Origin: an uncultured Spartobacteria bacterium
Lineage (GTDB): Bacteria > Verrucomicrobiota > Verrucomicrobiia > Chthoniobacterales > Chthoniobacteraceae
DNA: 35,907 bases
Assembly: GCA_903929475.1 (NCBI GenBank)
Contig: CAIYUV010000221.1
Coordinates: 1-35,907, forward strand
Reading direction: 5' to 3'
Shown: positions 1 to 35,907 of the stretch, one piece after another
Position numbering within the stretch: position 1 is the first letter of the stretch
Layout: each line of letters begins with the position of its first letter
Notes under the pieces: model-generated
Told to the model about the DNA's origin: nothing
The model's database searches: none
The model's input: only the letters and a program-made list of their open reading frames with translations
Made by a program: the position numbers and the translations under genes

Positions 1-114
1 GCCCTCATCGCAAACGCTCTGGATGCGCAAATCGCAACCACGCCGCTTTTACCAAGACCCAGAGCCCCAGAACCCGATTTCGATACGATTCTACCCGGCG
101 GCGACGGCATTTAG
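1..114 (+). CDS. 3' end of an unidentified gene (partial, or upstream half of a broken gene)
   Basis: Frame 1 is open from the first base of the window to a TAG at 112-114, giving 37 residues that end in ILPGGDGI. I do not recognise the family. The same frame then stays open from 115 to 525, so this piece may be the upstream part of the hypothetical gene annotated at 217-525, separated from it by one nonsense codon. Alternatively it is simply the C-terminus of an upstream gene. Too little is visible to assign any function. Confidence 0.35.
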   Translation, partial: ALIANALDAQIATTPLLPRPRAPEPDFDTILPGGDGI

Positions 115-216
115 CCATTCAATCGCGGCGTTCGGGCTAAAGACACTCAATCGGGAAAAAATCCCGAACCAAGTGGGACAATAAGTTTCCGCGTATCGAA
201 AGAAGGTCATATCCGA

Positions 217-525
217 GTGGAGAAGCTATCGGGTTTAAAGCCTTCGGGTTTATTCCAACCGAATCAACAGGAAGTGGTGTCGCCGAAGGCGGACTTTTCT
301 TATTCTGTAGACCCTGTTCTAGGCGAAGGAAAACTATCGGGCGCCTTGCTTGGTTATGAGGTTTCAGAACCAAGCACTGGCTCTGCAAAAATCTGGACCG
401 ACATTGATGATAGCGGTGGCGCGTATCAGTGGACGCTGAATGCAAAGAATCATCTCAACGGGGACTTCAAGGTTGTCTTGATCATTGAAACTGGAGAAAA
501 ACTCAGAGCCAACGACAATGGATAA
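217..525 (+). CDS. Hypothetical protein, possibly the 3' part of a larger gene
   Basis: This frame encodes 102 residues from a GTG at 217. The frame is open back to 115, but that stretch has no ATG, so the start is uncertain. The protein looks soluble and mixed in composition, with motifs such as IWTDIDDSGGAYQW and GDFKVVLIIETGEK that suggest beta strands; no family is recognised. Base composition here looks less GC-rich than in the rest of the window. A good hairpin-plus-T terminator lies about 90 bases downstream on the same strand, which supports a real + strand transcript ending here. It may be the downstream half of a gene interrupted by the TAG at 112-114. Confidence 0.4.
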   Translation: MEKLSGLKPSGLFQPNQQEVVSPKADFSYSVDPVLGEGKLSGALLGYEVSEPSTGSAKIWTDIDDSGGAYQWTLNAKNHLNGDFKVVLIIETGEKLRANDNG

Positions 526-613
526 TCCAGAGCGGCCAGGAAAGATTTCCTCTCATGACCGGCAAGCGCCTGAAATCAGAAAAAATAGATGCCAAGCCTG
601 CCGTTCAATAGCA

Positions 614-648
614 GGGTCACTCTCAGCGTTCAATAGAGTGACTCTTTT
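614..648 (+). terminator. Rho-independent terminator after the left-end hypothetical gene
   Basis: GTCACTCT at 616-623 pairs perfectly with AGAGTGAC at 635-642 around an 11-base loop. The stem can be extended by a G-T and a G-C pair, and a TTTT run follows at 645-648. The T run lies on the + strand side, so it would end transcription coming from the left-end gene. The convergent antiporter gene stops just beyond it at 694. Confidence 0.6.
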
Positions 649-693
649 GCAGGCTGCAGGTGTGGCTTTCAGAGGAAATGGTGGGGGCTGCGC

Positions 694-1977
694 TTACCAG
701 AAGATGTGCCAGCGGGAAAAGAAGAGGAAGCCGATGAGGGCCAGAAAGGACAGCAGCACGGGCAGCGCATAGCGGAGGATGTAGCCGAGAAATGTGGGTG
801 TGCTCACTTTGGAGTGCTCGGCGATGGCTTTGACCATGAAGTTGGGGCCGTTGCCGATGTAGGTCATCGCGCCAAAAAAGACGGCGCCGAGGGAGATGGC
901 TTCGAGGGTGCCGGCGTGGGTGTGGGCGAATGTGATGACGTGGGCGGGGTCGGAAAGGGCGAGGTGTTGCTGGCCGAGGGCGGTGGCGAGGAAGGCAAGG
1001 TAGGTGGGCGCATTATCCAGCACGCCGCTGAGGGCGCCGGTGGCCCAGTAGTAGGAGAGGTCGCTGCTGAGCGGAGGGGGGCTTTGCTGGAGGTAGGCGA
1101 GGGCGGGAGTCATCGTGGCAAAGATGCCTGCGAAGAGCCATGCGACTTCCTTGAGGGGCGCAAAGTCGAAGTGGTTCATCTCGTGGACGCCGCGTGGTGT
1201 GGTGAACCACGAGCCCAGCGCGGCGACGAGCATCGCGCCTTCACGCCACCACATCGGCAGTCGCAGCACGGCGAATAGGATCAGCCCGAGAAAGACGAGG
1301 TTGCCGAGCCCGCGGAAGGTCCATTCTTCGTGGGCGGTTTCTTTTTCCCGAACGTCGCGCGGGGCACGGAGAAAGTTCGCGCGATCCAAGCAGTAGAAAA
1401 TTACGATCAGACCCGCGACGGCGACGGCCCACCCCTGCCAGCAATGCTCGAAGACCCACCAGAAGGGGATTCCTTTCAAGTAGCCCATGAAGAGGGGCGG
1501 GTCGCCGATGGGCGTGAGGCAGCCGCCGACGTTGCTGACGATGAAGATGAAGAACACGATGTGAAACGCGGTGACGCGATAGCGGTTCATGCGAATCCAC
1601 GGACGGATGAGCAGCATGGACGCGCCGGTGGTGCCGATGAAATTGGCAAGCACTGCGCCGATGAGCAGAAAGAGGCAGTTCACGAGCGGAGTGGCCTCCC
1701 CTTTCACCCGGATGTGGATGCCGCCGCTCACCAAATACAGCGACCCGATGAGCGCGATGAAGCCCAGGTATTCCTCCGCCGCGTGGACGAGCGGCGTGGC
1801 ATCATGCAGCAGGTAAAACCCCACACTCACCAGCCCCAGCCCCACCGCCACGACCGGATACCGCCGATGCCAGAAGTGCGGAAACGCCACCGGCCCCATC
1901 GCGATGGAAAGTAGCAAGAGCGCGAAAGGCGCAAGCAGCCACACAGGCGTGGCATTCATGGCAGTGTCGGCAATCAT
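694..1977 (-). CDS. Sodium:proton antiporter / citrate-transporter-like membrane protein
   Basis: This is a polytopic inner-membrane protein of about 427 residues with roughly ten or more hydrophobic segments. It resembles the CitMHS_2/NhaD-like group of the ion transporter superfamily, usually annotated as sodium:proton antiporters in Verrucomicrobia and Planctomycetes. Visible family signatures are the re-entrant-type motif TPIGDPPLFMGYLKGIPFWW in the first half and YIGNGPNFMVKAIAE in the second half. The reading frame runs upstream into tRNA-Pro, so the longer start is wrong; I chose the ATG at 1977, with a second ATG six codons later at 1959 as an alternative. Neither has a clear ribosome binding site. 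The transported ion cannot be fixed from sequence; Na+/H+ exchange is inferred from the family. Confidence 0.85.
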   Translation of the reverse strand: MIADTAMNATPVWLLAPFALLLLSIAMGPVAFPHFWHRRYPVVAVGLGLVSVGFYLLHDATPLVHAAEEYLGFIALIGSLYLVSGGIHIRVKGEATPLVNCLFLLIGAVLANFIGTTGASMLLIRPWIRMNRYRVTAFHIVFFIFIVSNVGGCLTPIGDPPLFMGYLKGIPFWWVFEHCWQGWAVAVAGLIVIFYCLDRANFLRAPRDVREKETAHEEWTFRGLGNLVFLGLILFAVLRLPMWWREGAMLVAALGSWFTTPRGVHEMNHFDFAPLKEVAWLFAGIFATMTPALAYLQQSPPPLSSDLSYYWATGALSGVLDNAPTYLAFLATALGQQHLALSDPAHVITFAHTHAGTLEAISLGAVFFGAMTYIGNGPNFMVKAIAEHSKVSTPTFLGYILRYALPVLLSFLALIGFLFFSRWHIFW

Positions 1978-2020
1978 CTTCGTAGAAAGGCTGAGGGTCG
2001 CCGTGGGAGAAAGAGAAAAA

Positions 2021-2097
2021 TGGTCGGGGCGACAGGATTTGAACCTGCGACCTCCTGGTCCCAAACCAGGCGCTCTACCAAGCTAAGCTACGCCCCG
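2021..2097 (-). tRNA. tRNA-Pro(TGG)
   Basis: The minus strand folds into a complete 77-base cloverleaf. The acceptor stem CGGGGCG/CGCCCCG closes it, the anticodon stem CCTGG/CCAGG holds loop TTTGGGA with anticodon TGG, and the T arm contains GGTTCAAATCC. CCA is encoded at the 3' end (TGG at 2021-2023 on the + strand). A T-rich stretch directly after the 3' end (TTTTTCTCTTTCTCCC on the minus strand) may serve as terminator. It lies between pabB and the antiporter on the same strand. Confidence 0.97.
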
Positions 2098-2142
2098 ATG
2101 CGGGGGGACGTGTAGCGGTGCTGCGGGGAAACACAAGGAGCA

Positions 2143-3375
2143 TTACAATCTTTCGGCGGCGAGGAGGATGCCGGCGGCTTTGTCGAGGGTCTCCTGCCAC
2201 TCGGCGGCGGGGTCGCTATCGGCGACGATGCCGGAGCCTACGTGAAAGTGCGCTTCATTGCCTTCGATGACGACGGTGCGGATGGCGATGGAGAACTGGC
2301 TCTCGCCATTGAACCCGAGCCAGCCAATCGCGCCGGTGTAGAGACCGCGCGGGGTGGTTTCGAGTTCGGCGATGATTTCGCGCGCGCGCTTTTTCGGTGC
2401 GCCGGTGATGCTGCCGCCAGGAAAGCACGCACGAAGCGCGTCGGCGTGATCCACATCGGCGCGCAGACGGCCCTCGATGGTGGAGACGAGGTGGAAGACT
2501 TGCTCGTGGCGTTCGAGCTTCAGCAATTCGGGGACGGTGACGCTGCCAAATTCGCAGACCTGGCCGATGTCGTTGCGCTCAAGGTCGGTGATCATGACCA
2601 GCTCGGCGATTTCCTTCGGCGAGGTGATTAAATCGAAGGCGCTGTGCTCGTCGGCGAGCGCGTCGGCGCGTCGCGGGCGCGTGCCCTTGATGGGACGCGT
2701 GCGCACACTGGAGCCGCTCATTTTTAAAAAACACTCGGGCGACGCGGAAAGAATACTGCGCCCGCCGAGGCTCATAAACGCAGCGTGCGGCGCAGGTGAG
2801 TAATGGCGGAGCGCTTCGTAAAACGCCCACGGTTCACCGCTCCACGCGGAGGAGAAGCGATGTGTGAGGTTCACCTGATAGATGTCGCCGGCGGCGATGT
2901 ATTCCTGCGCACGGCGCACCATCGCGTGGTATTCCTCCGGCGCGAGCGCGTGGCGGAAGGCGGGGCGTTCGCAGTGCGCGGGCGTGTCGTCCGCGAGGCG
3001 CGAGGCGAGGTCGCCGGTCTCGTGCCATTGTTGCGTAGCGTGGCGGTAGATGAGCGCGTTTTCGTAAAAGGCGAAATGGAACGCGCCGTCGTATTCGATG
3101 CTGCCCGCAGCGAAACCGTGCGGCAGTCCGTCATCACGCCCGCCCGCGATTGTGCGCTCCGCGAGCGCCGCGCGGAATGCGGGCCAGTCGCGGGAGATGT
3201 GTCCGCGAAATTCCGCGAACGGTGCCGCAGCAACGATGGAGATGGCATCGGCGTCGGCCTTTGCGGAATCAAAAAAGACAAGACCCGGCAGATGACGCAG
3301 CCGCGCGGCGACCTCGGCAGGAGCGAGGTCGAGCGTGATGCGGCACGGCGCGGCGGGCTGAATGATGCTTGGCAC
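2143..3375 (-). CDS. pabB: Aminodeoxychorismate synthase component I
   Basis: The protein has 410 residues and belongs to the chorismate-binding family (TrpE/PabB/MenF). It converts chorismate and ammonia to 4-amino-4-deoxychorismate, the precursor of p-aminobenzoate and folate, with a PabA-type glutaminase that is not in this window. The diagnostic motif PIKGT is at residues 228-232; the lysine forms the covalent intermediate in PabB, where TrpE has PIAGT. Other core motifs are AGDIYQVNL (162-170), ELVMITDLERNDIG (258-271), PGGSITGAPKKRA (319-331) and the C-terminal GSGIVADSDPAAEW. The start is GTG at 3375; no upstream in-frame ATG is close. The N-terminal region is shorter than in E. coli PabB. 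tRNA-Pro follows 45 bases downstream. Confidence 0.92.
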   Translation of the reverse strand: MPSIIQPAAPCRITLDLAPAEVAARLRHLPGLVFFDSAKADADAISIVAAAPFAEFRGHISRDWPAFRAALAERTIAGGRDDGLPHGFAAGSIEYDGAFHFAFYENALIYRHATQQWHETGDLASRLADDTPAHCERPAFRHALAPEEYHAMVRRAQEYIAAGDIYQVNLTHRFSSAWSGEPWAFYEALRHYSPAPHAAFMSLGGRSILSASPECFLKMSGSSVRTRPIKGTRPRRADALADEHSAFDLITSPKEIAELVMITDLERNDIGQVCEFGSVTVPELLKLERHEQVFHLVSTIEGRLRADVDHADALRACFPGGSITGAPKKRAREIIAELETTPRGLYTGAIGWLGFNGESQFSIAIRTVVIEGNEAHFHVGSGIVADSDPAAEWQETLDKAAGILLAAERL

Positions 3376-3453
3376 GGAGTTGCAATTCGCGAGAAGGGCG
3401 GGCTTTTCAAATGAAAAATGTGCGCATAGCCTCCACGGACAAATTTTTCCGCA

Positions 3454-3999
3454 ATGAAAACGCTTCTATTTTCGCTCCTCCTCGCCCTCCCCGTCTTCGC
3501 ACAGGACGCCAAGCCCGAGGAAAAACCCGCGCCGGAAAAACCAAAGGCCGATCTGCCAGCACTGCCAGCGCCGGACGAAACGCCTGATCCAACAAAAGGC
3601 CAGCCCGGCGGACGCTTGAAGCCCGCTGCGTCGGTTTTGCCTGACGACGTGCCTCCTCCCCTGAAACGCAACCCCGACCAAATGCACACCCGCACCACAT
3701 TGAAGCCGCCGGCCACCTCCGCAGATTTGGATATGCGCATCCGCTATCGCGAGGCACGCATCCGCTCGGCGACAGACCCGGCCGTGCAGTCAGCGTGGGA
3801 AGATTCCCGCACGGCGAAGACAGATTTTGAAAAGCGCGCGGCGATGAAGCGATACTACACCGCACTCTATAAAAAGATGCTCGCGCTCGACAAAGGCATC
3901 GAACCGATGGTGTCGGTGCGCGAACGTTTGGCGCTGCGCCGACTCGACCAGACGCGCATCGAGCCGACTGTGGATCCTCTTCAAGAAGATCGCGAATGA
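3454..3999 (+). CDS. Small secreted proline-rich hypothetical protein
   Basis: This is a 181-residue protein. The first 16 to 17 residues form a clear Sec signal peptide (MKTLLFSLLLALPVFA then QD). A proline, lysine and glutamate-rich low-complexity stretch follows to about residue 75, then a charged and probably helical domain (about 85-181) rich in Arg, with RIRYREARIRSA and KRAAMKRYYTALYKKMLALD. No family is recognised. It is divergent from pabB, with about 80 bases between the two starts, and lies just upstream of tRNA-Glu. It is probably periplasmic. Confidence 0.75.
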   Translation: MKTLLFSLLLALPVFAQDAKPEEKPAPEKPKADLPALPAPDETPDPTKGQPGGRLKPAASVLPDDVPPPLKRNPDQMHTRTTLKPPATSADLDMRIRYREARIRSATDPAVQSAWEDSRTAKTDFEKRAAMKRYYTALYKKMLALDKGIEPMVSVRERLALRRLDQTRIEPTVDPLQEDRE

Positions 4000-4025
4000 C
4001 GCGGGGTTTGTTCCAAAAATTCCCA

Positions 4026-4054
4026 TTGCCCGTGACGGAACGTGCCGGTAGTTT
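4026..4054 (+). promoter_or_regulatory. Possible sigma-70 promoter of tRNA-Glu
   Basis: TTGCCC at 4026-4031 and TAGTTT at 4049-4054 are separated by 17 bases and lie 18 bases before the mature tRNA 5' end. The -35 match is fair (4 of 6) and the -10 match weak (3 of 6). It is proposed mainly because position and spacing fit. Confidence 0.3.
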
Positions 4055-4072
4055 CCGCCCGCTTTTGCAAAT

Positions 4073-4148
4073 GGCGCCTTCGTCTAGAGGCCTAGGACGC
4101 AGCCCTCTCAAGGCTGTTACACGGGTTCGAATCCCGTAGGCGCTGCCA
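4073..4148 (+). tRNA. tRNA-Glu(CTC)
   Basis: This is a 76-base cloverleaf. The acceptor strands GGCGCCT and AGGCGCT pair with one terminal G-T. The anticodon stem CAGCC/GGCTG encloses loop CTCTCAA with anticodon CTC. The T arm contains GGGTTCGAATCCC, and CCA is encoded at 4146-4148. The gene converges on the 1042-residue membrane protein gene, whose stop codon is 23 bases further on. Confidence 0.96.
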
Positions 4149-4171
4149 TTTCCTTTTGCGATCGCGAGCGG

Positions 4172-7100
4172 CTATTTTCGCTGCTCCTCGATGGACTGGA
4201 TGTAGCTCTGCAAAGCGTCGCGAAATTCCTCGGGCCACTCGCCCGCGTTCGCCGCGCCGCCGGTCTTGTCCACGATGCGTGTGTTCGCCTTTTTTCCTCC
4301 GGCCGGGCCCTCGGCATTGGTGCCTGCGAGGTTGCTCGCGTTGCGCGAGGCATTGCCGCCCGCCGTTCGCGACTTGCTCATCTGCTGCATCATTTTCTGC
4401 ATCTGCTTTTGCATTTGCGCCATGCTCTGGTTCTTCGAGGACTTGCCGCCTTTTTTGTCCGGAGGAACGAGGAGTTCAATGATGATTCCCTGCGTCGTCA
4501 CCGTCTCCTGCCCGGTGTCGGGCTTGCGCAATGCGCCGCCTGTTTCGCGCATGAGTTCCTCCACCTTTTCGAGCAGCGGGCCAACTTCGCCCATGAATTT
4601 GTCGAACTTCGGATTCTCCCGCAGTTCCTTGATCGTCCCGCCGAGCTGGCCCTGCACACCGCCGAGTTTGTCAGAATCAGCCGCGTAGGTCGTGTTCGTC
4701 TCCTTTTGTTTTTCGAGTTCGCCGGTCTGGTCGCGGATGTTGTCCTCCGCCACGGCGGCGCGGACCAATGCGATCATCAATTCCATCATGTCGGGATCCA
4801 TTTCCTGTTTGCCTTCGCCTTTGGATTTGCACTCGCTCTGGATCATCTCGGCCCATTTGTTGAGCTGGTCGCCCCAAGTCTTTGCGCGCCCGACGCTCTT
4901 GAGCGCGAGATTCGCGCGCACGAAACCCGCCAGCTCCCCCAGTTCACCCACCACGCGCGTCTCCTCCATCTCGCTCACCACCGCCTGGTATTTTTCATTC
5001 GGAACGCGGCGCAAAAATCCGGTCATGTCGGTCTGGATTCCGTCCACGTCCTTCACCGCGCCGTCCTGCCGTCCCGCGACACCGTCGAATTCCTTCTTCT
5101 GCCCGTCGCCGATTTCCTCGGCCTTTAAACCAATCGTTTGCTTGGCGAGTTTTTTCAGCCCGTCCGAGATTTGCAGTTCGCTCGACGCCGCGTGGCGAAG
5201 GCGGTTGTAGAAATTTCTCGCGAAGAGATTCTCGTTCGCCGTCTGCATCTTCGACGCCGCATCGCGCATCGCCGCAAGCGCGTTCTCCTGGTGCTCCTGC
5301 GATTTTTGTAAATCCTGCTCGCGCTGCTGCTGGCTCTGCCCTGCCTTTGCCATCTGCTGCTGCGCGTTCTGCATTTCGGGCTGTGCCTTTTGCTGGAGCG
5401 CCTCGGCGATCTTGCTCATTTCGTTCAGCGTGTCGTGCTGGATGTCCTTGTTCCGCAGCGCGTCCTTCATGATGTCGGCGATTTGATCGTTGAGTTTTTG
5501 CAACGCCTCCTCGTTCGCTTTTTCGCTGGTCTCGACCTTCTTGATGTCCTCGGCGGCACGCTCGCTGTTCAGCTCTTTTTTATTTTCTGAGATCGCCTTG
5601 TTCTCCTCGAGTGCGCGCTCCTCGTCACGGATGCGCTCGTCGAGTTGCTTGAGCACTTGATCCATCCGCTCGCGAATTCGCTCGGCGTGTTTTTCCGGCG
5701 AGAGCACGTAGATGGTGAGCTTGTAGGACTGGCTCGGCGCACGTTCCGGCAGATAGTCGAGCGCGTAGCCGGTCAGCTCGACAATCGTGTCCTGCGCCAC
5801 GCCGAGATCAGCAGGCGTCCATGTGATCGGCCTGACGATTTCCTTCATCGTCTGCGCGCCTGCGATGCGCGGCATTTCACTCGGGCCGGGAGGCTGTATC
5901 TTTTTCACAGCGGCCTGCGCCTTCCATTCGTCCCAAAGTTTGCCGACCCAATCCTTGTCGTCGCTCTTCTTCGCCTCCGTGTTTGTTTTTTCCCCGAGGC
6001 GGCGGGTCGTCCATGCGACCCATATTTCCTTCAGCCCGTAATCATCGCCGCCCGCGAGCGTGAAACGCACACTTTCATGCGGCAAAATCGCGATCTCCTG
6101 CTCCTGCAAACCCTGCAACTCGATGCGCGGCTCCGCGTCCTTCGTCGTGCCGATGCGCAGCGTGTAGGGCTGCACGGGAGTGAGTCCGTAAATGTCCGTC
6201 CAGCGCAGCGTGATCTCTTTTCTCAATTCATCAAGCGGCGTGGCGGGCGTGGTAAAAATATCGCGCTCCACCGTGGCCGCACGAACAGTTTCGCCCGCAC
6301 GCATCTCTCCGCTGCCCACGCTGCGGCTGATTTTTCCATCGAACGCGACCTTGCTCCCTGCGAGGAAATCCGCCGCACTGCCGTTGATTTTCACCCGCGT
6401 CTCCGGGTAGCCGAGGTAGTCGGGCAATTGCACACGCGCCGCGAGTTCCTTCAACTCGGGCCGGTGCAGCGGATGCACGGCGATGTCTTTCAAATAATCG
6501 CCAAAGCGCAGACTCAGCGTGCCCTCGCGCGTCTGGCCGGGAAATTTAAACAGCGCCTTTCCTTCCAAAACTTCCGCGACGATTCCCGGCTGCTGCGAAA
6601 TCTGCGCCTTCGCACTCCCCGGCTTCCACTCCGCATCGGCGCGCAGGCCGACGACGAGCGGGAACTCCTCGCCGTGCGCCACGAACAACTCATTTGGCAA
6701 CTGCTCGACGGTCGTGAACGTGTATCGCTCGATGTCCGCCCACGGCATCGCCCATCGCTGCACTGCGTTCGTCGCCGCGCGCGGCACGAAGACGAAAGGC
6801 GCAGCCGTCAGCGTGGTGACGAGGATCGCCGCAAACGCCCAGCGCCTCGCAGGCTTCGTAGGCACAGCCTGCTCGAAATTGAAACGCCCCGATTCCTCCG
6901 CAACCTGACGGACCGCCGCGCGCAGCAGTGCTGGCGAAATATTTTCCGGTAACTGATCCGTCTCCGTCAGTTCGATGACGCCCTGCAAACGATCGCCGAG
7001 CGTGCGAAATTTCTTTTGCAGCAGCTTCGCGAGTTGGGCCGGGCCGCGACGGTTCCACAACCAATACCGCGCCCACGATTGCGCAAACCACGCCGCGAGC

Positions 7101-7300
7101 ACGGCACCGCACACCGTGAGCGCCATGCGCGCAGCGATGGGCGTATTGATGAAACGATCCGCGACGAAGAGCAGGACGTAAGTGATGAGAAGTCCCGCGA
7201 CACCACCGGCAAACGCGGCGATGGTCTCCATTCTCCGCAGCCGCGCTTCGTAGGAGCGGAGCTGCGCCACGAGTGAATCCGGAAGTTGGTTCGTATTCAT
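4172..7300 (-). CDS. Very large membrane-anchored coiled-coil protein, last gene of the MoxR operon
   Basis: The protein has 1042 residues. Three hydrophobic segments near the N-terminus (about 27-47, 58-78 and 152-172) anchor it in the membrane. A probable beta-rich Ig-like region follows (about 190-480), then a long charged coiled coil (about 555-720) rich in Gln, Glu and Lys, a helical region, and a Met/Gln-rich segment near residue 970 (MQKQMQKMMQQMSKS). It resembles uncharacterised DUF4175-like proteins found beside MoxR and VWA genes in Verrucomicrobia and Planctomycetes; that assignment is from memory and tentative. It starts 82 bases after the 734-residue VWA protein gene and is the last member of that strand's run. 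The architecture suggests a periplasmic or envelope scaffold. No enzymatic motif was found. Confidence 0.8.
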   Translation of the reverse strand: MNTNQLPDSLVAQLRSYEARLRRMETIAAFAGGVAGLLITYVLLFVADRFINTPIAARMALTVCGAVLAAWFAQSWARYWLWNRRGPAQLAKLLQKKFRTLGDRLQGVIELTETDQLPENISPALLRAAVRQVAEESGRFNFEQAVPTKPARRWAFAAILVTTLTAAPFVFVPRAATNAVQRWAMPWADIERYTFTTVEQLPNELFVAHGEEFPLVVGLRADAEWKPGSAKAQISQQPGIVAEVLEGKALFKFPGQTREGTLSLRFGDYLKDIAVHPLHRPELKELAARVQLPDYLGYPETRVKINGSAADFLAGSKVAFDGKISRSVGSGEMRAGETVRAATVERDIFTTPATPLDELRKEITLRWTDIYGLTPVQPYTLRIGTTKDAEPRIELQGLQEQEIAILPHESVRFTLAGGDDYGLKEIWVAWTTRRLGEKTNTEAKKSDDKDWVGKLWDEWKAQAAVKKIQPPGPSEMPRIAGAQTMKEIVRPITWTPADLGVAQDTIVELTGYALDYLPERAPSQSYKLTIYVLSPEKHAERIRERMDQVLKQLDERIRDEERALEENKAISENKKELNSERAAEDIKKVETSEKANEEALQKLNDQIADIMKDALRNKDIQHDTLNEMSKIAEALQQKAQPEMQNAQQQMAKAGQSQQQREQDLQKSQEHQENALAAMRDAASKMQTANENLFARNFYNRLRHAASSELQISDGLKKLAKQTIGLKAEEIGDGQKKEFDGVAGRQDGAVKDVDGIQTDMTGFLRRVPNEKYQAVVSEMEETRVVGELGELAGFVRANLALKSVGRAKTWGDQLNKWAEMIQSECKSKGEGKQEMDPDMMELMIALVRAAVAEDNIRDQTGELEKQKETNTTYAADSDKLGGVQGQLGGTIKELRENPKFDKFMGEVGPLLEKVEELMRETGGALRKPDTGQETVTTQGIIIELLVPPDKKGGKSSKNQSMAQMQKQMQKMMQQMSKSRTAGGNASRNASNLAGTNAEGPAGGKKANTRIVDKTGGAANAGEWPEEFRDALQSYIQSIEEQRK

Positions 7301-7382
7301 GGCTGTTGATTAGCGTCGGAAGTTTAGCGGCGTTTGGGACAAGGGAAATGGTTCTTTTGTCAGAAATTTGTTAGACATGGCC

Positions 7383-9587
7383 TTACACCAGCCCTCCGAT
7401 TTTTCGCCCGACCCAATACAGTGCGAAGAGGCCGAGCAGCGCGGCGCACCACCATTTGTCGCACCACAGGCGGAAACGGATTTCCTCCGGCCTGCGCTCG
7501 GGCAGCAGGCTGAGGCTGTTCACCATCTGCGCGAGATCGGCGGGGCTTCCAAACTTGCCGTTCGTGAGCGCGGAGATTTCGCGGAGGATGCCGAGATTCG
7601 CTGGCCGTCCCTCTTTTTCCAAAGTGGGCACCGATACATCGAGCGTCGCCTTCATCCGGCGACCTGCGCTTTCGCACGCGACTTCCACCTCGTATTTTCC
7701 GCCCTCGCGTGGGATAAACACGCCGCTGTGGACGCCCCACTCTTCGTTCTCCGCCGCAAGCTCTATGGTCTCGCCCGTGCCTCCCGGTGCCTTCAGCGTG
7801 ACGCTCACTTTTCCCTGCGTGATCGGTGCGCCGAGTTTATCGAGCACGGTCGCGTTGAGCCGCACTTTATCGCCGCGTCTCGGCTGCTCCGGCGTGTAGA
7901 AAAAGCGGATGCCTTCGTCCTGCGCGAGGTGCCGCTGGTGCGACATCCACCGCACCACCTGCCCCCAGAAACGATAGTGGTAAGTATCCTCCACGCCCTT
8001 GCGCCAGCGCCACGCCGAGTCGGTGCCCATGTAGAGCACCTTGCCGTTTCCCGCCGAACGCGTGACGAGCAGCGGGATGCGCCCGCTTTGGTTGCGCGCC
8101 ACTTCGTGCGTGGCGAGAATTTCCGCGCCCTTCTTCGCCCTCACGACGGGCGCATACCAATAAAATCCCGGCAGCCCGCGCCACACAGCCTGGTTCGCAT
8201 TCGGTTCGCTCGCGAGCATCGTGAGCCAGTGATCCTTGCCTCGCAATGAAAGCTCCAGCCGGGCTTCAGCACCGCTCGCAAAACCGCTGCCCTTCGCATA
8301 GTCCGTCTCCACGGGGATGAGATCGCCGAGCGCGGAATCCGTGAGCGATTTCTGCCGCCCGAGCGGGCCGGGGAGAAAGACGAGCCCGCTCGCCTGCTGC
8401 TCGATCAACCCTCGCAACAACGTCGCCTGCTCCGGTGAAAGCATCCCCGATCCAACGCCCACGTCGCCGAGGAAAACCACATCGTAGCCCTGCAACTCCT
8501 CGCGCTTGCTTGGGAACGCATTGAGGTAGCCCGCACCTTCGCCCATCCCGATCTGCGGATGATAGAGCACGGTATTCACCGACACGCCGGGGTCGCGCAT
8601 CAGCGCATTGCGCAGGTAGCGGAACTCCCAGCGCGGCTGCGAATCCACGACGAGCACCTTCAGCGTTTCCTTGCGCACCGCGAGTGGGAACGTGCGCTCG
8701 TTGTTCTCGGGAAAAACCTCTTCCTTCTCCACGGGGATGCTCACTTTGAAATCGCCCGCGCCCTCCGCCTGCGGCGTGAAAACGATCATCTCCTGCGTCT
8801 GCGCCATCGGCGGAAGCGTCACATTTTTCGATCCCGTCGCGCCGCCCGGCCCGCTGATGCTGATGACCGTTTTTACTTCGCGCTGGAGATGATTTTGCAG
8901 TGTGACGACCACACTGATGCGCTCGTTTACAAGTCCGTAGGTCGGCGCGAGCACGTTCATCAATTCCACGTCCGGCAGATACGTCTCGCTGCCCACGCCG
9001 ACGGCGAAAACCGGCACATCACGCTGCGCGAGCGCGCTCGCGGCGGTGATGGGAGACTTGCCGAGATTCCAGTCGCCGTCCGAGAGCAATAGCACTGCGC
9101 GCAAGTCCGTGTGTTGCTTCAGCGCGCGTTCGAGCGGTTCGTTCAGGTCGCTGCCGATTTCCGTTTCCGCATCGAGCATCTTTGGGTCATCGGGCGGCAC
9201 GGAAAACGGCTCGACGGTCACGTTGTATCGCTTTCCGAGCGGCTCCCAAAATTTCGCCTCCACCTGCTGCTTCAACCACTCCGCGCGCGCCATCGTCTCC
9301 TTCTCGCCGGTGACGACGTCCTTCGTGTACATGCTGCCCGATCCATCCCACAGCACCACCACGCGCGGCTGTTCGCTGTGCTTCGCAAACACGACGCGCT
9401 CGGGCCGCAGCAGCGTCAGCGCGACGAGCACTGCGATGAGCAGACGCAGCACATGAAGCGCGACCAGTCCGCCATTCCTCCCCTCGCGTCGCAGCGAACG
9501 AAAAAAGAACCAGATGCTCGCGATGAGAAACGCACCCGCCGCACCGAGCACCCACGGCGCAGTATTGATCTGCCAGCCTTCGCTCAT
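7383..9587 (-). CDS. VWA-domain membrane protein with amidotransferase-like fold
   Basis: The protein has 734 residues. Two N-terminal membrane segments (about 10-30 and 42-60) are followed by a von Willebrand A domain with a MIDAS start DGSGSM (D81, S83, S85) and later LLLSDGDWN. An Ig-like stretch comes next. The middle region (LKVLVVDSQPRWEFRYLRNAL, then YDVVFLGDVG) has the look of a class I glutamine amidotransferase-like fold, often used to name this family, but no catalytic Cys triad is evident. A final membrane segment is at about 712-728. The ATG overlaps the stop of the upstream gene by 4 bases (ATGA), implying translational coupling. It probably works with the neighbouring MoxR ATPase and the two other metal-binding VWA proteins. 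Confidence 0.87.
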   Translation of the reverse strand: MSEGWQINTAPWVLGAAGAFLIASIWFFFRSLRREGRNGGLVALHVLRLLIAVLVALTLLRPERVVFAKHSEQPRVVVLWDGSGSMYTKDVVTGEKETMARAEWLKQQVEAKFWEPLGKRYNVTVEPFSVPPDDPKMLDAETEIGSDLNEPLERALKQHTDLRAVLLLSDGDWNLGKSPITAASALAQRDVPVFAVGVGSETYLPDVELMNVLAPTYGLVNERISVVVTLQNHLQREVKTVISISGPGGATGSKNVTLPPMAQTQEMIVFTPQAEGAGDFKVSIPVEKEEVFPENNERTFPLAVRKETLKVLVVDSQPRWEFRYLRNALMRDPGVSVNTVLYHPQIGMGEGAGYLNAFPSKREELQGYDVVFLGDVGVGSGMLSPEQATLLRGLIEQQASGLVFLPGPLGRQKSLTDSALGDLIPVETDYAKGSGFASGAEARLELSLRGKDHWLTMLASEPNANQAVWRGLPGFYWYAPVVRAKKGAEILATHEVARNQSGRIPLLVTRSAGNGKVLYMGTDSAWRWRKGVEDTYHYRFWGQVVRWMSHQRHLAQDEGIRFFYTPEQPRRGDKVRLNATVLDKLGAPITQGKVSVTLKAPGGTGETIELAAENEEWGVHSGVFIPREGGKYEVEVACESAGRRMKATLDVSVPTLEKEGRPANLGILREISALTNGKFGSPADLAQMVNSLSLLPERRPEEIRFRLWCDKWWCAALLGLFALYWVGRKIGGLV

Positions 9588-11605
9588 ACAGCGACCTCCT
9601 CCTTTTTCTCCACCGGCTTTGCTGCGCGCGCCTTCGGTCTTTGCGGAATGAGCGTCTTGCTCGTGGCCAGCAGCATTTCAAGGCACATGAACGCCATCGT
9701 CGCGATCACCATCGCGTGCCAGACTTCACTTTGCAGACGGTCGGCTTTCAAATCGAGCGCACCGGCGAGCACCGTCAATTTCACACCACGTAGCAGCTCC
9801 GGTAGACGCTCGCGCGCGACGGTGTCCGCGTTGTCTTCGCCATCCGGGCGATTGAGCGCGATGTAGCGACCCGCGCTTTGATAAAGCCCGGCGTGCCAGC
9901 GCGGGTTGCGGCGGCGATCCGTTTCGACGGAACTCCAAGTCACTTCGCCGGGCTGCCATTCACCGGCTACGGCCATCGCGGGCGGCGCGAGTCGAGTGCC
10001 GCCGAGCACGAGCGCACGCTGCACGAGCGGGAGAATCACGAAGCCTTCACCGAGCGTGCTCCAGTCAGCCTCCGGCAGAGTCGCGCACGCAAGCAGAGTT
10101 CCCGTGCCGATGCGCTGTCCCGTGAGAAACGGCTGCCCGTCCGCGAACGTCGCATACACGTGCGCCGTCTCGCCCGCGATGTGCACGAGCTGGCGGCGCG
10201 ACACTTCGAGGCGCGCGAGCGGAAGAGCGGTGCCGTTGTCCGTGTTCGAGATCGGGCCGTCGCGTTCATCCCATTTCGTCACGCGGAAAAGTTCCTTGCC
10301 CGAATTTTCGACAGCACCCCACGTAAGACCGAGCGGGCCGGCGCTGCTCTCAGCGCCAGTCGGAAATGCGAGCACCACGCCGCCGCTTTCCACAAAAGCC
10401 TGGAGTTGCTTCGCCACCGCATCCTCGGGCGCTGGGCCTTGCCAGACGACGAGCGCGCTTTCCTTCCAGCGAATTCCCGACGCTCCCGTGGGCGCGAGCA
10501 GTTCCGCCATGCGATCCGTGCGCGTTTTGTCCGGCGCAGCGGCGTAACGCAGACTCGCGCCGGAGCCGGGCAGCGTGGCGACCACCGCCGCAGCGAGCGG
10601 CGTGGGCGTGCGATAGACAAAATATGCAGCGTTGTCGCCGGGATGATCGTCTGCGGGTAGTTCCACTTTTCCCCAGCCGCCAGCCTCCGCGAGTTTGGCC
10701 ACGTCAAACTTCAACGCCTGACGCTGCACAGGTGCCTTGAGCACGAGATCCGTCTGCGATTTCGCACCGTCGCGAGTGACGAGCAGCGGGAACGTGCCGG
10801 TCGTGCCACCCGTTTTGATTTCGAGCGAAAGTGCGAGCTGGCCCTTGTCCGCCGCGCCGCGAGCGAGACGGAAATCCGCACTCTTCACCGCGACGCTGAG
10901 ATTCGTTCCGCCCGCCGAAGAGAGATCGAGCACGCGCATCCGCGTCTCCTGCGGCAGCGCTGTGAAACGCGCAGCGATGTCCTGCCACTCAGCGCTGTCC
11001 GGCCGCCAGTTACTCGCCTGCAAATCACTCGCAAGCCACACTTCCGCGCTGCCCGGTTTGTTTTTTACGAGGTAATCCAACGCCGTTCGCAACATCGCGG
11101 GGATGTCCGCAGCGGTGTCCGTCGCCTCGGCCATCTGCATCGCGCCGAGCGACGCAGTGTCAGCGATTTCGAGCGGCTGACGCAGCACGTTTTCGATGAG
11201 CACAAACCGGCTTCCCGCGCTCTGCTTCGCCGCCTGTGCGAGCAAGGAGAGGGCGTGTTGTCGCTTGCTTTCCTGACTCTCCGGCGCGCGTCCCTCCATC
11301 GAGGACGAACGATCCAGCACCACAAGCACCACCTCCGGCGCGCCACCCGCCGCCGAGCCGAGCCAGCCGCCCACGATGGGCCGCATCATCGCCCACAGCA
11401 GAAAAAACAAAATCAACGAACGAAATAGCAGCAGCAGATATTGCCGCAGTTTCGCGCGTCGCGTCGCGGCCTTGTTCGCCTTGAGCAGGAAGATCATCGC
11501 CGCCCAATGCACCGTGCGATAGCGCAGCCGGTTCAGCATGTGGATGATGATCGGCAGCAACACCGCGAGGAAAATCCACGACGTCCATGGCTGGAGCAGA
11601 CTCAC
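9584..11605 (-). CDS. BatA-like membrane protein with VWA domain
   Basis: The protein has 673 residues. The N-terminus matches the double-transmembrane BatA domain (LLPIIIHMLNRLRYRTVHW; segments at about 5-22 and 56-73). A VWA domain follows with MIDAS residues D98, S100 and S102 in VVLDRSSSM. The middle resembles an amidotransferase-like or ThuA-like beta/alpha domain (ALVVWQGPAPED, then GGVVLAFPTG). A last membrane helix is at about 630-648, with a charged C-terminal tail. The start codon is GTG at 11605, inside GTGA overlapping the DUF58 stop; no competing in-frame ATG is nearby. It is the third gene of the MoxR operon. Bat-type proteins are linked to envelope integrity and stress tolerance in Bacteroidetes; that role is only inferred here. 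Confidence 0.87.
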   Translation of the reverse strand: MSLLQPWTSWIFLAVLLPIIIHMLNRLRYRTVHWAAMIFLLKANKAATRRAKLRQYLLLLFRSLILFFLLWAMMRPIVGGWLGSAAGGAPEVVLVVLDRSSSMEGRAPESQESKRQHALSLLAQAAKQSAGSRFVLIENVLRQPLEIADTASLGAMQMAEATDTAADIPAMLRTALDYLVKNKPGSAEVWLASDLQASNWRPDSAEWQDIAARFTALPQETRMRVLDLSSAGGTNLSVAVKSADFRLARGAADKGQLALSLEIKTGGTTGTFPLLVTRDGAKSQTDLVLKAPVQRQALKFDVAKLAEAGGWGKVELPADDHPGDNAAYFVYRTPTPLAAAVVATLPGSGASLRYAAAPDKTRTDRMAELLAPTGASGIRWKESALVVWQGPAPEDAVAKQLQAFVESGGVVLAFPTGAESSAGPLGLTWGAVENSGKELFRVTKWDERDGPISNTDNGTALPLARLEVSRRQLVHIAGETAHVYATFADGQPFLTGQRIGTGTLLACATLPEADWSTLGEGFVILPLVQRALVLGGTRLAPPAMAVAGEWQPGEVTWSSVETDRRRNPRWHAGLYQSAGRYIALNRPDGEDNADTVARERLPELLRGVKLTVLAGALDLKADRLQSEVWHAMVIATMAFMCLEMLLATSKTLIPQRPKARAAKPVEKKEEVAV

Positions 11606-12525
11606 CGTCCTCCTCCCTTTTTCGACGCGCGGAGGCGCTGGAGCATGAATTGCGTCAGTACTCCCTCGAAAGTCTGATCCAGATACGTGAAATGATAGTC
11701 CACATGGAACTGCTGGCAGCCTTGTCGCAGCGTCGTGAGATAGTCATCCAGCGCCTCGCGGTAGGCCTCGCGCACGATGGCAGGATCGGTGATCAAGTCG
11801 GCCCCGTTTTCCATGTCCACGAAACGCACCGGGCGCGTAAAATCGAAATCCATCTCCTGCCGGTCCAGCAGGTGAAAGAGCGCGACGTCGTGCTTGTAAA
11901 AACGCAGGTGCTTGATCGCATCGAGCAGCTCCGGCACTTCGCAAAACAAATCGCTTACCACGACCACGAGCGCACGGCTGCGGATGCGCTCCGCAAAATC
12001 ATGCAGCGTCTGCACGATGTTCGATTCGCCCGACGGCTTCGCGTCCGCCAGCGTCTGGCAAAGCTGCCGCAAGTGCGACGGCGTGTGCCTCGGCGGCAAA
12101 TCCATCACCTTCTCCGCAAAACAAGTCAGCCCCACCGCGTCGCCCTGATGCACCAGCAAATGCGCCAGCGTCCCCGCGAGCTTGCGCGCATAATCAAAGC
12201 GCGTCCCGCCGTCCGGCTGCGACGTGTATTTCATCGAGCCGCTCGTATCCACCACGAGGTAGCAGCGCAGATTCGTATCCGCCTCGAATTCGCGGATGAA
12301 AAATTTGTCCGTCCGCGCAAACACGCGCCAGTCGAGAAACTTGATATCATCCCCCGGCGCATATTTCCGATACTCCGCAAACTCCACGCTCGCCCCGCGC
12401 GTCGCCGAACGATGCAGCCCCGTCACCGACCCCAGCATCGGATTGCGCACATTCAAAATCAGCCGAGAAAGCCGAGCGATGACACCTTGGTCGAGAAAGT
12501 CGAGGTTGGCAGCGTCAGCGGCCAT
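11602..12525 (-). CDS. DUF58 domain protein
   Basis: The protein has 307 residues and is a soluble DUF58 family member, the standard partner of MoxR ATPases. The hallmark FAEYRKYAPGDDIKFLDWR is at residues 49-67, followed by a VWA-like fold with MIDAS D93, S95 and S97 in VVDTSGSM. A GTG three codons upstream (12534) extends the frame, but the minus strand reads AGAGGTG at 12538-12532, six bases before the ATG at 12525. The upstream GTG is therefore part of the ribosome binding site, and 12525 is the better start. The gene lies 134 bases downstream of moxR and overlaps the next gene by 4 bases. Confidence 0.92.
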   Translation of the reverse strand: MAADAANLDFLDQGVIARLSRLILNVRNPMLGSVTGLHRSATRGASVEFAEYRKYAPGDDIKFLDWRVFARTDKFFIREFEADTNLRCYLVVDTSGSMKYTSQPDGGTRFDYARKLAGTLAHLLVHQGDAVGLTCFAEKVMDLPPRHTPSHLRQLCQTLADAKPSGESNIVQTLHDFAERIRSRALVVVVSDLFCEVPELLDAIKHLRFYKHDVALFHLLDRQEMDFDFTRPVRFVDMENGADLITDPAIVREAYREALDDYLTTLRQGCQQFHVDYHFTYLDQTFEGVLTQFMLQRLRASKKGGGR

Positions 12526-12531
12526 CAAATG

Positions 12532-12538
12532 CACCTCT
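12532..12538 (-). promoter_or_regulatory. Ribosome binding site that fixes the DUF58 start
   Basis: AGAGGTG on the minus strand lies six bases before the ATG at 12525. It is one of the very few clear Shine-Dalgarno sequences in this window and decides against the in-frame GTG at 12534. Confidence 0.65.
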
Positions 12539-12627
12539 TTTGCGCTTTGTCCCTGCGGGCTTCAGCGGACAACTGAAGAGGCGAGCAAATCACAAACGCG
12601 CAGTTCCTAATTTCAAGGAACGGCTTT

Positions 12628-12660
12628 TTCGTCATTCGCCATCCGACATTCGTCATTCTC
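12628..12660. repeat. Short intergenic NDECRMANDE-type repeat element
   Basis: The spacer between moxR and the DUF58 gene holds a short repetitive motif in which GTCATTC occurs twice (12631-12637 and 12652-12658) around CCATCCGACATTC. Read on the minus strand it encodes ENDECRMANDE. Such NDECRMTNDE-like strings recur as intergenic repeats in Verrucomicrobia and Planctomycetes; that statement is from memory. Only one copy is visible here. Confidence 0.45.
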
Positions 12661-13667
12661 TATGCCTCCGTCTCCTTGATCACCCGCTTGATGACCTCCG
12701 CGCTGTCTATGCCTTCGCTCTCGGCGTGAAAATTGACGAGAATGCGGTGGGCAAGCACGGGCTCGGCGACGGCGAGCACGTCTTCCAATCGCGTGAGGTA
12801 GCTCCCTTGCAGGACGGCGCGCGCTTTTGCCCCGAGGATGAGATATTGCACGGCGCGCGGGCCGGGGCCCCACATGACGTATTTTTTCACCCAGTCCGGT
12901 GCCTCGACTTCGCGCGGGCGGCACTTGCGGACGAGCTTCACCACGTATTCATAGACATGCTCGGGCACGGGGACTCGGCGGACGATGTCCTGAAAGCCGA
13001 GGATTTCGTGGCCTTCGATGATTTTGTTGAGCGGCGGCGGCGCAGCGCCGGTGGTGGCTTTTGCGATGAGCAATTCCTCCGCGGCACTGGGGTAGCCGAC
13101 GTTGATGAGGAACATGAAGCGGTCGAGCTGCGCCTCGGGGAGCGGATAAGTGCCCTCCTGCTCGATGGGGTTTTGCGTCGCGAGGACGAAGAACGGTTTA
13201 TCGAGTGCGAAGCTGTGCTTGCCGGAGTTCACGCGCTGCTCCTGCATGGCCTGCAAAAGCGCGGCCTGCGTCTTCGGCGGCGTGCGGTTGATTTCGTCGG
13301 CGAGGACGATGTTCGCAAAGATGGGGCCTTTCACGAACTCGAACGCGCGTCGCCCCGCCTGCTCGGTCTCCTGCAAAATCTCGGTGCCTGTGATGTCGCT
13401 GGGCATGAGGTCGGGCGTGAACTGGATGCGGCTGAACGAAAGATGCATCACCTCCGCAAGCGAGTGAATGAGCAGTGTCTTCGCAAGCCCCGGCACGCCC
13501 ATGAGCAGAGCGTGGCCGCGCGCGAAAACGCACGTGAGCAGTTTTTCGACGACGTGGTCCTGGCCGATGATGACTTTGCCGATTTCGGCGCGGACTTTTC
13601 CGTAGATGTCGCGCAGGCGGTCTATGGCTGCCACGTCGGCTTCCTGGATGTTGTTTGCAGTTTGCAT
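12660..13667 (-). CDS. MoxR family AAA+ ATPase
   Basis: The protein has 335 residues, the normal MoxR length. Walker A is GVPGLAKT at 57-64 (with K63 and T64), Walker B is IVLADEINR at 120-128, and the sensor 1 region VLATQNPIEQEGTYPLPEAQ spans 161-180 and leads into the arginine-rich LDRF. MoxR ATPases act as chaperones that mature or activate partner protein complexes, usually together with VWA/DUF58 proteins, exactly the genes that follow here. It starts at the ATG at 13667 without an obvious Shine-Dalgarno and is divergent from the GT2 gene at 13827, so the 159-base gap should hold the operon promoter, which I could not locate with confidence. Confidence 0.95.
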   Translation of the reverse strand: MQTANNIQEADVAAIDRLRDIYGKVRAEIGKVIIGQDHVVEKLLTCVFARGHALLMGVPGLAKTLLIHSLAEVMHLSFSRIQFTPDLMPSDITGTEILQETEQAGRRAFEFVKGPIFANIVLADEINRTPPKTQAALLQAMQEQRVNSGKHSFALDKPFFVLATQNPIEQEGTYPLPEAQLDRFMFLINVGYPSAAEELLIAKATTGAAPPPLNKIIEGHEILGFQDIVRRVPVPEHVYEYVVKLVRKCRPREVEAPDWVKKYVMWGPGPRAVQYLILGAKARAVLQGSYLTRLEDVLAVAEPVLAHRILVNFHAESEGIDSAEVIKRVIKETEA

Positions 13668-13826
13668 AATTGGGGTCGTGTTTGGTGCCGCACGCTATTC
13701 CTGTCGGCGGCGGAAATGACAACGCGAAAGACAGCCACGAATGCCGTAATGTTCACCACAATTCGCGGTTATTTCTGAAAACTAGAGCGGCAGGTGAATT
13801 GAATGATGGAAGTTCGGCGGTGAATA

Positions 13827-14657
13827 TTGGATGCTCCGCACGTGCGCTTTTCCATCGTCACGCCCAGCTTTCGACAGCCTGAATGGCTGCGGCTCTGCGT
13901 GCGTTCGGTGGAGGATCAGGGCGTCGAGAATGAACAAATTATTCAGGATGCGGGCAGCGGCCCCGAGGTCGGTGAATGGGTGCGCACTGAAACGCGCGCT
14001 AAGTTTTTCGAGGAAAAGGACGACGGGATCTACGACGCACTCAATCGCGGCTTTGCGAAGGCAAGCGGTGAAATTTTGGCATGGCTGAATTGCGACGAGC
14101 AATATCTGCCAGGCGCGCTCGCTGCGGTGGATGCGTATTTTGGGGAGCATCCTGATGTGGACGTCCTGCTCGCGGACAATCTCGTCGTGGACGGTGAGGG
14201 CCGCTACCTCGCTCACCGCTTTTCGCTGCGGCCCATCGAATCGCACTGCTGGCTGCGTTTTCCCGTGGCGAGCTGTGCGCTGTTTTTCCGGCGGCGTGTG
14301 TGGAAAAACTTCGACACGCAGTGGAAGTCGGCCGGCGACTGGTGGTGGTTCATCGCGATGCTGCGCGCAGGTGCCCGAGTAGAAGTGATGCGCAGGTTTG
14401 TGTCGGCGTTTGCGGAAACGGGAGAAAACCTCGGCCTCTCGCCGATCACGACACGCGAACAAGCCGCCATCTCCGCAGCGCGCCCGGCGTGGGTGAAGCT
14501 GTGCGCGCCGCTGCTGCTCGCGGCACATCGCTCGCGGATGTGGGCCAGCGGAGCGTTTCGTATGCAGCCATTCGACTACCAAATTTTTACGCGCGGCAGC
14601 ACGAAGAGGAAAACTTTCCGCGCAGAAAAACCTACAGCGCGATGGCGGCGCAGTTAG
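13827..14657 (+). CDS. Family 2 glycosyltransferase (WcaE-like)
   Basis: The protein has 276 residues with a GT-A fold. The N-terminus FSIVTPSFRQPEWLRLCVRS (8-27) is typical of GT2, followed by EEKDDGIYDALNRGFAKASG (62-81), which resembles the conserved DKGIYDAMNKG of WcaE-type transferases, and LNCDE at 87-91 in the position of the DXD metal-binding motif. A probable acceptor region and a basic C-terminus follow. An in-frame TGA lies just upstream, so the start must be TTG at 13827 or GTG at 13842; GGCGGTGA just before 13827 may be the ribosome binding site. It probably adds a sugar to a surface polysaccharide. Its 3' end overlaps the convergent GT2 gene by 4 bases. Confidence 0.87.
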   Translation: MDAPHVRFSIVTPSFRQPEWLRLCVRSVEDQGVENEQIIQDAGSGPEVGEWVRTETRAKFFEEKDDGIYDALNRGFAKASGEILAWLNCDEQYLPGALAAVDAYFGEHPDVDVLLADNLVVDGEGRYLAHRFSLRPIESHCWLRFPVASCALFFRRRVWKNFDTQWKSAGDWWWFIAMLRAGARVEVMRRFVSAFAETGENLGLSPITTREQAAISAARPAWVKLCAPLLLAAHRSRMWASGAFRMQPFDYQIFTRGSTKRKTFRAEKPTARWRRS

Positions 14658-15580
14658 CGCGAGAAACCTGCGAGCCTTTCGCGGAAATAGCCGCCTCCTT
14701 TTGCGCCAGCAGGTAATCCGCACACAGCGCCGAGCCACGCTGCCCGCAGCACATCGCCGAGCGCGCTTGGGCCAAATCGGCGGAGATGTCGCAACGCATT
14801 GCCGGGCCAGTGGCGCACGAGGCTGCGCCCATGTTTCGTGCGGGCGGCGAGCATTGCGCAATTTTGCAGCATCGCGGCGTGTTTCATCCGTTCGGGGAAA
14901 TCATCCACGACTCTGCCGCCGCCGGGCGGAAGATGCGCGACACGAGCAGCGGGAACGAAGACGCCTTTTGCCGCAGCGGTGACGCGCAGGGAAAAATCGA
15001 GGTCTTCGCCGCGCATCCAGAAATCCGCGCGGTGCAATCCGGCACGCAGCAGAGCTTCGCGATCCACCAGCAACGCAACGCCCGTTGCCCATGTGAACGG
15101 CACGGGTGAAGGGCCGCATTTTTCCAAATACTCGCCGGGTGTTGCGACGCGGCGGAGCACATCGAACTTCGCCCGCTCACTAAGCCCCGGAAACCAATTC
15201 AAGCGACCATCCGCATCTGCGGCAATCGGGCAGGCTGCGCCTGCTCTGTTCGCACGCATCGCATCGAGCATCGTGCCGAGCGTGGCGGGTTCGACGACTG
15301 CATCATCGTCTAGCACCCATACGTGGGTCAGCGTTGGAAATCCCCGCAGCGCCGTCTCCTCAGCGAGATGCAACCCGCCGCCACATCCCAAATTTTCTCC
15401 CGGCACGAGATAGCGGTGAGGCAGCGAGCAGCGTTCGACATTTTCCCGCGTGGCAGCATCGCCCGCATTGTCCACAATGACGACGCCATGCAGGGCGACC
15501 GTGCTTTTTTCGAGCGAAGCGAGTAGCCGCGAAAGCTCCGCCGGCCTGCGATGCGTGGCGATGACGGCAACCGTGCTCAT
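14654..15580 (-). CDS. Family 2 glycosyltransferase
   Basis: The protein has 308 residues. VAVIATHRRPAELSRLLASL at 4-23 is the standard GT2 nucleotide-binding start, and VLDDDAVV gives the DDD metal motif at 91-93. WMRGEDLDFSLR fits the acceptor/catalytic region seen in GlfT2-like and rhamnosyltransferase-like GT2 enzymes. The frame is open much further upstream, but the ATG at 15580 overlaps the GT9 stop codon (ATGA) and places the GT2 motif directly at the N-terminus, so this start is preferred. It is the last gene after sucA and GT9 on this strand. The donor and acceptor sugars are unknown; surface glycan synthesis is inferred from the GT9 neighbour. Confidence 0.88.
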   Translation of the reverse strand: MSTVAVIATHRRPAELSRLLASLEKSTVALHGVVIVDNAGDAATRENVERCSLPHRYLVPGENLGCGGGLHLAEETALRGFPTLTHVWVLDDDAVVEPATLGTMLDAMRANRAGAACPIAADADGRLNWFPGLSERAKFDVLRRVATPGEYLEKCGPSPVPFTWATGVALLVDREALLRAGLHRADFWMRGEDLDFSLRVTAAAKGVFVPAARVAHLPPGGGRVVDDFPERMKHAAMLQNCAMLAARTKHGRSLVRHWPGNALRHLRRFGPSALGDVLRAAWLGAVCGLPAGAKGGGYFRERLAGFSR

Positions 15581-16704
15581 GGCTGTTTGACGCTCTCGTG
15601 GAGCAATCGCGATGTAAGCACGCCGCGTCCAATTTGCGTTCGGAGGTGTTCGTAAATTTCCGGCCACACGGCGTCTGGCAGCAATTTCGTCATGCAATAC
15701 GGCTCTTGGAAAAGACAGTAGTCGAAGCAGGGGCGCCACGGGCAAATATCGCGGATGACGAGGTGATGGATGTCGCCCCACGGACGGAACCAATCCGGAT
15801 CGGTCGGCCCGAAAACAACAACCGACGGACGACCGCAACACGCCGCAAGATGGCCGGGGCCTGAGTCGTTGCAGACGAGGAATTCCACGCGACCCAACAC
15901 GTCCACGAGTTCGTTCACGCCGAGCGCCGGCAACACCTGATCGCACAGCGGCGCGAGGCCGAGACCATAGCCATCGAGATCGGGGATGAGTGCGAGATGA
16001 AAGTCGAAAACTTCGCGCAGTTTGCGGACTATTTTTTCAAAATACGCCTCGGGCCAGCGGCGCACCGGAATGCGCGCGCCGGGATGCAGCACGACGAGCG
16101 GCTTCGTCACATTCGCAAAAAGCGCGTCCACTTTCGCCGAGCGATACTTTGCGTGATCGAGGCGCGGACCGTCGTCCATTTTGGCGAAGCCGAGCGCACG
16201 ACCGAGGTCGCACCAGTCCTCCACCTTGTGCTGCTTCGGGCGCGAACGCTTCGCGGGGCGGTTGAGAAAATACGTGCTGGTCTTCCACGGAAAACCGTAG
16301 CGCTGGCGTGCGCAGGTAAGCCACATCACCAGATGGTCGCGCGGGTCGTTGCGCACGGATACAGCGGCATCGAATCTTTCGCGTCGCAGACGCGAAATCA
16401 GCCCCAGCAAAAGAGGCCAGCGCCACGCCCACAGACGGTATTTTCCGCGATAGGCCGTCCATGGGGCGTCGTAGGCGATGAAACGGATCTGCGGAAATGT
16501 GCTCGCGAGCAAAGGCTGCGCGTGAGCCTTGCCGACGAGCGTTACGTCATAGCGCTCCACGGCGGCGCGCAGCATCGGCGTCGCGAAAGTAAGATCGCCG
16601 AGGCCCCATAGTTCGAGGACGAGGAGCTTCGGTCGGTGGGTGATGTTCGATGAATCGTCGGCCACAGCGCGCCGCCATTTGGCCGCACCGGGCGCGCATT
16701 GCAA
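15577..16704 (-). CDS. Family 9 glycosyltransferase, heptosyltransferase-like
   Basis: Up to 375 residues. The GT9 features are LLVLELWGLGD (27-37), LHPGARIPVRRWPEAYF (206-222) and VCNDSGPGHLAACCGRPSVV (277-296), the heptosyltransferase donor-binding signatures. A cysteine cluster near the C-terminus (C321, C326, C330, C337) is also seen in other GT9 proteins. These enzymes transfer heptose or related sugars to the lipopolysaccharide core at the inner face of the cytoplasmic membrane. The start is uncertain: TTG at 16704 gives the full length, but GTG at 16665 (13 codons in) still precedes the first core strand. The gene begins about 40 to 80 bases after the sucA stop and overlaps the GT2 gene by 4 bases. 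Confidence 0.88.
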   Translation of the reverse strand: MQCAPGAAKWRRAVADDSSNITHRPKLLVLELWGLGDLTFATPMLRAAVERYDVTLVGKAHAQPLLASTFPQIRFIAYDAPWTAYRGKYRLWAWRWPLLLGLISRLRRERFDAAVSVRNDPRDHLVMWLTCARQRYGFPWKTSTYFLNRPAKRSRPKQHKVEDWCDLGRALGFAKMDDGPRLDHAKYRSAKVDALFANVTKPLVVLHPGARIPVRRWPEAYFEKIVRKLREVFDFHLALIPDLDGYGLGLAPLCDQVLPALGVNELVDVLGRVEFLVCNDSGPGHLAACCGRPSVVVFGPTDPDWFRPWGDIHHLVIRDICPWRPCFDYCLFQEPYCMTKLLPDAVWPEIYEHLRTQIGRGVLTSRLLHESVKQP

Positions 16705-16742
16705 ACGATTCCGTCATCCGGAAAATCAGAATCGTAGGTGAT

Positions 16743-19535
16743 TTACACGCTAAACGCCCGCTCGACGAGCTGGCGCTGCTCGATGTCGCTCACGTTTTTG
16801 CTGCCGACTGCGGTGCTGGCGGCTTCGTCGCGGCCAGCGTAGGGGATGTCGGTCCATTTGCCTTTGATTTCGTGGAGCAGAGTTTGCAGGCGGGGCTTGA
16901 TGAAACGATGGGCGCCCATGTTTTCCGGCTCCTCCTGACACCAGATAAATTTCATGGCGTTGGGGTAGCACTTGATTGCGTCAATGAGTGCGCGTTCGTG
17001 CAGCGGGTAGAGCTGCTCGATGCGGATGAAAGCGGTGCGCCCGATTTGGTTTTCGTCGCGGAATTTCACGAGATCGTGAAACACTTTCCCCGCGCTGAAA
17101 ATGATGCGCGTCACCTGTTCGTGTTCGCAATTGAGCGATTCTGTGCCGTCGAAAATTTCGTGGAAACGCCCCTCGCTAAAGTCGCTCACTTTCGACGCAG
17201 CCGCTTCGAGGCGGAGCATGGATTTCGGCGTCATCAGCACGAGCGGCTTTTTGAAATCGCGCTTCATCTGGCGGCGCAGCACGTGAAAATACTGGGCGGG
17301 TGTAGTGAGCGCGGCGACCTGGATATTGTCCTCGGCGCAGAGCTGGAGAAACCGCTCCAGCCGCGCCGACGAATGCTCGGGACCCTGACCTTCGTAGCCG
17401 TGCGGGAGCAACAGCACGATGCCTGACGGTCGCTGCCATTTGCTCTCCGCACTCACGATAAATTGATCGATGATCACCTGTGCGCCGTTCACGAAGTCGC
17501 CGAACTGCCCCTCCCACTGGCAGAGCATTTCCGGGTAGTTGAGCGAGTAGCCGTAGTCGAAACCAAGCACTCCCGCCTCGCTGAGCAGCGAATTGTAGAT
17601 GCAAATTTTCGCCTGCTTGCCGGGCTGCATGTTGTCGAGCGGACACCAGCGCTGGCGCGTGACGGTGTCGTAAAGATAAGCGTGGCGCTGGCTGAATGTG
17701 CCCCGGCGAACGTCCTGCCCGCTGAGACGCACGGGTGCGCCCTCCAGCAAAAGACTCCCCCACGCGAGCGACTCGGCGGTCGCCCAGTCAATCCCCTCGC
17801 CGCGCTCGAACGCCTGCCGTCGTTTATCGAGCACAAACGTCTTCACACGCGGATGCACGGCGAAGCCCTCGGGCGGAGTCGTCATCGCTCCGATGATTTT
17901 TGCGAGCGTGTCCTTCGCCACCGCAGTCGCCGCCGATGCGTGCGAATACGCAGGCTGCTGGACGGCCGTGCTGCCTTCGAATTTCGCATCACGTTTTTCG
18001 CGCCACTGCTTTTTCTGCGCGGCAGCAGCCTGCGCCTCAGCGAGCGCGTCTTCGAGCCGCTTCCACAGTTCCTTTTGAAAAGACTCCGCCTCCTCGGCGG
18101 TGAGCACTTTTTCGCCGACGAGCCTGTCGCGGAAAATCGTGCCGACGCTAGGGTGACTCGCGATGTCGCGATACATATCGGGGCTGGTGAAAGCAGGATC
18201 GTCGTTCTCGTTGTGGCCGTGGCGGCGGTAGCAGACCATGTCCACGAAAACGTCGCGCTTAAACTGCTGGCGGAACTCAAACGCCAACTCCATCGCGTAG
18301 CGCAAAGCGAGTGGGTCGTCGCCATTCACGTGGAAGACGGGCGCCTCCACCATCTTCGCCACGTCGGTGCAATACTGCGAACTGCGCGCGTCGGCGGGCA
18401 GCGTGGTGAAGCCGATTTGGTTGTTGATGACAAAATGCACCGTGCCACCGATCCGGTAGCCCTGGAGTTGCGACATATTCAGCACCTCCTGCCCGATCCC
18501 CTGCCCCGCGAGCGCCGCGTCGCCGTGGATTAAAATCGGCACAACCTTACTGCGCTCCACCGTGTCCTTGCGAATGCGCTGGCGTGCGCGCGTCATGCCC
18601 ATCACCACGGGGTTCACGATTTCGAGATGGCTCGGGTTTGCGCTCAGCCGCACCTGCACCGTCGCGCCGCTCGGCTTCACCACGCGGTCGTTCACATAGC
18701 CGAGATGGTATTTCACATCGCCGTCGCCATAGACCGAGTCGGGGATGAAGTTCGGATCAAATTCCTGGAACATCAGCCCGTAGGGCTTTTTTAAAAACTC
18801 CGTGATGACCGCGAGCCGCCCGCGATGCGCCATGCCCATCGTGATTTCCTCCACGCCAAAGCGCGGGCAATTTTCGATCACCGCATCGAGCGCCGAGATG
18901 AACGACTCCGCGCCCTCAGCGCTGAACCGCTTCTGCCCCTTGTAGGCGACCGTGTGCAGGAAGCGCTCGAACGACTCCACTTTCAAAATATGCCGCAGCA
19001 TCCGTTTCTTCGTCGCAGCATCTGCGACCCATTGCGCGCGGTTTTCGATGCGGTCGCGGAGCCAGTTGCGCACCCGCGCATTCGCGATGTGCATGAACTC
19101 AAAACCGATGTTGCCGCAGTAAATTTCCTCCAGCCGAGCGCGCATCTCGCGAAGCGGCATCGCCGCGCCGCCGAGGAAATATTTCGAACTGACGGTGAGA
19201 TCGAGGTCCTTCTCGGAAAAGCCGAGTTCGCGCAGCGAGAGCAGATCGTTTTGCGGGCGGTTGTGTGCGAGCGGATTCGTCCACGCCAGCGTGTGCCCGA
19301 GTGTGCGGTAGGCATACACCAGCCCGTCCACACGCGTCTGCGAAGCCCCGTCTACTACTGCGGGCACCGCGCCATTCGCACTCGCTGATCGCTTTTCAAA
19401 CTGCGCAAAGCCGAGATGAAACCCTTCGCAAAACGCCCGCATCGAAGGCTCCACATCCTCGGGATTTTTCAGCCAGCGTGCATAAGCATCATCGAGAAGG
19501 TCAGCGTTGTATCGGTTCGCAAAAGTCCCAGCCAT
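16743..19535 (-). CDS. sucA: 2-oxoglutarate dehydrogenase E1 component
   Basis: The protein has 930 residues, the normal length for SucA (OdhA E1). This thiamine-diphosphate enzyme decarboxylates 2-oxoglutarate in the TCA cycle and passes the succinyl group to E2. The N-terminal E2-binding segment is at residues 4-42 (FANRYNADLLDDAYARWL). Catalytic-core motifs are GMAHRGRLAVITEFLKKP (234-251), LIHGDAALAGQG (335-346), NGDDPLALRYA (404-414) and YRRHGHNENDDPAF (436-449), followed by a transketolase-type pyrimidine-binding domain and the C-terminal E1 domain ending LVERAFSV. No sucB or lpd gene is nearby, which is less usual. It starts at the ATG at 19535 with no clear Shine-Dalgarno. The glycosyltransferase genes follow closely on the same strand. 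Confidence 0.97.
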   Translation of the reverse strand: MAGTFANRYNADLLDDAYARWLKNPEDVEPSMRAFCEGFHLGFAQFEKRSASANGAVPAVVDGASQTRVDGLVYAYRTLGHTLAWTNPLAHNRPQNDLLSLRELGFSEKDLDLTVSSKYFLGGAAMPLREMRARLEEIYCGNIGFEFMHIANARVRNWLRDRIENRAQWVADAATKKRMLRHILKVESFERFLHTVAYKGQKRFSAEGAESFISALDAVIENCPRFGVEEITMGMAHRGRLAVITEFLKKPYGLMFQEFDPNFIPDSVYGDGDVKYHLGYVNDRVVKPSGATVQVRLSANPSHLEIVNPVVMGMTRARQRIRKDTVERSKVVPILIHGDAALAGQGIGQEVLNMSQLQGYRIGGTVHFVINNQIGFTTLPADARSSQYCTDVAKMVEAPVFHVNGDDPLALRYAMELAFEFRQQFKRDVFVDMVCYRRHGHNENDDPAFTSPDMYRDIASHPSVGTIFRDRLVGEKVLTAEEAESFQKELWKRLEDALAEAQAAAAQKKQWREKRDAKFEGSTAVQQPAYSHASAATAVAKDTLAKIIGAMTTPPEGFAVHPRVKTFVLDKRRQAFERGEGIDWATAESLAWGSLLLEGAPVRLSGQDVRRGTFSQRHAYLYDTVTRQRWCPLDNMQPGKQAKICIYNSLLSEAGVLGFDYGYSLNYPEMLCQWEGQFGDFVNGAQVIIDQFIVSAESKWQRPSGIVLLLPHGYEGQGPEHSSARLERFLQLCAEDNIQVAALTTPAQYFHVLRRQMKRDFKKPLVLMTPKSMLRLEAAASKVSDFSEGRFHEIFDGTESLNCEHEQVTRIIFSAGKVFHDLVKFRDENQIGRTAFIRIEQLYPLHERALIDAIKCYPNAMKFIWCQEEPENMGAHRFIKPRLQTLLHEIKGKWTDIPYAGRDEAASTAVGSKNVSDIEQRQLVERAFSV

Positions 19536-19672
19536 GGCGTCACTCTACGCGCCGCCACGCCCGAAAACAAGAGGCGGAGAAAAGTCCCCGGTATCCTCTT
19601 TCTGGATTTGCGTAAGTGCGATTCCGATCATCCAAGCGCGCGGTCATGGAAGATGAATGCGTTCGTTCCCGC

Positions 19673-19714
19673 GGAAAACAAAGCGCCGCACCCACGGTTG
19701 GCGAGTGCGGCGCT
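19673..19714 (-). terminator. Rho-independent terminator downstream of the EF-hand genes
   Basis: AGCGCCGCAC at 19682-19691 pairs perfectly over 10 bases with GTGCGGCGCT at 19705-19714, with a 13-base loop. On the minus strand the stem is followed by TTGTTTT, and it begins 23 bases after the stop of the 97-residue EF-hand protein. The orientation and spacing fit termination of that gene, or of the whole upstream transcript. Confidence 0.75.
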
Positions 19715-19737
19715 AAAAATGGCTTCTTCCCCGGTTG

Positions 19738-20031
19738 CTATTTTTTCCCGTGGGTCATGAACTCTTCCTTGCTGAGTTTGCCGTCGCCGTTGGTGTCTTT
19801 CTTTTTGAAGACACGCTCGGCCATCTCGGGATTTTTCGCCCCGGCGAGGAATTCTTCCTTCGAGATGAAACCGTCGCTGTTGGTGTCCTTCGTTTTGAAG
19901 ACTTCCTCCAGCTCGCGCTTGGGCTTTTCCGCGGCGAGCTTGGCGGCTTCAGCGAGTTTGGCGTCGTCTGCTGCTACGGCAAATGCCGCACCCACTGCGA
20001 GCGTGGCGATGGTGGTGAGGATGGGTTTCAT
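19738..20031 (-). CDS. Secreted two-EF-hand protein A
   Basis: The protein has 97 residues. The signal peptide covers about residues 1-20 (MKPILTTIATLAVGAAFAVA). After a lysine/alanine-rich linker come two canonical 12-residue EF-hand loops, DTNSDGFISKEE (49-60) and DTNGDGKLSKEE (79-90), each with Asp at 1, Asn at 3, Asp at 5 and Glu at 12, so Ca2+ binding is likely. Loop position 2 is Thr, not the Pro of lanmodulin. It is a paralogue of the neighbouring gene at 20080-20364. It is probably periplasmic or envelope-located. What it signals to or buffers is unknown. Confidence 0.88.
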   Translation of the reverse strand: MKPILTTIATLAVGAAFAVAADDAKLAEAAKLAAEKPKRELEEVFKTKDTNSDGFISKEEFLAGAKNPEMAERVFKKKDTNGDGKLSKEEFMTHGKK

Positions 20032-20079
20032 TTGTCTGCTGTCGGCTGGCTTGTTTTTACGTGGAATAATTGTCCGCCT

Positions 20080-20364
20080 TTATGCCTTCTTTTTCTTTGG
20101 TGCGAGGAATTCCTCCTTGCTGAGTTTTCCGTCGTTGTTGGCGTCCTTCCGTTTGAAAACCTTTTCTGCCTTGGCGGCGTCCTTGGCGTCCTTGAGGAAC
20201 TCCTCCTTGCTGATGCTGCCGTCGTTGTTGGCGTCCTTTGTTTTGAAAGTTTCCTCGGTGTATTTTTTTGCTTTCTTGGTTTTCTCGGCAGGCTTGGCGT
20301 CCTCGGCGCTGGCGAATGTGGCGGTGATTGCGAATGCGGCGAGGAGGGCGAATGTGTGTTTCAT
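20080..20364 (-). CDS. Secreted two-EF-hand protein B
   Basis: The protein has 94 residues. A signal peptide (about 1-20, ending ATFASA) precedes a lysine-rich segment and two canonical EF-hand loops, DANNDGSISKEE (44-55) and DANNDGKLSKEE (74-85), and a basic tail KKKKA. It shares the layout of the adjacent EF-hand protein A, so the two arose by tandem duplication. Calcium binding is expected from the loop residues. The gene lies 66 bases after the stop of the tentative DUF6941-type protein and about 50 bases before EF-hand A, so it may belong to the same transcript as the TonB/ExbBD genes, although a separate promoter cannot be excluded. Confidence 0.88.
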   Translation of the reverse strand: MKHTFALLAAFAITATFASAEDAKPAEKTKKAKKYTEETFKTKDANNDGSISKEEFLKDAKDAAKAEKVFKRKDANNDGKLSKEEFLAPKKKKA

Positions 20365-20430
20365 GTTTTGTTTATTGGATCTTTGTAATTACCCGGTGCG
20401 GGCTTTTTTCTAAGGATAGATTTGGCGGGA

Positions 20431-20865
20431 CTATGCGACCTGTGGCTGCGTAAGCGCGCTCTGGCCGGGGAGGGTGAATTTGATCACGGGCAGCGGGTAG
20501 CGGATGATGAGCTGGTCATCGAGGTAGATTTCGACGTGGTAGTTGCCGTAAGTGGAAAACTGGACGCCGCTGAAGAGGTTCACATTGGTGGCCATGACAT
20601 CCATGTCCTTGAGCTGAAATTCGAGAGTGCTTTCACCAATGATTTTTTCGTCGGGCGCGAGGATGCGGGCGGTCTGCTTGAACTGGCCGATGCCGTTGCA
20701 CCAGCGGGTCCACATGCAGAGCTTGAGAAAGCCGACTGGCACTTGCGGGGCGGGCACGGCGTTGATGACGCCGACGAGGGTTTGCATGCCGGTGATCTCA
20801 CGGCGGATGTCTTCGCAGAGAACGGATGCCTGGCAGTTGGGAAGGACGTATTTTTCGTTGAGCAC
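20431..20865 (-). CDS. Small hypothetical protein, tentatively DUF6941 type
   Basis: The protein has 144 residues. The N-terminal pattern ASVLCEDIRREITGMQTLVGV and the beta-rich body resemble DUF6941 proteins, but this is from memory and tentative. There is no signal peptide or membrane segment. The frame opens just after the exbD stop: GTG at 20865 gives the listed start, and an earlier ATT at 20901 would add twelve residues. The intergenic gap to exbD is about 39 bases. As the next gene after exbD it may be cotranscribed with the energy-transduction genes, but a role there is not established. The C-terminus contains several strands (YHVEIYLDDQLIIRYPLPVI). Confidence 0.7.
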   Translation of the reverse strand: MLNEKYVLPNCQASVLCEDIRREITGMQTLVGVINAVPAPQVPVGFLKLCMWTRWCNGIGQFKQTARILAPDEKIIGESTLEFQLKDMDVMATNVNLFSGVQFSTYGNYHVEIYLDDQLIIRYPLPVIKFTLPGQSALTQPQVA

Positions 20866-20904
20866 GGTGGGGATGTAGTGGCGCTGATGCGCGGCGTCAA
20901 TGGC

Positions 20905-21324
20905 CTACGGCTTCTCGCTCTGTTCGGTGAAGGCGGTGAAGTCGCCTTTGATTCCGACCTGCCTTATGACATCGAGGACGTAGATGAAAGCCCCGTGTGG
21001 AGCGCGCTTGTCGGTGGCGAGTGCGAGCTTGGGCGGGCGCGGGAGCTTTTGAAGTTTTTCAAGTTCACTGCGTAGTTCTTCGTGGGTGACTTTTTTAGCG
21101 CCGATGAAAATTTCCTCCTTCTCGGAAATGGATATGCGGAGCGCTTCGTCGCCCTTTTCCGCAGCGACGGCGGTCTTGGATTCGGGGAGCTTGATGGTGA
21201 CTGCGGGAAGTTCACTTTTGAAGGTCGTCGTGACGATGACGAAAATGAGGAGGATGGCGAAAATATCAATCAGCGAGACGATGATCACCTCGGGTTTGCG
21301 ACGGCGGCGGGGGAGGAAGTTCAT
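20905..21324 (-). CDS. exbD: ExbD/TolR family energy-transduction protein
   Basis: The protein has 139 residues, normal for ExbD/TolR. A basic cytoplasmic N-terminus (MNFLPRRRRK) leads into one membrane helix at about 13-35 carrying the essential aspartate (D20, in IIVSLIDIFAILLIFVIV), which takes part in proton flow with ExbB. A periplasmic domain follows. The ATG overlaps the exbB stop by 4 bases, so the pair is translationally coupled. It should assemble with the adjacent ExbB and one of the TonB-like proteins to energise an outer-membrane process. Confidence 0.92.
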   Translation of the reverse strand: MNFLPRRRRKPEVIIVSLIDIFAILLIFVIVTTTFKSELPAVTIKLPESKTAVAAEKGDEALRISISEKEEIFIGAKKVTHEELRSELEKLQKLPRPPKLALATDKRAPHGAFIYVLDVIRQVGIKGDFTAFTEQSEKP

Positions 21325-22013
21325 GCGTCACCCTCGGTGGCGAAGTCGGCGAATGTGGAGGGGCGGCGCTGCTTTTGGTTGTAGCATTTGGTGAGCAAGC
21401 CGGAGACGAGCAGTTCGAGATCGGCGGCGATAACTTCGACGCGTTTGGCGAGCAGTCCGTGGGCGATGAGCGTGGGGATGGCGACGGCCATGCCGACGAC
21501 GGTGGTGCTGAGTGCCTCGGAGATGCCGAGGGCAATGGCGTGCGGATCGCTCTGCGTCGCACTTGCACCGAAGGCACCGAAGACTTTCACGAGGCCGCTC
21601 ACCGCTCCGAGGAGGCCGAGCAGTGGGGCAATGCCGATAATGATTTCGAGGATGTGCAGGCCGTGTTCGAGCTGGCCGACTTCGTGGCGTGCGACGGTCT
21701 GGACGGCGTTCATGTTTTCGTCCTTGGGCTGGTGGAGGTTTGAGAGGCCGACCTGCGCGATACGGGCGAGCGTGGTGCCGTCGTTGCGCACGAGACGCGA
21801 AAGGCGGACGACAGCGTCGGGCGTGTCGTTGGGCGCGAGGCGCTCGATTTCCTTCTGCAACTCGGCGGGAATGACGAGATGCCGGCGAAGCGCGAGGCTG
21901 CGCAGCAGAATCACCGCGACTGCAATGATGGAGCACGCGAGCAGCGGGACCATGAACGGGCCACCCTTGAAAAAGAATTGGAAGATGTCCTGAAAAGATG
22001 CGGCGAGAAGCAT
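21321..22013 (-). CDS. exbB: ExbB/TolQ/MotA-type proton channel
   Basis: The protein has 230 residues. Membrane segments are visible near the N-terminus (VPLLACSIIAVAVILL), and the conserved paired helices in the second half are GIAPLLGLLGAVSGLVKVFG and ISEALSTTVVGMAVAIPTLI, the MotA/TolQ/ExbB signature. It forms the channel subunit that uses proton motive force to drive TonB. The ATG at 22013 lies 8 bases after the second TonB-like gene. It overlaps exbD by 4 bases. Confidence 0.93.
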   Translation of the reverse strand: MLLAASFQDIFQFFFKGGPFMVPLLACSIIAVAVILLRSLALRRHLVIPAELQKEIERLAPNDTPDAVVRLSRLVRNDGTTLARIAQVGLSNLHQPKDENMNAVQTVARHEVGQLEHGLHILEIIIGIAPLLGLLGAVSGLVKVFGAFGASATQSDPHAIALGISEALSTTVVGMAVAIPTLIAHGLLAKRVEVIAADLELLVSGLLTKCYNQKQRRPSTFADFATEGDA

Positions 22014-22021
22014 GGGCGTGG

Positions 22022-22654
22022 TTAGTAAATCCAGAAGGTGAACGGCACTTCGATTTGACCGTCGCTGAGCGCCTTGGCCGGCGGTGCATCGAAGGGCGTA
22101 TCGCGGACGAACTGCTCGCAGAATTTCGCGAATGCTTCGTTGGAGCTGTTCTCGGTCACGGAAAAGGCGGCGACTTTTCCCTCCGCATCGAGCTTGAAGA
22201 CGACGCTGACATTGCCCGGCTGAAATTCGCTCATGCGCGGCTGCACCGCATCAGTCCAGCGTTTGGCGAAGGCGGTTTTGATTTTCGCAGTGTAAGCGGC
22301 GGCGGAAATCGGACGCGGTGGCGCAGGCGGATGTTTTACGACGGGCGGCGGGGCGGGTTTTTCGACAGCAGTTTTATCTATCACTTCCGCCGGTGCCGGC
22401 GCTGGTTCGGTGACTGCGGGTGTGGGCACGGGCGCTTGAGCAGGCGTTTCGGGAGTCACTGTGGCCGCATCTGGCGGCGGTGTGGGGCGGCGGCGCGGTT
22501 TTGGTTTGGGCTTTGGAGTCTCGGGTGCGGGCGTGGCAACGACGACCGGCTTCGGCGGAGCGGGCGAAAACGGTGGATTGAGATAGCGACCGCCCGTCTG
22601 TGCGAAGGCGGGCGCGGCAAGTGCGACGAGGATGAGCAGGGTGCGGATGAGCAT
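22022..22654 (-). CDS. TonB-like C-terminal domain protein with a signal peptide
   Basis: The protein has 210 residues. The N-terminus looks like a cleavable Sec signal (MLIRTLLILVALAAPAFAQ) rather than a TonB-type anchor. A long Pro/Lys/Thr-rich stretch (about 27-110) follows, then a TonB_C-like domain from about residue 115 containing SVVFKLDAEGKVAAFSVTENS and ending VPFTFWIY. Its ATG lies one base after the stop of the larger TonB-like gene, and exbB begins 8 bases downstream. If the signal is cleaved, the protein would be soluble in the periplasm and could not bind ExbBD through a membrane helix. Alternatively it may be an uncleaved anchor. Confidence 0.82.
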   Translation of the reverse strand: MLIRTLLILVALAAPAFAQTGGRYLNPPFSPAPPKPVVVATPAPETPKPKPKPRRRPTPPPDAATVTPETPAQAPVPTPAVTEPAPAPAEVIDKTAVEKPAPPPVVKHPPAPPRPISAAAYTAKIKTAFAKRWTDAVQPRMSEFQPGNVSVVFKLDAEGKVAAFSVTENSSNEAFAKFCEQFVRDTPFDAPPAKALSDGQIEVPFTFWIY

Positions 22655-22655
22655 T

Positions 22656-24104
22656 TTAGTAGAGAGTGAAAGTAAAAGTATCCTCGAAGACGCCGTTCTT
22701 TAGCAACTCGGACGGTGGAGGCTGAATGTCGCCTTGGGCGTCGTAAAACGAACGTTCGCACAGTGCGGCGTGCGCGGCGTTGGATGTATTGTCGAGCAAT
22801 TGCACCTTCATGACCCTGCCTTTTGCATTCAGCGTGAAGCGCAGGGTGACCGAGCCGGGCGCGATTACGCTGCCGTGCTTGGCGTCATGCACGTAAAAGG
22901 TCCATCGTGAGCCGATGGCCTGATTGACGCCTTTCAGGTAGCGGCCGCGCACAGTGGCGACAGCGTCCACGCCGCTCTCGCCCAGGGGCGCGTTGCCGCC
23001 TTCGATTTTGCGCTGCTCCATGTGCTGCGTGTAGCCGGGGTTTTGCACGGGTTGCGGGCGTGTGTTTTTAATCGCGACGATTTCGGAAACGGGTGGCGTG
23101 GGTTTTGGTTCCTCCGGATTTTTGAGCTCGGGCGTTGGTTGCGGCGTTGGTTTTACGGTCGGCTGTGGAGTAGGCTTTGGGGTGGGCGTGGGTTTTTGCG
23201 GCGGCTCAAGCGATGGATGCTCGACGGGGGCGACGGGCTGCTCAACCTGGCGGAGGTAGAGCGCGATTTGATCTTCGCTGGCCTCGATCACTTCCTTCAT
23301 CGCTGGCGGCGGCGTTGCCTTGGCAATTTGCATCGGCGAAGGACGCGGTGTGGGCATCGGCGTGGGCATCGGCGTGGGCTGCGCGGCAGGCGCGGCATCG
23401 GCGGTCTTGGGGATTTTGTCAGTCGGGTTCTGCGAGGCGAGGGTGGCCTTTGGCACGGGGCGTGGCTTGAAAATTGGCGGCGGTTCGATGCCGGGCGGGC
23501 GGGCGTTTGGCATCGGGCGCGGACGGTTTTGAACTTCATTTTCAACGAGGATTTTTGCATCTCCCGCGTTGGCCTGCTGGTTTTTGAAATGGGTGAACGG
23601 CAGATCGGCGCGGCCGTCCTGAGCGGGCAGCGTGCTGTCGCCTTTGCCCGGTTTTTTTGTCCCTGCGACGCTGTCTTGCCAGCTTTCGAGCAGGGCGCGC
23701 TTGCTGAGGTTTTTCTTTTTGGCGAGGCCCTCCACATCAATGTATTCCTGCTGAATTTCCTCGGGGAGCTGGCGGAATTTTTCCTCGAGGAGATTTTGCT
23801 CCTGCACGGTGAGTTCCTTTTTTTCCTCCGCTGGTGGCGGAGTGGGCGTCATGAGGATCACTTCGAGTTTTTTGTTTGCCTGCTGTGGTGGCGGCGGGGC
23901 GGCGACGGCGGTCGTCATGCTTTCCGGGAGAATTTTTTGCAGCAGCCCGGCGATATACGGCCAGACCCACACAGCGACCATCACCCCTCCGTGCACGAGC
24001 AGTGCGAGCACGATGGCGAGCGGGAGGCGGACGCGGTCGGGCATGGCGACGAACGCATCGAGCCACCTGCGAATCGGGGACGGATTGGTCGTCGAAAAGT
24101 TCAC
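22656..24104 (-). CDS. TonB-like energy-transducing protein
   Basis: The protein has 482 residues. A membrane helix at about 28-52 (IVLALLVHGGVMVAVWVWPYI) follows a short cytoplasmic N-terminus, the usual TonB arrangement. A long periplasmic spacer rich in Pro, Thr, Lys and Gln follows, with repeats such as PTPMPTPMPTPRPSP and KPTPTPKPTPQPTVKPTPQP, plus a lysine/glutamate-rich helical part (about 95-140). The C-terminal TonB_C-like domain (about 385-482) contains GSVTLRFTLNAKGRVMKVQL. The start is GTG at 24104 in a GTGA overlap with comB. It should couple ExbBD to outer-membrane transporters; the cognate receptors are not in this window. Confidence 0.88.
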   Translation of the reverse strand: MNFSTTNPSPIRRWLDAFVAMPDRVRLPLAIVLALLVHGGVMVAVWVWPYIAGLLQKILPESMTTAVAAPPPPQQANKKLEVILMTPTPPPAEEKKELTVQEQNLLEEKFRQLPEEIQQEYIDVEGLAKKKNLSKRALLESWQDSVAGTKKPGKGDSTLPAQDGRADLPFTHFKNQQANAGDAKILVENEVQNRPRPMPNARPPGIEPPPIFKPRPVPKATLASQNPTDKIPKTADAAPAAQPTPMPTPMPTPRPSPMQIAKATPPPAMKEVIEASEDQIALYLRQVEQPVAPVEHPSLEPPQKPTPTPKPTPQPTVKPTPQPTPELKNPEEPKPTPPVSEIVAIKNTRPQPVQNPGYTQHMEQRKIEGGNAPLGESGVDAVATVRGRYLKGVNQAIGSRWTFYVHDAKHGSVIAPGSVTLRFTLNAKGRVMKVQLLDNTSNAAHAALCERSFYDAQGDIQPPPSELLKNGVFEDTFTFTLY

Positions 24105-24799
24105 AGCGGGCGAATGAGGCCGTCACTCATGGCACCGACTGCGGCAAAACGCGAGACTTGAGCGCACCATTCGATCTGGTCGCGCCAGCCCTTTGCTGAA
24201 AGGGCGTGGCCATTGCGCGCGGCGAGCAGTCCGTCGAGCGGCGTGGCGAAGGAGCGTGCCGTGGCGACGCAGGCGCGGGCGGCGTCGGTGAGTTCCGCAT
24301 TTGGAAAAAAGGATGCAAGCAGTCCGGCGGCGATGGCGTCTTCGAGCGCGAATGTCTCGAAAGTTCCTGCGCAAACGAGCAGCACGCGCGACTCGGCGGC
24401 GATGACATTGCGCAGTGCGGCGAGATTCAGCAACGCGCCGACGAGCACACGCGGCGCGCGTTCGCAGGAACGGAGGGCGACAGTGCCGTTGGTGGTCGTG
24501 GTGATGATGCGGTGGCCTGCGAGCGCCGTGTATTCGAGCGGGTTGTTGCCGAGTTCAAAACCCTCGATGCGGTCGCCGTGGCGCTCGCCGGCGAGAACGG
24601 CTTCGGGCATCCGCGTTTTGAGGGCACGCGCTTCTTCGATGGTGGTGACGGGCCAGATTTCCGCCGCGCCGCAGGCGAGCGCGGTGACCATCGAGGATGT
24701 GGCGCGGAGGATGTCGAAGACCACGCAGGTCGTGCCGGAGAGGTCGCGCTGTGGAAGAAGGGCGATATCGGCGGGACTGAGTGCGGCGTCGAGGTGCAT
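24101..24799 (-). CDS. comB: 2-phosphosulfolactate phosphatase family protein (ComB-like)
   Basis: The protein has 232 residues, the normal length for ComB. The signatures VVFDILRATSSM (26-37), GERHGDRIEGFELGNNPLEY (71-90) and ITTTTNGT (99-106) match the family. ComB dephosphorylates 2-phospho-3-sulfolactate in coenzyme M synthesis; in bacteria without methanogenesis it is commonly annotated but its true substrate is not certain. It starts with ATG at 24799, 8 bases after the OGG-type gene, and its stop overlaps the TonB-like start (GTGA). No other coenzyme M gene is in the window. Confidence 0.88.
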   Translation of the reverse strand: MHLDAALSPADIALLPQRDLSGTTCVVFDILRATSSMVTALACGAAEIWPVTTIEEARALKTRMPEAVLAGERHGDRIEGFELGNNPLEYTALAGHRIITTTTNGTVALRSCERAPRVLVGALLNLAALRNVIAAESRVLLVCAGTFETFALEDAIAAGLLASFFPNAELTDAARACVATARSFATPLDGLLAARNGHALSAKGWRDQIEWCAQVSRFAAVGAMSDGLIRPL

Positions 24800-24807
24800 G
24801 GATGTGA

Positions 24808-25650
24808 TTAGGATTTTTGCGGACGGCTGGTGCGTGCGTGGTGGAAGAGATACTGCTGCGCGTAGCCGCCGTATGCGCCGAAATATTTCGCGGCGTAATC
24901 ACGAAGGCGAGCAGCGGTGACGCGGCGTTTTTTGGCGAAGTATATCTGCCGAAGCACGCGTTCGATCCAGACATCAATCGGGAACGCGGCGAGCCGCTCG
25001 AACGCGAAGAGCAGCGCGCAATTTGCAACCTTGGGGCCGACGCCGCCGAGGCGCATTAACTCGCGGTGCGCGGAATCGTCGTCGAGCTTCGTGATGGCGG
25101 TGAGACTGACTTCACCGCTGGCGATCTGCCTCGCGGCGCGGAGGAGATTTTTTGCACGATAGCCGAGAGCGCAGGCGCGCAGATCGTCCTCTTCGAGCGC
25201 AGCAAGCGCGTCGGGCGTCGGGTAGGCGAAAAGCGGGCCGTCGCCGATGCGTTTGCCGAACCGTGTGCGCAGCGTGTGCGAGATCTGCGTGATATGCGGC
25301 ACGGCCTTTTGCGCGCTGGTGATGAATGATGCGATGCACTCCCAGTGCGGCTGGCGCACGATGCGCATTCCACGACACGCTGCGAGTGCGGCATCCATCG
25401 CGGGGTCGCGTGGGAAGGTCGCGTAAATTTCCGCGAGCGGATGATCGAGCGCGAAGTAGCGTCGCGCAATTTCCTCCATGCCTCGTGTGACAAATAGCGC
25501 ATCGCCGCGTTGCTCCGCGTAGCAGGCTTTGTCGCCGATGGCGCCGACCCAGCCCGTGCCCTGCCGCTGCCAGTGAAAGAGCTGCCCGCACGAAAGTGTA
25601 AGCGCGAGATCGAAGTCCGGCGCAGCGACTTCAGCGAGCCGGGCGCTCAC
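24808..25650 (-). CDS. OGG1-type 8-oxoguanine DNA glycosylase/lyase
   Basis: The protein has 280 residues. It resembles the OGG1 group: an N-terminal OGG_N-like region with LSCGQLFHW (19-27) and a helix-hairpin-helix GPD domain with LGGVGPKVANCAL (201-213), whose K207 corresponds to the catalytic lysine of hOGG1, and FPIDVWIERVL, whose D226 is the catalytic aspartate. It would remove 8-oxoguanine opposite cytosine and nick the strand. A much longer frame extends upstream but lies inside rex in another phase; GTG at 25650 overlaps the rex stop (GTGA), giving coupled translation. Its position directly after a redox sensor fits an oxidative-damage role. Confidence 0.9.
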   Translation of the reverse strand: MSARLAEVAAPDFDLALTLSCGQLFHWQRQGTGWVGAIGDKACYAEQRGDALFVTRGMEEIARRYFALDHPLAEIYATFPRDPAMDAALAACRGMRIVRQPHWECIASFITSAQKAVPHITQISHTLRTRFGKRIGDGPLFAYPTPDALAALEEDDLRACALGYRAKNLLRAARQIASGEVSLTAITKLDDDSAHRELMRLGGVGPKVANCALLFAFERLAAFPIDVWIERVLRQIYFAKKRRVTAARLRDYAAKYFGAYGGYAQQYLFHHARTSRPQKS

Positions 25651-26267
25651 TTTACGAAATAACTGAGGTTCTCCAGTTCGATGGCGAGGTCCACATTGTT
25701 GACGACGATGCGCTCGGGCACGTGGAGCACGGCGGGGGCGAAATTGAGGATGGCTTGCACGCCTGCTGCGATGAGTTCGTTGGCCACCTGCTGTGCGACG
25801 CTGCCGGGCACGGTGAGGATGGCGAGCTTCACGCCGCGCTCGCGGATGAAATCGGTCATCTTCGAGGAATGGAGGATGGGCACTTTGATGTCGCGCGGGC
25901 GTCTGGTCTCGATGTCCGCATCGAACGCAGCGACAACCTCGAATCCCTCCTTCGCAAAACCACCGTAGCGCAGGAGCGCCGTGCCGAGCTGGCCCGCGCC
26001 GACAAGGATGACGGGCTGCAATTTCGCCATGCCGAGCACGCCGGTGATAGCCTTGGCAAGCGCCTCGACGTTGTAGCCAAGTCCGCGCGTTCCCCACTGG
26101 CCGAAGTAGGTGAGGTCCTTGCGGAGCTGCGTGGATTTCACGCCCGCTGCAGTGGCGAGCGCCTCGGAGCTGACTGTTTGGGCGCCCGTCTCGCGCAGCC
26201 GCTGGAGCACGCGGTTGTAGATAGAAAGGCGGTAGATGGTCTTGCGCGGAATATCGCTCTTGTGCAT
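25647..26267 (-). CDS. rex: Redox-sensing transcriptional repressor Rex
   Basis: The protein has 206 residues, typical for Rex. The N-terminal winged helix (about 1-78) contains RLSIYNRVLQRL, VKSTQLRKDLTYFGQWGTRG and GYNVEAL; a Rossmann domain follows with the NAD-binding GxGxxG at 90-95 (VGAGQLGTAL). Rex senses the NADH/NAD+ ratio and represses fermentation or respiration genes when NADH is low. The frame extends 28 codons further upstream, but the ATG at 26267 gives the usual Rex N-terminus MHKSDIPRKTIYRLSIY. It is the first gene of the minus-strand series ending at exbD or beyond and lies opposite the divergent protease gene, so the gap probably contains its promoter. Confidence 0.94.
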   Translation of the reverse strand: MHKSDIPRKTIYRLSIYNRVLQRLRETGAQTVSSEALATAAGVKSTQLRKDLTYFGQWGTRGLGYNVEALAKAITGVLGMAKLQPVILVGAGQLGTALLRYGGFAKEGFEVVAAFDADIETRRPRDIKVPILHSSKMTDFIRERGVKLAILTVPGSVAQQVANELIAAGVQAILNFAPAVLHVPERIVVNNVDLAIELENLSYFVK

Positions 26268-26407
26268 CGGCTTGTGAAATCGGACGAGAAAAGCGCGCAA
26301 GTAGCCATAGCTTCCGAAAAGTGCAAGCACGGGCATCTCACGCGGAGGCACCAGATCACAAAGGCTGCGGTTGACGATTGGCAGAATTGTGAAAAAATGT
26401 GCGCGTC

Positions 26408-27352
26408 ATGTTTCCTCGAACGTTCTGCATCCTCGCCGCAGCTTCCCTCTTCGCCATGCCGCACGCACGCGCGGTGGTTCTCGCCGGTGGCGATGGCACT
26501 CAAAATACGACCGCACCGACGGATGATTTCGGCTGGGCGAATGTGGGGAGGGTCTATGACACGGCGGACGGTTTTTTTGTCAGCGGTGTGTATGTCGGGG
26601 ATGGATGGATGTTGTCGGCATACCACGGAGTGCGCGACGGGGGAGCGACGGGTTTTCAATTTGGAACGGTGATTCTCAATGGATCGAATTACAGCGTGAA
26701 CGCGGGGACGGCGGTGCGTTTGCAAAATGCGGACACGACACTCACGGATGTCGCGCTCTTTCAACTCTCCAGCACGCCGGCGGGCTTGCCGTCGCTCACG
26801 CTTGCGAGCGCGAACCCGACAAGCGAGCTTTCACTTTCCATGATGGGCAACGGCCCCGACCGAAATGCATCCGAGACACACTGGAATGTGAACACAGTGC
26901 CTGATCCTTGGACATGGGCGGAAATCGGCGGTGTCGGCAATGCGCAGGGATACAAGTGGACGCCGGGGCAGCAGTCGTTGCGGTGGGGGACGAACAACAT
27001 CACGGCGTTCGGCAGCGGCTCGACGACGGCGGTGATAGACGACGGCATGGGGGTCATCACCACCTTCAAAACGAACTTCAACAATTCCACCGACGAAGCG
27101 CAGGCTGGCGGTGGCGATTCGGGCGGCGGTGTATTTTGGAAGGAAGGAAGCGACTGGGTGCTCGGGGGCATCATGCTTACAACGGCGGCATACAGCGGGC
27201 AGCCGTCCGGCACCTCCGTCTATGGCGACGAGACCTACTCCGCGAACGTCGCGACTTATCGCAGCCAAATCACCTCCATCATCCCGGAGCCATCTTCCGC
27301 TTTACTCGTAATGATCGGAATGGGGTTGATAGCCCGCAGGCGGCGTTTGTAA
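26408..27352 (+). CDS. PEP-CTERM-anchored trypsin-like serine protease
   Basis: The protein has 314 residues from the ATG at 26408; an in-frame GTG at 26399 would add three residues. The signal peptide covers about 1-22. A trypsin-like catalytic triad is visible: H73 in SAYHG, D114 in LTDVALFQL, and S238 in GGGDSGGGVF. The C-terminus (292-314) is a PEP-CTERM sorting signal: IPEPSSA, a hydrophobic helix LLVMIGMGLIA and the basic tail RRRR, so the protein should be processed by an exosortase and exported or anchored at the surface. No exosortase gene is in this window. It is divergent from rex. Its protease substrate is unknown. Confidence 0.86.
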   Translation: MFPRTFCILAAASLFAMPHARAVVLAGGDGTQNTTAPTDDFGWANVGRVYDTADGFFVSGVYVGDGWMLSAYHGVRDGGATGFQFGTVILNGSNYSVNAGTAVRLQNADTTLTDVALFQLSSTPAGLPSLTLASANPTSELSLSMMGNGPDRNASETHWNVNTVPDPWTWAEIGGVGNAQGYKWTPGQQSLRWGTNNITAFGSGSTTAVIDDGMGVITTFKTNFNNSTDEAQAGGGDSGGGVFWKEGSDWVLGGIMLTTAAYSGQPSGTSVYGDETYSANVATYRSQITSIIPEPSSALLVMIGMGLIARRRRL

Positions 27353-27396
27353 GCGCACCTGCCTAAATTTTCCATACTTTGGCCTCGCGGCTGCTA

Positions 27397-27413
27397 TTGG
27401 GAGGACATCCCAA
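27397..27413 (+). promoter_or_regulatory. Hairpin enclosing a Shine-Dalgarno-like sequence
   Basis: TTGGGA at 27397-27402 pairs with TCCCAA at 27408-27413 over six bases with a five-base loop. The hairpin holds GGGAGGA and ends six bases before the ATG at 27420. Folding would hide the putative ribosome binding site, so it may limit translation of the downstream membrane protein. There is no T run, so it is not a terminator. Confidence 0.35.
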
Positions 27414-27419
27414 ATCAAT

Positions 27420-27866
27420 ATGCGCTGGTTCTGCACAGGTCATTTCGCCGCCACATGGCTCGTTTGCTCGAGTCTGTTGTTCCGTTTTCATGCGGCGTCT
27501 GATCACTCGACGGCTTTCATTTTGTTCGCGGTAATCATCTGGCCGACGCTGTTGTGGCTGCTGCCGCTGAAAGGCTATTTCAAATTGAAAGCCATAACAC
27601 TCGACCGACTGAAGGCACGGGTGTCGCGCGGGGAATTAAAAAAAGCGGTCGTGTTCGCGTTTGGATTTAGCACGAGCCTTCTCGCAGCAACTGCAATTGC
27701 GTTCACCGCATGGGCGGTAAAGGCGATGGACGGCTGGTTTAATAAGTGCGAAGGGATTCTTAGTTGGGCGCACATGTTGATGTGGTTTCCGGTAGCTTTT
27801 GCGCTCTGGGCGCTCGCGCCGGCATTTGTCGTCTCGCGGCTGGCACGCGAAAACCCGCAGGCTTAA
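27420..27866 (+). CDS. Small integral membrane protein of unknown function
   Basis: The protein has 148 residues. Four hydrophobic segments are visible, at about 7-22, 31-50, 75-99 and 117-140, with a basic loop KLKAITLDRLKARVSRGELKK between the second and third. No family is recognised. It lies 67 bases after the PEP-CTERM protease on the same strand and ends two bases before the stop of the convergent UDP-glucose dehydrogenase gene. A possible ribosome binding site (GGGAGGA) is sequestered in a small hairpin at 27397-27413. Confidence 0.7.
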   Translation: MRWFCTGHFAATWLVCSSLLFRFHAASDHSTAFILFAVIIWPTLLWLLPLKGYFKLKAITLDRLKARVSRGELKKAVVFAFGFSTSLLAATAIAFTAWAVKAMDGWFNKCEGILSWAHMLMWFPVAFALWALAPAFVVSRLARENPQA

Positions 27867-27868
27867 CA

Positions 27869-29182
27869 CTACCTCGCAGGCGGGCGGCCAACACTGTAGT
27901 AGATGAAGCCGAGTTCCTTCATGGTTTTCGGGTTGAAGAAATTTCTTCCGTCGAAAACGAGCGCGGTGTGCATCTTCTTTTTGACCTCGTCGAGATCCAC
28001 GTTCGCGAATTCCTTCCACTCGGTCGCGAGCACGAGCGCCTCGGCGCCGTTGAGAGCTTCGAGCGGCGAGTCGGCGAGCTTCACGCTGTCGGGGATCAAT
28101 TTCCACTCGCGCGCCTTTTCCATGCCCTTCGGATCGTAGGCGGTGACGTGTGCGCCTTCTTTCACGAGCTGGTTGATCAATTCAATCGCCACGGAATTGC
28201 GCACGTCGTCGGTGTCCGGCTTGAAGGCGAGGCCCCACACGGCGATGTGCTTGTCCTTCAGCACCCACAAGCCGTCGCGCATTTTGCGCAGGAAACGTTC
28301 GAGTTGCGCGGCGTTGATGCGCTCGACTTCCTTCATCAAGTGGAAAGGCACTCCCAGTTCCTCGGCGATGGCGATGAATGCCTTCACGTCCTTCGGGAAA
28401 CACGAGCCGCCGTAGCCGAGGCCGGCGTTGAGAAAGTGACGGCCAATGCGCTTGTCCATGCCGATGCCGTCGGCGACCAGCTCCACGTCCGCGCCGCTCG
28501 CTTCGCAGATGGCGGAGAGGGCGTTGATGTAGCTGATTTTGAGCGAAAGGAATGAGTTCGCCGCGTGTTTGATCAATTCCGCCGAGGCGATGTCGGTGAC
28601 GAAAATCGGCGCTTTGAACGGCTCATAAACGCGCTTCATCAAATCCGCCGCACGGTCGCTGTTCGCGCCGAAGACGATGCGGTCCGGCTTCATCAAATCC
28701 GGCACTGCGCAACCTTCGCGGAGGAACTCGGGATTCGACACCACGTCGAACTCCGCTTCCTTGTTGTAACGCTGGATGGTCGCCTGCACGCGGTCGCCGG
28801 TTTTCACGGGCACCGTGCTTTTATCCACAACGACGCGGTAGGCACCGGGCTTGAGCGCTGCTGCGATTTCGCGCGCGACTTTTTCGATGTAAGTCATGTC
28901 CACCGAGCCATCCGGCTGCGGCGGCGTGGGCACGGCGATGAAAATCACCTGCGAACCATCCACACCCTCCTGTGTGCTGGTGGTGAAGCGCAGGCGCTTG
29001 GCGGAGACATTGCGATGCACCAGTTCTTCGAGGCCCGGCTCGTAGATCGGAATTTTTCCCGCACGGAGCATATCCACCTTACGCTGGTCGTTATCAACGC
29101 ATATGACGTGGTGGCCCACTTCCGCGAAGCAGGCGCCTGTGACAAGCCCGACGTAGCCGGAGCCAATGATGCAGAGTTCCAT
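27869..29182 (-). CDS. ugd: UDP-glucose 6-dehydrogenase
   Basis: The protein has 437 residues, typical of the UDP-glucose/GDP-mannose dehydrogenase family. It oxidises UDP-glucose to UDP-glucuronate with two NAD+, supplying uronic acid sugars for surface polysaccharides. The N-terminus is the Rossmann motif GSGYVG (7-12). The catalytic cysteine is C261 in GYGGSCFPKD, and the family motifs IYEPGLEEL (46-54), DKSTVPVKTG (120-129) and EFLREG (152-157) are present. The frame extends 18 codons upstream, but the ATG at 29182 gives the standard start MELCIIGSGYVG. The gene fits the glycosyltransferase content elsewhere in the window, although it is not adjacent to it. Confidence 0.95.
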   Translation of the reverse strand: MELCIIGSGYVGLVTGACFAEVGHHVICVDNDQRKVDMLRAGKIPIYEPGLEELVHRNVSAKRLRFTTSTQEGVDGSQVIFIAVPTPPQPDGSVDMTYIEKVAREIAAALKPGAYRVVVDKSTVPVKTGDRVQATIQRYNKEAEFDVVSNPEFLREGCAVPDLMKPDRIVFGANSDRAADLMKRVYEPFKAPIFVTDIASAELIKHAANSFLSLKISYINALSAICEASGADVELVADGIGMDKRIGRHFLNAGLGYGGSCFPKDVKAFIAIAEELGVPFHLMKEVERINAAQLERFLRKMRDGLWVLKDKHIAVWGLAFKPDTDDVRNSVAIELINQLVKEGAHVTAYDPKGMEKAREWKLIPDSVKLADSPLEALNGAEALVLATEWKEFANVDLDEVKKKMHTALVFDGRNFFNPKTMKELGFIYYSVGRPPAR

Positions 29183-29268
29183 AGTATAAAAAAGGGCGCG
29201 TCTTATGTCCGCGCGACGTGCGCCTTGCAAGGGCAAGTTCCATTTACGCCGCAGGGCGAAAGGGCGCG

Positions 29269-30792
29269 CTACAAGTCGGAGGACGGCTTGGGTCCTGCGG
29301 GAACCGGGGGCAGCGTGGGAATAGCGCCCGGTGCGGTGGAAGGCACGGCTGGACGCGGCGCGGGCGGTAAAGTTGTCGGCGGCAAGACGGGCGCAATCAA
29401 AGGCGGCAGTGCGGGCGCGGTATTTACGGGCGCAGGAGCGGGCGGCGCGGGAGCATCCACATCGGTCGCAGCCGCCGGGATGAGGATCACGTTGTTGTTG
29501 AAATTCACGCGCACGTTCTGTCCCTCGGCAGCGATGAAACGCACGTGCGTCCCGATACTCAAAGTCACGCGGCCAAATTGAAGTTGCACAGTCACCGGCT
29601 TCGTAATTGTGAGCACACTCTTCGGGGCCGCAGGCGCTGCGGGAGTGGAAGGAGCTTCCGGAGCAACTGGCGCTGGAACTGCCGGTGCCACAGGAGCAGC
29701 AGGTGCAGCAGGTGGCAAGGCGGGGACGCCTGGATTTTCGCCGGCTGGTTTCTCCGGCGCCGCAGGCACTGGCACAGGGAGAGCCGGGGCAGCTTCGATG
29801 ACTGGAGCAGCAGGCGGCGCTACGGGTGCGGCGTTGTTCGGAATTTCGCCACCGGGCGGTTGGTCGCCCGGGGGATTTGCAGCGAGCGCAGGTGCCTGAC
29901 CCACCGGGAAAGGCGGCGCGGCGGGCGGCGGCGGAAGAGACGGTGCAGATGCTGGCGCAGAAGGCACCGACTTCGCTTCGGTTTTTTTGGAGGTCACCTT
30001 GTAGAGATACACCGTCCCGTATGCCACGCCGAGAACCACGAGTCCGTAAAGCACACCGCGAATCGCCGACTCCATCACACCCGGCGCCACAGGGGCTGGC
30101 GGGATCACTTCATCCTCATCCTGCGACTCTGCGACTTTCGCCTTTGCGCCCGATTTCAATTTCTTCCTCCACTCCTCGCGCACCAACTGCGGAAAATGCT
30201 CCGCAACCGTCGGCAAAAAATAATCCCAAAACGCTGCGCGCGAATCCACCTCCCAGCTCGCGCTCTTTTTATCGAGCGCCTCGATGAGCACCTGCACGTG
30301 CGCCTTCGTCACGTCCTTCACCGCCTTGGCACCCTCCCCCTGGCAGAGGTCGAGGTAAAGCGACACGCGGTTCGAGCGGCGGTAGTCTATCTCGTCCTGA
30401 AAAAGTTCCGGGTGCAGCCGCAGTTTTTCATCCCCCCACTTCGCAAAACGCGACGTCAGCTTCGGACTTTCCAGCGCCTTGCAGATTGCCACTGCCGCCT
30501 CCTCATACGAAACGTCCTCCGCAAAAGTCGCCCCGAGGTATTTCAAAAGCGCCCGCTGTTTCGCCGTGGCCGGCTTCTTCGCAATACCGCTGCCCGCCGC
30601 GTTTGCCTCGGGGGCAGGTGGCGGCTCGCTGCGCGCGGGGTTCATCACCTCGCTCAGCGAAACCCACGCAGGCAGACCCTTGCGCCATGCCCTGTCGGTG
30701 GGCAGAAGCCCGCCGCGCTTGAGCTGCGACTGAATTGTTTCTTCGCTGAACGGCCCGACTTGCTCGCCGTTTCGCAGGACGAAAATTTCCAT
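29269..30792 (-). CDS. GYF_2 domain membrane protein with SH3-like C-terminal segment
   Basis: The protein has 507 residues. The N-terminus is a GYF_2 (DUF4339) domain (about 1-50, MEIFVLRNGEQVGPFSEETI) found in many bacterial membrane proteins. A soluble helical region (about 75-215) follows, then a membrane helix at about 244-265. The periplasmic part is Pro/Ala-rich low complexity, interrupted by an SH3-like segment (about 400-452, VTVQLQFGRVTLSIGTHVRF to ILIPAAATDV), and the C-terminus is again proline-rich. The frame extends upstream for 58 codons with no family match, and the ATG at 30792 starts exactly at the GYF_2 domain. The function is unknown; scaffolding or protein-protein contact at the envelope is inferred. 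Confidence 0.8.
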   Translation of the reverse strand: MEIFVLRNGEQVGPFSEETIQSQLKRGGLLPTDRAWRKGLPAWVSLSEVMNPARSEPPPAPEANAAGSGIAKKPATAKQRALLKYLGATFAEDVSYEEAAVAICKALESPKLTSRFAKWGDEKLRLHPELFQDEIDYRRSNRVSLYLDLCQGEGAKAVKDVTKAHVQVLIEALDKKSASWEVDSRAAFWDYFLPTVAEHFPQLVREEWRKKLKSGAKAKVAESQDEDEVIPPAPVAPGVMESAIRGVLYGLVVLGVAYGTVYLYKVTSKKTEAKSVPSAPASAPSLPPPPAAPPFPVGQAPALAANPPGDQPPGGEIPNNAAPVAPPAAPVIEAAPALPVPVPAAPEKPAGENPGVPALPPAAPAAPVAPAVPAPVAPEAPSTPAAPAAPKSVLTITKPVTVQLQFGRVTLSIGTHVRFIAAEGQNVRVNFNNNVILIPAAATDVDAPAPPAPAPVNTAPALPPLIAPVLPPTTLPPAPRPAVPSTAPGAIPTLPPVPAGPKPSSDL

Positions 30793-30943
30793 AGGTGGTG
30801 ACTGTATGTGACCGATTTCAACACCGATTCTTAGCATCCGGTTGAAAAACGTGAAGCATCTTACCTGTTTGTCATGCTCGGCCCGATGCGGCGCATCTGC
30901 ATTGAGCAAGCCAGAAGCAATGAAAGAAAGTCGCAGCGCCTCT

Positions 30944-33088
30944 CTATTTCCCCGGCTCCCACGCATTCACCTCGACGAGATGCACCGCCGGGTTCGCGCT
31001 GTTCTTGAGCATGTTCACCCGGATGTAGCGGGCGGGTGTCGCAGTGAATTTGTGCATGAAGCCCTTGTCGGTGCCGGGCGTTGTGTTGTTGCTGGCATCC
31101 ACCACTTGCTTCCATGTCTTGTCGTCGGTGGAAACTTCCACGGTGTATTGGTAATAACGCCCGCCATCAAAATACGGCACGACCTGGATGCGATCCACGC
31201 TGTGCTCCTTCTCAAGATCCACCTTCCACCAAAGCGGCGCGGGAATGGCTCCCCAGAATTTGTTGCCGTCCACATCCCCATCATTCGCATACTCGGCCTT
31301 CTCGGGATTTTCATTGGTGCCGCCCACCGACTGCGCGCTGACGGGCTTGCGCGTTGTGAGGCTCGATTGAAAAGGAACGTAACGCAGCTTGGGAGCGACC
31401 GTCGTGTTGCCGACGCGTTTTCCGTCGGCGTCGAACACCACTGCACGGATGTGCAGCGATTTGTCGGCGGTGATTTTACCTTCGTAAACAGGCGAGTTCT
31501 CATTCGGTTCCCTACCGTTGATCTCGTAGCGGATTTTGCCGCCGGGAACGGTCGTGGACATCGTGACTCCCATCGGTTCGTCAAACACACCGTCCTTGAG
31601 TTTTCCCTCGGTGTTCACGGTCACAGGTCGGATGATCATATCCGCCCGGACGTTCTGCTTCACTACGCGGTTCTTTTTATAATCCTCCTCGATCACATTG
31701 TCCGGCCCCCACGTGCGCTCCTGTCGTTCGGAAGTTCCGGGAAGATAGCTGTTCACCAATGCCTCGTGACTCATCTCCCACATCGGGCGATTTGCACCGA
31801 GCACGCGATCCCTCGGAGTGAGCACGGTGTCGTTGCAGGTAAAGATGCTGAAATCCGGAAACGGCGGCATATCCCACGGCACTGTGATCGTCGTAAAGCC
31901 CGCGTCCTGTGCCGCCCGCGCCTGCCCTTTTGGGAACCACGTATAAACGATGATGTCCTTCGCAAGAATCGGATCGAGCGGAACACCCACGGGCCGCCCC
32001 TCCCACATGATCGTCTTCTTGCCATACTTTTTCACGATCTTCGCCATCTCCACGCCATACGGCAGCCAGATGGTGTGCTCGCCCGTGAGATTATGCTCCT
32101 TCATGTATTTCTTCACATGCTCATTCCCAAGATACCAGACGGGCTCCACTTCATCGCCGCCGATGTGAATATACGGCGAACTCTTGAACACCTCGCACAT
32201 CTCGCCCACAAGCTTGTCAATAATCGGATAGACATCGGGATTGATCACATCAATGCAACGGTTCTTCACGTTGCCGAGCCGGCCATTCATCGCATCGAGC
32301 AGGCTGGTGCAATGCGCCGGCCCTTCAAATTCCGGCACGCACGTCACGCCACGCGCATCCGCGTAGGCAACCAATTCTTTCATCTCCTCCAGTTTATACG
32401 GGGGCAGTCCGCCCTTCGTATTCGCCTCGGGATATGCCGTGGAGGGAAAGGTGTAGGCGTTGTCGTCGTGCAGATGCAGATGCAGGTAGCGGACCTTGAA
32501 CATCCGGCATGTCTCCACTGCCATCTTCAAAACATAAATCGGCTGATGCTGCCGCGCGCAGTCCACCATGATGGATGTGTAGTCCGCATACGGCCAGTCC
32601 TTCACGGATATTTTCGGCACCGAAGCCTTGCCTCCATCCAATGCGATGGCTTGCAACAAAGTCGCCGTGCCTTCGCAAACCGCACGGTAATCCCATCCCA
32701 CAATCTCCACCCGATCCGTGACGTTGATGGTGTGCGCATACTCCTTCGTCTTCACCACATCCTGCCCGTGCACCGTGAGAATTTCCGCATCCGCCTCCAG
32801 CTTGCGGTTGATTTTCAAAACAATATCCCCCGCCTGCGCATCCCCCGTCGCGACCTGCATCCTGACCCCGGCAACGAGCAAAATTTCATCCGACAAAATC
32901 TCGGCCAGCGGCTTGAGCGCCGCATCCGTCGCCACGATGCGTCCCTGCGCCGTCAGCGGCATCTGCCCGGCGTCCACCTTCATCACTTTCGGCGTCGGGA
33001 GCAGTTTAAGCGGATTATCCGCCAGCACGGAAAAACCAAAGCTACTGACAACAAAGGTGAGCAGAAGAGAACGAAAGAATATTTTCAT
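30944..33088 (-). CDS. Secreted GH20 beta-N-acetylhexosaminidase with discoidin-type module
   Basis: The protein has 714 residues. A signal peptide covers about 1-23. A GH20b-like N-terminal domain precedes the TIM barrel (about 165-450) containing D312 and E313 in HIGGDEV, the catalytic Asp-Glu pair of family GH20. A chitobiase-type beta-sandwich (about 505-575) follows, then a discoidin/F5-8 type C carbohydrate-binding module (about 585-714) with DNDVDGNKFWG-like and RYIRVNM signatures. It should release terminal N-acetylhexosamine from chitin or glycans outside the cytoplasm. It is divergent from the DUF1080 gene with a 94-base gap, which may hold a shared control region. Catalytic region motifs are somewhat divergent (LHLHDDN instead of the usual LHWHLTDDQ). 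Confidence 0.92.
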   Translation of the reverse strand: MKIFFRSLLLTFVVSSFGFSVLADNPLKLLPTPKVMKVDAGQMPLTAQGRIVATDAALKPLAEILSDEILLVAGVRMQVATGDAQAGDIVLKINRKLEADAEILTVHGQDVVKTKEYAHTINVTDRVEIVGWDYRAVCEGTATLLQAIALDGGKASVPKISVKDWPYADYTSIMVDCARQHQPIYVLKMAVETCRMFKVRYLHLHLHDDNAYTFPSTAYPEANTKGGLPPYKLEEMKELVAYADARGVTCVPEFEGPAHCTSLLDAMNGRLGNVKNRCIDVINPDVYPIIDKLVGEMCEVFKSSPYIHIGGDEVEPVWYLGNEHVKKYMKEHNLTGEHTIWLPYGVEMAKIVKKYGKKTIMWEGRPVGVPLDPILAKDIIVYTWFPKGQARAAQDAGFTTITVPWDMPPFPDFSIFTCNDTVLTPRDRVLGANRPMWEMSHEALVNSYLPGTSERQERTWGPDNVIEEDYKKNRVVKQNVRADMIIRPVTVNTEGKLKDGVFDEPMGVTMSTTVPGGKIRYEINGREPNENSPVYEGKITADKSLHIRAVVFDADGKRVGNTTVAPKLRYVPFQSSLTTRKPVSAQSVGGTNENPEKAEYANDGDVDGNKFWGAIPAPLWWKVDLEKEHSVDRIQVVPYFDGGRYYQYTVEVSTDDKTWKQVVDASNNTTPGTDKGFMHKFTATPARYIRVNMLKNSANPAVHLVEVNAWEPGK

Positions 33089-33182
33089 GATACCGCTTCA
33101 CTACGGGCATCGCGGATGGCGAGTCAATGGACTAACGAAAGCATTACTTGGCGCTGCGCCAAACTTCTGTTCCCGTCGTTTC

Positions 33183-34265
33183 ATGAAACTCGCCGCCCTC
33201 CTTTTCCTCGCGCTGCCACTCTCCATCTTCGCGGAGGACGACGGCTTCGTCCCGCTCTTCGATGGCAAGTCGCTCGATGGTTGGGTGAATGTGAACTGCG
33301 GCGCTGACACATGGAGCGTCGTGGATGGAATGATCCATTGCGATGGTCGGCCAACCGGCGCACTGCGCACACCGCGCCAATACGAAAACTTCATCCTCGA
33401 ACTCGAGTGGCGGCATCTCAAGCCCGCTGGCAACGCCGGTGTCTTCATCTGGGCCAGCCCGCTCGCCGCGCCCGGCGTCCCTTTTCTCCGCTCCATCGAA
33501 GTGCAAGTCCTCGACCACGGCTACGGCAACACCGCCGACTATACTACGCACGGCGATGTCTTCGCCATCCACGGCGACACGATGAAACCCTTCCCGCCGA
33601 GCAAGGGAATGCGCAGCTTCCCCACCGAGCAACGCAGCAAACCTTCGCCCGAGTGGAACCACTACCGCATCACGTGTCAGGACGGCACCATTCGCCTCGC
33701 CGTGAATGGCAAGGAAGTCAGCGGCGGCAGCGATTGCGGCTGGCGAAAAGGATACCTCGGCCTTGAAAGCGAAGGCAGCCCCGTGGACTGGCGCAATCTG
33801 CGCATCAAAGAACTCCCCGCCACCGGAGCCACGCCCGAGCAATCCGCGCCTGTCCATGACAGCCTCTACGACGGACGCACGCTCCGTGGCTGGCACCCCG
33901 CCGAAGGCTGGAAACACGGCGACTGGAAACTCAAAGCCACCGCCACCGCCGCACCGCTCTGGAGCGAAAAAGCACTCGCCGATTTCGAACTGCACCTCGA
34001 CTGGTCGTGGGACACCCTGCCTGCCACCAACGTTCCCCCTCTCATTCACCGCTCAGCCGACAACAAAGAAATCCCCCTCCCCGCCATGCCCACAGCAAAA
34101 ACCAAAGGCTGGAACCACCTCATCGCCACGCGTCGCGGCACCACCATCACCCTCACGCTCAATGACGCCCCGGCAGGTTCACTCGAAGTGCCCGCAGAAA
34201 AACTCACCCCCGGCCTCCGCCCCGACGGCACCCCGCTCGCGTGCGGGAGTATTTTTCTGAAATAG
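33183..34265 (+). CDS. Secreted protein with two DUF1080 (3-keto-disaccharide hydrolase-like) repeats
   Basis: The protein has 360 residues. A signal peptide covers about 1-17 (MKLAALLFLALPLSIFA). The first DUF1080 domain spans about 22-210 (VPLFDGKSLDGW, LELEWR, WNHYRITCQDGTIRLAVNG). A second, more divergent copy spans about 225-360 (DSLYDGRTLRGW, FELHLDWSW, WNHLIATRRGTTITLTLND), so the gene seems to have arisen by internal duplication. DUF1080 proteins are associated with carbohydrate degradation and include 3-keto-disaccharide hydrolases; activity here is inferred. The frame extends 155 codons upstream into the GH20 region in antisense; the ATG at 33183 opens the signal peptide and is preferred. 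The gene is convergent with and abuts the CoaB-like gene. Confidence 0.88.
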   Translation: MKLAALLFLALPLSIFAEDDGFVPLFDGKSLDGWVNVNCGADTWSVVDGMIHCDGRPTGALRTPRQYENFILELEWRHLKPAGNAGVFIWASPLAAPGVPFLRSIEVQVLDHGYGNTADYTTHGDVFAIHGDTMKPFPPSKGMRSFPTEQRSKPSPEWNHYRITCQDGTIRLAVNGKEVSGGSDCGWRKGYLGLESEGSPVDWRNLRIKELPATGATPEQSAPVHDSLYDGRTLRGWHPAEGWKHGDWKLKATATAAPLWSEKALADFELHLDWSWDTLPATNVPPLIHRSADNKEIPLPAMPTAKTKGWNHLIATRRGTTITLTLNDAPAGSLEVPAEKLTPGLRPDGTPLACGSIFLK

Positions 34266-34898
34266 CTACCCGAGCCAGCCAGCGAGAAAGGCCGAAAGTT
34301 CGGCCTTGTCCGCAATCGAAACGGGTGCGCGTCCTGTTTCGACGAAGCCGAAACCTGCTCCCCATGCTGCGCCGTTCACCACGCACGCATCGGTGTGACA
34401 CTCGGCAATCTGCCTCGCTGCGAGCGCGAGCGCGTGGTCGCGCGTGCCGTCGAGTTCGTATTTCCAGCCGACGATTTTTGCCTTGGGGAAAATCGAGCGG
34501 AGTCGGGAGAGCACTTTCACGGTTGGTTCCAGCGTTAAGGTCAGTTCGCCGCTACGCGTGGGGATTTTTGCCGCGTCGAGCGATGTGCCATCGGCGGCGC
34601 GCACTTGCTTTACGCGATAATCACACAGGGCCGCTGCATGAAAAACGGCGTCTGCCACGCCGGCTTCGGCCTCCAGCTTCTGTAACAGATCCTCGTTCGT
34701 GGAGAACGTGACTATTTTCGCCCCCGCCGCTGCGACTTGCGCCGTAGCGCCCTCGCCTTTCAGGCAAAGCACCGTGTTACCCGCGCGGGCGAGCGCAGCC
34801 GACAGCATGAGGCCCAGTTCGCCGGTGGAAAAATTCGTGAGCCGCCGGACTTGATCGATCGGCTCGTAGCTCGGCCCGCAGGTGACGATGACTCGCAT
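34266..34898 (-). CDS. Stand-alone phosphopantothenoylcysteine synthetase domain (CoaB-like)
   Basis: The protein has 210 residues and corresponds to the CoaB half of bifunctional CoaBC. Signatures are VTCGPSYEPIDQVRRLTNFS at 5-24, where canonical CoaB has TxGGTxEPIDxVR, followed by TGELG (25-29), and DAVFHAAALCDYRV (83-96). CoaB joins 4'-phosphopantothenate to cysteine in coenzyme A synthesis. The CoaC decarboxylase domain is absent and no coaC gene is in view. Substitutions in the canonical motifs make a paralogue with another substrate possible. Its TAG stop begins the base after the stop of the convergent DUF1080 gene. Confidence 0.82.
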   Translation of the reverse strand: MRVIVTCGPSYEPIDQVRRLTNFSTGELGLMLSAALARAGNTVLCLKGEGATAQVAAAGAKIVTFSTNEDLLQKLEAEAGVADAVFHAAALCDYRVKQVRAADGTSLDAAKIPTRSGELTLTLEPTVKVLSRLRSIFPKAKIVGWKYELDGTRDHALALAARQIAECHTDACVVNGAAWGAGFGFVETGRAPVSIADKAELSAFLAGWLG

Positions 34899-34942
34899 GA
34901 CAGCAGTCTTGGATTACGAAACGCCGTGAGTAAAGTGCCGCC

Positions 34943-35155
34943 ATGGATCGCCCAACCGCCAGCCAGCAACTCCGCGAGCACTGCAACACCGTCGCCGTCG
35001 CCGTGATGAAAATGCACCCGCTACTCAACGCCCTCGGCGACGACGCCACAAAAGGCGAAATCGTGAAGGCGCTCTACGAAGTGACGAAGAACATCGAGGT
35101 CGTAAAAAAACAGGTGATGCGCCTGGAGAAACGCGACGACAGCACGCTCACGTAG
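34943..35155 (+). CDS. Small helical hypothetical protein
   Basis: The protein has 70 residues. It has no signal peptide and is predicted from sequence to be helical, with a charged amphipathic C-terminal half (KALYEVTKNIEVVKKQVMRLEKR) that could form a coiled coil. I do not recognise the family. It begins with ATG at 34943, 44 bases from the divergent CoaB-like start, and its last 8 bases overlap the end of the convergent cyclase-like gene. Confidence 0.6.
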   Translation: MDRPTASQQLREHCNTVAVAVMKMHPLLNALGDDATKGEIVKALYEVTKNIEVVKKQVMRLEKRDDSTLT

Positions 35156-35907
35156 CAGGCGTAGCTTTCGCGATCGCCGCTGTCGTCCATACGAGCGGGT
35201 AGAGCTTTTCGTGATACCAGAGCTTCGCAAAATAGAAGCCAATCGGCGAAGGCTCGCGCCACGCTCCGCTTTCCACACGCGACACCAGCCACTCCACTCC
35301 GCGCTGAAACGCGCCGACGTGCTCCGTGCCCGCGAGCGCCTCGACTGCGAGCGCCGTTTCCTCCGTGCTCGAAACCACGCCACACACGCCGCCCCAGCCG
35401 CCGTCGTCATTTTGCGCGCAAGCAATCCACTCCGCGCCGCGCCGCCCGAGTGCCGCAGCGCCGGGTTCATCCGCCTCGGCAACTTCGCGCAACGCGGAAA
35501 CCACCATCGCCGTGCCGTAGAGCGGATTTTCGTCGTCGGGCGCGTGCTCATTTCCAAACCAGAGCGGCACCCACGACCCATCGGCACGCTGCGTCTTTTT
35601 CAAAAAAGTCAGCGCTCGTGCAGTCGCACGCGCAAGTCGCGGTCGGTCGCCAGCCGCAACGAGAGTCCGCCACGCATTCCACGCACGCAGTGTGTGTGCA
35701 GTGAGATCAGGCGAGCTGCGATCAAATGGCAGCGCGCCCCAGCCTCGACAAAAAGTAGGAATGCCGCCGTCGCTGTTTTGCAAACCGAGCAGCCACCGCA
35801 CACCCGCGCAGCCTGCGGCCTGCGTAATTTCATCCACTGCGCCGAGGCGTGTGAGCGCGAGTAGCGCACCGGGGGTGTCATCCGCGTCGGGCACACCACC
35901 GGGCAAA
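35148..35907 (-). CDS. Squalene-hopene cyclase-like protein (partial, 5' end outside the window)
   Basis: About 253 residues of the C-terminal part are visible; the frame is open to the right edge and the initial codon there is a TTG, so it is probably an internal Leu. The segment contains VPDADDTPGALLAL, matching the DxDD region of squalene-hopene cyclases and related terpenoid cyclases, and QW-type repeats such as LLGLQNSDGGIPTF, KTQRADGSWVPLWFG and CAQNDDGGWGGVC, arranged as in the C-terminal half of these enzymes. It could cyclise squalene to a hopanoid or act as a related prenyltransferase-fold protein. Its 3' end overlaps a small convergent gene by 8 bases. Confidence 0.85.
   Translation of the reverse strand, partial: LPGGVPDADDTPGALLALTRLGAVDEITQAAGCAGVRWLLGLQNSDGGIPTFCRGWGALPFDRSSPDLTAHTLRAWNAWRTLVAAGDRPRLARATARALTFLKKTQRADGSWVPLWFGNEHAPDDENPLYGTAMVVSALREVAEADEPGAAALGRRGAEWIACAQNDDGGWGGVCGVVSSTEETALAVEALAGTEHVGAFQRGVEWLVSRVESGAWREPSPIGFYFAKLWYHEKLYPLVWTTAAIAKATPAT

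Follow-up and report, generated by a model that had tools for sequence, protein, structure and literature searches.

Eight closely spaced genes in a 35,907-nucleotide stretch of DNA from an uncultured Spartobacteria bacterium (the window) bring together a redox repressor, a DNA-repair glycosylase, a phosphatase-family protein and the parts of a membrane energy-coupling apparatus. The locus raises the question of whether such a mixture is a genuine operon and, if so, what its members have in common. The source organism belongs to the Verrucomicrobia, a common and little-studied soil phylum whose members form a soil and freshwater group, and no published description of a rex-ogg-tonB-exbBD operon was found in the literature.

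Organization of the gene run

All eight genes are on the minus strand. The first, rex (25647..26267, ATG start, 206 residues), encodes an NADH-sensing transcriptional repressor in which the N-terminal DNA-binding domain and the NAD-binding fold are both present (Pfam PF06971 and PF02629; NCBIfam Rex models over cut-off). It overlaps ogg (24808..25650, GTG start, 280 residues), the gene for an OGG1-type 8-oxoguanine DNA glycosylase (Pfam OGG_N and HhH-GPD), by the 4 nt GTGA. After a gap of 8 nt comes a comB-like gene (24101..24799, ATG start), which shares a further 4 nt, again GTGA, with tonB1 (22656..24104, GTG start). TonB2 (22022..22654, ATG start) begins only 1 nt beyond tonB1 and is separated by 8 nt from exbB (21321..22013, ATG start), which overlaps exbD (20905..21324, ATG start) by the 4 nt ATGA. 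The run is closed, 39 nt further on, by the gene for a DUF6941 protein (20431..20865, GTG start; Pfam PF22091). The genes and their spacings, read from the sequence, are those of the original prediction. Rex, OGG, the comB product, ExbB, ExbD and the DUF6941 protein all pass the Pfam cut-offs of their families.

A consensus scan of the minus strand found no promoter-like site between genes of the run. Terminator-like sites in the region do not exceed chance (11 found, 11.4 expected). The candidate promoter of the run, TTGCAC-17-TACTTG (26298..26326, minus strand), is a by-eye reading that is absent from the consensus scan, and elements resembling it precede rex in several relatives whose upstream regions were compared. 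A strong terminator-like hairpin at 19682..19714 on the minus strand, a single site downstream of the run and after two EF-hand genes, may mark the end of the transcript.

Conservation of the run in related genomes

In the order Chthoniobacterales, 92 ogg loci were examined. TonB1 and exbB lie downstream of ogg on the same strand in 63 of them, and ogg-tonB-exbB is found in 60 of the 74 loci with more than 4.5 kb of contig downstream. ExbD is also present downstream at 57 of the 92 loci, rex adjoins ogg at 41, comB is present at 39 and the DUF6941 gene accompanies ogg at only three. TonB2 is seen only in the source genus, a statement that comes from gene order, since the iterated tonB2 profile also matches tonB1 genes and its tonB2 counts were not used. 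The tonB2 and DUF6941 genes are local additions in that genus. The set leaves out ogg matches that were split or were truncated at contig ends (G074, G075, G081, G085 and G097), as well as five genomes whose glycosylase matches were all weak (G028, G053, G058, G080 and G086).

The spacing is conserved along with the order. It lies between -40 and 60 nt for rex-ogg at 38 of 41 loci, for tonB1-exbB at 57 of 63 and for exbB-exbD at 53 of 57; for comB-tonB1 it was measured at 12 loci only. The gene order and the close spacing are found again in different families, whereas the flanking genes are not: the 21 other genes of the window, used as a control, are close to ogg in hardly any species besides two that are near-identical. 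Chance adjacency was rejected on the strength of this recurrence of the run with loss of its flanks. Since ogg stays next to tonB-exbB-exbD in many families after loss of rex or comB, and the genes on either side are not kept, this core looks selected. In related genomes the tight run is kept and its parts are not scattered, which supports the original prediction on this point. Housekeeping genes are found around the cluster, with miaB upstream in some families and dnaA and dnaN beyond it in another.

Rex is the loosest member, and many genomes keep ogg-tonB-exbB without it. Of the 56 rex-bearing genomes that also have an ogg locus, 15 have rex away from ogg, and three of these belong to the source genus; rex is thus not needed to hold ogg-tonB-exbB together. 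In the cultured member Chthoniobacter flavus Ellin428, rex and ogg are together at a contig edge (locus L140). Outside the order, none of 20 loci scanned (from 31 non-order ogg loci) has the ogg-linked run. Two non-order loci have an opposite-strand exbB-exbD-exbD group several kb away, and the tree places the ExbB of that group among other ExbBs.

Features of the encoded proteins

The residues Lys206, in the HhH motif, and Asp225 of OGG, which we take to be catalytic, are invariant in the sequences of 20 relatives. Its relatives in the PDB are 3f10 and 3i0w, presumably the OGG of Clostridium acetobutylicum. The comB product is a predicted member of the 2-phosphosulfolactate phosphatase family; its family match is over the Pfam cut-off (PF04029, 8e-59; PDB 2yyv and 1vr0), with the NCBIfam equivalog cut-offs unreached.

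TonB1 appears to be an inner-membrane-anchored force transducer of the TonB/TolA type. It has no Pfam match, and the TonB/TolA anchor and fold are present. The histidine motif in its transmembrane segment is found in 66 of 70 relatives, and the model of its C-terminal domain (pLDDT 83) matches the C-terminal domains of both TonB and TolA, the best PDB match being the H. pylori TonB-CTD (E 1.3e-4). TonB2 has a signal-peptide-like N-terminus (by eye), a proline-rich stretch and a TonB C-terminal domain that scores over the cut-off of NCBIfam TIGR01352 (tonB_Cterm) and just below that of Pfam. ExbB (Pfam PF01618, MotA_ExbB) and ExbD (Pfam PF02472) are proton-channel subunits, and TolQ models and structures give the ExbB of the run its highest scores. 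In the ExbB tree, the ogg-linked ExbBs of the order cluster apart from the other ExbBs of the genome and from E. coli TolQ and ExbB; the branches are long, and the ogg-linked ExbB of locus L191 groups with other paralogs. The ogg-linked ExbBs form one ortholog group, a grouping that is firm inside the order and weaker outside; within the order, the run has a common gene order, a common spacing and an ExbB of common descent.

The outer-membrane side of the apparatus is harder to find. No match to the Plug (PF07715) or barrel (PF00593) profile of TonB-dependent receptors was obtained in the source genome (0 and 0), each profile having matched 3 of 14 genomes in the controls. Plug receptors are present in 85 of 117 relatives, and tonB-exbB is kept beside ogg in 18 of the 22 receptor-less relatives with an examined ogg locus. 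A link to nutrient import is doubtful, because the species appears to be without matching outer-membrane receptors.

Rex and its predicted operator

In Gram-positive and other bacteria, Rex regulons have an 18-bp palindromic operator and respiratory and ATP-synthase targets. The predicted operator here is the palindrome TTGTGAAANNTTTCACAA. Its five best sites in the source genome, four perfect and one with 2 mismatches, precede genes for complex I, alternative complex III, ATP synthase and a polyprenyl (quinone-tail) synthase, and genes of these kinds (respiratory, ATP synthase, polyprenyl synthase) also follow each of the 20 sites fetched from six relatives. The operator is present in 61 of 61 rex-bearing genomes and in 9 of 56 without rex, a contrast whose Fisher value counts related genomes as independent. 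Computationally, these sites show that the Rex of the Chthoniobacterales lineage has a predicted palindromic operator ahead of respiratory genes.

The run itself is different. No full operator with three or fewer mismatches is among the matches listed for the contig of the window (C221), and none was seen in the 48 regions inspected upstream of rex, which have half-sites at most, in some cases two copies in the same direction spaced by about 12 nt. The half-site TTTCACAA, one half of the operator, lies at 26272..26279 on the minus strand, 4 nt ahead of the rex start codon; it is present in 22 of the 48 upstream regions and missing from 26. In 3.25 Mb of strands, 21 of 24 start-proximal copies of TTTCACAA belong to rex, and it was rejected as a general start-site signal for that reason. 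The half-site accompanies rex even where rex is unlinked from ogg. With no full operator listed on the contig and only a half-site ahead of rex, control of the run by Rex is no more than a possibility.

Function of the run

The best explanation, which we regard as probable, is a conserved operon, rex-ogg-(comB)-tonB-exbB-exbD, of Chthoniobacterales and some related Verrucomicrobia, which Rex would tune and which would encode a motor of the Ton type. The run would be transcribed from a promoter just ahead of rex. There Rex would touch the half-site and adjust its own expression, and the levels of ogg and the motor genes would follow that of rex. TonB1, ExbB and ExbD would form a motor driven by the proton-motive force, separate from a ybgC-tolQ-like (Tol-Pal-like) locus and acting on some outer-membrane or periplasmic partner. 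The common theme may be respiration: Rex would govern the machinery behind the proton gradient, ExbBD would spend the gradient, and OGG would mend the oxidative DNA damage that respiration causes.

The run might also be read as a housekeeping operon in which shared transcription alone unites the genes, while Rex, OGG and the motor are functionally untied. Members do come and go singly (comB at 39 and rex at 41 of the 92 loci), and miaB, dnaA and dnaN are neighbours in some families; however, the persistence of ogg beside tonB-exbB-exbD after loss of rex or comB, together with the loss of the flanks, makes this somewhat unlikely. That tonB1-exbB-exbD is simply the Tol-Pal system (TolA-TolQ-TolR) of the species under another name, and the run an envelope-stability operon, would fit the TolQ-like scores of ExbB, the match of the TonB1 domain to TolA as well as to TonB and the retention of the module without receptors. 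We consider it unlikely, since a ybgC-like thioesterase, a TolQ-like protein and a TolA-like ORF are encoded elsewhere in the genome at a locus of their own, the tree sets that TolQ-like protein apart from the ogg-linked ExbB, and neither tolB nor pal is among the genes of the run. Direct repression of the whole run by Rex, coupling redox state to TonB-dependent import as originally predicted, is improbable even though rex comes first, the spacing is tight, the half-site sits at the rex start and import may hold in the relatives with Plug receptors, given that no full operator is among the matches listed for the contig, that no receptor was detected in the genome and that receptor-less genomes keep tonB-exbB. 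What stands of that prediction is the tight, conserved run headed by Rex, now with a predicted operator; the transport and the link to exbB are unsupported.

A more specific and rather doubtful proposal is that the motor is an ancient Verrucomicrobia ExbBD-TonB machine that pulls on a target other than TonB-dependent receptors. It would be inherited together with 8-oxoguanine repair as a single unit, and many lineages would produce it along with the same NADH sensor that governs the respiratory chain on which the motor runs. If so, the making and spending of the proton gradient and the repair of respiratory DNA damage would be set together. In many families the run joins a DNA-repair enzyme to a proton-driven membrane motor, and in many cases a redox sensor is part of it too. 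A Ton-type motor without a visible receptor is a test case for motor roles beyond import, and the operator predicted for Rex, together with the target genes, provides a testable redox regulon for the Verrucomicrobia.

Comparison with known systems

Like the Ton system (ExbB-ExbD-TonB), the run has the three kinds of protein encoded side by side and a transducer with a transmembrane histidine and a TonB-type C-terminal fold, but here the order is tonB-exbB-exbD behind ogg, often with rex, in a genome without a detectable TonB-dependent receptor. It resembles Tol-Pal (TolQ-TolR-TolA-TolB-Pal) in the closeness of ExbB to TolQ by score and in the fold that TonB1 has in common with TolA, and differs in that ybgC, tolB and pal are not beside it, the ybgC-tolQ-like genes having their own locus. 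OGG has the OGG_N and HhH-GPD domains and the catalytic Lys and Asp of bacterial OGG1-type glycosylases, whereas its gene is linked to those of a membrane motor. The Rex protein, its predicted 18-bp palindromic operator and the predicted respiratory and ATP-synthase targets are those of known Rex regulons; distinctive here are the Verrucomicrobia host, the alternative complex III and polyprenyl synthase genes among the predicted targets, and the co-location of rex with ogg and a Ton-type motor.

Organization of the gene run

The eight minus-strand genes rex-ogg-comB-tonB1-tonB2-exbB-exbD-DUF6941 (26267 to 20431) were read directly from the sequence, and their positions, overlaps and gaps are all as the original prediction had described them. 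Family scans give secure names to Rex, OGG, the ComB family, ExbB, ExbD and DUF6941; tonB2 exceeds only the NCBIfam TonB C-terminal cut-off, and tonB1 has no match in the Pfam scan. Between the run and sucA, at 19738-20364, sit two small tandem genes for EF-hand proteins with signal-peptide-like starts, and they are followed by the terminator-like hairpin that is strongest in the region.

Conservation of the run

OGG was sought in 117 genomes, including the window's own, and 91 ogg regions were fetched which, with the window, make 92 scanned loci. Comparison with relatives, proposed as a check in the original prediction, bears out the core of the arrangement: of the 92 loci, 63 have tonB1 and exbB downstream of ogg and co-oriented with it, and exbD is with them in 57. 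Where the contig continues for more than 4.5 kb downstream of ogg (74 loci), the tonB1–exbB pair is present in 60. The approximate intergenic gaps are short throughout. Rex adjoins ogg in 41/92 loci and comB in 39/92, while DUF6941 is present in three. Nine of the 11 families with an ogg locus have tonB1 and exbB, the pair being absent from families f7 (one locus) and f9 (four loci) as scanned. As an internal control, 21 other window genes were sought near the same 91 loci; apart from the g14654 family (six hits) and one extra sucA hit, they were found only in G005 and G007, two relatives with an OGG identity of 96-97%. Since the control genes are nearly confined to these two genomes, the block has been kept and its surroundings have not.

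In nine genomes of family f8 (e.g. loci L045 and L056), dnaA and dnaN are found some 5-6.5 kb past the start of ogg, so the ogg-tonB-exbBD cluster of this family may be near the replication origin. Fourteen genomes, the majority from families f6, f9 and f13, have a miaB-like gene immediately ahead of either rex or ogg (loci L060, L072, L096 and others). The ogg matches of the same-genus relatives G001 (L119) and G006 (L117) each contain one in-frame TGA, and both genomes have rex elsewhere.

Among 80 named loci, many of them from the same genomes as in the 117-genome set, ogg, tonB1 and exbB stand in a row in 43 by hand count of the listing. The arrangement rex–ogg–tonB–exbB–exbD, lacking comB, occurs in the Verrucomicrobiales-titled metagenome-assembled genomes at L183, L187, L188, L195 and L211, and also at L185 and L194, which have other titles; several loci titled 'subdivision 3' or Limisphaerales (e.g. 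L193, L199) have ogg followed by comB only. Such titles are fallible, two of the 80 loci being titled Akkermansia muciniphila. In a phylum-wide draw, ogg is present in 35 of 194 genomes, 31 of them outside Chthoniobacterales; ogg loci were fetched from 20 of these 31, and none has the linked cluster.

ExbB lineage and TonB-dependent receptors

The ogg-linked ExbBs of the order are orthologous. In a tree of 84 ExbB domains they form a group distinct from the seven further members of the ExbB family in the window's genome (which has eight in all) and from TolQ and ExbB of E. coli. The base of the tree is unsure because of long branches, some forks are weakly supported, and the ogg-linked ExbB of L191 groups with other paralogs. 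Another locus of the same genome, L131, has genes for a thioesterase resembling YbgC and a protein resembling TolQ, together with a 137-residue ORF and a 307-residue ORF with a TolA-like look and no Pfam match; from its gene order it is read as Tol-Pal-like. At L134 (contig C220, also of the window's genome), a long protein with a C-terminal ExbB domain is followed by exbD and then by a large ORF that may encode a β-barrel, and the ORF ahead of the long protein resembles, by eye, an outer-membrane secretion barrel. This is another ExbBD without a TonB receptor.

The original prediction had tied the run to outer-membrane transport. The window's genome has no match to the Plug (PF07715) or TonB-dependent barrel (PF00593) profiles, each of which matches in three of 14 control genomes, although draft assembly or very divergent sequence could hide receptors. 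Plug is present in 85 of the 117 relatives, including one match in the near relative G005, and absent from 32. Since tonB1–exbB is kept in 18 of the 22 Plug-less genomes with an examined ogg locus, import via TonB-dependent receptors cannot explain retention of the module in all of them.

The predicted Rex operator and regulon

The half-site TTTCACAA occurs 219 times in the window's genome, compared with 65 for its reversed letters, and the operator pattern TTGTGAAANNTTTCACAA was derived from a palindrome at two of these places. The genome has four perfect matches to TTGTGAAANNTTTCACAA and one that differs at two positions; when up to three mismatches are allowed, two matches per strand for a control pattern compare with 22 for the operator. 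The sites lie ahead of a polyprenyl synthase gene, atpB (ATP synthase subunit a), a pair encoding a multihaem cytochrome and then an iron-sulfur protein (which we take to be ActA/ActB of alternative complex III), nuoE–nuoF and nuoD. At up to one mismatch, the operator is found in all 61 genomes with rex and in nine of 56 without it, several of the nine being incomplete assemblies (Fisher, 6e-24, with genomes treated as independent despite kinship); the control pattern is found in 1/117. Of 20 operator sites fetched from six genomes, hand-picked from the listing and not random, 19 have a gene that similarity identifies as atp, act, nuo or polyprenyl synthase; the remaining one (L326) stands, by eye, before a NuoB-like ORF. 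Together the targets make up a coherent predicted redox regulon whose focus is the generation of the proton gradient. At L315 (contig C281 of the window's genome), a gene at 639-1100 for a 153-residue protein with no Pfam match lies between the operator and a fused nuoE-nuoF, directly next to each, and 35-38% identical relatives precede nuoEF in L325, L329, L334, L337 and L338 of other genomes.

The redox link proposed for the run itself is not borne out by an operator: among the sites listed with three mismatches or fewer, none is on the contig of the window. There is a half-site, at 26272-26279, 4 nt before rex. Of 48 distinct upstream regions, 22 have TTTCACAA a few nucleotides before the rex start and 26 lack it. 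It also precedes rex at five of 12 further loci (G024 being common to both sets), of which four are certainly away from ogg (G001, G006, G009 and G025) and the fifth belongs to G028, in which no ogg locus was found. In 3.25 Mb of strands it occurs 64 times, 24 of them close before a start codon. Since 21 of these 24 starts are those of rex, and the half-site persists where rex is away from ogg, it belongs to rex. This agrees with autoregulation; for a repressor that acts as a dimer, a single half-site would be uncommon. A second TTTCACAA, about 120 nt upstream of rex at 26387-26394, lies beside a divergent plus-strand gene at 26399 (trypsin-like, PEP-CTERM), and near relatives (L099/L100) also have a copy at this position.

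Proposed mechanism and the transducer proteins

The run would be expressed as a single transcript from a candidate promoter at about 26298-26326, perhaps with weak autoregulation by Rex, and the tonB1-exbB-exbD products may act as a motor. The common theme would be respiration: a gradient made, a gradient spent and oxidative DNA damage repaired. Literature searches, with subscription papers mostly outside their coverage, gave no paper whose title describes the run or the Rex regulon. Passages of PMC12204202 mention a conserved transducer histidine; Rex and oxoguanine are absent from that paper.

Since the N-terminus of the tonB2 product is, by eye, a signal peptide instead of an anchor, this protein would be periplasmic. 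In 66 of 70 tonB1 proteins encoded near ogg, including the window's, the N-terminal membrane segment contains a histidine, usually with a serine four residues ahead of it. The same pattern, a membrane-segment histidine with a serine four residues earlier, marks the anchors of TonB and TolA. The C-terminal 130 residues of tonB1, modelled from a 31-row alignment (mean pLDDT 83), have a helix–strand–strand–helix–strand arrangement, and the best PDB matches are the C-terminal domains of H. pylori TonB (E 1.3e-4), HasB and TolA. The tonB1 product is a force transducer, and its fold fits TonB and TolA alike.
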